Source of the DNA: Alphaproteobacteria bacterium | GTDB lineage: Bacteria; Pseudomonadota; Alphaproteobacteria; Rhodobacterales; Rhodobacteraceae | Direction: 5' to 3' | Length of the DNA: 64,000 bases | Assembly (NCBI GenBank): GCA_030425145.1 | Contig: JAUHVK010000009.1 | Coordinates: 1 to 64,000, forward strand | Part shown: positions 1-64,000 of the stretch, piece by piece | How the letters are laid out: the number at the start of each line of letters is the position of its first letter | How positions within the stretch are numbered: position 1 is the stretch's first letter | The notes under the pieces: generated by a model | Database searches by the model: none | The model's input: only the letters and a program-made list of their open reading frames with translations | What the model was told of the DNA's origin: nothing | Position numbers and translations under genes: made by a program

Positions 1-1
1 C

Positions 2-106
2 GACGCAATCCTCGATGCAGGCTGCCAGGCCTGGAACAACCTGATCGCCCTCCCGGACGTCATCACGTCGATCGGATCAAGAGATTGGGTGAAAGTGGGT
101 CGATGA
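2..106 (+). mobile_element. C-terminal fragment of an IS630-family transposase (5' part outside window)
   Basis: Frame starting at base 2 reads DAILDAGCQAWNNLIALPDVITSIGSRDWVKVGR* (TGA 104-106), resembling IS630-type transposase C-termini. Confidence 0.75.
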
Positions 107-117
107 TCGGAGCCCTT

Positions 118-440
118 GGTATTATATCTCCCATGCCGGAGGTCCGCCCTTCCAAGCCTACGTGTTGCCGCAAAAACTGGATAAACTGGTTTATCTCGGG
201 ACGACGACGATCTTCTTCACTACCGTGAACCTGATCAAGGTGCCGCCCTTCATCCTTGCAGGTCAGATCACGTGGGAAAGCGCCGGACAGGCCGCTTGGC
301 TAGCTCCGTTTGCGCTGGCCGGAGCATGGAGCGGTTCCAAGATCGCCCGCGCCCTGCCGGATCACATCTTCTTCGTCCTGATCGAAATCGCCCTCGCGCT
401 GGTCACATTCAAACTGCTCTACGAAGTGCTGCTGGCCTGA
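118..440 (+). pseudogene. 5'-truncated sulfite exporter TauE/SafE family (TSUP) permease remnant
   Basis: Frame continuous with ORF 162-440 reads YYISHAGGPPFQAYVLPQKLDKLVYLGTTTIFFTTVNLIKVPPFILAGQ..., the TSUP C-terminal half; upstream it runs into the IS end, with an in-frame TGA at 90-92. Confidence 0.75.
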
Positions 441-508
441 CTGTCTCCGGATTGACCTTCCCGCAACTCGCGGGCAGGTTAACGCTACAACCCTAACCCG
501 GAGAACCT

Positions 509-1423
509 ATGTCCCCGCTTCGCGGCATGGCGCTGAAACTCAGCGCGGTCTTGCTCTTCGTCTTCATGGCGGCCCTGATCAAAGCAAGTTCCGACGTGGT
601 GCCGCCGGGCGAAGCGGTATTCTTCCGGTCCTTCTTTGCAATCCCGGTCATTCTGAGTTGGCTCGCACTTCGGCGCGAACTGGCCACCGGTCTGCGAACC
701 CAAAACCCGTCGGGGCACTTCTGGCGCGGTCTCTTTGGCGTCAGCGCAATGGCCTGCGGCTTTGCCGCGCTCGGTCTCCTGCCGCTACCCGAAGTCACCG
801 TCCTTGGCTACGCGGCTCCCATTCTGACAGTGATCTTGGCCGCTATCCTTTTGGGCGAGAAAATCCGTCTGGTGCGTATGTCCGCCGTCATTATCGGCCT
901 TATCGGCGTGGTGATCGTTATGCTGCCTCAACTTGGCAACGAAGCGATGGGCACCGCCGCACGCTGGGGTGTGGCGCTGGTTCTGGCCTCCGCGGCTCTA
1001 CGGGCGCTGGCGCATGTCCATATCCGCAAGCTGGTACAGAACGAAACCACGTCATCGGTCGTGTTCTATTTTGCCGTCACAGCCTCGTGCCTGTCGCTCT
1101 TTACCATACCTTTCGGCTGGGTTGTTCCCGACCCCATCACCGCCAGCCAGTTGATCGGTGCGGGTCTGGTCGGCGGTGTCGCGCAGATCCTGCTCACGTC
1201 GTCCTACCGCCATGCCGAAGCCGCTGTGCTCGCTCCGTTCGACTACGCGTCGATCCTTTTTGCGCTGATCATCGGCTATACGATCTTCGACGAGATCCCC
1301 ACAATCCATACGCTAATCGGGTCGGTCGTCATCATCGGCGCAGGCGTTCTGATCATCTGGCGCGAACGTCAACTGGGCGTCAAACGTGGCCCGGCAAGGT
1401 CGAACCTCACGCCGCACGGTTGA
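509..1423 (+). CDS. DMT superfamily (EamA) transporter
   Basis: 304 aa ORF, about 10 hydrophobic segments, EamA-like repeats (GEAVFFRSFFAIPVI...). Confidence 0.85.
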   Translation: MSPLRGMALKLSAVLLFVFMAALIKASSDVVPPGEAVFFRSFFAIPVILSWLALRRELATGLRTQNPSGHFWRGLFGVSAMACGFAALGLLPLPEVTVLGYAAPILTVILAAILLGEKIRLVRMSAVIIGLIGVVIVMLPQLGNEAMGTAARWGVALVLASAALRALAHVHIRKLVQNETTSSVVFYFAVTASCLSLFTIPFGWVVPDPITASQLIGAGLVGGVAQILLTSSYRHAEAAVLAPFDYASILFALIIGYTIFDEIPTIHTLIGSVVIIGAGVLIIWRERQLGVKRGPARSNLTPHG

Positions 1424-1489
1424 TTGCATTTCTACGGAATGGGCCTTAGATCACACCCAACCAAGACAGGGTGACGGGAGCCGCACTGC

Positions 1490-2419
1490 ATGAACTGGAT
1501 CACCAACTACGTCCGACCCCGGATCAACTCGATTTTCTCGCGCCGCGAGATCCCCGAAAACCTCTGGGTCAAATGTGACGAATGCGGCACCATGTTGTTC
1601 CACCGCGAGATGTCGGACAACCTGAATGTCTGCTCCAATTGCGGTCATCACATGAACATCACCCCGCGCGACCGGTTCCGCGGCCTGTTCGACGGCGGCA
1701 TCTTCACCGAGATTGAGGTTCCTGAACCGCTGCCCGATCCGCTGCATTTCCGCGATCAGAAGAAATACCCCGATCGCATGAAGGCCGCCCAGAAGGCGAC
1801 CGGCGAGAAAGAGGCGATGCTCGTCGCCACTGGCGAGATTTGCCGCACGCCGATCGTTGCCGCTGCGCAGGATTTCAGCTTCATGGCTGGGTCGATGGGC
1901 ATGTATGTCGGCAACGCAATCATCGCCGCGGCCCAGAAAGCCGTCGAACTCCGCCGCCCGCTGGTGCTGTTCTCTGCCGCCGGTGGCGCACGGATGCAGG
2001 AAGGCATCCTCAGCCTGATGCAGATGCCCCGGACAACCGTCGCGGTTCAGATGCTGAAAGAGGCGAACCTGCCCTATATCGTCGTGCTGACGCACCCGAC
2101 GACCGGCGGTGTTACCGCGTCTTACGCCATGCTGGGCGACATCCAGATCGCCGAACCCGGCGCGCTGATCTGTTTCGCTGGCCCCCGCGTGATCGAACAG
2201 ACCATCCGCGAAAAGCTGCCCGAGGGCTTCCAACGCGCGGAATACCTGCTCGAACATGGTATGCTCGACCGCGTCACCGACCGCCGCAAGCTGCGCGAAG
2301 AACTGGTTCAGATCATCCGTATGCTCATGCACATGCCACCCCCTGTGTCTGGCGACCTCCCCGCGCCCAACCCTTCGGACGCCACGCCGGCAGAACCGGC
2401 CCCTGCCAGCAAGAAATGA
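1490..2419 (+). CDS. accD: acetyl-CoA carboxylase carboxyltransferase subunit beta
   Basis: 309 aa; N-terminal zinc ribbon (CDECG...CSNCGHH) and [11 protein letters not shown] motif. Confidence 0.97.
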
Positions 2420-3696
2420 TGAACTCACAAACCGGGTCGGACGTCATCCTTGATCGGATGATGTCCCTACATCCCAAGGTGATCGACCTCACTTTGGACC
2501 GCGTCTGGGCACTCTTGGCGGCGCTCGACCACCCCGAACTCAAACTGCCGCCGGTGATCCACATCGCCGGAACCAATGGCAAGGGATCAACTCAGGCGAT
2601 GATCCGCGCCGGGCTTGAGGCGGCGGGCAAGAACGTACACGCTTATACGTCTCCGCATCTGGCGCGCTTTCATGAACGCATCCGCCTTGCCGGGAAACTC
2701 ATCACCGAAGCTCATCTGAGCGAGGTTCTCGACGAGTGCTACCGCGCTAATGACGGCGCCAATATCACCTATTTCGAGATCACCACCTGCGCTGCGCTTC
2801 TGGCCTTTGCCCGTACGCCAGCCGACTACACTCTGCTTGAGGTTGGCCTCGGCGGACGGCTCGACGCCACCAATGTGATAGACACCCCCGCGCTGACAAT
2901 CATCACGCCCGTGTCGATGGACCACGAAGGTTTCCTCGGTGACACGCTGGCCAAGATCGCTGGCGAAAAGGCCGGGATCATCAAGCGCGGCGTGCCCTGT
3001 ATCGTCGGCCCGCAAGCTGATGAGGCGATGGATGTGATCGAAGCTCAGGCAACCCGCCTTGGCGCACCGCTTCTCGCCTATGGCCAGCACTGGCACGTGT
3101 CCGAAGAACGCGGGCGGCTGGTTTATCAAGACGATACTGGCCTGCTGGACCTTGACCTGCCCAACCTGCCCGGTCGGCATCAAATCCAGAACGCAGGCGC
3201 AGCGCTTGCCGCGCTCCGACACCTGAATATGCCCGAGGCATCCTTTGATGGTGCAGTGCAAAACGCCTACTGGCCTGCGCGGATGCAGCAACTCAAGGGG
3301 ACATCGCTCAACGACCTTGCGCCAGAGACCGACCTTTGGCTCGACGGCGGGCACAACCCGGCCGCAGGCGAGGCTCTGGCCGCGCACCTGCACGGCCTCC
3401 CCAAGCGCCCGACTTACCTGATCTGTGGCATGCTCAACACCAAGGACGTTCGTGGCTACCTGCGTCCGCTTGCAGGTGTGGCCGACAACCTGACCGCAAT
3501 CTCAATCCCCGGCGAGACCAACACGCTCAGCGCCGAGGAAACCGAAACCGCAGCCCGTGATGTCGGCTTGAATGCCGATCATGCCGACAGCGTGGAAAAT
3601 GCACTGCGCCTGATCGCGAAAACCGAACCCCGCGCACGGGTTCTGATTTGCGGATCTCTGTACCTCGCAGGCCATGTGTTGCGGCGGATTGGTTGA
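2416..3696 (+). CDS. folC: bifunctional folylpolyglutamate/dihydrofolate synthase
   Basis: ATGA overlap with acc[13 protein letters not shown]-loop, [13 protein letters not shown]. Confidence 0.95.
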
Positions 3697-3803
3697 CCCA
3701 AATTTCGGTTAGGTCACTTTATATTGACCCAAATGTATTGAACTGCCTATATGTTGCCTAAAAAAGAGCAGTGTCCGCGCAAGCGAGACGGATAGGTGGC
3801 GAC

Positions 3804-4388
3804 ATGGTAAGAGTACGGCGCGCTGTCATCGCGGCAGGGTTTGCCGCAGGCGGCCCGCTGATGGCGCAGTCTTCCGCGATTACGGAAGGCGCAACAGCCT
3901 ATGCGTTTACCATGAACGGCATCGAAATGACCGTCACCCGCAGCGGCCCGTCCTGCCCCTCATCCTGCATCCAACCGATGACCATCTCCGCAGGCGTCGA
4001 AACGCTGGGCGAACTTGAAGTGATCGGATTTCTTCAAACCGCCGTCAGCACCGGCGCGGGCCTCCTGGTCGACGTTCGGATGCCCGGCAGTTTTTCTTCG
4101 GGTTCAGTGCCCGGATCGGTCAACGTGCCGATGGCGACATTCCAACCTGACAACCCCTACCGCGCCGACCTTCTGTCGGCCTTGGGCGTCAGCAACCCTG
4201 AAACCGCACCCGATTTTGCAGGCGCGTTCAGCCTTGTAGTCTTTGGCAGCGGGCCGGATGACACCGCCGCCCGCGATGCGATCCAGCATCTTCTTGGCGC
4301 TGGATACCCACCCGGCAAAGTCAAGTACTACCGCGGCGGCGCATCCACCTGGAGCGCACTTGGTCTCAACATCTCGGTGGGACAATGA
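3804..4388 (+). CDS. secreted rhodanese-like domain protein
   Basis: Signal-peptide-like N-terminus; rhodanese-type LLVDVRMPGSFSSGSVPGSVNVPM; start chosen at ATG 3804 within ORF 3771-4388. Confidence 0.75.
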   Translation: MVRVRRAVIAAGFAAGGPLMAQSSAITEGATAYAFTMNGIEMTVTRSGPSCPSSCIQPMTISAGVETLGELEVIGFLQTAVSTGAGLLVDVRMPGSFSSGSVPGSVNVPMATFQPDNPYRADLLSALGVSNPETAPDFAGAFSLVVFGSGPDDTAARDAIQHLLGAGYPPGKVKYYRGGASTWSALGLNISVGQ

Positions 4389-5026
4389 CACAGAGAGCGA
4401 ACAGCGCGGGCTACATTCGCATGGCTCTCATGGGTACAGCCTTCATCGCGTTGACGATCATCCTTATCGTGTTCCAGCCAGGTTCACCGCGCAACGCCCA
4501 AAGCAGCTTTGTCACCGAGACCCACAGCATCGTCACCCGTGTGACCGACCCGTTGACCAATGCGCCCGCAGTCAAAGCCCCCATCGTCGCCGCGCCCGAT
4601 CCGGCGCAGGTTCCTGCACCGAGGGTTGCAGTGACCGTCCAAGGTGACAGCCAACCATCCAACATGCGCGACATGACCTTCAGCGCGATTTCGAATTTGA
4701 AATCCGTTACCACCGGGGAAGCCCCCTCTCCGGGCCAGCCGGGCAGCCTCTTGCACAGTGTCGTGCAACGAAGCATCGCCAACACCTCGACGGGTCAGGT
4801 GACAACCCCACAGGTGACCGAGATTGAACCCGTCAGCACTCGCGCGCAGCGCTCCCCAATAGCGGGATCGTATTTCGTGCGTTCCGGTGACACCCTGCTC
4901 AGCATCTCCAAAGAGGTCTACGGCGATACCGCCATGTCGTCCGAAATCTTCCGGCAGAACGCGAATATCCTGACCAGCCCGGACAGTCTCAAGCCCGGAA
5001 TGGTGCTGAAAATGCCCACGCCATAG
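4385..5026 (+). CDS. LysM peptidoglycan-binding domain protein
   Basis: N-terminal TM segment and C-terminal LysM (YFVRSGDTLLSISKEVYGD...LKPGMVLKMP); overlaps the rhodanese gene. Confidence 0.85.
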   Translation: MTQRANSAGYIRMALMGTAFIALTIILIVFQPGSPRNAQSSFVTETHSIVTRVTDPLTNAPAVKAPIVAAPDPAQVPAPRVAVTVQGDSQPSNMRDMTFSAISNLKSVTTGEAPSPGQPGSLLHSVVQRSIANTSTGQVTTPQVTEIEPVSTRAQRSPIAGSYFVRSGDTLLSISKEVYGDTAMSSEIFRQNANILTSPDSLKPGMVLKMPTP

Positions 5027-5159
5027 CCCCCCTATATCTGCGCACTCCCGCTACAGTTGGAAAAAACCAATCACCGATCACCTAAATGTTGACCGGTGCG
5101 AATCACTATGGCACAACTGTGCCAGACTTCGTGAATTGCTTTCAAAGTGACCACGGAAC

Positions 5160-5376
5160 GGGGGATTTTAACGGTGTTTTTGAGTACTCAGTTACGCGCG
5201 ACATTGGCTTTTCCGAGCCTTGGGGCGTTTGAGGACACCGCACGGAACGACCACCAATTCCTCGACGACCCCTCGGGCGTTCCCTCGCGCCACCATCGAC
5301 GTAAGGTATAGCAAGGACCTGAACACAGGCGAGAATTATCGAGCAGCCTTAGGGGTCCTTCGGGACCTCTTTTTTT
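5160..5376 (+). ncRNA. candidate sRNA (or structured 3'UTR) ending in an intrinsic terminator
   Basis: About 320 nt non-coding gap after the LysM gene; internal stem GGGG..TTGAGGA/TCCTCGA..CCCC (5222-5274 region) and terminator AGGGGTCCTTCGGGACCTC+T7. Confidence 0.3.
5349..5375 (+). terminator. intrinsic terminator
   Basis: AGGGGTCCttcGGGACCTCTTTTTTT. Confidence 0.8.
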
Positions 5377-5379
5377 GCC

Positions 5380-6438
5380 TCAAACCTCGCCCCAGCCTTC
5401 AGCCTGCATCTCGCGCAGACGGCTCGCCGTACGTTCGAATTCAAAGGTCCCGGTCCCTTCGATATAGAGCATTTCAGGTTCCGAAGCGGCCGACACGATC
5501 AATCGCACCTTTGCCTCATAGAGCGCATCAATCAGCGTAACGAACCGCTTGGCCTCGTTGAAGTTGCTGCGGCTCAGACGCGGGATGTCCTCGACAATCA
5601 GAACCCGAACCGCATCCGCCAGCGCAAGGTAATCCGCCGGGCCCAGCATCCGCCCACAGAGGTCATAGAATTTCGCCCGCGCCACCCCATTGTGAAAGCG
5701 CGGCAGTTCGATCTGACGGCCTTGGACGTGTAAGGTCAGGCTGTCCTGCTCGCCCCCGGTGATCTCTTGCCATATGCGATTGATCTCGGCCTTGGCGGTG
5801 GCGTCGTTCGGAGTGAAATACACCTGCGACCCGGCCAGTCGGTCCTGCCGGTAGTCGGTCGGCGAGGCCAGTTCATGCACCACCATGCGCGTCTTGAGCA
5901 TGTCGATAAAGGGCAGGAAGATCTGACGGTTTAAACCATTCTCATAAAGATCGTCCGGTACCCGGTTCGACGTAGTGACCACCACCACGCCCGCAGCGAA
6001 CAGCTTTTCGAACAGCCGCCCAACGATCATCGCGTCCGTGATGTCGGTGATCTGCATCTCGTCAAAGGCCAGCAGACGCACGGAATCCGATACCAATTTC
6101 GCCACCGGTTTGATTGCGTCTTCGACACCATCCTGCCGGGCCTTGTGAATGGCGGCGTGAATTTCCTGCATGAAGGCATGGAAATGCACCCGGCGCGCCG
6201 GGACGGTCAGGCTCTCGACAAAGAGGTCCATGAGCATCGACTTGCCGCGCCCGACCCCACCCCAAAGGTAAAGCCCTTTTGGCGGTTCCGGCGCTTTGCG
6301 AAACAGGCCCTTCTTCACCGGCTCGGCCAGGGCTGCGCGGATGCGTTCGAACTCGGGCAGGGCCGCTTCCTGTGCGGGGTCGCGGGTCAGCGATCCATCG
6401 GCCACACGCGCGGCGTATATCTCGGGCAAGGTCGTCAT
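5380..6438 (-). CDS. zapE: cell division protein ZapE (AFG1-like ATPase)
   Basis: 352 aa; GLYLWGGVGRGKSMLMDLF Walker A, LLAFDEMQITDITDAMI. Confidence 0.93.
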   Translation of the reverse strand: MTTLPEIYAARVADGSLTRDPAQEAALPEFERIRAALAEPVKKGLFRKAPEPPKGLYLWGGVGRGKSMLMDLFVESLTVPARRVHFHAFMQEIHAAIHKARQDGVEDAIKPVAKLVSDSVRLLAFDEMQITDITDAMIVGRLFEKLFAAGVVVVTTSNRVPDDLYENGLNRQIFLPFIDMLKTRMVVHELASPTDYRQDRLAGSQVYFTPNDATAKAEINRIWQEITGGEQDSLTLHVQGRQIELPRFHNGVARAKFYDLCGRMLGPADYLALADAVRVLIVEDIPRLSRSNFNEAKRFVTLIDALYEAKVRLIVSAASEPEMLYIEGTGTFEFERTASRLREMQAEGWGEV

Positions 6439-6479
6439 GGCTGCCGATTACCGCGTCTGGCGGCAATTGTGGAGAGGTG

Positions 6480-6821
6480 TTATTCCACCGCGCGGATCAA
6501 TTTGCGTTCGAGCACCCGCAGCACGGTGCGCAGATCATGCCCGCGCTTGAGCACCTGCCCGTCCATCCCGATCACCGCATATTGCCCCTGCCGGTTGCGC
6601 AGCTTGGGATGCTTTTCGATCCGGTAAAGCGGATTTTCGGCAGTACGCCGGAAGACCGAAAACACGGCCATGTCCTTGAGCGTGGAAATCCCGTAGTCGC
6701 GCCATTCCCCGGCAGCCACCATACGCCCGTAGAGCGACAATATCACGTTGAGCTCCGTCCGGTGAAAAGCCACCTGCTCGGGCGCGGAAAGGGGCGTTGG
6801 GAACGGCGTGATACTGTTCAT
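6480..6821 (-). CDS. DUF2794 domain-containing protein
   Basis: 113 aa; matches remembered family pattern (FHRTELNVILSLYGRMVAAGEWRDYGI). Confidence 0.8.
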   Translation of the reverse strand: MNSITPFPTPLSAPEQVAFHRTELNVILSLYGRMVAAGEWRDYGISTLKDMAVFSVFRRTAENPLYRIEKHPKLRNRQGQYAVIGMDGQVLKRGHDLRTVLRVLERKLIRAVE

Positions 6822-7096
6822 GTCTCATGATGTGGTCAGGCCGTGGTTTAAATCAAGCGTTTTGACGGGTGTCCCTGGCCGCCGTTGCAAATTCATCTGC
6901 GCAAAGTTCAATCCGTAGTGCAGGTTTCGCAGCGAAATGCTCCGTCGGCGCGGATTTGATCGAAACCGGCAAAAGGTGTATGTTCGGGTTCCCTCGGCGA
7001 TGACCGGAGCGCAGGGCCCAAGGCCTGAAGACTCCGACGACAGGAAGGGTGAAGCCTTTTGCGCAGCGTATCGCTGAGGCAGCAAAGGAGGACCCC

Positions 7097-7279
7097 ATGG
7101 ATGCCATGAAAGCAAGCGAGATCGCACATGCGCTGTACCGTGCGCGCGGTGATCGGGCGGAGTATGAAGCCGCCCAGAGGGAGCAAGAGTTCACGTCGGC
7201 CGGCAACGAAGAGGAAGCGGAACACTGGCGGGCGATCCGGGGCAACATCCGCCGTCTGCGCGGTGCCAACGAAAGCTGA
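7097..7279 (+). CDS. small charged hypothetical protein (60 aa)
   Basis: MDAMKASEIAHALYRARGDRAEYEAAQREQ...; preceded by an AGGAGG Shine-Dalgarno. Confidence 0.6.
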   Translation: MDAMKASEIAHALYRARGDRAEYEAAQREQEFTSAGNEEEAEHWRAIRGNIRRLRGANES

Positions 7280-7306
7280 AGCGGTTGGATCGGTAGCTCT
7301 CTTGAG

Positions 7307-7463
7307 AAAGGTCCGGTTCGGACCAAATGTTTCGCGCGCGAAACAATAGGACCGGATCGGACCCTTTAACCCTTTGTTAATAAATTCACTTTCGGACGTG
7401 AACGGGGTCTTTTCTTTAAAGAAAAGACCGAAATGCGTTGACGCATTTCACCCTGCCGTTCAC
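7307..7463. repeat. palindrome-dense intergenic island (at least five inverted repeats)
   Basis: GGTCCGgttCGGACC (7310-7324); TGTTTCGCGCGCGAAACA (7328-7345); GGTCTTTTCTTTAAAGAAAAGACC (7406-7429); GAAATGCGTtgACGCATTTC (7430-7449); outer GTGAACGG/CCGTTCAC (7398-7405/7456-7463). Confidence 0.85.
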
Positions 7464-9127
7464 GCAAATGCCCCCTGACAGAACCAGCCCGAAGACTTCG
7501 ATGCGCCATGCGCATAGAAGAGCCAGAGGCGCAGACCGTCGGTGGTGATCACGTCCCAGTAATCGCGCTGGCCGCTGCGCCACGCAGGGTCATCGAGCCA
7601 CCATTCCGGCGCGATGCGTTCAGGGCCGCGCGTGCTGTGGACCCTGTGATCCTTGCCACGCCAGCGAAACACTTCGGGCAGACGCGGGACATCCGGCACC
7701 ATCACCGGCTCGGGCATCCACATCCGCAGCGGGCGCGGCTTGTTGCGGCGGGGCCAGTCCGTCACCGGGTCGGACCATGCGGCGGCCACGGTGACCCATG
7801 TCTTTTCCGGGATATGGCTGTCGGCAGGCTGCACACGGGTGATCGCCTCGACCCCGAGCCGGGTACCCAGCCGCCCGATCAGGCGGTCGAGCGATCCGGG
7901 TTTCGGACCCGCCATGCGCGCGCGCCCTGCCTCGGCGGCCTCCAGATGCCCGGCTGCGGTGCGCAGGTGGATGGGTTCGTGCAGCACCGCTTCGAGTCGC
8001 AGCATATCGATGCCGTACCCCGCATCCAGATCCTCGACCTTGAGCCGCAAGAGCGGGCGGATGTGATCGGGGTCATGTGACGGCTTGGCCATCGTGACAT
8101 TCATCCACTGCATCGTGCCATCGGCGCGGTATGCCTCGAAGCGGAGCGTGCGCGCGCCCCGCCCCTTGTTGCGCAGCGCATCGCAGAGCCGGGGCAGCAT
8201 CCGGTCGATGGCGGCCATCACGTCTTCTTCCAGCCCGATGGGATCGGGCAGGTTCATGCGGGTGGCAAAGCGGTCGGGTGGTGGGGCGGGGCTGACCGGT
8301 TCGGGCAATGCGCCCAGCGCCTGATCCAGTCGCGCCACCAACCCGCGCCCAAAGCGGCGGGCCAGCCCGGCGCGGGGTTGCTCGACCAGTTCTTTCACCC
8401 GGCGCAAGCCAAGGCGCGAGAGCTGCGCCATTGTGTGGCTTTCCAGACGCAGGGCGGCAATCGGCAGAGGTGCAAGCGCATCATAGGTTTTGCCCGGCGC
8501 CGCAATGCGGGCGCGCCCCTGCACCGGAGCCAGCGCCACCGCAGGGGCGGCACCGCCGCGTTCCCAGTGCCGCCGCTTGCCAGCACGGGAGCGGGTGGCG
8601 CGGGCTTCTTGGTCGATCGCGTCGCCGTTGCGATGGTGATCCCCGCCCTGCCCTCCACCAAAGCGGGCCAGCGCCCAAGCCCCGCCCAGCGTGTCGGCGA
8701 TGCCCAGTTGCACCGAGAGGCCCAGATCGGTGCAATCCTCTTCGACCTGCCGCGCCAGTTGTTCCTCACCGCCAAAGAGATGGGCGCAGCCGGTCAGATC
8801 GACGACCAGCGCGTCGGGCGCTTCGCGGGCGACCCAAGGCGAGAACTTGCCTGCCCAGCGGTGCAGCACCCCCAGAAACGCCGCCTCGGCATGGGGGTTC
8901 GACAGGCGCGTGAGCAGGTCAGCGCACATGGCATGGGCATCGCGCAGCGGCTGACCTTCGTAAAGCCCCGCCGCCTGCGCGAGCGGAGAGAGCGAGGCCA
9001 GCACCTGCGCCTGCCCCACATCGCGCACCACGGCAAAGGGTACTTCCCCCAAGTTGGGATCGCGCCGGATGTGGCGTTCGGCGGCCAGCCGGGGAAACCA
9101 GATGGACAGGATACGACGGTTGGGCAT
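7460..9127 (-). CDS. imuB: Y-family DNA polymerase-like protein ImuB (SOS mutagenesis)
   Basis: 555 aa; MPNRRILSIWFPRLAAERHIRRDP...FAVVRDVGQAQVLASLSPLAQAAGL...VVDLTGCAHLFGGEEQL. Confidence 0.9.
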   Translation of the reverse strand: MPNRRILSIWFPRLAAERHIRRDPNLGEVPFAVVRDVGQAQVLASLSPLAQAAGLYEGQPLRDAHAMCADLLTRLSNPHAEAAFLGVLHRWAGKFSPWVAREAPDALVVDLTGCAHLFGGEEQLARQVEEDCTDLGLSVQLGIADTLGGAWALARFGGGQGGDHHRNGDAIDQEARATRSRAGKRRHWERGGAAPAVALAPVQGRARIAAPGKTYDALAPLPIAALRLESHTMAQLSRLGLRRVKELVEQPRAGLARRFGRGLVARLDQALGALPEPVSPAPPPDRFATRMNLPDPIGLEEDVMAAIDRMLPRLCDALRNKGRGARTLRFEAYRADGTMQWMNVTMAKPSHDPDHIRPLLRLKVEDLDAGYGIDMLRLEAVLHEPIHLRTAAGHLEAAEAGRARMAGPKPGSLDRLIGRLGTRLGVEAITRVQPADSHIPEKTWVTVAAAWSDPVTDWPRRNKPRPLRMWMPEPVMVPDVPRLPEVFRWRGKDHRVHSTRGPERIAPEWWLDDPAWRSGQRDYWDVITTDGLRLWLFYAHGASKSSGWFCQGAFA

Positions 9128-9146
9128 GAGACTCGGGGCAGCAGAT

Positions 9147-9161
9147 GTTCTCTTTTTGTTC
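9147..9161 (-). promoter_or_regulatory. LexA (SOS) box, alphaproteobacterial GAAC-N7-GAAC
   Basis: Minus strand GAACAAAAAGAGAAC, 20-34 bp upstream of the imuB start; exact consensus. Confidence 0.85.
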
Positions 9162-9231
9162 TATATATCCCTGCAGCCCGACGAGTCGAGATCGGAGTGC
9201 CCGTCCTCCAGTCAGTTCTGACGTCGCAGGG

Positions 9232-9498
9232 TCACCCGCAGTCGATCCGCACCACGGTGCCGCTGTCATCGAGGTAGAAATTCACCCGATCCAGCCGGTA
9301 ATCCTTGGTCATCGGATCGTTCGGACCCAAAATGCGATGCGGCTGCGAGAAGGCGATGCTTTCCAGCTGGGCACGTTGCAGCCCCATCAGGTGGGACATG
9401 TCTTCGGCACCGCAGGATTCGACCGGTTTTTTGGCGACCGTGACCTCCTGACAGGCAATGAGCGCCAGACACACGGCAAGGGCAGTATAAATTCGCAT
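9232..9498 (-). CDS. lipoprotein with peptidase inhibitor I78-like domain
   Basis: LALIAC lipobox-like signal; CGAEDMSHLMGLQ...YRLDRVNFYLDDSGTVVRIDCG. Confidence 0.75.
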   Translation of the reverse strand: MRIYTALAVCLALIACQEVTVAKKPVESCGAEDMSHLMGLQRAQLESIAFSQPHRILGPNDPMTKDYRLDRVNFYLDDSGTVVRIDCG

Positions 9499-9586
9499 AT
9501 AGAAACCTTTCCAATATCCAAGCCAATGCTTGCAAACCCCGCGCTTTCCCGCAAGGCTTGGCGAAAATCAGCGAGGGAGAGTCATC

Positions 9587-10699
9587 ATGCGCACACGCGC
9601 CGCCGTTGCCGTTCAAGCCGGCAAACCATTGGAAATCATGGATGTGAACCTCGACGGCCCGCGCGCCGGAGAGGTGCTGGTCGAAATCAAGGCGACCGGC
9701 ATTTGCCACACCGACGAATTCACCCTGTCCGGGGCCGACCCCGAGGGCATGTTCCCCGCGATTCTGGGCCACGAGGGGGCCGGGATTGTGGTTGAGGTTG
9801 GCGAAGGCGTGACAAGCCTCAAGCCCGGCGATCACGTGATCCCGCTTTACACGCCGGAATGCCGGGAGTGCGAATACTGCCTGCACCCCAAAACCAACCT
9901 CTGCCAGTCGATCCGCGAGACCCAGGGCAAGGGTGTGATGCCGGATGGCACCAGCCGCTTTTCGATGCTCGATGGCACGCCGATCCTGCATTACATGGGC
10001 TGCTCGACCTTTTCGAACCACACGGTTCTGCCCGAGATCGCGCTTGCGAAAATCCGCGAGGACGCACCCTTCGACAAGGTCTGTTACATCGGCTGCGGTG
10101 TGACCACGGGGATCGGCGCGGTGATCAACACCGCCAAGGTCGAGATCGGCAGCCGCGCCGTGGTTTTCGGACTGGGCGGGATTGGTCTGAACGTCATTCA
10201 GGGCCTGCGTCTGGCAGGCGCGGATCAGATCGTCGGCGTTGACCTGAACCCCGACAAGGTTGCGATGGCCGAGCGCTTTGGCATGACGCATTTCGTCAAC
10301 CCATCCGAAGTGGAAGGCGATCTGGTGCCGTATCTGGTGAACCTGACCAAAGGCGGCGCGGACTACACCTTTGACGCCACCGGCAACGTCAAGGTCATGC
10401 GCGACGCGCTGGAATGTGCGCATAAGGGTTGGGGTGAGAGCATCATCATCGGCGTGGCGCCTGCCGGTGCCGAGATTGCGACACGGCCATTCCAGCTTGT
10501 CACCGGGCGAACGTGGAAAGGCACAGCCTTTGGTGGTGCGCGCGGCCGGACGGATGTGCCGAAGATCGTGGATTGGTACATGGACGGGAAGATCGAGATC
10601 GACCCGATGATCACCCACACCATGCCACTGGACGACATCAACAAGGGGTTCGACCTGATGCATGCGGGTGAAAGCATCCGCTCGGTCGTGATCTACTGA
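9587..10699 (+). CDS. frmA: S-(hydroxymethyl)glutathione dehydrogenase / class III alcohol dehydrogenase
   Basis: [49 protein letters not shown] structural zinc motif. Confidence 0.95.
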
Positions 10700-10705
10700 C
10701 ACTGC

Positions 10706-10732
10706 GCGCGGAGGGGCACCGCCCCTCCGCGC
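10706..10732 (+). terminator. GC-rich hairpin after the frmA-like gene
   Basis: GCGCGGAGGGGCaccGCCCCTCCGCGC, 12 bp perfect stem, no clear T tract. Confidence 0.5.
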
Positions 10733-10813
10733 AGGCACCGTCGCGGTGTAAGAGATTCCAGAGACGTGTCTGACACACACCCCTCTGTGGGGTGGTCGAA
10801 ATGCGGCTAGGCA

Positions 10814-11443
10814 TTAAGACTTGGCAGGTACACCGTAGCGGGCAAGGAAGGTCGTAACCGCACCATCGACCACGCGGTTAATCTCGTCTTCTGTCACGGA
10901 TGTGATGATGCCGAAGATCAGCTTGGGCCAGAGATCGGCTTTGCAAAGCTCGGCGAACTGGTCTGCTGCGAGGTTGAAGTCGTCGATCTGCAATTCGCCA
11001 CGTTTGACGGCCTTTTTCAGAAAATCGACCACCGCCGCGCGCAGGATCATCGGACCGGAATGGTAGAATTCCTGCCCCAGCATCGGGAACCTGTCGGCTT
11101 CAGCGACGCAGATGCGGAAGATACGCTGGCCCATGTCCGAGTAGATGAACCCCAGAAACTGCTGCGCCACGCAGGTCAGAACCTCGCGCGGAGGACGGGC
11201 GCTGTCGATGCGTTCAATCGAAATGCGCGCCTGCTCTTCGCATTGGCGGGTGGCGATCTCCATGAACAAGAGCCGCTTGTCCGGGAAGTAACTGTAGAGC
11301 GTCGCCTTGGACACGCCAGCGGCGCGGGCAATGTCATCAACGCTTGCGCCTTCAAACCCGTCACGCAGGAAGATTTCCCGCGCGCCAGCGACCACCTGGT
11401 CGAACTTGCGGCCTTTTCGGATCTGCGGCTGAGCGGTTGCCAT
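10814..11443 (-). CDS. TetR/AcrR family transcriptional regulator
   Basis: N-terminal HTH: REIFLRDGFEGASVDDIARAAGVSKATLYSYFPDKRLLF. Confidence 0.93.
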   Translation of the reverse strand: MATAQPQIRKGRKFDQVVAGAREIFLRDGFEGASVDDIARAAGVSKATLYSYFPDKRLLFMEIATRQCEEQARISIERIDSARPPREVLTCVAQQFLGFIYSDMGQRIFRICVAEADRFPMLGQEFYHSGPMILRAAVVDFLKKAVKRGELQIDDFNLAADQFAELCKADLWPKLIFGIITSVTEDEINRVVDGAVTTFLARYGVPAKS

Positions 11444-11470
11444 TCTCTTCCCTTATGTCGCTTTCAAAAG

Positions 11471-11488
11471 CTAAACAGATCGGTTTAG
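11471..11488. promoter_or_regulatory. candidate TetR-type operator
   Basis: CTAAACagatcgGTTTAG inverted repeat in the divergent TetR/mbfA intergenic region. Confidence 0.5.
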
Positions 11489-11580
11489 TCTCGCAATAGG
11501 GATGTGTGGCACTTGTCGTCGCAAGCAACTTTACGACACGGAACATCGCGCAGCCCTGATAAGAACAAGGAACTGTATTT

Positions 11581-12555
11581 ATGCGATTTTCATTGAACCG
11601 CCGCCGCTTTTCCGACCTGTCCGAACAAGAGATCGTCGCGCTGGCGATTTCCTCGGAGGAAGATGATGCCCGCATCTACCGATCCTACGCCGAGCGGCTT
11701 CGCGCAGAATTTCCCGCTACGGCTGCAATCTTCGACGGGATGGCCGCCGAAGAGGATACACATCGCCAGCGGCTGGTCGATCTACACCGAAACAGGTTCG
11801 GGGATGTGATCCCGCTGATCCGGCGCGAGCACGTAGCTGGGTACTATGCGCGCCGGCCTGTATGGTTGGTCGAGAACCTCGGCATCGACCGTATCCGCGC
11901 AGAGGCGGAGGCGATGGAGCGGGACGCGGAACGGTTCTACCTCGCCGCAGCAAAGCGCACGAGCGATGCGGCCACGCGCAAGCTGTTGGGCGATCTGGCA
12001 GCGGCCGAAGCCGGCCACCAGAGTACAGCGGAGAAGTTGGAGCAGGAGCATCTGACGGAAGACTCGCGTAGCAGCGAAGAAGACAATGCCCGCCGGCAAT
12101 TCGTGCTGACCTGGGTGCAGCCGGGGCTGGCTGGGCTGATGGACGGGTCAGTTTCGACGCTGGCGCCGATCTTTGCCACCGCCTTTGCCACGCAGGACAC
12201 ATGGACCACCTTCCTTGTCGGCCTTGCCGCGTCGGTTGGTGCCGGGATTTCGATGGGCTTCACCGAAGCTGCGTCAGACGATGGTCAGTTGTCCGGGCGT
12301 GGGTCGCCTTGGAAGCGTGGATTTGCTTCGGGGATCATGACCACCATCGGCGGGCTGGGGCACGCCCTGCCCTATCTGATCCCGGATTTCTGGACCGCGA
12401 CCGTGACCGCCTTCATCGTGGTGTTCATTGAGCTTTGGGCAATTGCGTGGATCCAGAACAAGTATATGGACACGCCGTTCTTCCGTGCGGCCTTGCAGGT
12501 GGTTCTGGGAGGCGCGCTGGTGTTTGCTGCAGGTGTTCTGATCGGCAGCGGTTGA
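11581..12555 (+). CDS. mbfA: membrane-bound ferritin-like iron exporter (ferritin domain + VIT1/CCC1 domain)
   Basis: N-terminal ferritin-like EExxH-type helices (AISSEEDDARIYRSY, AAEEDTHRQRL, AEAGHQ) then five-TM VIT1-like domain. Confidence 0.88.
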   Translation: MRFSLNRRRFSDLSEQEIVALAISSEEDDARIYRSYAERLRAEFPATAAIFDGMAAEEDTHRQRLVDLHRNRFGDVIPLIRREHVAGYYARRPVWLVENLGIDRIRAEAEAMERDAERFYLAAAKRTSDAATRKLLGDLAAAEAGHQSTAEKLEQEHLTEDSRSSEEDNARRQFVLTWVQPGLAGLMDGSVSTLAPIFATAFATQDTWTTFLVGLAASVGAGISMGFTEAASDDGQLSGRGSPWKRGFASGIMTTIGGLGHALPYLIPDFWTATVTAFIVVFIELWAIAWIQNKYMDTPFFRAALQVVLGGALVFAAGVLIGSG

Positions 12556-12571
12556 CGTAAGGCTCAGCCAA

Positions 12572-12600
12572 CAAAAAACCCGGGCGCGAACGCCCGGGCA
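12572..12600 (-). terminator. amtB intrinsic terminator
   Basis: Minus strand GCCCGGGCGttcGCGCCCGGGTTTTTT. Confidence 0.8.
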
Positions 12601-12633
12601 GTTGGTCACGAAAGGCTGATAGGAAGGAGAAGA

Positions 12634-13944
12634 TCAGCCTTTGGAGAATTCGGGATAGGCCTCCATGCCCAGTTCAGCCATGTCGAGACCGTTGATCTCT
12701 TCCTCTTCGCTGACGCGGATGCCCACGGTGGCTTTCAGGATGAACCACAGGATCAGCGAGGCGACGAAGGTGAACACACCGTAAGCGACGATACCGGTCA
12801 GCTGGGTCATCAGGCTTGCTTCACCGTAGAAGATCACAGCGATGGTGCCCCAGATACCCGCGAAGAGGTGGACCGGGATGGCGCCGACAACGTCGTCGAT
12901 CTTGAGCTTGTCGAGGAACGGTACGGCGAAGACCACGATCACACCACCGACGGCACCGATCCAGAGCGAGCCGAAGAGTGTCGGAGCAAGCGGTTCTGCG
13001 GTGATCGACACCAGACCAGCCAGAGCGCCGTTGAGCACCATGGTGAGGTCGACCTTCTTGTACATCACCTGCGTCAGGATCAGAGCTGCGACAGCACCGG
13101 CGGCAGCGGCCATGTTGGTGTTGGCGAAGATGCGCGACACGTCGGAGACATCACCCACGGTGCCCATTGCGAGCTGCGAACCGCCGTTGAAACCGAACCA
13201 GCCGAGCCACAGGATGAATGTGCCGAGAGTTGCCAGCGCCAGGTTCGAGCCCGGGATCGGGTTCACACGGCCATCTTTGTACTTGCCGATACGCGGACCC
13301 AGCACAAGGACGCCAGCCAGGGCAGCCCAGCCACCGACAGAGTGCACAACGGTCGAACCGGCGAAGTCAGAGAAGCCCATAGCGGACAGCCAACCGCCAC
13401 CCCACTGCCAGGAGCCGGAGATCGGATACATGATGCCGGTCAGGACTACCACGAAGGCAAGGAACGGCCACAGCTTGATGCGCTCGGCCACGGCACCGGA
13501 CACGATCGACGCGGTTGCAGCAACGAACACCAGCTGGAAGAAGAAGTCGGAACCAACCGACGCGTAGTCGAGGGCTGCGTCAGCCGCCGCAACGCCGACC
13601 GGATCAAGAACGGTCTGGCCGCCGATGGCGAAGAAGCCGTTGAAATCGCCCGGATACATCGTGTTGAAGCCTACGAGCCAGTACATGATGGCAGCGATGG
13701 AGAAGAGCGCGATGTTCTTGGTCAACTGCATCGCCACGTTCTTGGAGCGGACAAGCCCCGCTTCCAGCATCGCAAAGCCAGCTGCCATGAAGAACACGAG
13801 GAAGCCTGCCATGAGGAACAGGAGTGTGGTGAAGATATACGGGCCAACCTCGTCCATTGTCGGCGCGGCGGCCTCTTGAGCCATGCCCATGACCGGCAGC
13901 GCAGCAAGCGCGGCAGCGGGCAGGAGTGTCTTGAGTAGTTTCAT
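12634..13944 (-). CDS. amtB: ammonium transporter
   Basis: Signal peptide, Amt family TM protein; GSWQWGGGWLSAMGFSDFAGSTVVHSVGG. Confidence 0.96.
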   Translation of the reverse strand: MKLLKTLLPAAALAALPVMGMAQEAAAPTMDEVGPYIFTTLLFLMAGFLVFFMAAGFAMLEAGLVRSKNVAMQLTKNIALFSIAAIMYWLVGFNTMYPGDFNGFFAIGGQTVLDPVGVAAADAALDYASVGSDFFFQLVFVAATASIVSGAVAERIKLWPFLAFVVVLTGIMYPISGSWQWGGGWLSAMGFSDFAGSTVVHSVGGWAALAGVLVLGPRIGKYKDGRVNPIPGSNLALATLGTFILWLGWFGFNGGSQLAMGTVGDVSDVSRIFANTNMAAAAGAVAALILTQVMYKKVDLTMVLNGALAGLVSITAEPLAPTLFGSLWIGAVGGVIVVFAVPFLDKLKIDDVVGAIPVHLFAGIWGTIAVIFYGEASLMTQLTGIVAYGVFTFVASLILWFILKATVGIRVSEEEEINGLDMAELGMEAYPEFSKG

Positions 13945-13980
13945 CTGTATGTGTCCCCTAATCTCTGTCACAGCGCCTGT

Positions 13981-14319
13981 TCAGAGCGCATCCCCATTGG
14001 TTTCGCCGGTACGCACGCGGATCGCCTGCTGCGCATCGAGCACGAAGATTTTGCCGTCACCGATCTTTCCGGTGCGGGCTGTCTTGGTGATGGTTTCGAT
14101 CACCTGATCGGCCATGTCGGCAGCAACCACGATTTCGAGTTTGATTTTCGGCACGAAGTTCACCGCGTATTCTGCACCACGGTAAATCTCTGTGTGGCCC
14201 GACTGAGAGCCGAACCCTTTGATCTCGGTTACCATCATTCCGCGAACGCCAATGTCTGTGAGCGCCTCGCGAACCTCTTCAAGCTTGAACGGCTTGATTG
14301 TCGCTATGATGAACTTCAC
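13981..14319 (-). CDS. glnK: nitrogen regulatory protein P-II
   Basis: VKFIIATIKPFKLEEVREAL...T-loop GQ-like SGHTEIYRGAEY...KTARTGKIGDGKIFV. Confidence 0.95.
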   Translation of the reverse strand: MKFIIATIKPFKLEEVREALTDIGVRGMMVTEIKGFGSQSGHTEIYRGAEYAVNFVPKIKLEIVVAADMADQVIETITKTARTGKIGDGKIFVLDAQQAIRVRTGETNGDAL

Positions 14320-14430
14320 CTTGGTCCCTTTCCCTTGCAGGTCGATCTTGTTTGCATGCGCAGAAAACAGGCACGAAGCTTGCGAAGGGAAGGTTTCAGC
14401 CCATGGGCGGAGGGGATCCGGCGCATCAAG

Positions 14431-14449
14431 TTGCACAAATTTTGCACAA
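14431..14449 (-). promoter_or_regulatory. candidate nitrogen-regulator site upstream of glnK
   Basis: Direct repeat TTGCACAAaTTTTGCACAA, resembling NtrC half sites (TGCAC). Confidence 0.3.
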
Positions 14450-14570
14450 TTGAACTCTTTTGGTTATTTTTTAAGCAATCAAAAAACCATGCAGCCTAGT
14501 GTTGACCGGTCCACATCGACTGCGAAAGACACTAGATTAACAAAAAAGAGCAGCATCACAGGCGGGCGCC

Positions 14571-16733
14571 ATGACTGATTCACGACGCGGAAAGAACCGT
14601 CTGGTCGCGGACCGGCGATACCCCAAGACGCCACCGAAAGCATCGAAGCCTCGCAAAGCCGCCACAGCCAAGCGGTCACCGACGCGCGCCAAGGCCAAAC
14701 GCGGTGGGATCATCGGGTTCTTCACAGGGATCATAAGCTGGATACTGCGCTTTATCTTGCGCCTGTTCGTGCGTGCGGGGATCGTCGCCGCAATCATCGT
14801 GGCCGGATTTGTCGCCTACGAATACACCACGCTTCCGGATGTCTCCGATGCGCTGGACGGGCGGGCACGCGGATCGGTGCAGCTTTTGGACCGCGACGGC
14901 GTGGCCTTTGCGTGGCGCGGCGACCAGTTTGGCGGCGTGGTGACGACGGATACGGTATCGCCGCATCTCAAGAACGCCGTGATCGCCACCGAGGACCGGC
15001 GCTTTTACAGCCATTTCGGCATCTCACCGCGCGGCATTGCATCGGCGGTGCGGATCAACCTGTCGGAGGGGCGCGGGCCGCTGTCGGGGCATGGCGGGTC
15101 CACGATCACTCAACAGACGGCGAAACTTTTGTGTCTGGGGGTCACCTATGACCCGAACGATTGGAAGAATGAGGCGGAATATGTCGCCGATTGCCGTCGT
15201 GGATCGCTGTACCGCAAGGCCAAGGAAGCGGTCTACGCGCTTGCGATGGAGCTCAAGTATACCAAGGACGAGATCCTCTCGATCTACCTGAACCGCGCAT
15301 ACATGGGCGGTGGGGCCTACGGCGCGGCGGCGGCGTCGGACCGGTATTTCTCAAAACCAGCCTCGGCCCTGACACCGCAAGAAGGTGCAATGATCGCCGG
15401 CCTTCTGACCGCACCATCAAGCCTTGCGCCGACATCGAACCTCGAGCGGTCGCAGGCGCGAGCCGCAACCGTATTACGGCTGATGAACGAACAAGGCTAC
15501 CTTACCGACGCGGAAACACGCGCCGCACAGGCGAACCCCGCCACGCTGTCGGACAAGGCCAAAACCCAGACCGGTGGATACTTCGCGGACTGGGTCATGC
15601 AGTCGGGCCCAGATTTCTTTACCCGCGACACGACAGAAGACGTGGTGATTTCCACAACGCTGGACCAGCGCATCCAAGCGGCCGCGGAAGAGGCGATCAA
15701 GACCGTCTTTGCCAACAAGGTACGCGAAGGGTCCAAGGCGCAGGCGGCGATTGTCGTGATGTCGGCAGATGGTGCCGTGCGCGGCATGGTGGGTGGACGC
15801 CAAACCAACGTGTCCGGCGTCTTCAACCGCGCAACACAGGCCAAGCGGCAGACCGGATCGGCGTTCAAACCCTTTGTCTATGCCACCGCGCTTGAACTTG
15901 GATACAGCCCGTATGACCGCGTGCAGGATGAACCCTTCTGCATGAACATTCCCGGCTCCGGCCAGTGGTGCCCCGAGAACTATTCCGGCGATTATTTTGG
16001 GTCGGTGACTTTGACAGAAGCGCTGGCCAAGAGCCTCAACATCCCGGCGATAAAGATTTCCGAATCCGTGGGCCGAGATCTGGTGCGCAAAGTGTCCGAG
16101 GATTTCGGGATACAGAGTTCGCTTACCGACACCCCCGCACTGGCGCTTGGCGCGTCCGAGGCATCGCTGCTGGAAATGACCGGGGCCTATGCCGGTATTC
16201 TGAACGGTGGCTCGTCCGTGACGCCCTACGGCCTAAAGGAATTGCGGCTGGTTGGAGAAGATCAGCCATTGATGGGCACGGGTGGCGGCATTGGCGAACG
16301 GGTCATCACCGAGGATGCCGCGCGCCAATTGGTCTGGATGATGGAAAAGGTTGTCAGCCAAGGCACCGGTGGTCGTGCCAAGCTGGGGGACCGGCAGGTC
16401 GCTGGCAAGACAGGGACATCACAGGAAGCCCGCGATGCGTGGTTCATCGGCTTTACGGCGGATTACGTCACGGGCGTATGGATGGGCTATGATGACAACA
16501 CGCCGCTGGCCGGGGTGACCGGCAGCGGCCTGCCTGCCGAGATCTGGCACGAAGCGATGGTGCGCGTTCATGAAGGGTTGCCGGTGCGGCCACTGCCCAT
16601 GACCGAGCCAACCCCGCCGCGTCAGGTCGCGCAGCCGCAACCACAACCCTCCCAGCCACGGGGAAACCAAGGCGGAAGCGGGTTGGAAAACGCGATCAAC
16701 GACATCTTGCAGAGTATCTTCGGGCGAAACTGA
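14571..16733 (+). CDS. class A penicillin-binding protein (transglycosylase/transpeptidase)
   Basis: GT51 motif AVIATEDRRFYSHFGI; transpeptidase TGSAFKPF and KTGTSQ. Confidence 0.94.
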   Translation: MTDSRRGKNRLVADRRYPKTPPKASKPRKAATAKRSPTRAKAKRGGIIGFFTGIISWILRFILRLFVRAGIVAAIIVAGFVAYEYTTLPDVSDALDGRARGSVQLLDRDGVAFAWRGDQFGGVVTTDTVSPHLKNAVIATEDRRFYSHFGISPRGIASAVRINLSEGRGPLSGHGGSTITQQTAKLLCLGVTYDPNDWKNEAEYVADCRRGSLYRKAKEAVYALAMELKYTKDEILSIYLNRAYMGGGAYGAAAASDRYFSKPASALTPQEGAMIAGLLTAPSSLAPTSNLERSQARAATVLRLMNEQGYLTDAETRAAQANPATLSDKAKTQTGGYFADWVMQSGPDFFTRDTTEDVVISTTLDQRIQAAAEEAIKTVFANKVREGSKAQAAIVVMSADGAVRGMVGGRQTNVSGVFNRATQAKRQTGSAFKPFVYATALELGYSPYDRVQDEPFCMNIPGSGQWCPENYSGDYFGSVTLTEALAKSLNIPAIKISESVGRDLVRKVSEDFGIQSSLTDTPALALGASEASLLEMTGAYAGILNGGSSVTPYGLKELRLVGEDQPLMGTGGGIGERVITEDAARQLVWMMEKVVSQGTGGRAKLGDRQVAGKTGTSQEARDAWFIGFTADYVTGVWMGYDDNTPLAGVTGSGLPAEIWHEAMVRVHEGLPVRPLPMTEPTPPRQVAQPQPQPSQPRGNQGGSGLENAINDILQSIFGRN

Positions 16734-16815
16734 CACCCATCGCAATCGTGGAAAATCCCTTCCCATTTGCGGCAGTGCGCAATAGCGTCCGCACAACCGA
16801 TAAAGGGGAGACACA

Positions 16816-17277
16816 ATGACAAACGCCATCGACGCCCGCCTTGCAGAACTTGGGCTGACCCTGCCAGACGCGCCTGCGCCTGCCGCGAATTACGTGCCCT
16901 TCGTTCAGACCGGCAAACAGGTTTACGTTTCGGGCCAGCTGCCCACCGGACCGGATGGGTTGATCAAAGGCAAACTTGGCGATGATCTCGACGCCGAAGC
17001 CGGCGCAGAAGCTGCAAAATACTGCGCTCTGGCGCTCCTGTCGCAGGCGCGCAAAGCCGCCGGCGGTGATCTGAGCCGGGTGCGTGTGGTCAAACTGGTG
17101 GGCTTCGTTAACTCGACCGCCGATTTCGGCGACCAGCCCAAGGTGGTGAACGGTGCGTCTGATCTGATGGTCAATGTGCTGGGGGACAATGGTCGTCACG
17201 CGCGCTCTGCTGTATCAGCGGCATCCTTGCCGTTTGGCGTCGCTGTCGAAGTCGAAGGGATTTTCGAACTGCTATGA
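16816..17277 (+). CDS. RidA family protein
   Basis: YVPFVQTGKQVYVSGQLPTGPDG...VVKLVGFVNS...ARSAVSAASLPFGVAVEVEGIFEL. Confidence 0.92.
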   Translation: MTNAIDARLAELGLTLPDAPAPAANYVPFVQTGKQVYVSGQLPTGPDGLIKGKLGDDLDAEAGAEAAKYCALALLSQARKAAGGDLSRVRVVKLVGFVNSTADFGDQPKVVNGASDLMVNVLGDNGRHARSAVSAASLPFGVAVEVEGIFELL

Positions 17278-18029
17278 CCCGGCTGCCGTCCGCGTTCCTG
17301 ACCCGCCCGATTGCACATCGCGGCTTGCACAACAAAGCCGAAGGGGTGATCGAAAACAGCCCCTCGGCCTTTGCCGCCGCGATCGCGGCCGGGTATCCCA
17401 TTGAGCTTGACCTGCAACTGTCGCGCGATGGTGTACCGATGGTGTTTCACGACGAAACGCTTAACCGGCTAGCCAACGAGACAGGCGCCGTTCGGGCGCG
17501 GGATGCTGCGGAACTTGAGACAATCACTCTCAAGGGCGGTACCGACCGAATCCCGACGCTGGTGCGCATGTTGGAACAGGTCAACGGAGCCGTGCCGCTG
17601 TTGATCGAACTGAAGGACCAACATGGCGAAATGGGCGAAACCGATGGCGTTCTGGAACAGGCCGCGCTCGGAGTTCTAAAGAACTATGCAGGCCCGTTTG
17701 CGCTCATGTCGTTCAACCCAAGCATGGTCGCCAAGGTGGCAGAGCTATCGCCAGACACCCCCCGCGGGATCATCAGCAGTGCATGGCGCAAGATCGACGA
17801 GCCGCATGTGCCGGTGGATCGGCGGGCCGAATTGGCCGCCATTCCCGACTTTGAGGAGATCGGGGCGGATTTTCTCAGCCACGACCACACCAATCTGGAC
17901 GCGCCACGTGTGGAACAACTCAAGGCGCGAGGTGTGCCGATCCTGTGCTGGACGATCCGCAGCCCGGAGCAGGAACGCATGGCCCGAAAGGTTGCCGACA
18001 ACATCACGTTTGAAGGATACACGGCTTGA
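17274..18029 (+). CDS. glycerophosphodiester phosphodiesterase family protein
   Basis: IAHRGLHNKAEGVIENSPSAFAAAIAAGYPIELDLQLSRDGVPMVFHDETLNRL. Confidence 0.93.
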   Translation: MTRLPSAFLTRPIAHRGLHNKAEGVIENSPSAFAAAIAAGYPIELDLQLSRDGVPMVFHDETLNRLANETGAVRARDAAELETITLKGGTDRIPTLVRMLEQVNGAVPLLIELKDQHGEMGETDGVLEQAALGVLKNYAGPFALMSFNPSMVAKVAELSPDTPRGIISSAWRKIDEPHVPVDRRAELAAIPDFEEIGADFLSHDHTNLDAPRVEQLKARGVPILCWTIRSPEQERMARKVADNITFEGYTA

Positions 18030-18077
18030 TCTGCGCCTGATCAGACCCACGTAGCATCGCGTAACCAAGGAACGGAC

Positions 18078-19277
18078 ATGTCCGACCCAACCGACGCGCC
18101 CACAATTGCCATTTCGATGTACGGATCCCTGTCGCAGATTGCGGAAGAGGACTGGGATGCCTGCGCCTGCCCGGAAGTGGCAGATGGTGGGCGTGCCTAT
18201 GATCCGTTTACCACCCATCGTTGGCTGAAAGCGTTTGAAGGCAGTCGCTCGGTCGGGGCGGGGACTGGCTGGGATCCGCGCTACATGACCGCCGAGATGG
18301 ATGGTCAGGTCATCGCCTGCGCGCCGCTTTATGCGAAAAGCCACAGTCAGGGCGAATACATCTTTGATCACAACTGGGCCCATGCTTGGGAACGCGCGGG
18401 CGGGCGGTATTATCCGAAGCTTCAGATCGCAGTGCCCTTCACACCAGCCACTGGCCGCCGGTTCCTGACCCGCCCGGGTTTCGAGGTCGAAGGGATCAGC
18501 GCCTTGGTACAAGGTGCGGTGCAGGTAGCGTCCGAGAACGAGCTTTCCTCGCTTCACATCACCTTCTGCACCGAGGCCGAAGCGATTGCCGGAGAGCAGA
18601 TCGGGCTGTTGCGCCGACGCACGCAGCAATATCATTGGGAAAATCGGGGATATGCCGATTTCAGCGCGTTTCTGGCCGACCTGAGTTCGCGCAAGCGCAA
18701 GACGATCCGAAAGGAACGCGAGCGGGCGCAGGCGTTCGGTGGCACGATCCACCAGTTCACCGGAGATCAGATCCAGCCGGAACACTGGGATGCGTTCTGG
18801 ACGTTCTATCAGGACACCGGCGCGCGCAAATGGGGGACGCCGTATCTTACCCGAAAGTTCTTTGACATCGCGCAGGAACGGTTGCGCGACGACATCCTTC
18901 TGGTGATGGCCGAACGCGACGGTCGCTGGGTTGCCGGAGCGATGAACGTGATCGGGCGCGAAACGCTCTATGGCCGCTATTGGGGCTGTGTCGAGGACCA
19001 TCCCTGTCTGCATTTCGAACTCTGCTACTATCAGGCGATGGATTACGCGATTGCGCAGGGGATGCGCCGGGTCGAAGCCGGTGCGCAGGGTGAACACAAA
19101 CTGGCGCGCGGATATCTGCCGGTTTACACCCATTCGCTGCACTGGGTGGGCGACCCCGGTTTTTCCGACGCGATTGCACGTTATCTTCGGGCGGAAGCAG
19201 AGGCCGTTGACCAGGACATCGACGTTCTGACCAGCTATGGCCCCTTCCGCAAAGATACCATGGAGGATCACCAATGA
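18078..19277 (+). CDS. GNAT-fold protein of the COG3146 (peptidogalycan biosynthesis-like) family
   Basis: [28 protein letters not shown]... typical of the family. Confidence 0.85.
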
Positions 19278-19564
19278 CCGAGAAACTTTCTGACACGGCG
19301 CGCAAGACTGTTCTTGGCCCGCTGCTCGACGCAGGTTGGTCCCTAGTCGATGGTAAAGACGCGATCACCAAGACTTACAAATTCAAAGATTTCACCGAGG
19401 CCTTTGGCTGGATGGCGCGTGCAGCGCTTTGGGCCGAGAAGTGGAACCATCATCCGGAATGGTCAAACGTCTACAACAAGGTCGAGGTCACACTGACGAC
19501 ACATGACGTTGACGGGCTGTCCAGTCTGGACGCCAAATTGGCTCGCAAACTGGATAATCTTTGA
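19274..19564 (+). CDS. 4a-hydroxytetrahydrobiopterin dehydratase
   Basis: [47 protein letters not shown]. Confidence 0.93.
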
Positions 19565-19674
19565 CGTTGCAGCGCCGATTTGGCGCTGTGATCTGAAAAT
19601 TCACAGTTTTTTCCGTGCGCTCTTGGGCTGCGGTTTGGTAGCGTCACACGAGTTGTTTGTGTCCGTGTGGCTTT

Positions 19675-21414
19675 ATGTATCCGTCGACCAATGAACGCCT
19701 GACCCATCTTGTCTACGAAGCATCGCTGGACAATTCGCTTCTGCCCGAGTTGATCCTTGAATTGACCGAGCAGGTGCAGATGGCCGCCGATGGGCGCATG
19801 ATCGAGGCTGACCAACGCCACGATCTGAGCGATCTGATGATGCATTTCCGGCGGGCTATCGAAATCTCGGAAAAGATGGTGCGCTTGCAGGAACGCGAAT
19901 CCGATCTGGAAGCGGTGCTGGGCACGTTTGCCGTAGGGATCGCCTTGGTCGATGACAACGGCGCACCGATTGTTATCAATCGGGCGATGCAGGAAACCGG
20001 ACTGGCGCTAAACGCGCCAATCAAACTGCTGCCCGCGGGAAGTTCGGACAAGACGGCGGGCCAGGCGAAAACCCTTTCGCGCTGGGTGTCAGAGTCGAAC
20101 CGCCTGGAGAGTCCGCAATCGCTTATGACGCGGGACAGCGAGACCAACTATCTGCTGCTGCCGCGCCACGAGGCGATCCGCATGGGGTTCCCGGCCAAGG
20201 CGGCTGCGGTTCTGGTCGCGACCAACCCGAACACGGCGGACGGTCTGCGGGCGTTGGCCAGTGCCCATGATCTGACCCTGCGCGAACAAGCCCTTGTGCG
20301 CGGGTTGATGGAGACCAGCGATCTGCGAAAGGCCAGCGCGGCGATGGGGATCAGCTATGAATCAGGGCGCACCTATCTCAAGCGGGTGTTCGAAAAGACC
20401 GGCATTTCAAGTCAGGTTGACCTGATCAACACCATTGCGAAAAGCCCCCTGTCGATGTTCCGGGAGCGCGAGACTACGGATGCAGAGCGTTTTCAGGTAC
20501 GGCGGCTGCTGCGCTTGCCGGATGGGCGCATGCTCGAATACTTCATCCTCGGACCAGAGGACGGCAGACCTGTCGTGCTATTCGATGCGCTGTCGGGGTC
20601 ATCTATCGACCTGACAGGATTTCCGCGCCAGTACCTTGAGCATCTCGACCACTACGGTGTGCGGCTGATCATGCCTTGTCGGCCGGGCATCTATCGGTCG
20701 GATTTTAAGAAGATGGCCAGTCTGAGGGACTTTGCGCCCGATCTGGAATGTCTCTTCGATGACTTGGGCTATGAACAAGTCTCGCTGATGAGCTTTTCCT
20801 TCGGGTCGGGCATCGCGCTGGCCACGGCACATGAGATTCCAGAGCGGATAAGCAAAGTGCTGCTCTCATCCCCCAGCTATCCCGTTTACAAACATGAAAA
20901 CTGGCGCGAGCTGGACCAGTTCTACCACCTCTCTGCCGTGCTGGCGCAGCGCTGGCCGGCCATGTTCCGTCAACTGATCCCATTCCTTGTGCGGTCCATC
21001 ATCCAGAACGCGCCACGTTACATGGAACGCTATTGCAAAAGGACGCCAAGCGCCCACGACGTCGAATTGCTATCGCATCCGACCATCGGCATCCGGTCAT
21101 CAAAAATGCTCGAAGAACGGACCGCAGGCGGCGTCAACGGCATGGTCGAGGAAAACCTGCTCAATGCGCGCGGATGGGATTTCGACGTGCGGCACATTCT
21201 GGCCGAGGTCGAGATCTACCACGGGGCAGACGATAATGTCGCGCCTGCTCAGGGAGGTGAATTGCTGTCTCAGCATTTGCTTCATGCAAGCTTTACGCTG
21301 TTCGATGACAAGGGCCATTACCAACACATTTCAAGCTGGCCGTGGATGGTGGCCCGCGCAGCAGGACTGGACGTGGCACCTTATAACCGGACCTACTGCA
21401 TCCCAACTATCTGA
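19675..21414 (+). CDS. LuxR-type HTH / alpha-beta hydrolase fusion protein
   Basis: LuxR HTH (LTLREQALVRGLMETSDLRKASAAMGISYESGRTYLKRVFEKTGISSQVDLI) followed by hydrolase with MSFSFGSG nucleophile elbow, GADDNVAP and KGHYQH. Confidence 0.85.
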   Translation: MYPSTNERLTHLVYEASLDNSLLPELILELTEQVQMAADGRMIEADQRHDLSDLMMHFRRAIEISEKMVRLQERESDLEAVLGTFAVGIALVDDNGAPIVINRAMQETGLALNAPIKLLPAGSSDKTAGQAKTLSRWVSESNRLESPQSLMTRDSETNYLLLPRHEAIRMGFPAKAAAVLVATNPNTADGLRALASAHDLTLREQALVRGLMETSDLRKASAAMGISYESGRTYLKRVFEKTGISSQVDLINTIAKSPLSMFRERETTDAERFQVRRLLRLPDGRMLEYFILGPEDGRPVVLFDALSGSSIDLTGFPRQYLEHLDHYGVRLIMPCRPGIYRSDFKKMASLRDFAPDLECLFDDLGYEQVSLMSFSFGSGIALATAHEIPERISKVLLSSPSYPVYKHENWRELDQFYHLSAVLAQRWPAMFRQLIPFLVRSIIQNAPRYMERYCKRTPSAHDVELLSHPTIGIRSSKMLEERTAGGVNGMVEENLLNARGWDFDVRHILAEVEIYHGADDNVAPAQGGELLSQHLLHASFTLFDDKGHYQHISSWPWMVARAAGLDVAPYNRTYCIPTI

Positions 21415-21441
21415 CCTGCGATCACGCGCGTCATCACTTTG

Positions 21442-21455
21442 TCCCCAATTGGGGA
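21442..21455. repeat. perfect 14-bp palindrome TCCCCAATTGGGGA
   Basis: Read directly; followed by TTTT, so could be a weak terminator of the upstream gene. Confidence 0.6.
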
Positions 21456-21534
21456 TTTTGCGACATTCCGGCATTCCGTAGAGTCACCTTACTGAGCCTT
21501 TTCAGTGCCAAATTATTTTAAATAAGTCTTTGTA

Positions 21535-22191
21535 ATGCCAAATATTTTAACCAAGGTCGCCGCCTATGAGCGCTTGGCGCGAGAGCGTCAAATGGTATCG
21601 CTTATTGATCGGGACATCATAGCTTTAGGCGGCGACTTTATCCCTCTGAGATCCGATTGGGTCTCGCTTTACTATGACACTGCACACAAGATCGTATCCG
21701 ACGATGGCGGCCAATATGCCTACCGGGCGATCACCACATGAGGCGAATTGCTGTGGCTCGTGTTTTCAACCGGCAAGTCGCGCGGTTATCACTCCGAGGC
21801 GGCCTGCCCGTTTGACGCTTTTGAAGAAGCCAGGGCCGCGCTGGACCAACGCCGCGCGATCAAGTCACGCTGGAATGACGTCACATCCCTTGCCCGCAAC
21901 CTGCGGCAAGGGCGAATGCGGTTCGATATCCTGATTGAGGATTCCCTGACTTCGCCCCTGTGCTCAATGGGAACGCGGCATTTCCTACGCACGGTTGGGC
22001 TTGCCGGGATTACCCGGATCTCCGGGTTCAAGCTGGCGTGGCTGATGCTGCTGGAGCCGCAACTTGGCTTCGTGATCCATCAGGCAGCATTGCGCGAAGG
22101 TGTCTTGAACGCCGATGGCGCCGCGCAAACTGTCTCCGGCAAGACCAAACCCGTGAGAGTTCAGCCGAACCCGGCAGTACAGGTCAGTTGA
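21535..22191 (+). pseudogene. hypothetical protein ORF interrupted by an in-frame TGA (21739-21741)
   Basis: ORFs 21535-21741 and 21748-22191 share one frame, separated by a single TGA (ACC ACA TGA GGC GAA). Confidence 0.55.
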
Positions 22192-22267
22192 CCACAGAGC
22201 GTTCGGGTGAGGAGCCAGATCGTTTTCTGCTTTTCCTTGCCCGAGCGCTTCGCCTAACCTGCCCGCA

Positions 22268-23215
22268 ATGCTGGGTTATATCGTCAAACGACTGATCTCA
22301 CTTGCCATAAGCCTGATTGTGGCCTCGGTGGTTATTTTCGTCGTGGTCGAGATCGCACCTGGCGATCCAGCGAGCTTCATGCTGGGTATCAACGCGCAGC
22401 CGGATACGGTCGCCGCCTTGCGCACCGAGCTGGGACTGGATCAATCAAAGTTCGACCGCTACCTGAGCTGGGTCGGTGGGATGCTGACCGGAGATTTCGG
22501 CACGTCCTACACTTATCGGACGCCGGTGGCGCAGATGATCGTGGACCGGATGTGGGTGTCCCTTCCGCTTGCGCTTTTTGCCCTGACACTGTCGACCTTG
22601 ATTGCCTTTCCAGCGGGTATCTTCGCCGCTGCGCGCCGGGGTGGTCCGGGCGATCTGGCGGTAACGGGCGCGACCCAGTTGGGCGTCGCCATCCCGAATT
22701 TCTGGTTCGCAATGATGCTCGTGTTGATCTTTGCGATCCAGTTACGCTGGTTCAGCGCCGGTGGCTTTCCCGGTTGGGAGAAAGGTTTTTGGGGTGGGAT
22801 GAAGGCCCTGACCTTGCCCGCGATCGCCTTAGCACTGCCGCAGGCGGCGATCCTGACCCGCGTGATGCGGTCTTCGCTGCTCGACATTCTGGGCGAGGAC
22901 TTCATGCGCACTGCCCGCGCCAAGGGGCTGTCGGCGCGTCAGGCGCTCTGGCGGCACGGGCTGCGTAACGCTTTGATCCCCGTGCTGACGATCATCGGCC
23001 TGCAATTCGCCTTTCTGCTGGCCGGTGCAATCATCATCGAGCAGGTGTTCTTTCTGCCGGGCCTTGGGCGGCTGATCTTTCAGGCCATCACCCAGCGCGA
23101 CCTGATTGTGGTTGAGTCGGTGGTGATGCTCCTTGTCTTCGCTGTGATCATGGTGAACTTCCTCGTTGATCTGGCCTATGCGGCCGTCGATCCGCGCCTG
23201 AGGACACGGGTATGA
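22268..23215 (+). CDS. ABC transporter permease (DppB-type)
   Basis: MLGYIVKRLISLAISLIVASVVIFVVVEIAPGDPA; EAA loop ARAKGLSARQALWRHGLRNALIPV. Confidence 0.94.
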   Translation: MLGYIVKRLISLAISLIVASVVIFVVVEIAPGDPASFMLGINAQPDTVAALRTELGLDQSKFDRYLSWVGGMLTGDFGTSYTYRTPVAQMIVDRMWVSLPLALFALTLSTLIAFPAGIFAAARRGGPGDLAVTGATQLGVAIPNFWFAMMLVLIFAIQLRWFSAGGFPGWEKGFWGGMKALTLPAIALALPQAAILTRVMRSSLLDILGEDFMRTARAKGLSARQALWRHGLRNALIPVLTIIGLQFAFLLAGAIIIEQVFFLPGLGRLIFQAITQRDLIVVESVVMLLVFAVIMVNFLVDLAYAAVDPRLRTRV

Positions 23216-24027
23216 GCCGCAATCTGATCCTTGGCGGTTTGCTCACCAGCGTGTTCGTGGTTGCAGCACTGCTTTCGTTTGTCTGGACCCCGGACAGCGT
23301 CGAGGCAATGAACATCACCAACCGCCTGAAGCCGCCCAGCGCGAACAACCTACTGGGCACCGATCACTTCGGGCGGGACATTTTGTCGATGCTGATGGTC
23401 GGCGCGCGCACGTCGATCGCCGTTGCTTTGGTCGCGGTCGGTATCGGCATGGGCCTTGGTGTGCCCCTGGGTCTCGCCGCCGCCGCACGGCGCGGTGGGA
23501 TGCTGGACGAGGTCATCATGCGGATGAACGACCTGATCTTCGCCTTCCCGTCGCTGGTCATCGCAATCCTGATCACGGCCGTCTTTGGCCCTTCTGCCAC
23601 CAACGCGATCATCGCCATCGGCATCTTCAACATCCCGGTCTTTGCCCGCATCACGCGCGGCGCGGCGCTCAGCCTGTGGAAGCGCGAATTCATCATGGCC
23701 GCGCAGGTGTCCGGAAAGACCCGTACCCGGATCAGTGTGGAGCATATCCTGCCAAACGTGGCGAACCTGCTGATCGTGCAGGGGACGATACAGTTCAGCC
23801 TCGGCATTTTGGCCGAAGCAGGCCTGAGCTACGTGGGCCTTGGAGCACAGCCGCCGATCCCAAGCTGGGGGCGGATGCTGGCAGATGCGCAAACGATGGT
23901 GTCCCTTGCCCCGCATGTGGCGCTGATCCCCGGCCTGACGATTGTGGCGATGGTGCTGGGGCTGAACCTGCTGGGCGACGGGCTGCGCGATGCGCTCGAT
24001 CCGCGCCTCAAGGTGGTCCGCGCATGA
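23212..24027 (+). CDS. ABC transporter permease (DppC-type)
   Basis: LLGTDHFGRDILSMLMVGARTSIAVAL; overlaps the upstream permease by ATGA. Confidence 0.94.
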   Translation: MSRNLILGGLLTSVFVVAALLSFVWTPDSVEAMNITNRLKPPSANNLLGTDHFGRDILSMLMVGARTSIAVALVAVGIGMGLGVPLGLAAAARRGGMLDEVIMRMNDLIFAFPSLVIAILITAVFGPSATNAIIAIGIFNIPVFARITRGAALSLWKREFIMAAQVSGKTRTRISVEHILPNVANLLIVQGTIQFSLGILAEAGLSYVGLGAQPPIPSWGRMLADAQTMVSLAPHVALIPGLTIVAMVLGLNLLGDGLRDALDPRLKVVRA

Positions 24028-25640
24028 GCCTTTTGAGTATCGAAACCCTCTCGCTTGCAATCCACGGCACGCCGATCCTCAAGGGGATTTCGCTGGAGAT
24101 TGCCGAAGGTGAGATTACAGCGCTCACCGGTGAAAGCGGCTCCGGCAAATCCATGACTGCCTTCGCGACAATGGGCCTATTGCCGAAAGGGGTGACAACT
24201 ACGGGGGCTATCACCTTTGATGGTGAAAACCTGCTTTCCCTGCCCGAACCGCAGATGTGCGACCTGCGCGGGCGTGAGATCGGCATGGTGTTTCAGGAGC
24301 CCATGACCGCGCTGAACCCGGTGCAGACCATCGGCGCGCAGGTGATGGAGACTATTCTGATCCATAAAGCAATGGCGCCGGACCGAGCAGAAAAGCGCGC
24401 CCGCGAGGTGCTCGGCCGCGTTGGCCTGCCGCCTGACCGTTTCCCGTTGTCCCGCTACCCGCATGAGCTTAGCGGCGGCCAGAGACAACGCGTCATCATC
24501 GCCATGGCCATTGCCCTCCGCCCCCGGCTTCTCATTGCGGACGAGCCGACAACGGCGCTGGATGTGACCACACAGGCGCAAATCCTTGATCTGCTCAAGC
24601 GGCTGGTCAAAGAAGACGGCATGGCGCTGATGATGATCACCCATGACCTCGCTGTGGTCAGCGACATGGCGCACACGCTGAACGTCATGCGCCAAGGGGA
24701 GATTGTGGAAGCCGGGCCGACCTCCGAAGTCCTGCGCGAAATGCGTCATCCCTACACGCGGCAACTCTTCGAGGCATCGCGCCATCAGGCCGACCTCGGC
24801 GCAGCCAGAGCCGCCGCGCCGCTGCTCTCGGTCCGGAACGTCAGCCGCGACTATCCTCTCCCACGCACATCGCTCTTCGGTGCCCGCCCGATGTTCCAGG
24901 CCGTCAAGAACGTCAGCTTCGACATAAAGCGCGGCGAACGTGTGGGACTTGTCGGCGAATCCGGATGTGGAAAATCCACCCTCACCCGCGCCATCCTCGG
25001 GCTGGAGCCAACGCAAGGTGGCCAGATCACGCTCGACGGTGATCCGGTCTGGCAGGACGGCCATGCGAACCTGACCGTGCGCCGCAAGATGCAGGTGGTG
25101 TTTCAAGACCCCTATGGCAGCTTCAACCCCCGCCACCGGGTGGCGCGCCTGATCACTGAACCGTTCCACCTGCTGCCCGATCCGCCCAAGGGCGCGGCAC
25201 GTGATACAGCCATTGCCAAAGCGCTGAGCGCCGTAGGTCTCAAGCCCGAAGATGCCGACAGGCACATCCACGCCTTTTCCGGTGGCCAACGCCAACGTAT
25301 CGCCATTGCCCGCGCGCTGATCATCAAACCCGACCTGATTGTCTTCGACGAAGCAGTCTCGGCACTCGATGTGCGGGTGCGGGCGCAAATCCTCGACCTG
25401 ATGGCAGACCTCAGCCGCGCCTATGGCCTGACTTACCTCTTTATCAGCCACGATCTAAGCGTGGTGCGGTCCATCACCGACCGCGTGATGGTCATGCGTG
25501 CAGGCGAAATTGTCGAGGACCGAGCTACGGCCGAGATCTATGCCGCGCCCGACCATCCCTACACCCGCGAGTTGATGAACGCCGCACCGCAACTGCCCGA
25601 CTTTCCGGAGGCCCAAGATGCTCCCCACCCTGCCCTTTGA
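24024..25640 (+). CDS. ABC transporter ATP-binding protein with two fused ATPase domains (DppD/DppF)
   Basis: Two Walker A (GESGSGKS, GESGCGKS) and two signature motifs (LSGGQRQR, FSGGQRQR); ATG 24024. Confidence 0.95.
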   Translation: MSLLSIETLSLAIHGTPILKGISLEIAEGEITALTGESGSGKSMTAFATMGLLPKGVTTTGAITFDGENLLSLPEPQMCDLRGREIGMVFQEPMTALNPVQTIGAQVMETILIHKAMAPDRAEKRAREVLGRVGLPPDRFPLSRYPHELSGGQRQRVIIAMAIALRPRLLIADEPTTALDVTTQAQILDLLKRLVKEDGMALMMITHDLAVVSDMAHTLNVMRQGEIVEAGPTSEVLREMRHPYTRQLFEASRHQADLGAARAAAPLLSVRNVSRDYPLPRTSLFGARPMFQAVKNVSFDIKRGERVGLVGESGCGKSTLTRAILGLEPTQGGQITLDGDPVWQDGHANLTVRRKMQVVFQDPYGSFNPRHRVARLITEPFHLLPDPPKGAARDTAIAKALSAVGLKPEDADRHIHAFSGGQRQRIAIARALIIKPDLIVFDEAVSALDVRVRAQILDLMADLSRAYGLTYLFISHDLSVVRSITDRVMVMRAGEIVEDRATAEIYAAPDHPYTRELMNAAPQLPDFPEAQDAPHPAL

Positions 25641-27063
25641 CCCCAGCCACATCCTGATCGGCGGCACATGGCGAGGAAACAAGGACACCCTGCCGCTGAT
25701 CAACCCCTCGGACGGCAGCACCCTGTGCCAGATTGCCCGCAGCACCGAGGCCGACGTGAATGCCGCCGTCGCATCAGCGCAGGACGCCTTGGACGGCGAT
25801 TGGGGCCGGATGAGCGCGATGGAACGTGGACGCTGCCTGACCCGGTTGGGCAAGTTGGTTCTGGATCACACCGACCTGCTGACGACGCTGGAAACGCTCG
25901 ACGTAGGCAAACCCGTTACGCAAGCCCGCGCAGACGCGATCGCTCTGGCACGCTACTGTGAATTCTACGGGGGGGCGGCGGACAAGGTACATGGCACAAC
26001 AATCCCATATCTCGACGGCTACACCGTCTACACCCTGCGCGAACCGCATGGGGTAACGGGGCATATCGTGCCATGGAACTACCCGATGCAGATCATAGGG
26101 CGGTCCGTCGGCGCGGCCCTCGCGATGGGCAATGCCTGCGTTCTGAAACCCGCGGAGGATGCCTGTCTGACGGCATTAATGTTTGCGCATCTGGCAAAGG
26201 AAGCCGGCTTTCCAGATGGAGCACTGAACGTGGTTCCCGGTCTCGGGTCAGAGGCTGGCGCGGCGCTGGCCCGTCACCCCGGTGTCCAACATCTGAGCTT
26301 CACCGGCTCAGTGCAGACCGGGCGCGTGATCCAGACACTGGCCGCCGAGAACGTCGTGCCCGTTACGTTGGAACTCGGGGGCAAGTCCCCGCAGATCGTG
26401 TTCGACGATGCCGACATCGATGCATCCCTGCCCTTCCTCGTCAACGCGGGTCTCCAGAACGCGGGCCAGACCTGCTCGGCCGCCTCGCGTATCCTGATCC
26501 AGCGCAGCGTCTATGACAGGGTCGCAGACCGCATGGCAGTTGCCTACCGCACCAAAACCATCGGCCCCGCCAGCAGTGACCCCGATATTGGCCCGCTGAT
26601 CTCATTGAAACAGAAAACCCGTTTGGAGACTCTGCTCGAAGCCGCCCACGACCTAAACTGTATTGCCGAAACCCCTATGCCCGACGAGCTGCCGCCAGAG
26701 GGTGCCTATGTCCAACCCAGGCTCTACGGACCCGTATCCCGCGATCATCCACTGGCCCAGGACGAACTTTTTGGCCCCGTACAGGTTCTGATCCCCTTCG
26801 ACACCGAGGAGGACGCGATCCGGATTGCCAACGGGACGATCTATGGGCTTGTCGCAGGTGTCTGGACCCGTGATGGCGCGCGCCAGATGCGGCTGGCCAA
26901 AGCGCTGAAAACCGGGCAGGTTTTCCTCAACAATTATGGAGCGGGCGGCGGGGTCGAACTGCCGTTTGGCGGGATCGGCAAATCAGGACATGGCCGCGAA
27001 AAAGGGTTCGAAGCGCTTTATGGCTTCTCAACCCTGAAAACCGTCGCCGCGAAACACGGGTAG
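25618..27063 (+). CDS. aldehyde dehydrogenase family protein
   Basis: VTLELGGKSPQIVFDDAD; QNAGQTCSAASRILI; PFGGIGKSGHGREKG. Confidence 0.95.
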   Translation: MLPTLPFDPSHILIGGTWRGNKDTLPLINPSDGSTLCQIARSTEADVNAAVASAQDALDGDWGRMSAMERGRCLTRLGKLVLDHTDLLTTLETLDVGKPVTQARADAIALARYCEFYGGAADKVHGTTIPYLDGYTVYTLREPHGVTGHIVPWNYPMQIIGRSVGAALAMGNACVLKPAEDACLTALMFAHLAKEAGFPDGALNVVPGLGSEAGAALARHPGVQHLSFTGSVQTGRVIQTLAAENVVPVTLELGGKSPQIVFDDADIDASLPFLVNAGLQNAGQTCSAASRILIQRSVYDRVADRMAVAYRTKTIGPASSDPDIGPLISLKQKTRLETLLEAAHDLNCIAETPMPDELPPEGAYVQPRLYGPVSRDHPLAQDELFGPVQVLIPFDTEEDAIRIANGTIYGLVAGVWTRDGARQMRLAKALKTGQVFLNNYGAGGGVELPFGGIGKSGHGREKGFEALYGFSTLKTVAAKHG

Positions 27064-27075
27064 GGGAGGAATGCC

Positions 27076-27816
27076 ATGAGGCTCAAGAACAAGACCGCCA
27101 TCGTGACCGGGGCCGCATCCGGCTTTGGCGCAGGCATCGCTCGCAAATTCGCTGCCGAAGGGGCAACGGTCATGGTGGTTGATCTGAACACTGACGCCGC
27201 ACAAACCATTGCAACCGAGATCAGCGGCCACGCTCACACCGCCGATGTGTCAAACGGCGATCAGGTCGCCGACATGATCGAAACCGCGATCAAGACGATG
27301 GGTCATGTCGACATCATGGTGAACAATGCCGGTGTGACTCATCTGCCCGGTCCGCTCGAAGACATCACAGAAGAGGATTTCGACCGTGTCTTTGCCGTGA
27401 ACTGCAAATCCGTCTATCTGAGCGCCCGCAGTCTGGTGCCGCATTTCAAACACCGTGGCTCCGGAAACATCCTCAACATCGCCTCCACCGCCGGAGTGTC
27501 CCCGCGCCCGCGCCTGAACTGGTACAATGCCTCCAAAGGCTGGATGATCACCGCCACGCGCACCATGGCTGTCGAACTTGCGCCCGACGGCATCCGCGTC
27601 AACGCGCTCAACCCGGTGGCGGGGGAAACCCCGCTCCTCAAAAGCTTCATGGGCGAGGACACCCCCGAGATGCGCGCGAAATTCCTCTCGACCATCCCGC
27701 TGGGCCGCTTCTCTCAGCCCGAAGACCTTGGCAATGCCGCCGCTTTCCTCTGCTCGGACGAGGCCAGCATGATCACCGGCGTCTGCATGGAAGTCGACGG
27801 AGGCCGCTGCATATGA
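27076..27816 (+). CDS. SDR family oxidoreductase
   Basis: TGAASGFGAGIA; NNAG; YNASKGW; VDGG end. Confidence 0.94.
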   Translation: MRLKNKTAIVTGAASGFGAGIARKFAAEGATVMVVDLNTDAAQTIATEISGHAHTADVSNGDQVADMIETAIKTMGHVDIMVNNAGVTHLPGPLEDITEEDFDRVFAVNCKSVYLSARSLVPHFKHRGSGNILNIASTAGVSPRPRLNWYNASKGWMITATRTMAVELAPDGIRVNALNPVAGETPLLKSFMGEDTPEMRAKFLSTIPLGRFSQPEDLGNAAAFLCSDEASMITGVCMEVDGGRCI

Positions 27817-27823
27817 CCCGGTC

Positions 27824-27872
27824 TTCTCTGTTTCAAAAATACCTCGGGGAGTGTGAGGGGCTGGCCCCTCAC
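27824..27872. repeat. intergenic element: TTCTCTGTTTCAAAAATACCTCGGGG motif + perfect hairpin
   Basis: Hairpin GTGAGGGGCtgGCCCCTCAC (27853-27872); leader motif recurs at 59906-59931. Confidence 0.6.
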
Positions 27873-27901
27873 TCGGACGTTCCCAATGGTGGAGCGCCGA
27901 A

Positions 27902-28909
27902 ATGACACCCGGCCCGCGCAATCTGATCACCGACGTTGCCGGTCTGGCCGTCGGCAATGCAGAGGACGACAGCCTCAAATCCGGCACCACCGTACTGCTG
28001 TCAGAAGACGGCCCCATGACCACCAGCTACGCCGTGATGGGCGGCGCGCCGGGGACACGGGACACTGATCTGCTGGAACCCGACAAGACCGTGCCGGGGG
28101 TTGATGCCATCGTTCTGTCCGGAGGGTCAGCATTTGGTCTGGCCGCCGCGCAGGGCGTGATGGACGCACTGGCCGAACAGGGGCGCGGGTTTCAGGTTCA
28201 TTCGGCCCGTGTGCCGATTGTTCCGGCGGCGATCATCTTCGATCTTCTGAACAATGGGCAAAAAGGCTGGGCAGCGAACCCTTATCCGGCGCTCGGGCGG
28301 CGGGCGCTCAATGAAACGCGCCATGACTTCGCACTCGGCACAGCAGGTGCTGGAACCGGTGCAACCGATGCCCAGCACAAGGGAGGACTGGGGTCCGCCT
28401 CGATGATCTTACCAGATGGCACCACCATCGGCGCGCTGGTTGTGGTGAACGCATTGGGAAGTGCGACAACGCCAAGCGGGAAGCACTTTTGGGCCGCGCC
28501 CTTCGAGATCGGTGGTGAGTATGGAGGGCTGGGGCCTGATCCGACTGCCAATCTCCAAGACCTTCCACCCAGCCGCAAAACTGCGGCGATGGCGCAACAT
28601 GGCAATACGACCATCGGTATCGTCGCAACGGATGCGACTTTGGACAAGGCAGCGTGCAAACGGTTGGCCACGGCAGCGCATGACGGATTTGCACGGGCGC
28701 TGGTGCCGTCGCACACGCCCTATGACGGCGATCTGATCTTTGCTTCCAGCACCGCACGACGCGGCCCGCCATCAGACGCGGTGATGCCTTTGCTTGGGCA
28801 CTACGCCGCGACCTGCATGGCGCGCGCCATTGCACGGGCAATATGGGAGGCGACACCCAGCGCCGATGACGCTCTACCGACCTTCCGGCAGGAGCTGGGG
28901 AAAAACTGA
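27902..28909 (+). CDS. P1 family peptidase (DmpA/L-aminopeptidase-like)
   Basis: PGPRNLITDVAGLAVGNAEDDSLKSGTTVLL...DAIVLSGGSAFGLAAAQGVM. Confidence 0.9.
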   Translation: MTPGPRNLITDVAGLAVGNAEDDSLKSGTTVLLSEDGPMTTSYAVMGGAPGTRDTDLLEPDKTVPGVDAIVLSGGSAFGLAAAQGVMDALAEQGRGFQVHSARVPIVPAAIIFDLLNNGQKGWAANPYPALGRRALNETRHDFALGTAGAGTGATDAQHKGGLGSASMILPDGTTIGALVVVNALGSATTPSGKHFWAAPFEIGGEYGGLGPDPTANLQDLPPSRKTAAMAQHGNTTIGIVATDATLDKAACKRLATAAHDGFARALVPSHTPYDGDLIFASSTARRGPPSDAVMPLLGHYAATCMARAIARAIWEATPSADDALPTFRQELGKN

Positions 28910-28944
28910 TCGATCAGTTCTTCAAACTCCGCCATTGGAGTTTG
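28904..28944. repeat. tandem inverted repeats between convergent genes
   Basis: AACTGATCGATCAGTT (28904-28919, contains the peptidase stop codon) then CAAACTCCgccattGGAGTTTG (28923-28944). Confidence 0.75.
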
Positions 28945-28945
28945 C

Positions 28946-29737
28946 TCACCGCAGTATCGGCGGTTTTTCAGGATCGCTCCCCGGCGCCAACCGCTCAACA
29001 CGCGCGGGCGCTTCGGGTTCCGGCAGGTCAAAGCGCAAACCGACCCGCGCCAACTGCGCCGTCACCGGATCGCTGTCCCGCAGGAACACCACGTCCAGCG
29101 CTGCAGCTTCCAAGCCTGAGAATACGAGCGCCTCCTGTATCGCCCGCGCCAGCGCGCCCTCGGCACCGGGGACAGCGCCGGTAAACCCGATGAGATGGCC
29201 ACGCACGCCGCTGTCATATACCACCTCGGCCAGATAGCCGCGCCGGGCCAGACCGGTTGCCGTACGCAGCTTGGCGTCGATCGCTTCGAGCAACCCTTCT
29301 GGCAAAGCCCCCGGTGCGCGCAGTTCTTCCGGACGCGCTTCTGCCTCGGATGGACCTTGCGCCACGGTTTCTGCCAGCCAATCCACCGCCTCGGCGGGCA
29401 ACAGGATCGACGACGGCGCAACTTCGGGGTTCAGCGCAATGCCAATCCCCTGCCCGGCCAGCATCCCGACAATCGACCGCCCGGACAAAGCCGCATAGGG
29501 CACCACCCGGCCCGCAAAAGCGCCCAGACGATCCTCGGTATCGAACACCAGAACAAAGCGTGCATCGCCCAAATCGAATAGCTCAGGTTCCGCCTGATTC
29601 CCCTCGGCCTCGCGGGCCAGCATCAGGAACAGTTCGGCTTCGGCCAAACGGTCGTAGAACCGCAAGCGCAGCGCGTCCGCATCGGGAGCTGCTTCCATCG
29701 CCGCATGGGCGTGATCCAACGGGGTTTGCAAACTCAT
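28946..29737 (-). CDS. SseB family protein
   Basis: ELFLMLAREAEGNQAEPELFDLGDARFVLVFDTEDRLGAFAGRVVPYAALSGRSI. Confidence 0.8.
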   Translation of the reverse strand: MSLQTPLDHAHAAMEAAPDADALRLRFYDRLAEAELFLMLAREAEGNQAEPELFDLGDARFVLVFDTEDRLGAFAGRVVPYAALSGRSIVGMLAGQGIGIALNPEVAPSSILLPAEAVDWLAETVAQGPSEAEARPEELRAPGALPEGLLEAIDAKLRTATGLARRGYLAEVVYDSGVRGHLIGFTGAVPGAEGALARAIQEALVFSGLEAAALDVVFLRDSDPVTAQLARVGLRFDLPEPEAPARVERLAPGSDPEKPPILR

Positions 29738-30315
29738 GCCATCACCTCTTGCACCCGGGCGCGCAGGGCTGGCAGCACCTCGGCCTCGAACCACGGGTTT
29801 TTCTTGATCCATGCCGTATTGCGCCAGCTTGGATGCGGCAAGGGCAGAACCGACGGCCAATGGTCGCGCCATGCGCGAACAGTTTCTGTCACACCTGCCT
29901 TGGTCCCAAGGTGGTATCTGTGCGCATAGCCCCCGACCACCAGCTTCAGTGGCACATTTCCAACATGGTCCAGCACCTCCCTGTGCCACGTCTGGCGGCA
30001 AATCGCAGGTGGCGGCAGGTCTGAGCCAGCCGCATCATAGCCGGGAAAGCAGAAGCCCATCGGGACAATCGCGACACGGCTTTTGTCATAGAACTCCGTA
30101 CGGTCCAGCCCCAGCCAGTCACGCAAGCGGTCGCCCGACGGGTCGTTGAATGGCGTACGGCTGTTGTGTGCCCGCATCCCAGGCGCCTGCGAACAGATCA
30201 GCAGCCGTGCCCCCGGTCGGAACCAGACCACGGGCTTCGGCCTGTGACGGGTTGCGGTGGCGGCGAAACGGTCGGCGCACAATGTGCAGTTGGAAAGGCG
30301 GTCCTGAACGGTCAT
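29734..30315 (-). CDS. uracil-DNA glycosylase family protein
   Basis: LLICSQAPGMRAHNSRTPFNDPSGDRLRDWLGLDRTEFYD...PLPHPSWRN. Confidence 0.88.
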   Translation of the reverse strand: MTVQDRLSNCTLCADRFAATATRHRPKPVVWFRPGARLLICSQAPGMRAHNSRTPFNDPSGDRLRDWLGLDRTEFYDKSRVAIVPMGFCFPGYDAAGSDLPPPAICRQTWHREVLDHVGNVPLKLVVGGYAHRYHLGTKAGVTETVRAWRDHWPSVLPLPHPSWRNTAWIKKNPWFEAEVLPALRARVQEVMA

Positions 30316-30340
30316 GCGTCCAGATGTAATGCGCGGCGCC

Positions 30341-30847
30341 TCAGGTCAATGAAGCGGGCACGATCAGCCGGGTTTCACAACGGATCAGGCCCACGATCCG
30401 GCGCAGATGGTCCGGTCGGAACGCAACACAGCCTTCGGTCGGATAACCGGGGCGACGCCAGCGGTGCAGGAAAATCGCCGATCCCCGACCCTTTTCGGCG
30501 CGCGGCCAGTTCCAGTCGGTCAGCAAAACCAGATCATAGAGCGGATCAGCCCGGCGCAGGGTTTCGTGGCTATAGGGATATGGCGCGCGAACCATGAGGT
30601 TGTAATCCTCGTGGTTTGGGTCATCCGACCAAAGATCGCCGGGCCGAATGGGTAGCGCCCAATCGGTTGGGCGTGCCATCCGATCGGGACGGTAAAGAAG
30701 GCCAACGATGCGATGCACTCCGACTGGGGTCGCGCCATCGCCTTCGCGTTTGTCGGCTCGGATGCCCGCTTTGCCGATGGTGCAGGGCCACATGCGACCC
30801 ATAAAGCGCAGGCCTTGACGGGTCAGAACCATGTCCTGCGGCGTCAC
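30341..30847 (-). CDS. L,D-transpeptidase (YkuD) family protein
   Basis: GSAIFLHRWRRPGYPTEGCVAF catalytic HxX...SxGC-like motif (P-T-E-G-C). Confidence 0.8.
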   Translation of the reverse strand: MTPQDMVLTRQGLRFMGRMWPCTIGKAGIRADKREGDGATPVGVHRIVGLLYRPDRMARPTDWALPIRPGDLWSDDPNHEDYNLMVRAPYPYSHETLRRADPLYDLVLLTDWNWPRAEKGRGSAIFLHRWRRPGYPTEGCVAFRPDHLRRIVGLIRCETRLIVPASLT

Positions 30848-31950
30848 AGAAGATGCCCCGACTTGCGCGCTTTGGTGGCGAGATACTCCGTGTTGTGTGG
30901 ATTCTCACCGACTTTCAGCGGCACCCGTTCAGTAACCGTGATGCCCTGTTTCTCCATCATCGCAATCTTGGCCGGATTGTTCGTCATCAGGCGAACCGAC
31001 CCGAACCCCAATTTCCGCAGCAGCTCCGCGCCGATGCGGAAATCCCGCTCGTCATCTTCAAAGCCCAGCCTGTGATTGGCCTCGACCGTGTCGAATCCCT
31101 GATCCTGCAAGGCATAAGCGCGCATCTTGTTGGCTAGGCCAATCCCGCGCCCTTCCTGATTGAGGTAGAGCAGTACGCCTTCCCCCTCACTGCCCATCGC
31201 CGCGAGCGCGCCGTTCAATTGCGGACCACAGTCACATTTGAGGCTGCCCAGCAGGTCACCTGTAAAGCAGGCGGAATGCAATCGGGCGAGGACCGGCTTC
31301 GCCCGATCCGGGCGGCCGATTTCAATGACATAGTGCTCTTCGGAACCATCTTCGGGGCGGAACACATGCAGACGCGCATTCTGAGCCGCGCGCAGGGGAA
31401 CACGCGCGGACACCACGCTGTCAAACACAGCAGACGCACCCAAGCGAGGGGCAGCGACCACTGGGTCGATCAAAGTCAGATCATGCTCGGCGGCAAATGC
31501 CTTGGCGTCGGGCACTTCAGTCGCAATGACCGCAGGAAGAAGACGCGCCGTCTTGGTCAAGGAGACCGCGAGGCGGTGCAAAGTGGGATCGCCGCAGCGT
31601 CGCGTGACCAATGGGCCTTTCATCGGATGCGAGAGATCGTCGGCGGGGTCGGCAACGGCCTGGACCCAGCGCAGGTTGGCGTCGTCAGGCAAAGCAACAC
31701 GCGCGACATCGCTATCGTAGGCCCGCGCCTTGAGTGTGGCCGCACGTCGACCTGTCAGCACGAGATCGACATCCTCACCCAGCGCGATCACGTCCTTCAA
31801 CCGCTCGGCGGTCAGAGACTCCACTGCCAGCACCAAAAGACCCGCTTTCGTGCCAACGACAATCGGCACGCCCATGCGCAGATCCGCCCGCGCCCGGGCC
31901 AGAAGATCAGTGATGTCAGGTGCCAGTGCCATGAGGTCCTGCTTGTTCAA
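30844..31950 (-). CDS. ribA: GTP cyclohydrolase II with N-terminal extension
   Basis: ARLHSACFTGDLLGSLKCDCGPQL zinc site; LNQEGRGIGLANKMRAYALQDQGFDTVEAN. Confidence 0.95.
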   Translation of the reverse strand: MNKQDLMALAPDITDLLARARADLRMGVPIVVGTKAGLLVLAVESLTAERLKDVIALGEDVDLVLTGRRAATLKARAYDSDVARVALPDDANLRWVQAVADPADDLSHPMKGPLVTRRCGDPTLHRLAVSLTKTARLLPAVIATEVPDAKAFAAEHDLTLIDPVVAAPRLGASAVFDSVVSARVPLRAAQNARLHVFRPEDGSEEHYVIEIGRPDRAKPVLARLHSACFTGDLLGSLKCDCGPQLNGALAAMGSEGEGVLLYLNQEGRGIGLANKMRAYALQDQGFDTVEANHRLGFEDDERDFRIGAELLRKLGFGSVRLMTNNPAKIAMMEKQGITVTERVPLKVGENPHNTEYLATKARKSGHLL

Positions 31951-32091
31951 CGGAAGCCGTTTGCAACAAATGGCTCCGATTTATGTAACATTTGACCTCT
32001 GCATACACGAGGCCGTGAAACAGTTGCAGCAATTCTTGTTGGGGTGCAACGTCTGGCCCATGTGTCTTGAAAGCGACGGAGAGGCAACACG

Positions 32092-32778
32092 ATGGCACAG
32101 CTCAAGAATATCCTTCTGGTCGATGACGATGACGATCTTCGCGAGGCTTTGGCCGAGCAACTGGTGATGACCGAAGATTTTGAAGTGTTCGAAGCCGATT
32201 GCGGTACCGCCGCGATGGGTCGGATCAAGGAACAGCTTTACGACCTGATCATTCTGGACGTCGGTCTGCCCGACACGGATGGTCGCGAATTGTGCCGCCT
32301 TATGCGCAAGCAGGGCGTAAAAGCTCCGGTCCTCATGCTCACCGGTCACGATTCCGATGCAGATACGATCCTTGGCCTTGATGCCGGGGCGAACGATTAC
32401 GTCACCAAACCGTTCAAGTTCCCGGTGCTTCTGGCCCGCATTCGCGCACAGCTGCGCCAACATGAACAATCCGAAGACGCTGTTTTTACGCTTGGGCCGT
32501 ACACGTTCAAGCCGTCGATGAAGCTCTTGATGACGGAAGACGACAAGAAAATCCGGCTGACCGAGAAAGAGACCAATATTCTGAAGTTTCTGTACCGCTC
32601 GACCGATGGTGTCGTTGCCCGCGATACGCTCCTGCACGAGGTTTGGGGCTACAATGCGGGTGTCACGACGCACACCCTCGAAACCCATATTTACCGTCTG
32701 CGACAAAAAATTGAACCAGACCCCTCCAACGCGCGTTTGCTGGTTACAGAGTCCGGCGGATATCGGCTCGTATCTTAG
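32092..32778 (+). CDS. OmpR-family response regulator (no adjacent histidine kinase)
   Basis: Receiver LVDDDDDLRE, LDVGLPDTDG, TGHDSD, YVTKPFK; C-terminal winged helix. Confidence 0.95.
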   Translation: MAQLKNILLVDDDDDLREALAEQLVMTEDFEVFEADCGTAAMGRIKEQLYDLIILDVGLPDTDGRELCRLMRKQGVKAPVLMLTGHDSDADTILGLDAGANDYVTKPFKFPVLLARIRAQLRQHEQSEDAVFTLGPYTFKPSMKLLMTEDDKKIRLTEKETNILKFLYRSTDGVVARDTLLHEVWGYNAGVTTHTLETHIYRLRQKIEPDPSNARLLVTESGGYRLVS

Positions 32779-32799
32779 GACCTTAGTCTATTTTGATTC

Positions 32800-32921
32800 A
32801 GATCAAAGAAGCATGAGGAGCACATCTTTTATCTGGGCCTCAACGGTTCCCGTCGCATATGCGGGTTATCATATGCACCTCCCTGTTGGACCTGGCCCCG
32901 GAAGTTTCCGGGGTCTTTTTT
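32800..32921 (+). ncRNA. candidate small RNA with an exposed ACCUCCC motif
   Basis: Hairpin GCATATG-CGGGTTAT-CATATGC (32855-32876), linker ACCTCCCTGTTGGACCTGG, then terminator CCCCGGAAGTTTCCGGGG+T7; could instead be the 3'UTR of the response-regulator mRNA. Confidence 0.4.
32896..32921 (+). terminator. intrinsic terminator
   Basis: CCCCGGAAgtTTCCGGGGTCTTTTTTT. Confidence 0.85.
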
Positions 32922-33014
32922 TGATGGATGCGGATATCGCTCACCGACACCTCAATGCCGAAGTCTCAACGTGTTTCGGCGTTCCCTGATACCCTGCATG
33001 GCATCTAGCCCGCG

Positions 33015-33050
33015 TAAAAAAAGCGCCCCGTAAAGAGGCGCTTTTCTTTA
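33015..33050 (-). terminator. pnp intrinsic terminator
   Basis: Minus strand AAGCGCCTCtttacGGGGCGCTTTTTTT. Confidence 0.85.
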
Positions 33051-33070
33051 GTTGATTTGAAGAGTGTGAA

Positions 33071-35212
33071 TTACTCCGCGTCCTCAGCCTTTTTCTCGGG
33101 GGCCAGCTCTTCGCCGGTTTCCTGATCGACCATCTTCATGGCAAGGCGCACCTTGCCACGGTCGTCAAAGCCCAGAAGCTTCACGTAGACTTCCTGACCT
33201 TCCTTGAGCACATCCGACGGATGGTTCAGGCGGCGGTTTTCGATCTGGGACACGTGGACGAGGCCATCGCGCTTGCCAAAGAAGTTCACGAAGGCGCCGA
33301 AATCGACGATCTTCACGACCTTGCCCTTGTAGATCTGGCCCTCTTCCGGCTCTGCCACGATCGAATAGATCATGTCATAGGCCTTCTTGATGGCTTCGCC
33401 GTTCGGGCTGGCGATCTTGATGATGCCGTCATCATTGATGTCGACCTTGGCACCGGAAACTTCCACGATCTCGCGGATGACCTTACCGCCCGAGCCGATC
33501 ACTTCGCGGATCTTGTCGGTCGGGATCTGCATGGTCTCGATACGCGGCGCGTGGATCGAGAACTCGGCAGCGCCGGTCAGTGCTTTGTTCATCTCACCGA
33601 GGATATGCATCCGGCCATCTTTCGCCTGCGCGAGGGCCTTCTTCATGATCTCAGGTGTGATGCCCGCAACCTTGATGTCCATCTGCAGCGAGGTGATGCC
33701 GTTCTCGGTCCCTGCCACTTTGAAGTCCATGTCGCCAAGGTGGTCTTCGTCACCGAGGATGTCGGTCAGAACCGCGTAAGAGCCGTCCTCTTCGAGGATC
33801 AGGCCCATGGCCACACCGGCCACAGCGGATTTGAGCGGCACACCGGCGTCCATCATGGACAGGGAGCCACCGCAAACCGACGCCATCGAGGACGAACCGT
33901 TGGATTCGGTGATCTCGGAAACGACGCGGATGGTGTAGGGGAAATCGGTTGCCGCCGGCAGAACCGCCTGAAGCGCGCGCCATGCCAGTTTGCCGTGGCC
34001 GATTTCACGGCGACCCGGCGAACCTACGCGGCCCACTTCACCAACCGAGTACGGCGGGAAGTTGTAGTGCAGCATGAAGTTGGAGCGGAAGTTTCCGTGC
34101 AGTGCGTCAATGATCTGCTCATCGTCGCCGGTGCCGAGTGTTGTCACGACCAAGCCCTGCGTTTCACCACGGGTGAAAAGTGCAGAACCGTGCGTGCGCG
34201 GAAGAAGGCCTGTTTCGCAGACGATGTCGCGCACTTTATCCAGCGCACGGCCGTCGATCCGCTTGCCTGTCTTGACGACATCGCCACGCAGAACCGATGC
34301 TTCGAGCTTTTTCAGCGCGGAGCCGAGGTTGGCATCTTCAAGCTGCTCTTCGCTCAGCGCTTCCATGATCACTGCCTTGGCGTCTGCGACAGCGGCAGTA
34401 CGTTCCTGCTTGTCGGTGATCGCATAGGCTGCGCGGATCTTGTCTTCGCCTGCGGCTTTCACGGCCTCGTAGAGGTCCGAGTAATCCGGCGGCTGGAAGT
34501 CGAACGGCTCTTTCGCGCACTCTTCGGCCAGCGAGATGATGAGGTCGATCACCGGCTGGATCTGTTCGTGCGCAAATGTCACGGCGCCCAGCATCTCGTC
34601 TTCGGTCAGCTCGTAAGCTTCCGATTCCACCATCATCACGGCGTCTTTGGTGCCGGCGACAACCAGATCGAGGCGCTGCTCGGGGTTGTTGCGCAGCTGA
34701 TCCATATCCTCGACCTCGGGGTTGAGGATGTATTCGCCGTCGACATAACCCACGCGGCAGCCCGCGATCGGACCCATGAACGGCGCGCCGGAAATGGTCA
34801 AAGCTGCAGAAGCCGCGATCATCGCCACGATGTCGGGATCGTTGACGAGGTCGTGCGACAGAACGGTGCACATCACCAGAACTTCATTCTTGAAGCCCGG
34901 CACAAAGAGCGGGCGGATCGGACGGTCGATCAGGCGCGCGGTCAGCGTCTCTTTCTCGGTCGGACGCGCCTCGCGCTTGAAGAAGCCACCCGGCACTTTG
35001 CCCGCAGCGTAGTATTTTTCCTGGTAATGGACGGTCAGCGGAAAGAAATCCTGACCGGGTTTCGGCTGCTTGGCAAACGTCACGTTGGCCATAACCGAGG
35101 TTTCGCCGAGGGTGGCAATCACGCTGCCATCGGCTTGGCGGGCAACCTTGCCCGTTTCCAGTGTGAGCGTTTCTTCGCCCCACTGCATGCTTTTCGTCGA
35201 AATGTTGAACAT
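33071..35212 (-). CDS. pnp: polyribonucleotide nucleotidyltransferase
   Basis: [31 protein letters not shown]...; KH ([15 protein letters not shown]) and S1 domains. Confidence 0.98.
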
Positions 35213-35422
35213 CATCGTATCCTGTATGGGAGCACTCCCGGCCCTCCGGGTCTCCCGTTTGAATGGCGGCCCCATTGCCGCCGACCCCTTCATCCATGTC
35301 ATGCGCCGGGGTCGAAGCGTCACGTCTCAGATGAGGGGGCTGTACAGGTTTTTTGTCCCCATGGAAAGCACCTTAGGCAAAGGTGCCGTTTGGTTGCGGC
35401 GCCGATGGCAACGGGCCTAGCC

Positions 35423-36055
35423 TTACGGATCGACTTTGCGTTGATGCGGGAAATCACCCGCGGCGATGTAAGCCTCCTCCTCATGGGTGTTGGGCCGTCC
35501 AAGGATCGGGTTTCGATGCGGGTGACGGCCGAAGCGGCGAATGTTTTCGGTGACCCGATTGTGTTGGTCCCAGATCAATTCCTTGGCAGGGGCCAAATAC
35601 TCGGGCAGCCCATTGCACACCTTGTCCAGTTGCGGATGCAGCGCATCCATGCGCTCCAGATGTTCGGGCCCTTCGCAATGAGTGACCGCGATAATGCAGA
35701 ACATCTGCTCCCAAGGCTTCAACTCGTCGAAGTCGCCATTTTTCATCCCTTCAAGCGAAAGGCGCGTCGCCTTGAGATCCTGCGCAAAGGCTGCGGGAGT
35801 GTCGCGCCACAGGGATCTGGGGAATTGGTCGAGAGCGATGATCAGCGCCAAACGACCACGTGCGGTTTCCGCCCAATCGTCCAGTTCGCCCTTGGCAGCA
35901 GCCGTGGTGAGCGCCCCGAACTGTTCGATGATTGCGGCGTCCATCCCGCCTTGCATCCGTTCGTTCCAGAACGCGCCGTGGCTGTCCATAGCGTTTTCAT
36001 GACCCGTGTCAGGGAACCAAAAATCCAGAACGTCTTCGATGGCATAGCTGGTCAT
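35423..36055 (-). CDS. DUF924 family protein
   Basis: VLDFWFPD...LALIIALDQFPRSLWRDTPAAFAQD. Confidence 0.9.
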   Translation of the reverse strand: MTSYAIEDVLDFWFPDTGHENAMDSHGAFWNERMQGGMDAAIIEQFGALTTAAAKGELDDWAETARGRLALIIALDQFPRSLWRDTPAAFAQDLKATRLSLEGMKNGDFDELKPWEQMFCIIAVTHCEGPEHLERMDALHPQLDKVCNGLPEYLAPAKELIWDQHNRVTENIRRFGRHPHRNPILGRPNTHEEEAYIAAGDFPHQRKVDP

Positions 36056-36176
36056 GGGCGGGCCCTTTGATGAAGCGGATGCTGCGTCACTATACATAGG
36101 GATCGCGGGTATACCACCAAAGGAGAATAGCGAGGCCGCAAAGTGACTGAACTTCCAAGCCAAGCATCCTGACAAG

Positions 36177-36204
36177 AAAAAAGGGCCCGAAAACCGGACC
36201 CTTC
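36177..36204 (-). terminator. rpsO intrinsic terminator
   Basis: Minus strand AAGGGTCCGgttttCGGGCCCTTTTTT. Confidence 0.85.
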
Positions 36205-36225
36205 CTCGACAACCTGCTGGCAGGT

Positions 36226-36495
36226 TTAGCGACGGATACCCAAGCGCTGGATCAGGTTCTGATACCGCTCTTCGTCCTTGGCTTTGGTGTAGTCGAGCAG
36301 CTTACGACGCTGCGCAACCAGCTTGAGCAGACCACGACGAGAATGGTTGTCTTTCTTGTGGGTCTTGAAGTGCTCGGTCAGCGTGGAAATGCGGCTGGTC
36401 AGAATGGCAACCTGAACTTCGGGGGAACCAGTGTCGCCCTCTTTGGTTGCGAATTCCTTGATCAGACGGTTCTTTTCTTCAACTGTGATCGACAT
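36226..36495 (-). CDS. rpsO: 30S ribosomal protein S15
   Basis: 89 aa; [35 protein letters not shown]. Confidence 0.98.
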
Positions 36496-36690
36496 CGGGG
36501 TCTCCTTTCGAAGGTTTGAGTGAATGGCGCAAGCCGGGATGTCGTCCAGCAGGGCCCATGGAGAATCTCCGCACGGTGTGCGGATGCGGGCGTATAGGCG
36601 ATATTCAATGCATTGGAAAGGCTTTTGAGCGCGCCAGAATATGGTGACGCAATCACGTCCGCCTCTCCCTCCGGCGTTTGTGTGTTCAGG

Positions 36691-37245
36691 TCACCGCCCC
36701 GGATACCGCTCGGTTTGATGCCACAATGCAGGTTCAGTTGCGAAAGACACGTAGAGGGGATGCCGCGGATGACCGGCTTTGGTCAAACCCAGATGGTGCA
36801 TCGGCGTTCCGATTTTCCTCGCTATTTCAAGAGCGCGTCCCTGATAATCCCCATGCACCCCCCAGGCTGCGACGGTCATCCCCGCAAGATCTGACCAATG
36901 CTGCAAAAGGGCATCGTTCAGTTCTCCAATAGGCGCTTTGGCTTTTTTCAGGTCCTGCGGACGGGTTGCACGAAAGGCAAAGAGATTGGCCACCATGACA
37001 CCGCCAAACCCCATGCTGCGCGCTCGGGTTTCGCAGCGGGCGACGGTTGGGTCATTGCGGTGTTCATCCGCCGTCGACGGATTCAGCATGATGAACAGAA
37101 GCGCGGGTTTGCTGTCGTCCCAAACCCGCGAAAGTCCGTATCGATACCTGTCACAACGCGAATACCAAACCTGCGACAGGCCATCATCCGAAGCGTTGGA
37201 TCGATAAACCAACGCCGCATGGAGCTCTGCCGGAAGATCAGTCAC
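36691..37245 (-). CDS. DUF1643 domain-containing protein
   Basis: [48 protein letters not shown]. Confidence 0.9.
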
Positions 37246-38150
37246 GCCGTGACGAACACACGGGAGGGATGGACCTCTCCCGATTTGTAGCGCCCGACGG
37301 CAATTGGCGTACCATCACAGGACACCCAGCACTCATCCCCGTAGTCGACACCGGATGCGACCACCATCGCGGGGTTGCCGTTGCGCAGTTTGACCGCCGC
37401 TTCTTGCGTACATGTCAGCTCCGGCAGGTCGGCCAATCCTTCTTCGAGCGGCCTGAGATAAGTGTCCAATTCCGGGGTCCGTGCCAACTCGTCGATCTGT
37501 TCGAGCGTCAACCCGTCCTCAGCATCAAACGGACCAGACCAAACGCGCCGCAGTCGCAGGACGTGGCCCAGACATCCCAAAGCTTCACCAAGATCCCGTG
37601 CAATGGAGCGCACATAGCCCCCTTTGCCGCAGACAAGCATCAACGTGGCGTGGTCTGGATCGGGGCGCTCCAGAAGGGTCAGTTCATCGACAAAGAGCGG
37701 CCGCGCCGCGATGTCCATATCTTCGCCATCACGCGCGCGTTTGTAGGCGCGTTCGCCATCAATCATCACCGCCGAGAATTGTGGGGGCACCTGCATGATG
37801 TCGCCGACGAACTGGTGCAAGGCCTCCTTAATCTCAGCATCGCTGGGGCGAAGCTCGGAGGTCGCGAAGACATCGCCTTCGGCGTCATCCGTACGGGTCG
37901 CTTGCCCGAACCGTACAGTGAACTCGTACGCTTTGAGAGCATCGGTGATATACGGCACCGTTTTAGTCGCCTCCCCCAAGGCAACCGCCAGAACACCTGT
38001 GGCTTCGGGATCGAGCGTGCCGGCATGACCCGCCTTCTTGGCATCAAAGGCCCAGCGGACCTTGTTCACCACAGCGGTCGAAGTCAGACCTGCGGGTTTG
38101 TCTACAACCAACCAACCCGAAATATCGCGCCCCTTGCGTTTGCGTCCCAT
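37242..38150 (-). CDS. truB: tRNA pseudouridine(55) synthase
   Basis: [22 protein letters not shown]...[23 protein letters not shown]. Confidence 0.97.
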
Positions 38151-38223
38151 TCTGCCTCTCGCATCCTTGAAAGACAGGCGAGGTATCGCAGGGGATTGAG
38201 GCTGTCAATTCGGCAAGGGGTCT

Positions 38224-38406
38224 TCAGTCGATCTCGCGCGCCTCGTCGATGAGCATGATCGGAATCCCGTCCCTGATCGGATAGGCGAGATGTGCGGAAT
38301 GGCTGATCAGCTCTTGCCGTGCGGCGTCGTATTCCAGCCGTCCCTGCGTTTGCGGGCAGACCAGAGCTTCCAGCATCTTACGATCGAAGGCCGGTGTTTC
38401 GCTCAT
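38224..38406 (-). CDS. Trm112 family protein
   Basis: 60 aa; [46 protein letters not shown]. Confidence 0.92.
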
Positions 38407-39047
38407 TGTAGAATGTCCTCGGACTGTCCGCCGCGCAGGGCGTATTCAATCAGGGTCACGAGGGTTTCGCGACGTGTCGATAGAGATGGCGCCTCCAAGA
38501 GCGCCTGTTTTTCTTCCGGTTCGAAATCCAGCAGCATGGACAGGGAATTGATCAAGAGCTCGTTGTCCGCGTCCTTGAGTGTTGCCCAATCCGCAGACAG
38601 GTCACGCGCAGCGAAATAGCGATCCAGAAGATCAAGGAAACCTTCTCGATCAAACCCGCCATCATGCTCGGGTCCGCCTTGATCCCGGCCGAACCCATCC
38701 CAATTCACTTCGAAACGGCGGTACGGCGTGAAGCCTTCGATTTCGTCACCAAGACGGAACCGAGAGATTCCAGACAGGGTGATCATGTAGCGGCCATCCT
38801 CAGTCTCGGAAAACTGTGTCACACGCCCGGCGCATCCGATGCGATGCAGCGCGTCTTTATCACCGTTCGGGCGGGCGTTCGGTTGCACCATGCCGATCAA
38901 TCTCGACGGCGTTTTTAAAGCGTCTTCAAGCATTTGCAGGTAGCGCGGCTCAAACAGGTGAAGCGGCAACCTCGCCCGGGGCAGCAGCAACGCCCCCGGC
39001 AACGGGAATACAGGGACGGCCCCCGGCAGTTCAGTCATTCGAGTCAT
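38403..39047 (-). CDS. LON peptidase substrate-binding domain protein
   Basis: [34 protein letters not shown]. Confidence 0.93.
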
Positions 39048-39074
39048 GTATTAAGACGTAGTCTGACCACTCGA

Positions 39075-39998
39075 TCAGGCAAATATCATCGAGCTCAATT
39101 TCCGACGACCGTTCAATGCAACCGGATCATTCGGCTTCAGCGCATCGAAGATGATCATCAGTTGCGCCTTGGCAGCACCCTCGTTCCACTCACGGTCGCG
39201 CCGGAACAGCTCGAGCAGATGGTCAACTGCCCCTTGACCGTCACCATTCGCATAAAGCGCCTGAGCCAGATCGTAGCGCGCCTGATGAATGTCAGGATTA
39301 GCCTCAACGGCGGCCTGCAACTCGGCCACGGGGCCGGAATCGTTTGCCTGCTTGGCCAGCTCCAATTGGGCGCGGGCAGCTTCCAGTTCGGGCTTGCCCG
39401 AAATCTCGGCCGGGGCTCCGTTCAGAATGGCCTCAGCTTGCTCAAGATCATCGGCGGCTATCGCGCAGCGCACGAGGCCGGCATAGGCACGGGCATGCAA
39501 CGGGTCTTCTTCGAGGATCGCCGCGAAGGTCTGCATCGCATCCGCTGCTGCGCCCGCCTCGAGCATTTCTTCGGCTGCCTCCACGGCATCGTCTAGACCA
39601 CCGCTTGCATCACCGCCTGCGGCTTTGACGACGCGCTCGACAAACGCCTTGATCTCTGAGGCCGGTTGCGCACCTTGAAACATGTCGATCGGCCGCCCTT
39701 TGACGAAAGCGACAACCGTGGGGATCGACTGGATCGGCAAGCCTTGCTGCGCCAGTGCATGTACCAGACCTTGCGCCTCGTCCACGTTCACTTTGGCCAT
39801 CTTGACCGCACCGCGCGCGCCGGTGACTTCGGCTTCGAGCATCGGTCCGAGCGTCTTGCAGGGACCGCACCAAGGAGCCCAGAAATCGACGATGACGGGT
39901 GTTTCCATGCTGCCATCGACCACTTCGGCCATGAACGCATCCTGCGACACGTCCTTGATCAGATCAGCCGCTGCGGGGCCTTTTCCAAGTTCGATCAT
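39075..39998 (-). CDS. thioredoxin-domain protein with TPR-like C-terminus (YbbN/CnoX-like)
   Basis: VDFWAPWCGPCKTLGPMLE plus tetratricopeptide-like helical tail. Confidence 0.9.
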   Translation of the reverse strand: MIELGKGPAAADLIKDVSQDAFMAEVVDGSMETPVIVDFWAPWCGPCKTLGPMLEAEVTGARGAVKMAKVNVDEAQGLVHALAQQGLPIQSIPTVVAFVKGRPIDMFQGAQPASEIKAFVERVVKAAGGDASGGLDDAVEAAEEMLEAGAAADAMQTFAAILEEDPLHARAYAGLVRCAIAADDLEQAEAILNGAPAEISGKPELEAARAQLELAKQANDSGPVAELQAAVEANPDIHQARYDLAQALYANGDGQGAVDHLLELFRRDREWNEGAAKAQLMIIFDALKPNDPVALNGRRKLSSMIFA

Positions 39999-40068
39999 CT
40001 GCGTCTCCTGTCGCGGTTATCGTCCGGTCACGGCGTAGATGGCGCACCAAACCCCGTCTTGCAAGGGG

Positions 40069-40872
40069 TTAGCCATGGATGATCTCAGCAATGATGCTTG
40101 CAACGTCTTCCGGATGCGTGATCGGGACCATGTGCCCGGCCTCGTCCACGACCCTGTCGATGGCATTGGGGATACGCCGGGACAGAGTTGCGTGAATGGC
40201 CTCTATAACGGGTTCCGATTTGGCGCCCCGGATCAACCGCGTCGGACAGCGGATCGCCTCCAGACGACCTGCCACCAACAGACCATTGGCGTCGTCGACC
40301 AGACAGGGTTCCGTTTCTGCGATGAAGGGCATTTGCGTGCAAAATCCTGTCCGTTCCTTTTCGCTCAGAGTTTCCCAAGGGCGGCCGTCCCCCCAGATAC
40401 CGATGAAATCGGCGGCGGCAGCGGCCCAGTCTTCCTGATCCAAAGCAGCGCCAAAGCCTTGCGAGGTCTCGATGTAGCGGTCGAACACCGCCATGTCGCT
40501 CTCTCGCGCTGCTGCAAACAGAACGGGTTCGATGAGCGTCAGGCTTTGGACCTTGTCCGGTTCTTCCATCGCCAGTCGCAGCGCCACGGTGGCGCCGAAA
40601 CTGTGGCCGATCACATGGCCACCGGCGCCAAGGCAGTCTTTGGCTATCGCCGAGACCTGATCGTGCAGGTCAGACCGTCGATCCCAAAGCGCACTGCGCC
40701 CATGGCCCGGCATATCCGGCGCGAGCATTGACAGCTCGGACGACAAACGCAGTGCGAGAGGCGTCCAGACCTTCGAGTGGGCCAATGCGCAATGCAGCAG
40801 GACGGCGGGTTTGGAGCCTTCCCCAAACCTACGGGTGAAGACGGGAAAACCGCCCTTCATTTCGTCAAGCAT
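40069..40872 (-). CDS. alpha/beta hydrolase
   Basis: LLHCALAHSKVW..., GHSFGAT nucleophile elbow, DEAGHMVP. Confidence 0.9.
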   Translation of the reverse strand: MLDEMKGGFPVFTRRFGEGSKPAVLLHCALAHSKVWTPLALRLSSELSMLAPDMPGHGRSALWDRRSDLHDQVSAIAKDCLGAGGHVIGHSFGATVALRLAMEEPDKVQSLTLIEPVLFAAARESDMAVFDRYIETSQGFGAALDQEDWAAAAADFIGIWGDGRPWETLSEKERTGFCTQMPFIAETEPCLVDDANGLLVAGRLEAIRCPTRLIRGAKSEPVIEAIHATLSRRIPNAIDRVVDEAGHMVPITHPEDVASIIAEIIHG

Positions 40873-41471
40873 CAGATCTTGCCAGACAGATGCAGGTCCA
40901 AATCCTCGATCCGGTCCTGCCCCCAGAACCGCTGATCCGCGTCTGTGATGTAGAACGGCGCACCGAACACACCGCGCGATGCGGCCTCTTCGAGATTGGC
41001 AGCATAGGTTTCAGCACCGCTCAGCAATCCGCTGTCGGCCAATGCCGGATCGAACCCGGCTGCTTCGAGCGTCGCGCGAACCACGTCATCCTGAGCGATG
41101 TCTTTGTCTTCGGCCCAGACGGCACGCAGGAAGCCGTGCACCAACGCGCCCAGATCACCGCCCCCGGCATTCTGTGCCGCGATGATTGCATAGGAGGACG
41201 GCGCGCCGTTCGTTGGCCAGAACGACGGTTGCAGGTTAATGGGCATGCCCAGTTTTTTGGATTGGCGTGTCAGTTCCTGTGCGCGCAACTGCTGACGGCT
41301 TGGATGCCTTTCCTTTGGCGGCGTCCCCCCGGTCCTTCCAAACAGCGCGACGACATCCATCGGTTTATAAGTTATGGTTGCGCCATTTTTAGCGGCCACA
41401 TCCTCCATTCGCGTACCCGCAAGATATGCGTACGGCGAAAGTGTTGAGAAAAAGTAATCAATGTGGGCCAT
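40872..41471 (-). CDS. 2-hydroxychromene-2-carboxylate isomerase / DsbA-family (kappa-GST-like) protein
   Basis: IDYFFSTLSPYAYLAG...GVFGAPFYITDADQRFWGQDRI. Confidence 0.9.
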   Translation of the reverse strand: MAHIDYFFSTLSPYAYLAGTRMEDVAAKNGATITYKPMDVVALFGRTGGTPPKERHPSRQQLRAQELTRQSKKLGMPINLQPSFWPTNGAPSSYAIIAAQNAGGGDLGALVHGFLRAVWAEDKDIAQDDVVRATLEAAGFDPALADSGLLSGAETYAANLEEAASRGVFGAPFYITDADQRFWGQDRIEDLDLHLSGKI

Positions 41472-41576
41472 ATGGTCCCTCCGGGCGTCAGTTGCTTTGC
41501 GCGACGGTAGGCCCATGCTAAGGCGAGCGCAACGTCACGAATCTGTCATAACTGACCGCTTACGGAGCCTGCCGCC

Positions 41577-42587
41577 ATGCCCAGCATTGATGAACCGAAA
41601 CTGATCTCCGGCAATGGGAACATGCCACTGGCCAAGGCGATTGCGCGCCGAATGACCATGTATCGCGGTATGAGCGTTGGTCTGGTCGATGCGCGGGTCG
41701 AACGGTTCAATGACCAAGAGATTTTCGTTGAGGTCTACGAGAACGTGCGCGGTGAGGACATGTTCATCATCCAGCCCACGTCGAACCCGGCAAACGACAA
41801 CCTAATGGAACTGCTCATCATGTCCGACGCGCTGCGCCGCTCGTCCGCGTCGCGCATTACAGCCGTGATCCCCTATTTCGGCTATGCGCGTCAGGATCGC
41901 CGCGCCAAAGCCCGGACACCGATCAGCGCCAAGCTGGTGGCGAACATGATCGTCGAGGCCGGGATCGAGCGGGTTCTCACGATGGATCTGCACGCGGCGC
42001 AGATTCAGGGCTTCTTCGACATTCCAGTGGACAACCTTTACGCATCGCCGATTTTTGCGTTGGACATCCTGGAGCAGTTCAAGGGCGACACGTCGGACGT
42101 GATGGTCGTGTCCCCCGACGTGGGCGGCGTGGCCCGCGCCCGCGAATTGGCCAAGCGGATCAATGCCCCCCTGTCAATCGTCGACAAGCGCCGTGAAAAG
42201 CCGGGCGAAGTCGCGGAAATGACGGTTATCGGTGATGTGACCGGCAAGAAATGTATCATCGTAGACGACATCTGCGACACCGCTGGCACATTGTGCAAAG
42301 CCGCCGAAGTTCTGATGGAACACGGGGCGACCGAGGTGCATTCGTACATCACGCACGGCGTCCTGTCCGGCCCCGCGGTCGAGCGCATCACGAACTCGGT
42401 GATGAAATCGCTGGTGATCACCGACTCCATCCAAGCCACCGATGCCGTGGCCAAAGCCAAGAACATCCGCATTGTGCCTACCGCTCCGATGTTCGCTCAG
42501 GCAATCCTTAACATCTGGAACGGTACGTCCGTGTCGTCGCTGTTCGAAACAGAGACACTGGGTCCAATCTATGAAGGCATCCTCTAA
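41577..42587 (+). CDS. prs: ribose-phosphate pyrophosphokinase
   Basis: PPIase loop [40 protein letters not shown]. Confidence 0.97.
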
Positions 42588-42620
42588 TCCGGGTCGCCGT
42601 CACAAAACCGAAAGAACGCA

Positions 42621-42648
42621 AAAGCCGGGCAATTTGCCCGGCTTTTTT
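42621..42648 (+). terminator. prs intrinsic terminator
   Basis: AAAGCCGGGCAAtttGCCCGGCTTTTTT. Confidence 0.85.
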
Positions 42649-42683
42649 CTGTCTGCAGAGTTACTGTAACGTAGCCTGAAATT

Positions 42684-43034
42684 TCAGGCGACATCCCAAT
42701 CGTCGTCATTAGCCACTTCGCCCATCGCAATCCAAGACATCCTGACGCGAGCAACTTTCGTGTCTTTCCACGTTCTGAACACGGCATCGAATCCAGCTTC
42801 AGATACCTTCTCGGCCGCCAAATCCGCACGGACATTGTGGGCACTGTCCATGTCCCAAAGCGTCAACGACACATGCACCATCGGCGGCGCAGCGAATTCC
42901 TGATCGAACGCAATCCATTGGCGGCGAACGCGTGCGCCCTCCCCCGTCCACATCTCGCCGCCTTTCTCGAAATCCGAGAACAGATCAACCGACCCTTGGG
43001 CGATCCCGATACGAGTGCTTTTTATGATTTGCAT
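42684..43034 (-). CDS. H-type lectin domain-containing protein
   Basis: GEMWTGEGARVRRQWIAFDQEFAAPPMVHVSLTLWDMDSAHNVRADLAAEKVSEAGFDAVFRTWKDTKVARVRMSWIAMG. Confidence 0.85.
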   Translation of the reverse strand: MQIIKSTRIGIAQGSVDLFSDFEKGGEMWTGEGARVRRQWIAFDQEFAAPPMVHVSLTLWDMDSAHNVRADLAAEKVSEAGFDAVFRTWKDTKVARVRMSWIAMGEVANDDDWDVA

Positions 43035-43088
43035 GTATCCAACTCGTGAAGTCTTGTCGTTTTACAGCAAGGCAAACGTGCGCAATAC

Positions 43089-43121
43089 GAAAAAAGCCCC
43101 GCGCAATGGCAGGGCTTTTAT
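43089..43121 (-). terminator. atp operon terminator
   Basis: Minus strand AAAAGCCCTGCcattGCGCGGGGCTTTTTT. Confidence 0.8.
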
Positions 43122-43139
43122 CTCGAATCGAGTGCGTTG

Positions 43140-43574
43140 TCAGAGTGACGGCTGCTTCGGGGACAGACCGATGTGGGTGCCCACGGCGACCATGTCTGCC
43201 AACAGCTTGGCCGCGTCATCAACCGGACCAGGCTCGTTCTTGAACGTTTCCTTGGTCTGCTTGTAAGCCGCGTGCGCCTCATCAACCATCGCCTCGTAGG
43301 CCGCCTGATCGACATCGGCTTTCGGAACTGCACGTTCCGCCAGAACCGAAAGACCTTCGCCAAGCTCGGCAAAGCCACCGGTCACGACGAATTCCTCGGT
43401 GCCCTTCTCGGTCTCGACCTTGAGCACACCGGGGCGCAGCGTCGTGATGAGCGGCGCGTGGTTCGGCATGGCTGTCATGTCACCATCCGCACCCGGGATC
43501 TGCACAGATTTGACCTGCGCCGACATCAGGCTGCGCTCGGGGCTGACCAGATCGAATTGCATGGTCTCTGCCAT
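43140..43574 (-). CDS. atpC: F0F1 ATP synthase subunit epsilon
   Basis: [45 protein letters not shown]. Confidence 0.96.
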
Positions 43575-43637
43575 GTGTGATCTCCTTTTGGGTGTCGTCC
43601 CCGCGAAAGGTTCCGCGAGGACTTATGAACGCCCGGT

Positions 43638-45960
<2,323 letters not shown>

Positions 45961-45972
45961 TGCCTCGTCTCC

Positions 45973-47511
45973 TTACGAGAAGTCGGCGGCGTATTCGTCC
46001 AGCGCGGCCTTGATCTTGTCGGCCAGCTCGTCTTTCACCTTACGGTCGTTGTTGGTGATGTCGTCGAGCAGCGCTTGATGCTTGCCGCGCAGGTGTGCGA
46101 GCATACCAGCTTCGAAACGGCCCACATCGGACACAGCAACCTTATCGAGGTAGCCATTGGTGCCGGCGAAGATGACGCAGACGATTTCCGCGTTGGTCAG
46201 CGGCGAGTACTGCGGCTGCTTCATGAGCTCGGTCAGACGTGCACCACGGTTCAGCAGCTGCTGAGTCGATGCGTCGAGGTCGGAACCGAACTGGGCAAAG
46301 GCCGCCATTTCGCGGTACTGAGCGAGCGACAGTTTCACCGGACCTGCAACCGAGGACATCGCCTTGGTCTGAGCCGACGAACCCACACGAGAAACCGACA
46401 GACCGGTGTTCACGGCCGGGCGGATACCCTGGTAGAAGAGTTCCGTTTCAAGAAAGATCTGACCGTCGGTGATCGAGATCACGTTTGTCGGAATAAACGC
46501 CGAAACGTCACCACCCTGGGTTTCGATGATCGGCAGAGCCGTCAGCGAGCCCGAGCCATTGTCTTCGTTCAGCTTTGCCGAACGCTCGAGCAGGCGCGAG
46601 TGGAGGTAGAAAACGTCACCCGGATACGCTTCGCGGCCCGGCGGACGACGCAGCAGCAGGGACATCTGACGATAAGCAACGGCCTGCTTGGACAGGTCAT
46701 CGTAGATGATCAGAGCGTGGCGACCGTTGTCGCGGAAGTGCTCAGCCATCGAAGTCGCAGCGTAGGGTGCGAGGAACTGCATCGGCGCCGGGTCGGACGC
46801 GGTTGCAGCCACGACGATCGAGTACTCGATCGCGCCGCTCTCTTCGAGCTTCTTCACCAGCTGCGCAACGGTGGAGCGCTTCTGGCCGACGGCGACGTAG
46901 ATGCAGTAGAGCTTCTTGCTCTCATCATCGCCAGCAGCGTCGTTGTAGGATTTCTGATTCAGGATCGCGTCCAGAGCAACGGCAGTTTTACCTGTCTGAC
47001 GGTCACCGATGATGAGCTCACGCTGGCCACGGCCAATCGGGATCATCGAGTCAACGGCCTTGAGGCCAGTCGCCATCGGCTCGTGAACCGACTTACGCGG
47101 GATGATGCCCGGAGCCTTCACGTCCGCAATGGAGCGGTTCTTAGTTTTGATCGGGCCTTTGCCGTCGATCGGGTTGCCCAGACCGTCAACAACGCGGCCC
47201 AACAGCTCGTCGCCCACCGGAACGTCCACGATGGCGTTGGTGCGCTTAACGGTGTCGCCTTCTTTAATGTCACGGTCCGAACCGAAGATAACGATACCGA
47301 CGTTGTCGGCTTCGAGGTTCAGCGCCATGCCGCGAATTCCACCCGGGAATTCGACCATTTCACCGGCCTGAATGTTGTCGAGGCCGTAAACGCGCGCGAT
47401 ACCGTCACCAACGGACAGGACGCGGCCCACCTCGGTGACTTCGGCGTCCTGCCCGAAGTTCTTGATCTGCTCCTTTAGGATCGCAGAAATCTCGGCTGCT
47501 TGGATACCCAT
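45973..47511 (-). CDS. atpA: F0F1 ATP synthase subunit alpha
   Basis: [28 protein letters not shown]. Confidence 0.99.
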
Positions 47512-48078
47512 TTATCCGACCTCTTTCATAGCATTTTGCAGGGAGTTGAGCTTGGAGCGGATCGACGTGTCGATCATCTTCGAGCCCACTTTAACGACAA
47601 GACCGCCGATGAGGGATTCATCAACGGTCGCATTGATCTTAACATCTTTGCCAATCTTCGCCTTAAGCGTGCTGGCAAGTTCTTTCGATTGCGCGGCGGT
47701 CAGCTTGACTGCCGACACGACGTCAGCTGTCACTTCGCCTTTTTCTTCTGCGATCTGGTCGCGCAGACGGTTGATCATCTGCGGCAGAACAAACAGGCGG
47801 CGCTTGGACGCCATAAGAGCCAGCACGTTTTGCATGGTCTTGGTCAGACCCATCTTCGCTGCAACGGCGGTGATCGCATTGGATTGCGCGTCACGGCTGT
47901 AAACCGGCGAATGGATCAGGTCAGTCAGCTCTTGGCTGCTGGCAAGTGCGGCCGACAGATCGTCGAGATTCGCTTCGAGCTTGTTGAGCTCTTTACCCTC
48001 TTTGGCGAGGTCGAAGACCGCCGTGGCATAGCGTTCTGCGATGCCAGAGGAAATGGATGCTGATTCAGACACGTCCAC
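47512..48078 (-). CDS. atpH: F0F1 ATP synthase subunit delta
   Basis: [30 protein letters not shown]; first gene of atpHAGDC. Confidence 0.96.
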
Positions 48079-48207
48079 CCTTCCGCTATTCTGCCTCCGA
48101 TCCCCCGAATTACCGGTGGTCAGAGGCGTTTTCAGTTTGGCAAATGCCGCATGGCATAGAAATCAGCGCGGATGTAGCAGAGGCTTCCTCAGCCCGCAAC
48201 ACGGTAT

Positions 48208-48225
48208 GGTGATTTTGAAATCACC
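48208..48225. repeat. inverted repeat in the atp upstream region
   Basis: GGTGATTTtgAAATCACC, 8 bp arms. Confidence 0.6.
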
Positions 48226-48422
48226 CACATTCTCTTTACTTACAACAACTTAGCCACAAGTGCGACCTATTGCGCGCAAGAAATCTGCATCTTTTCCGAG
48301 CGCATTGGTCGTGTTTGGCGATTCCTGTTAGCGCAAAGCGTCCAATCCAAGTACAAAACCGAGATGCGTTCTGGACCGATCTTGCACGAGAAGTGCGCAG
48401 AGCGCGAACGCGCTGCTGCGTC

Positions 48423-49202
48423 TCAACGGATGACCTCGACGCCACGGGCCTGGACACGCGCGCGGGCCGGCTTGGACGCAGGCTTTGGAACAAGATTGCC
48501 AAGGGGGCTCAGAACGCGGCTTTCTGCCTTGGTTCCGCGCGGCGTCGGATTTGTCTTGGTCGCTTCGACCATCAGGATACCGCCTGCGATCAGAGCAGAA
48601 ACGCTGCGGCCCATCTGTTCCCAGAACCGCCCGGTCTTCATCCAGAACCGCCGTGTCGAAGGCGGCTGGTAGAGAACAGCCGTGTGCCGGAGCGGTTCGA
48701 AATTATGCGCCTTCAGTTGCGCCTCTAGCTGGCCCATCGAATAAGGCCGCCCGTATCCGAACGGCGTCGCATCCGACCTTGCCCAGAGGCCTGACCGGTT
48801 CGGCACGATGAATAGTGCCTTTCCCCCCGGTCCAAGCACCCGCCAGCACTCATCCAGAACGGCGGTTGGACGTTCGGATGTTTCGAGACCATGCATAAGG
48901 ATCAACTTGTCGAAGCGGCCATTCTCAATGGGCCACAGTGTTTCCTCGCAGAGCACCGAAACATTCGGCATCCCGGCGGGCCACGGCATCACACCCTGTT
49001 GAGAGGGCATCAAAGCAACCACACGACGGGCATCGCCGAGGTACGGTCGCAGAAGCGGAACCGCGAAACCGAACCCGCCAACAGATTGCTGTTTCGCTTC
49101 GGGCCAAAAGCTGGCGACCTGATCCCGAACCACGCGTTGCGCCACGCGACCGATCGCACTGCGATAGTAGAAGCTGTGCAACCGCTGCACGTCGAGATGC
49201 AT
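48423..49202 (-). CDS. class I SAM-dependent methyltransferase
   Basis: Methyltransf_11-like: [56 protein letters not shown]. Confidence 0.85.
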
Positions 49203-49264
49203 TTGGGTCTCCGAACATTTTGGCCTAGTTTGCCGTAAGTGTACTTACCACGGAAAGAAACGCC

Positions 49265-50032
49265 ATGCCCCTTGAACTCGTCACCCTGCCCGCGCTCTCG
49301 GACAATTACACCTACCTTCTCCATGACGCTGACAGCGGTGCAACGGCGTGTATCGACGTGCCGGAGGCGCAACCCATTCTGGATGCGCTGCAGTCACGCG
49401 GATGGACCCTGACGGAGATCTGGCTCACCCACCATCACCACGATCACATCGGTGGTGTGGAAGACCTGCTCAAATTTTGTGACGCCAAAGTTGCAGGCGC
49501 AAAAGCCGACCGACATAGGCTCCCCCCCCTGAACCGGGAAGTGGCCGATGGTGACCGGTTTGAATTCGGTGGCGAATTTATCGACGTTCTGGACGTGTCC
49601 GGGCATACGGTTGGGCATGTCGCGTTTGTCGCGGCAGAATCCGGTTATGCCTTTACCGCGGACAGCCTGATGGCGCTTGGCTGTGGCCGGTTGTTCGAAG
49701 GGACCGCCGAGCAGATGTGGGACAGCTTGCAAAAGCTCGCGGCGCTCGACCCCGAAACGCTGATCTGTTCCGGGCATGAATACACACAGGCCAATGCGCG
49801 TTTTGCAATCACCATTGATCCTGACAATGCCGACTTGAAAGCCCGGATCGAGCGCATAAATTCAATGCGTGAACGTAACGAACCAACGGTTCCCTGCAAG
49901 CTTTCTGCCGAAGTGGCAACGAACCCCTTCCTTCGTGCTGCTGACCCCGCAATCCAAGCCCGTTTGGACATGATCGGCGCTGCGCCGGTTGACGTATTTG
50001 CCGAAATTCGAGCCCGAAAGGATCGCTTCTGA
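49265..50032 (+). CDS. gloB: hydroxyacylglutathione hydrolase (glyoxalase II)
   Basis: THHHHDHIGG metal motif; SGHEYTQANARFA. Confidence 0.96.
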   Translation: MPLELVTLPALSDNYTYLLHDADSGATACIDVPEAQPILDALQSRGWTLTEIWLTHHHHDHIGGVEDLLKFCDAKVAGAKADRHRLPPLNREVADGDRFEFGGEFIDVLDVSGHTVGHVAFVAAESGYAFTADSLMALGCGRLFEGTAEQMWDSLQKLAALDPETLICSGHEYTQANARFAITIDPDNADLKARIERINSMRERNEPTVPCKLSAEVATNPFLRAADPAIQARLDMIGAAPVDVFAEIRARKDRF

Positions 50033-50094
50033 GGCAATTTCACAAGAACGTGTGAGCAATCGCACTCAAGTACCCTGTCAAGACAAAGAAAAAA

Positions 50095-50124
50095 CTTGAA
50101 GGTTTGTAGGTAACGACCACAGTT
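50095..50124 (+). promoter_or_regulatory. possible RpoH-type promoter upstream of clpA
   Basis: CTTGAA at 50095-50100 with a weak -10-like CCACAGTT about 16 nt downstream. Confidence 0.25.
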
Positions 50125-50189
50125 TAAGATTAAGATGACAGTTGTATCGTAGCGTGCGGCACAACAAACAAAAGAAGGAGCACTCAACC

Positions 50190-52510
<2,321 letters not shown>

Positions 52511-52514
<4 letters not shown>

Positions 52515-53464
52515 TCCGCAGTCTGATCGCTATACTCATCGCGTCCGCCACACACGCTGTGGCGGACGTTTCCTTTTTGGGGATGCCGCTTGACTGCGTG
52601 TTGGGCAAAACCTGCGTCATCGAAGACTACCCGGATATTGACCCAACAGAGGCCGCCTCAGACTACCGTTGTGGACTCAAGACGCGCGATGGGCACAGTG
52701 GAACGGATTTCGCACTTCTCAGCTTTGAACAAATGAACGAGGGCGTCCGCGTGATCGCCGCCGCCGATGGACGGGTCGAGGCAATTCGCAACACGCGCCC
52801 CGATCAACCCTATGTGCCGGGTACTGCCCTGAACGGAGAGGAATGCGGCAACGCGGTTCGGATCAATCACGGCAACGGGTATCAATCCGTCTATTGCCAC
52901 ATGAAACTGGGCTCAGTGCGCGTTACTCCCGGGCAGCGCGTTGTCCGGGGACAGTTGCTGGGTGAGGTGGGCTTGAGCGGCCTGACCAACTACCCGCATC
53001 TGCACCTGACAATCACCCAAAGCGCTGACATCGTCGATCCCTTTGCCCCCGGTCAAACCAACGCGTGTAGTGAGACTCGGGAAAGTCTGTGGATCGAGCC
53101 GCCGCGCTACACGGATGCCGGTCTCTTTACCGTCGGTGTCTCTGACGCCGTACCGGACTTCGGCAACGTGAAATCCGGCACCGCCCGACGCACCACGCTA
53201 TCTACGACTGATGCGATGGTGCTTTATGCCTATGCCTTTCATGGTGACGCCCATGACAGCATCGCATTGACCATGTTCGGACCCGAAGGCGAGGTTTTCA
53301 GCCACACGGCTGTGCTGGATCAGGATCAAGCACAACTGATGCGCGCCTATGGCAAACGCGCGCCCAGCGAAGGTTGGGTCAAGGGAGAGTATCGCGGATA
53401 CGTGCGACTTCTGCGCGGACGCACGGTTCTGGCCGTCCGTCATGCGGATGTACTCGTGGAATAG
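52511..53464 (+). CDS. secreted M23 family metallopeptidase
   Basis: Signal peptide; HSGTDFALLS...; NHGNGYQSVYCHM; HLHLTI; GTG start overlaps the clpA stop. Confidence 0.88.
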
Positions 53465-53467
53465 CGG

Positions 53468-55732
53468 TTACTGCTCGGTCAGCTTCAACTCGATACGTCG
53501 GTTCTGCGCCCGCGCCTCGGGTGTGTCGTCTGTATTGACCGGCTGGTATTCCCCGAAACCGTTAGCTGACAGGCGGCTGGGCGGAATACCCAATTCCTCG
53601 ATCATGTAGCGCACCACCGACAAAGCGCGCGCCTGCGACAGTTCCCAGTTGTCGGCATAAAGTCCAAGCCCTGACAGCGGAACATTATCGGTGTGACCGT
53701 CAACCCGGATGATCCAATTGATCCCTGCTGGAATATCCTGAGCCACGTCCCTCAGGATCGCAGCCACATTCGCCACTTGCGCGCGGCCTTCGTCGGACAA
53801 TGATGCCTGCGCGGACGGGAACAGGACTTCGGAAGAAAAGACGAACCGGTCCCCTTCGATCCTGACACCTTCGCGGTTGCCCAAAACCTCCCGCAACCGG
53901 CCAAAGAATTCGGAGCGATACTGTTCCAGATCCTGGTTCTCGCCAGCCAGACGCTGCTTCTCTTCTTCAAGCCGTTTCCGCTCTTCCTCAAGCCGAATCC
54001 GCTCCGCCTCTTCCAACTGACGTCGACGCCGCTCTTCCGCGGCAACCCGCGCCAACGCCGTGTTCAATTCGCTTCCCAGGCTTTCGAGCTGGATCTGTGC
54101 TTCCATGTCCCGTGCTTCGGCCTCGTCCAGAAGGGCCTGCAATGATGACAGTTGTCGGCGCAACGCACTTACCTGCTGGTTCAGCAACTCGGTCTGACGC
54201 TGTGCCTCAGTCGCGCGCTGGGTTTCCGTGTCCAGACGGTCCCGCGCCTGCTCCAACAAGAGCTGGCGCTGCTCGGCCTCGCTCAGGCGATCCTGAAGAG
54301 AGGCTTCGGCGGCAACTTGTGCTGCCAGTGCTGCCGCCAACTGATTGCGTGTCTCTTCCAATGTCGCTTCCGTGGATGTCTGTTGCGCCAGCGCGGCGGC
54401 AAGGCGTTGTTCGAGCGATTGTTCGCTCTCCGTCCGCGCCGCTGCATTCGCCTGCGCCTCTGCCAATGCCTGCCGCAGAGCCTCTATCGTCGCCTGCATC
54501 TCAGCGTTTGTTTCTTCCGACCCACTTATCTCTTCTGACAAGGCCACGTTCTCAGCGCGCAGTTCTTCAAGTCGCTCTTCCAAAGCGTTGGCTTCGGCAA
54601 CCCGGATCAAGGCTTGAGACAGACGCGCCTCAAGCGAGGACAGCGTCGTCTGATCCAGTTGCGCTGTCTCAAGCTCCCGCTCGAGAGTTGCAATGCGGTT
54701 CGCCTGTGCCGCCAACTCTGCCCGCAAACCCGCTTCGGTTTCGTCACCTGCCGCCTGAGCCGCGTCGAGTTCAGCTTGCAGGGACGCTAACCGTTCTTCG
54801 CTGTCGGCCAATGCCGCGTCCAATCGCGACTGCAATGCCTCTTGCGCCTCGCGCCCTTCCAACAAGGCCGCAGCAAGGCGCGCGTTCAGGTCTTCTTCCG
54901 CCTCGCGCGCAGCCGCCAAGAGCGTCAGCGTTTCCTCGGCGCGGGCACGCTGTTCTTCCAAGGCCATGGTCATGGCCGTCAGTTCCGCATCCGCATCCTC
55001 CAAACGGGCACGCAAAGCTTCGGCAGCCGCAGCCTCTGCCAGTTTTGCCGCTTCCTCTTCGCTCAAGGCGCTTTCAAGGTCGGCCACCTGAGCAGTCAAA
55101 GAACCAACCTGCTCAGTCGTCTCGGCATTCTCTGCCCGCAAATCCGCCACCAAAGCTTCAAGCGCCTCACGGCGGGCCGCAGCGAGACGCGCTGCCTCGA
55201 CCTGTTCGTCGATCTCTCTCCGTGCCGTTGCCAGCGCGAGGTTCAACGCCTCCTGTTCCGTCAGAAGCTGTTCCCGCACTTCTGTCAGTTCGGCCACCTG
55301 ACCCAAGGCGCTGTCCCGCTCTGACAAAAGCCCGGCCACCTGGTCTTCGAACGATGCGATCCGCGCATCCGCCGCTTCCAACGCTGCTGCCTGCCGGTCG
55401 CGCGCAGCCGAGAGTGAGGCGATGATTGCTTCCTGCTCGCTCAACCGCGCCTGCGTGTCGTCCAGCGTTGCATTCAAGGCACCTAACTGGTTCGTCAGCG
55501 ACGTCGTACGTTGCTGCTCCAAGCCCAGCGCACGCGCGAGTTCCGCGATCTCGGAAGACAGCGAATTCAGTTCGTTTTCCTGTCCGGTGATTGTGTCGCG
55601 CAGCACCGCTTGCACCACCATAAAGATGGTCAACACGAACATCAGCACCAGCAACAGCCCGGTCATCGCATCGACAAAGCCGGGCCAGATCGAAGCCTGG
55701 AACCGGGCTCCGGTACGGCGTGACAGGGCCAC
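53468..55732 (-). CDS. MotB-like OmpA-domain protein with very long coiled coil
   Basis: N-terminal TM WPGFVDAMTGLLLVLMFVLTIFMV with conserved Asp; about 550 aa Ala/Glu/Leu coiled coil; C-terminal OmpA-like DGHTDNVPL...LSQARALSVVRYM...NRRIELKL. Confidence 0.88.
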   Translation of the reverse strand: MALSRRTGARFQASIWPGFVDAMTGLLLVLMFVLTIFMVVQAVLRDTITGQENELNSLSSEIAELARALGLEQQRTTSLTNQLGALNATLDDTQARLSEQEAIIASLSAARDRQAAALEAADARIASFEDQVAGLLSERDSALGQVAELTEVREQLLTEQEALNLALATARREIDEQVEAARLAAARREALEALVADLRAENAETTEQVGSLTAQVADLESALSEEEAAKLAEAAAAEALRARLEDADAELTAMTMALEEQRARAEETLTLLAAAREAEEDLNARLAAALLEGREAQEALQSRLDAALADSEERLASLQAELDAAQAAGDETEAGLRAELAAQANRIATLERELETAQLDQTTLSSLEARLSQALIRVAEANALEERLEELRAENVALSEEISGSEETNAEMQATIEALRQALAEAQANAAARTESEQSLEQRLAAALAQQTSTEATLEETRNQLAAALAAQVAAEASLQDRLSEAEQRQLLLEQARDRLDTETQRATEAQRQTELLNQQVSALRRQLSSLQALLDEAEARDMEAQIQLESLGSELNTALARVAAEERRRRQLEEAERIRLEEERKRLEEEKQRLAGENQDLEQYRSEFFGRLREVLGNREGVRIEGDRFVFSSEVLFPSAQASLSDEGRAQVANVAAILRDVAQDIPAGINWIIRVDGHTDNVPLSGLGLYADNWELSQARALSVVRYMIEELGIPPSRLSANGFGEYQPVNTDDTPEARAQNRRIELKLTEQ

Positions 55733-55735
55733 GGC

Positions 55736-56926
55736 TTAACCCTCGCCCTTTTCGGCCTTACGCCCCGAGTTGCGCGCCATACGATCAAGCGCGCGGGCAA
55801 TCGCGTTCAGATCGGTGCGCAGTTCAGCCATCGTCTCCTGACGCCCTGCTGCCACCTCTTCGAGAATCCGCAGCATTTGCACGTCAATTGACCGCAGCCG
55901 CATGCGGCTTTCCGCATCCAGACCTTCATTCTCGGACTTGTGCGACAGAACGTCGATCAATCGGTCCTGACTGTCCGCGATCCGGGCAAAGGCCGTGGCA
56001 CTGGGGGCTGTGGCCTCCATCCGTTCGGTCATACGTTCCATCGTATCGCTTAGCTGTCCTAGTCGGTATTCGACCTCGGACCGCCCCTCTTCGGACCGAG
56101 CGAACAGCAATTGAAGCCCTTCCATCTGCTCGACCATCTGGTCGAGGATGACGCCAGCCATGCCCATGTCACCGCCGCCCTCACCGTCCCCGCTGGAAAA
56201 GCCCAGCTTGGTGATGGAACTCAGCCATTCTTCCAATTCACGGTAAAATCGGTTCTGACCGTGACCGGCGAAAAGCTCAAGCAGTCCGACAACCAGCGAT
56301 CCAGCCAAGCCCAAGAGTGACGAAGCAAACGCAACGCCCATCCCCGACAATTGGCTGTCGAGCCCATTCATCAGTCGGGCAAAAACGTCGACCCCGGTCT
56401 CACCATCCTGAGGCGCAAGACCCCGGATCGTGTCTACCAACGCAGGCACCGTCGTCGCCAAGCCATAGAATGTACCAAGCAGACCAAGGAAGATCAGAAG
56501 ATTGACGATGTAGCGCGTGATCTCCCGCGCTTCGTCGATGCGGGTCGCCACTGAATCGAGGATCGACCGCGTCGAAGTGGTGTTGATCTGCATCCGTTTG
56601 CCGCGCGACCGCAGCAGCGTGGCCAAAGGTGCGAGCAACAGCGGCGCTTTACTCTGAAACCCACCTTCCCGTTCCCGTGCGAAATGCTCGATCCAACGCA
56701 CCGACTGGATCAGTTGCCAGACCTGCCAAAAACAGGCCAACACTCCGAGCACGAACACAAACCCGATGAACCCGTTCAGATAGGGATTGGCTTCGAACAC
56801 GGGCAGAACCCGCGGCAAGGCCAGAAAACCGCCAAAACCGGTTAGCCCCAAAACAAGGAGCATCATCAGCACCTGACGGACAGGCTGGGAAAACTGTGGC
56901 TCGGCCTCGAGGTCCGGCTGATCCAT
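55736..56926 (-). CDS. MotA/TolQ/ExbB-like proton channel family protein
   Basis: RYIVNLLIFLGLLGTFYGLATTVPAL and GMGVAFASSLLGLAGSLVVGLLEL typical of the family. Confidence 0.85.
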   Translation of the reverse strand: MDQPDLEAEPQFSQPVRQVLMMLLVLGLTGFGGFLALPRVLPVFEANPYLNGFIGFVFVLGVLACFWQVWQLIQSVRWIEHFAREREGGFQSKAPLLLAPLATLLRSRGKRMQINTTSTRSILDSVATRIDEAREITRYIVNLLIFLGLLGTFYGLATTVPALVDTIRGLAPQDGETGVDVFARLMNGLDSQLSGMGVAFASSLLGLAGSLVVGLLELFAGHGQNRFYRELEEWLSSITKLGFSSGDGEGGGDMGMAGVILDQMVEQMEGLQLLFARSEEGRSEVEYRLGQLSDTMERMTERMEATAPSATAFARIADSQDRLIDVLSHKSENEGLDAESRMRLRSIDVQMLRILEEVAAGRQETMAELRTDLNAIARALDRMARNSGRKAEKGEG

Positions 56927-56998
56927 TCGGACAGTTCCTGACGCGTTTTTTGTTCTTCGCGCCCAACTCTAGGCGGTTCGCGCCCAATCGCCAAGCAG

Positions 56999-57529
56999 TT
57001 AAGCGATCAACTCCCGTACACGCGCACAGAGCCAGTCCAACTCAGCATCCGGAATGCCCAACTCAGCCAAATGTGCCGCCGTATTGAACAGGTATTCGCT
57101 GTTCGGGCCGCGCCCGCCAACCGCCATTGCAATGATCTGCGCCTGCTCTTCCAACTCCAGACACCCGCAATACTGCACATGGTCCGGGTCAATCACATAA
57201 GTGACGGCAGTCACAGCGCGACCATCCGCGAGAGAGAGCGGAAGAAGCTTTTCCAGATAAGCCGACGACACCAGTTCACGTTCCCGCAAATAGGCCATTG
57301 TGGCGTCGTATTCCGCCTCGTGCATCTGCATTGCCAGGCCATCGCAAAAGCTCCCCGGATGCTCATCCAGTGCAAGCACCAGACCCGGGTCTTCCTCGGT
57401 TCCACGATGGTGGATCGACCGCATACAGAAACTGCGCGCATAGCCATCCAGCCGGGCATGCGCGGTTTCAACTGGCGCAAAGCCGGGATTCCACAAAAGC
57501 GATCCGTATCCGAATACCCAAAGCGTCAT
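56999..57529 (-). CDS. gamma-glutamylcyclotransferase (ChaC-like)
   Basis: MTLWVFGYGSLLWNPGF...GYARSFCMRSIHHRGTEEDPGLVLAL. Confidence 0.93.
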   Translation of the reverse strand: MTLWVFGYGSLLWNPGFAPVETAHARLDGYARSFCMRSIHHRGTEEDPGLVLALDEHPGSFCDGLAMQMHEAEYDATMAYLRERELVSSAYLEKLLPLSLADGRAVTAVTYVIDPDHVQYCGCLELEEQAQIIAMAVGGRGPNSEYLFNTAAHLAELGIPDAELDWLCARVRELIA

Positions 57530-57597
57530 GATGCTGGTCCTGCCTTTCCCCGCGCGATAAACACCAAAGGCGCGGCAGACAAAAGGGGGTGCGGGGC

Positions 57598-58575
57598 GTG
57601 AAACGACTTCTATCGGTGATCGCCTTGGCCAGTCTGGCCTATAGCGGATGGTGGTTCTACGCCGCCAACACCCTGCGCAGCGACATTGAGTCATGGTTCG
57701 CCGCCCAACAGGCCGCGGGCCTTAAAGCAAGCTTTGCCGACCTGACCGTGCGGGGCTTTCCCAACCGGACAGACGCGACCCTCACCGACCTGATCCTAAC
57801 CTCTGAAGACGGTCGTTTCGGCTGGCGCGCGCCGTTCCTGCAAATCCTCGGGCTGAGCTATAAACAGGGCCACGTGATCGTGGCATGGCCTGACATGCAA
57901 ACTCTGACGACCCCGGAGGGCGACATTGCCGTCACTTCCGACGGACTGCGCGCAAGCGTGATCCACGCCGACAACGCGGTGCTGCGCAGCAATCTCGAAG
58001 CCACGGTTCTGAATTTCACCGGGCCAAAACGAACGCTGGCCTTGGCCGACGTCAACGCCGCCCTGCAAAAGATCGAAACCACCTACAGCACCTACCGCGT
58101 TGCTCTCTCGGCAGGCAGCGCGGCCGTTCCGTCTTCGGACATCGCGCCTTCGGTTGGGCCCGAGTCACTGGCCAGCCTCCGCGCGGAAATCGATGTGAGT
58201 TTCGAGCAACCGCTGACCTTCGACACGCTGGCTGCCCAACCGCTGCGCCCAACTGCCATCGCTCTTCACCGCTCAGAACTCGCCTATGGCTCCGTCACCT
58301 TCAAATTCACGGGAGATGCCACGCTCGACGATCAGGGCCGTGCGACCGGAAAAGTCAGCATCACCGCCGAAAACTGGCGAGATGCCCTCGAAACCGCCCG
58401 CGCATCCGGTGACCTGCCCCCAGTTCTGGCGGATGGGCTGATCGACCTGCTCACTCTGCTCGCCAGCTTCGGAGCTTCGCGCGATGCGCTTGATGTGACG
58501 CTCGGCCTCGACAAGGGCGCAGTGCTGTTTGGACCGCTTCCCATAGGATCGCTTCCGCCACTCATGTCGCGCTGA
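57598..58575 (+). CDS. DUF2125 domain-containing protein
   Basis: Single TM N-terminus; SDIESWFAAQQAAGLKASFADLTVRGFPNRTDATLTDL; upstream in-frame GTG at 57589 is an alternative start. Confidence 0.85.
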   Translation: MKRLLSVIALASLAYSGWWFYAANTLRSDIESWFAAQQAAGLKASFADLTVRGFPNRTDATLTDLILTSEDGRFGWRAPFLQILGLSYKQGHVIVAWPDMQTLTTPEGDIAVTSDGLRASVIHADNAVLRSNLEATVLNFTGPKRTLALADVNAALQKIETTYSTYRVALSAGSAAVPSSDIAPSVGPESLASLRAEIDVSFEQPLTFDTLAAQPLRPTAIALHRSELAYGSVTFKFTGDATLDDQGRATGKVSITAENWRDALETARASGDLPPVLADGLIDLLTLLASFGASRDALDVTLGLDKGAVLFGPLPIGSLPPLMSR

Positions 58576-58629
58576 GCCTTGCCAAGCCCGCACTGCGCCG
58601 CAACACTGGGGGCAAAGACGAGGTGACAG

Positions 58630-59904
58630 ATGGCAGACGGGCTTTTCCAACGGATCGACAACGCGCGCGATGACCTGATCGCATTGACGCAGGAACTGAT
58701 CCGCATTCCGACGCTCAACCCACCCGGTGAGAACTACGCCGCAATCTGTGACCTGCTCGACAGCCGCTTGTCCCAGGCCGGGTTCGAAACCACCTGGGTC
58801 CGCGCAGAAGGAGCTCCTGGAGACAGTGAGCGCTATCCCCGTTGGAACCTGGTCGCGCGACACGAAGGCTCGCGCCCCGGCGATTGCGTACACTTCAACT
58901 CCCACACCGATGTGGTCGAAGTCGGCCACGGCTGGACCCGCGACCCGTTTGGCGGCGCGGTCGAAGACGACAGGATCTATGGTCGTGGCGCCTGCGATAT
59001 GAAAGGCGGCCTCGCGGCGTCGATCATAGCCGCCGAAGCCTTCATCGCCGAACACCCCGACTATGCCGGCGCCATCGAAATCAGCGGCACTGCTGACGAG
59101 GAATCCGGCGGCTATGGCGGTGTGGCCTATCTGGCCGAACAGGGCTGGTTCGACCCGAAACGCGTTCAGCACGTCATCATCCCCGAACCGCTGAACAAGG
59201 ACCGCATCTGCCTTGGCCACCGGGGTGGATGGTGGGCCGAGATCGAAACCAAGGGCGAAATCGCCCATGGTTCCATGCCGTTTCTCGGTGACTGCGCCGT
59301 GCGCCACATGGGTGCCGTTCTGCAGGCTTTTGAGGAAACCCTCTACCCGGCCATGGCCTCCCGCTGGACCGAAATGCCAGTCGTCCCCGAAGGCGCACGC
59401 CAATCCACGATGAACATCAATTCCATCCACGGCGGCCAGCCGGAGCAAGCCAGCGACTATACCGGTCTGCCCGCCCATTGCGTGCCCGACAGTTGCCGCA
59501 TCGTGATCGACCGCCGCTTTCTGATGGAGGAACCCGTCGAAGCCGTCCGGCAGGAGGTGATCGACCTGCTCGAGGACCTCAAATCGCGGCGCGAAAACTT
59601 CGATTACGAAATCCGCGAACTCAACCGCGTCATCCCGTCGATGACCGACAAGGCAGCCCCTGTCGTCACAACGGTACATGAGGCAATCCGTAATGTGCTG
59701 GGCCAGGACCCCACCTATGTCGCTTCACCCGGCAGTTATGACCAGAAGCATATCGACCGTATCGGCAAGCTGAAGAACTGCATCGCCTATGGTCCAGGTG
59801 TTCTGGAACTGGCGCACAAACCGGATGAATGGGTCGGCATCACCGATATGCTCGACAGCGCCAAGGTCATGGCCCGCAGCCTCGAGTCCCTGCTGCTGCC
59901 ATGA
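58630..59904 (+). CDS. M20 family ArgE/DapE deacylase
   Basis: VHFNSHTDVVEVGHGWTRDPFGGAVEDDRIYGRGACDMKGGLAA; GTADEESGGYGG. Confidence 0.93.
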   Translation: MADGLFQRIDNARDDLIALTQELIRIPTLNPPGENYAAICDLLDSRLSQAGFETTWVRAEGAPGDSERYPRWNLVARHEGSRPGDCVHFNSHTDVVEVGHGWTRDPFGGAVEDDRIYGRGACDMKGGLAASIIAAEAFIAEHPDYAGAIEISGTADEESGGYGGVAYLAEQGWFDPKRVQHVIIPEPLNKDRICLGHRGGWWAEIETKGEIAHGSMPFLGDCAVRHMGAVLQAFEETLYPAMASRWTEMPVVPEGARQSTMNINSIHGGQPEQASDYTGLPAHCVPDSCRIVIDRRFLMEEPVEAVRQEVIDLLEDLKSRRENFDYEIRELNRVIPSMTDKAAPVVTTVHEAIRNVLGQDPTYVASPGSYDQKHIDRIGKLKNCIAYGPGVLELAHKPDEWVGITDMLDSAKVMARSLESLLLP

Positions 59905-59905
59905 T

Positions 59906-59993
59906 TTTCTCTGGTTAAAAATACTTCGGGGTTTGGGGCAGCGCCCCAACCGTTTCCGTCAACGGAAACGGGATCTTGCGTCGACGCAGGATC
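59906..59993. repeat. intergenic element: conserved leader motif plus three tandem hairpins
   Basis: TTTCTCTGGTTAAAAATACTTCGGGG (59906-59931); TTGGGGCagcGCCCCAA (59933-59949); CGTTTCCGTcaACGGAAACG (59951-59970); GATCTTGCGTCGACGCAGGATC (59972-59993, one T.G). Confidence 0.7.
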
Positions 59994-59999
59994 GCCCTC

Positions 60000-60842
60000 T
60001 CACACCGCGATATTGTCGATCAACCGCACCCCGGCCAGCCACGCCGCCGCAAAAAGCCGCGACGGTACGTCGGACCGCTCCAGTAGCGCCAAACCGTCCG
60101 CCGCGCGCAACTCGAGGTAATCCACTCCGGTGAACCCGGCGGTCTGCAGCCGCGCCAAGGCATCCGGAAGGACATCCGACATCACCGCCCCACCGCGCAA
60201 GGCCTCCGCCATATCGTCCATCACCTTGTTCAGAACCGGCGCATAGATCCGCGCGCGATCCGAAAGCAGCAGGTTGCGCGACGACATCGCCAGCCCATCC
60301 TCTTCGCGGATCGTCGGGCAGCCGATCACCTCGATCGGAATGTCGAGGTCCGCCGCCATCCGGGTGACCACCTGCAATTGCTGGTAGTCTTTCTCTCCGA
60401 AAAACGCCTTGTCTGCCTGCGTCTGAAGGAACAGCTTGGCCACCACCGTAGCCACCCCTTCGAAATGCCCGGGCCGCGTCGTGCCGCAAAGACAATTGGT
60501 GAGTCCTGTCACCGAAACAGTTGTCGCAAAGCCCTCGGGATACATCTGGTCGCCATCCGGCACCCAGATCGCATCCACGTCGAACCGTTCCAGCTTGCGC
60601 GCATCCGCCTCTTCGGTGCGGGGGTAATTGGCCAGATCCTCGGGATTGTTGAATTGCTTCGGGTTGACGAAGATCGTCACAATCACCCGGTCACAGACGG
60701 CCTTGGCTGCGGCGACAAGGCTTAGATGCCCGTCATGCAGCGCGCCCATGGTCGGGACGACACCGACGACTTCGCCCGCCCGTTTCCACGGCGTCACCTT
60801 TTTGCGCAGCAGCGCCTTGTCCCGCACGATCGGAGCAATCAC
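60000..60842 (-). CDS. panC: pantoate--beta-alanine ligase
   Basis: [35 protein letters not shown]. Confidence 0.97.
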
Positions 60843-61672
60843 GATTTCGCCTCCGGCGCGGCGTCTGCAAACACATGCTCATCTGCAGGAAAGGCCCGTG
60901 TTCGCACCTCTTCGGCATAGGCCCCTATTGCAGCCTCGGCCTGTTCGCCCAGAGTGGTATAGCGTTTGACGAATTTGGGTTTGAACTTGGTGAAGAGCCC
61001 CAGCATGTCATCGACCACCAGCACCTGCCCATCGCATCCCGCCGACGCGCCGATGCCGATGGTCGGGATCGACACCTCTGCCGTGATCTTGTCTGCCAGC
61101 GTCTGCGGCACCTTCTCCAACACAACTGCAAAGGCCCCTGCCGCAGCAACCGCCTGCGCATCCGCCAGCAACCGCGTGCCAGCCGTGCCGCGCCCCTGAA
61201 CCTTGTAACCCCCAAGCGTGTTGATCGACTGCGGCGTCAGACCGATATGCGCCATCACCGGGATACCGCGGGCCACCAGAAACGCGATGGTTTCGGCCAT
61301 GCCCTGCCCACCTTCCAGCTTCACGGCACCCGCGCCGGTTTCCGCCATGATCCGCGCCGCGTTCCGAAAAGCCTGCTGCGGGCTTTCTTCGTAGGATCCG
61401 AACGGCATGTCGACGACCATCATCGCACGCTGCAGGCCACGTTTCACCGCCTGCCCATGCAAAATCATCATCTCCAAGGTGACACCCAGCGTCGACGGGA
61501 GACCGTGCAGCACCATGCCGACACTGTCACCGACCAGCACAAAGTCACAATGCGCATCCATCAACTCGGCCATCGGCGTGGTATAGGCTGTCAGACTGAC
61601 GATGGGTGTCCCGCCTTTGCGCGCCCGGATATCGTCGGGCAAGGGGGCAGTCTTTCGGGCGGTGGCGCTCAT
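60839..61672 (-). CDS. panB: 3-methyl-2-oxobutanoate hydroxymethyltransferase
   Basis: [33 protein letters not shown]; overlaps panC. Confidence 0.97.
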
Positions 61673-61808
61673 GTGGCGTCTCCTCTGGGGTCATTTCTGC
61701 GCGCGCATCTAGCAGGCGCGGCCAACGTCCGCACTGCGCAAATTGCAGCATGTGCTTGATTGCAGGACGATTCGCGCGGACAGTGAGCACAACAACAGGA
61801 GGGACACC

Positions 61809-63284
61809 ATGACACATCACTTCCTTCGGGGCGTTGCCCTTGCGGCGCTTCTGTCGGCGCCTGCGATGGCGCAGCAGACCGATCTCACCATTGCACTGCA
61901 ACTCGAACCACCACATCTCGACCCGACGAGTGCGGCCGCCGGGGCGATTGACTCCGTGCTTTACTCCAACGTCTTCGAAGGGCTGACGCGCTTCATGTCG
62001 GACGGGTCCGTGGTGGCCGGTCTCGCCGAAAGCTGGGAGATCAGCGACGACGGCACGACCTACACGTTCAAGCTGCGCGATGGCGTGACGTTCCACGATG
62101 GCACCACAATGGATGCCGAGGACGTCAAATTCACCCTCGACCGCGCCCGCGCCGAAGACAGCGCCAATGCACAGAAGGCTCTCTTTGCCGGGATTTCCGA
62201 GGTCACTGTGGTCGACCCGGCAACGGTCGAGGTAAAACTCTCTGCACCGGACGGCAATTTTCTGTTCAACATGGCTTGGGGCGATGCGGTGATCGTGGCC
62301 CCCGAGAGCATCGAGAACATCAAACAGACCCCTATCGGCACTGGACCCTTCAAGTTTGATACCTGGGTGCAGGGCGATCGGATCGAAATCAGCCGCAATG
62401 CCGCGTACTGGGGCGACGCTCCGGCACTCGAAGCGGCGACCTTCAAATTCATCTCAGACCCCACCGCAGCCTTTGCCGCGATGATGGCGCAGGACATCGA
62501 CGCGTTCGCGGGCTTCCCGGCGCCTGAAAACCTGCCTCAGTTCGAGGCCGATCCTCGTTTTCAGGTTCTCGTCGGCTCAACCGAAGGCGAAACGATCCTG
62601 AGCACGAACAACAAGATGCCGCCTCTGGATGACGTGCGCGTGCGTGAGGCCATCGCCCACGCTATCGACCGTCAGGCAATCATCGACGGGGCAATGTTCG
62701 GACTGGGCACCCCGATCGGCACCCATTTCGCGCCGCACAATCCCGACTACGTCGATCTGACCGCAAAATCGAACTACGACCCAGAGAAAGCGAAGGCGCT
62801 ATTGGCCGAAGCCGGTTTTGCGGATGGCTTTACCACTACTCTGAAACTGCCCCCGCCCTCCTACGCCCGGCGCGGAGGTGAGATCATCGCGGCGCAGTTG
62901 CGCGCAGTTGGGATCGAGACTGAGATTACCAATCTCGAATGGGCGCAATGGCTGGAAGAGGTGTTCCGTGGCAAGGACTTCGGCCTGACCATCGTCAGCC
63001 ATACCGAACCGTTCGACATCGGCATCTATGCGCGTCCGGATTACTATTTCCAGTATGACAATCCGGCGTTCCAGGAGTTGATGAGCACCCTTGGCGCCAC
63101 GAGCGACCCCGCTGCGCGGTCGGACCTGCTCGCACAGGCCCAAACCATGATCGCGGACGATTACGTCAACGGCTATCTTTTCCAACTGGCCTTCCCGACA
63201 GTTGCGGATGCACGGATCAAGGGTCTTTGGCAGAACGCGCCGACACAGGCCACGGACCTGACCGGTGTAAGCTGGTCGGAGTAA
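61809..63284 (+). CDS. ABC transporter substrate-binding protein (family 5, peptide/opine/nickel type)
   Basis: Signal peptide; SBP_bac_5-like VLYSNVFEGLTRFMSDGSVVAGLAESWEISDDGTTYTFKLRDGVTFHDGT. Confidence 0.94.
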   Translation: MTHHFLRGVALAALLSAPAMAQQTDLTIALQLEPPHLDPTSAAAGAIDSVLYSNVFEGLTRFMSDGSVVAGLAESWEISDDGTTYTFKLRDGVTFHDGTTMDAEDVKFTLDRARAEDSANAQKALFAGISEVTVVDPATVEVKLSAPDGNFLFNMAWGDAVIVAPESIENIKQTPIGTGPFKFDTWVQGDRIEISRNAAYWGDAPALEAATFKFISDPTAAFAAMMAQDIDAFAGFPAPENLPQFEADPRFQVLVGSTEGETILSTNNKMPPLDDVRVREAIAHAIDRQAIIDGAMFGLGTPIGTHFAPHNPDYVDLTAKSNYDPEKAKALLAEAGFADGFTTTLKLPPPSYARRGGEIIAAQLRAVGIETEITNLEWAQWLEEVFRGKDFGLTIVSHTEPFDIGIYARPDYYFQYDNPAFQELMSTLGATSDPAARSDLLAQAQTMIADDYVNGYLFQLAFPTVADARIKGLWQNAPTQATDLTGVSWSE

Positions 63285-63299
63285 GTCGCTTTACGAGTT

Positions 63300-63337
63300 C
63301 TGGCACGGATGCGGGCATTGCACCGCATCCGTGCCAG
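63300..63337 (+). terminator. strong 15-bp perfect hairpin after the SBP gene
   Basis: CTGGCACGGATGCGG-gcattgca-CCGCATCCGTGCCAG; weak T tract (CTTTCC). Confidence 0.65.
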
Positions 63338-63503
63338 CTTTCCAAGAGACTTTGGAATTAAGACTTTTTACGTTCTGAAAGACCCGCTTCCGGACATTTC
63401 TTAGCAGTTCTCCAAAACTCCGGGCTTGTAAGGGGCGACAAAGAGCGTCAGCTCAACGTAAGACCAGATTGCCAATCGCATGAGTCCAACATAGGGTCAT
63501 GCA

Positions 63504-64000
63504 ATGCCCATCCCCGTCGAAAACTTCTTTCTCAAACCGGACTCGAAGGGCACCCTTCAGGCGCGCATCCAGCAGATGGTCGCCGAAGGCATCCTGTCCG
63601 GGCGGTTTCACCGGGGTGAAAAGCTGCCCTCAAGCCGGAAACTGGCGCATCACCTCGGCGTCAGCCGGATTACCGTCACACTCGCCTATACCGAGCTTCT
63701 GGCCAACGACTACCTCACATCGCGCGGCCGCTCCGGCTATTATGTGTCGAACGACGCGCCCGAGCCGCCGCAATTCGAAAACACCCCACGCAAAGAGGAT
63801 GCCGTCGATTGGTCCCGTGCGATCGGCCAGAAATTCACCGGCGCGGTGACGCTCGTCAAACCACAGGACTGGGCACAGTACCGTTATCCGTTCCTCTACG
63901 GCCAGACCGACCCGCAGCTCTTCGATCATGCAAACTGGCGGCTCTGCGCATTGCAGGCTTTAGGGGCGAAGGATTTTGCCGCGCTGACCCGGGATTACTT
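63504..64000 (+). CDS. MocR-type GntR-HTH/aminotransferase regulator (3' truncated by window end)
   Basis: ATG 63504 open to the window end: MPIPVENFFLKPDSKGTLQARIQQMVAEGILSGRFHRGEKLPSSRKLAHHLGVSRITVTLAYTELLANDYLTSRGRSGYYVS...; not in the ORF track because it has no stop. Confidence 0.88.
   Translation, partial: MPIPVENFFLKPDSKGTLQARIQQMVAEGILSGRFHRGEKLPSSRKLAHHLGVSRITVTLAYTELLANDYLTSRGRSGYYVSNDAPEPPQFENTPRKEDAVDWSRAIGQKFTGAVTLVKPQDWAQYRYPFLYGQTDPQLFDHANWRLCALQALGAKDFAALTRDY

Follow-up and report, generated by a model that had tools for sequence, protein, structure and literature searches.

The window, a stretch of 64,000 nt from an alphaproteobacterial (Marivita) genome, encodes on its minus strand two adjoining proteins, here called A and B, that most likely form an ion-driven, wall-anchored envelope motor. 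Our best explanation, to which we give a probability of roughly 0.55, is a 5:2 complex that serves housekeeping remodelling of the envelope or wall at the poles or the septum. It draws on the parts of the two proteins, the invariant residues for ion passage and wall binding, conservation across the class, the order of the genes and the phase of the shaft. The sequence-only reading, which had placed both ORFs exactly, took them for an ion-motor pair of the MotA/MotB class, distinct from both the flagellar stator and Zorya, and this assignment is supported by a FliG-independent distribution, a separate clade and invariant ion-path residues.

Gene A, present once in the host genome, encodes a protein with four TM helices and a C-terminal tail (Table 1). 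The profile comparison that had been proposed left A below two cut-offs, with 17.7 bits against Pfam MotA_ExbB (gathering cut-off 22.9) and 22.4 bits against the ZorA model NF033917 (cut-off 500), and the PDB held no sequence relative of note, the only match being ZorA 8vvn (E=3.4). Using the predicted structure of A, Foldseek returned TolQ, ExbB and ZorA (best E=1.7e-3, probability 1.0, from a model with a pLDDT of only 64). TM3 aligns with the GLFGTVWG stretch of TolQ and ExbB; in E. coli, both of these proteins have a Thr in TM3 opposite T152 and another in TM4 opposite S203. The two A residues are invariant class-wide. Judging by its composition, an Arg/Lys-rich cytoplasmic loop follows TM2 up to residue 137. 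The tail, with 44–58% consensus identity over the class, continues for ∼160 aa past a conserved EEW (family median 159 aa), and AF2 places helices at residues 257–306, 310–335 and 338–392. The fold match and the tail bear out the earlier description of a MotA/TolQ/ExbB-type protein with a helical tail of ∼150 aa.

Table 1. Features of the A–B locus and its neighbours (positions in the window; residue numbers refer to the respective protein)
Feature	Position	Strand	Evidence
Gene A, MotA/TolQ/ExbB/ZorA-type channel subunit, 396 aa	55736..56926	-	Profile, fold and tree evidence
A TM1, ∼residues 18-40	56807..56875	-	Hydrophobic stretch; AF2 helix 15-46
A TM2, ∼residues 50-76	56699..56779	-	AF2 helix 48-84
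A TM3, ∼138-165, invariant LGLLGTFxGL, polar ion-path residue T152	56432..56515	-	
A TM4, ∼193-220, GMGxAFxSSLxGL, second polar residue S203	56267..56350	-	
A cytoplasmic helical tail, residues 240-396, conserved RxIDVxxxRxLEE block	55739..56209	-	
Gene B, single-TM coiled-coil OmpA-domain protein, 754 aa, GTG start, NF006542/PRK09039	53468..55732	-	
B TM segment WPGFVDAMTGLLLVLMFVLTIFMVVQAV, residues 16-43, invariant W16, V20, D21	55604..55687	-	
B Asp21 codon	55670..55672	-	Position equivalent to MotB D32, ExbD D25, TolR D23 (E. coli sequences)
B coiled-coil shaft, residues 46-604	53921..55597	-	Sequence periodicity, AF2 helices
B conserved juxta-OmpA stalk, residues 517-635, invariant R606, S607, F609, F610	53828..54184	-	
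B OmpA-type peptidoglycan-binding domain, residues 637-745	53498..53824	-	E=4e-18
M23-family peptidase, convergent with B, 3-nt gap	52463..53464	+	PF01551 E=1.5e-19
ChaC-like gamma-glutamylcyclotransferase, outside motor	56999..57577	-	PF04752 E=2.7e-42
DUF2125 protein, divergent, outside motor	57589..58575	+	PF09898 E=2.9e-50

By score, B is a member of NCBIfam PRK09039 'peptidoglycan -binding protein' (NF006542; 822 bits, curated cut-off 388), and five NCBIfam models (NF006542–NF006546) were each matched by all 33 B homologs; the PRK09039 models, however, name B only and describe no function, partner, motor, shaft rule or gene C. All the parts previously ascribed to B were recovered, namely a single TM segment with an Asp, a long coiled coil and an OmpA domain. 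The sequence-only reading had also named variation of this Asp among homologs as an argument against its proposal; D21 is invariant in 33 divergent homologs, and that objection therefore fails. Equally invariant are the wall-binding motifs GHTD (residues 679–682) and NRR (744–746), and Foldseek matched the end domain to those of MotB, MotS and PA0833. The linker of 559 residues contains no Pro and keeps an exact 3.5-residue period. AF2 divides B into helices 16–208, 217–328, 332–403, 412–432 and 437–617, the first of which joins the TM segment and the first coil in a single helix, while the last carries the final coil into the OmpA fold.

Within the family, the distance from the TM segment to the wall domain spans 141–1274 residues, a 9-fold range. 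The usual rod comprises ∼120–410 residues and the longer linker is a lineage-specific elongation of the Rhodobacterales, so that the coil of ∼550 aa emphasized at first does not define the family. A short-rod ortholog pair, with an A of 368 aa and a B of 342 aa, occurs in Sinorhizobium meliloti. Below 480 residues, 54 of the 56 distinct lengths fall into three mod-7 classes, and the length of the A tail, used as a control for heptad phase, gave a flat distribution. Such heptad-quantized lengths indicate a single continuous coiled-coil shaft. Among rods of >480 residues, nine of 30 are in the main mod-7 class (p=0.02), and the long Rhodobacterales rods follow the heptad rule weakly. If straight, the rod would measure 84 nm in this B, 17 nm in the shortest relative and up to 186 nm in the longest; at 84–186 nm it exceeds a typical periplasm, and the shaft must therefore tilt, bend or fold. 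Tail length in A correlated weakly with rod length (rho 0.36, uncorrected for phylogeny). Recent tandem duplication was rejected as the source of rod growth, as all repeats seen in the window and in the L054 protein of 1439 aa were short and imperfect.

The A–B pair is not confined to Marivita and occurs class-wide. A was found in 190 of 289 alphaproteobacterial genomes, usually as a single copy and nearly always adjoining B, and is kept even in genomes of <1 Mb. It was absent from about one third of the sampled genomes, including some complete ones, and some of these absences may be false because the query was a single sequence. The two genes lay side by side in 159 of the 169 fetched loci, so their pairing is no chance. 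In the window, three bases separate the TAA stop codon of A from the GTG start codon of B, a gap seen more often in the family than any other (59 of 159 adjacent pairs), which makes translational coupling plausible; the adjacency claimed by the sequence-only reading thus stands, and the coupling that it asserted is better worded as plausible. Carriage by plasmids or phages was rejected: there was no phage match, and five matches sit on very large rhizobial replicons. Co-occurrence with MurG was uninformative, as MurG is present in 282 of 289 genomes. The ChaC-like and DUF2125 genes that had been reported as neighbours are indeed there, but this location is derived: outside the Rhodobacterales, the pair lies downstream of the housekeeping block tkt-gap-pgk-fba-thiE-efp-suhB, usually together with a third gene, C.

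C, present in 94 of 169 loci, encodes a secreted OmpA-like protein without the peptidoglycan-binding Asp, in which we identified no outer-membrane anchor. It adjoined the pair in none of 46 Rhodobacterales loci. Retention of C elsewhere in the host genome appears unlikely, since a search gave five weak matches (best E=2.6e-8) and no clear ortholog among them; the two sequences that were read bear an ordinary GHTD motif, and another match, ∼3 kb from a TolQ-like gene on the same contig, is probably Pal. Outside the Rhodobacterales, the idea that rod length trades off against the loss of C was unsupported (p=0.24).

In the motor that we propose, five A subunits would encircle the two B TM helices, and cations would pass along T152 and S203 of A and D21 of B, causing A5 to rotate relative to B2. 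The B TM helices would continue directly as one parallel two-stranded coiled coil ending in a pair of OmpA domains that grip peptidoglycan; this would make B2 the wall-anchored shaft and A5, with its tail, the moving part or, equivalently, would load torque on the wall. Most Alphaproteobacteria would make the secreted OmpA-like partner C from the same gene cluster; in the Rhodobacterales, with no C beside the pair, the shaft would be stretched 2–5 fold. The job would be remodelling of the envelope or wall at the poles or septum, as a housekeeping function rather than in motility or defence.

A possible link to the septum comes from Komagataeibacter hansenii, where adjacent motA and motB genes encode proteins of 348 and 321 aa with four TM helices and a 1 TM–OmpA architecture in the absence of a flagellum (PMC6570709). 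Their overexpression led to elongated, chained cells with septa, and GFP fusions were polar in short cells and bipolar in long cells; the authors read them as motility proteins (PMC6570709). These genes are very probably orthologous to A–B, as judged by length, topology and reported hits, and differ from the pair studied here in their short rod. Overexpression of a membrane protein can by itself elongate cells. Among the roles proposed for A–B, septation alone has experimental support, of an indirect kind. 'Uncharacterised', as the pair had been called, is thus too strong for a B protein named in PRK09039 and a probable ortholog with overexpression phenotypes. For the family, neither a deletion phenotype nor a complex nor a measurement of ion flux turned up in the literature, where some searches may have failed on papers that join gene names with slashes.

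The closest relative in the tree suggests a different role. A groups in a separate clade whose sister is ZorA (97/92 support), and both have a cytoplasmic helical tail. ZorB, like B, has a TM Asp and ends in an OmpA-type domain; its function depends on binding to the wall, on D24 and on the tail of ZorA (PMC11890865). The pair could accordingly be a Zorya-like sensor, in which wall disturbance pulls on B, the A5 channel opens and the A tail passes the signal on to an effector encoded elsewhere, in defence or a wall-damage response. We consider this unlikely: a PADLOC scan of nine neighbours found no zorC/D/E-like or other effector beside A–B, and A is a vertically kept, single-copy core gene in a housekeeping setting, whereas defence systems are patchy, the ZorA model being matched in three of 190 genomes, all of which also have A. 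Moreover, the elaborated part here is the periplasmic shaft of B, as opposed to the A tail in ZorAB. Score, tree and neighbours rule out membership of Zorya itself, and the earlier view of ZorAB as related in parts, with ZorC/D/E missing, was correct.

A Tol/Ton-like force transducer, whose rod would reach across the wall and cooperate with C close to the outer membrane or at it, in place of a wall-anchored stator, strikes us as improbable. It would fit the presence of C in the same cluster and the shortest rods, which at 17 nm plus the end domain could already pass the peptidoglycan. However, the canonical wall-binding motifs of B are invariant, and C has lost the binding Asp, lacks an identified anchor and is missing beside the Rhodobacterales pairs. 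A–B resembles TolQR/ExbBD in the fold of A (the best Foldseek matches), the polar residues of TM3 and TM4 and the TM Asp, but does not belong there: A has four TM helices rather than three and lies in a different clade, and B has an OmpA domain and a long coiled coil. No TolA/TonB gene was identified among the scanned neighbours, and the host genome carries separate TolQ and ExbB paralogs.

Free evolution of rod length over a 9-fold range would be easier for a passive tether, a spacer that holds inner membrane and wall apart with ion conduction lost, than for a tuned motor, but the maintained heptad phase and the invariance, over the class, of the TM Asp and of the two polar positions in the channel make this very unlikely. 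Flagellar MotAB/PomAB share the 4 TM plus 1 TM–OmpA architecture, and the B end domain is closest to MotB-like structures; in contrast to them, A–B is independent of flagella, A does not group with MotA, and B is predicted to have no separate plug or linker, its TM helix continuing into the coil. An accessory flagellar stator, suggested by fold homology and by the many database entries labelled MotA/MotB or 'flagellar motor protein', is scarcely credible and a flagellar role is rejected, as 75 of the 190 genomes with A have no FliG and a further 55 have FliG but no A (Fisher p=0.45), and the host has a separate MotA (L005) that groups with E. coli MotA.

Flagella, gliding, nutrient import and phage defence all run on ion motors of the 5:2 type, as does the upkeep of the outer membrane, and the Alphaproteobacteria include important symbionts, marine bacteria and models of bacterial development. 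That a further branch of such motors, as widespread in this class as a core gene, still lacks an assigned role is a real gap. More tentatively, and with some doubt, A–B may be a fifth major 5:2 branch besides Mot, Tol, Exb and Zor, a housekeeping alphaproteobacterial motor with a wall-anchored, phase-locked shaft of ∼17–186 nm in heptad steps that acts at the poles and septum with a degenerate OmpA-like partner. The gene cluster points to C as a candidate partner, and the heptad rule offers a direct experimental handle on the shaft: by this rule, the shaft should accept an extra 7 residues but not an extra 1 or 2, a difference that would tell a torque- or phase-transmitting shaft apart from a passive tether.

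Both ORFs of the pair, the channel subunit A and its single-TM partner B, lie on the minus strand of the window where the sequence-only reading had placed them, separated by three bases. B contains an OmpA domain match (E = 4e-18) and scored 822 bits against NCBIfam NF006542 (PRK09039, 'peptidoglycan -binding protein'; cut-off 388). A scored 17.7 bits against Pfam MotA_ExbB, under the cut-off of 22.9, and matched ZorA models weakly. Its AF2 model (pLDDT 64) shows four long helices able to hold four TMs, plus a helical tail, and Foldseek retrieved TolQ, ExbB and ZorA with it (best E = 1.7e-3, probability 1.0). Given the weak scores, the low-pLDDT model and these Foldseek matches, the class assignment of A rests on motif, fold and partner jointly. 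A is not the TolQ, ExbB or MotA of its genome, which encodes five further, separate MotA_ExbB proteins.

Across 44 divergent A proteins, LGLLGTF, G155, L156, G195, M196, A199, F200, S203, G206 and L207 were invariant, and T152 and S203 lined up with the threonines in TM3 and TM4 of TolQ and ExbB from E. coli. The A tail (median length 159 residues) showed ~44–58% consensus identity. Among 33 B proteins, W16, V20 and D21 were invariant, bearing out the proposed conserved TM Asp, as were GH-D and NRR in the OmpA domain and the stalk ahead of it, around R606-S607-x-F609-F610. The sequence-only proposal of an uncharacterised MotA/MotB-like motor pair with a ~550-aa coiled coil holds as an observation, and in part as an interpretation: A-B is a new variety of a known type of motor. 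Its parts and their conservation are shown here, and its stoichiometry, ion flow and cellular role are inferred.

We measured the coiled-coil shaft of B in 157 loci as the distance between two invariant anchors, the TM Asp and the second F of RSEFF. Distances ranged from 141 to 1274 residues, and their 86 distinct values were unevenly distributed modulo 7 (16, 14, 3, 5, 42, 5 and 1 in classes 0–6; chi-square p = 4e-19); among moduli 2 to 15, the only other signal was at 14. Of the 56 distinct values shorter than 480 residues, 54 fell into class 4, 0 or 1, which correspond to the main heptad phase and the two stutters from it (p = 2e-16, all three-class sets allowed for). Distances above 480, mostly from Rhodobacterales, showed a weak preference (9/30 in class 4, p = 0.02). 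Reciprocal nearest pairs of unequal length, which guard only partially against shared ancestry, differed by 0, 3 or 4 modulo 7 in 19 of 25 cases (p = 8e-4). No modulo-7 preference was found in A-tail lengths. The B linkers have a sharp 3.5-residue period and are almost free of proline (0.02 per 100 residues). The simplest reading is one coiled coil, unbroken from membrane helix to wall domain, with indels held to register; since this is expected in any long coiled coil, the constraint demonstrates a continuous structure but does not show that it rotates.

At 0.1485 nm per residue, straight rods would measure 17 nm in the shortest B, 84 nm in the window and 186 nm in the longest, with a median of 35 nm outside Rhodobacterales; a periplasm of ordinary width is too narrow for the long ones to stand upright. 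The coil phase of the window's B holds from residue 47 to around 280 and shifts beyond that point. Its single-chain AF2 model (pLDDT 69) has one helix (16–208) passing through the membrane and another (437–617) that leads into the OmpA fold; the breaks between them are weak, which fits a long rod that is hinged and segmented. Very long rods (709–753 residues) occur a second time in three non-Rhodobacterales loci (L191, L203, L207) with no adjacent C, the secreted OmpA-like third gene; a general link between C loss and long rods was not significant (p = 0.24).

A was present in 190 of 289 alphaproteobacterial genomes, nearly always in one copy and even in genomes of 0.7–1.0 Mb, and B directly followed it in 159 of 169 fetched loci, most of the other ten reflecting contig ends, wider gaps or highly divergent relatives. 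A was not found in one complete genome of the window's family (G444) or in complete genomes of sampled families f13, f63 and f146, so the pair can be lost. Whether a genome has A does not depend on whether it has FliG (115 genomes have both, 75 A alone, 55 FliG alone and 44 neither; p = 0.45). The nearest loci are from Marivita (87–95% identity in A), to which, or to a close neighbour, the window's genome belongs. The phylum sample added a few A holders outside the class; four such Pseudomonadota loci (L233–L236) carry close relatives of the pair with short rods. One of them, L234, has different neighbours, with A next to a TatD-like gene, and showed no C. These loci point to horizontal transfer or to an origin further back.

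Gene order was compared in 47 loci, with neighbour names read from the sequences and partly confirmed by the S. meliloti annotation. Outside Rhodobacterales, the order was mostly tkt-gap-pgk-fba-thiE-efp-suhB-(C)-A-B, often with an ABC transporter next. In S. meliloti, thiamine phosphate synthase, a sel1 repeat protein and inositol monophosphatase precede the pair, annotated as 'MotA/TolQ/ExbB proton channel family protein' and 'peptidoglycan -binding protein', and an ABC transporter follows. The 3.7-Mb S. meliloti record CP090106.1 (L247) is labelled plasmid pSymB, probably wrongly, and carries the pair in a chromosomal-looking housekeeping neighbourhood. ChaC, DUF2125, M23 peptidase and ClpA genes adjoin the pair in Rhodobacterales; the ChaC-like and DUF2125 neighbours noted earlier are thus a derived setting. 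In most alphaproteobacteria other than Rhodobacterales, C separates suhB from A. Of all 169 loci, 94 had C upstream of A (95 with L090, where the gene runs into the predicted start of A), and no Rhodobacterales locus was among them. Its product begins with what resembles a signal peptide and also has a Pro-rich stretch and an OmpA-like domain in which the Arg of the peptidoglycan-binding motif is kept and the Asp is missing (HTD in only 1/94).

Coordinates of the pair in the window and of related genes in fetched loci
Feature	Position	Strand	Description
A	55736-56926	-	ORF, 396 aa
B	53468-55732	-	ORF, 754 aa, GTG start
Gene C example	L068:6974-7915	+	secreted Pro-rich, OmpA-like domain
Gene C example	L100:6563-7996	+	secreted Pro-rich, OmpA-like domain
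Longest B	L054:9189-13508	+	1439 aa

A maximum-likelihood tree united 17 A-family members (support 98/96) and set them beside three alphaproteobacterial ZorA-like proteins (97/92), apart from TolQ/ExbB and MotA. Because the aligned sequences diverge strongly and the tree is rooted at its midpoint, a sister relationship to ZorA is a good reading but not a proven one. All three genomes in which a ZorA model matched carry A too, so both coexist; their ZorA-like proteins (L240, L241, L242) fall under the curated ZorA1 cut-off, and L240 has a ZorB-like ORF alongside. PADLOC found no Zorya effectors among the pair's neighbours, in agreement with the earlier remark that ZorC/D/E were missing.

A recent survey of MotAB relatives pooled all non-flagellar forms as one heterogeneous group whose B subunits are said to be without an OmpA-like domain (PMC12505986); the present family, with this domain in B, is an exception. 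We found no deletion study in the literature for any organism with a sequence open to testing. The adjacent motA (348 aa, 4 TM) and motB (321 aa, 1 TM, OmpA-like) of K. hansenii, a bacterium without a flagellum, have been described, with OmpA/MotB-domain proteins of Rhizobium, Rhodospirillum and Magnetospirillum as MotB relatives (46–48% identity over 95–99% of length) (PMC6570709). Judged by this description, their size, topology, adjacency and listed relatives make it very probable that they belong to the same family. When they were overexpressed, cells grew longer and formed chains with septa, colonies spread faster and cellulose increased; GFP fusions gave a polar signal in short cells and a bipolar one in long cells (PMC6570709). 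These observations, the retention of the pair across the class and its conserved housekeeping neighbourhood favour an envelope or division role of A-B over defence or motility.
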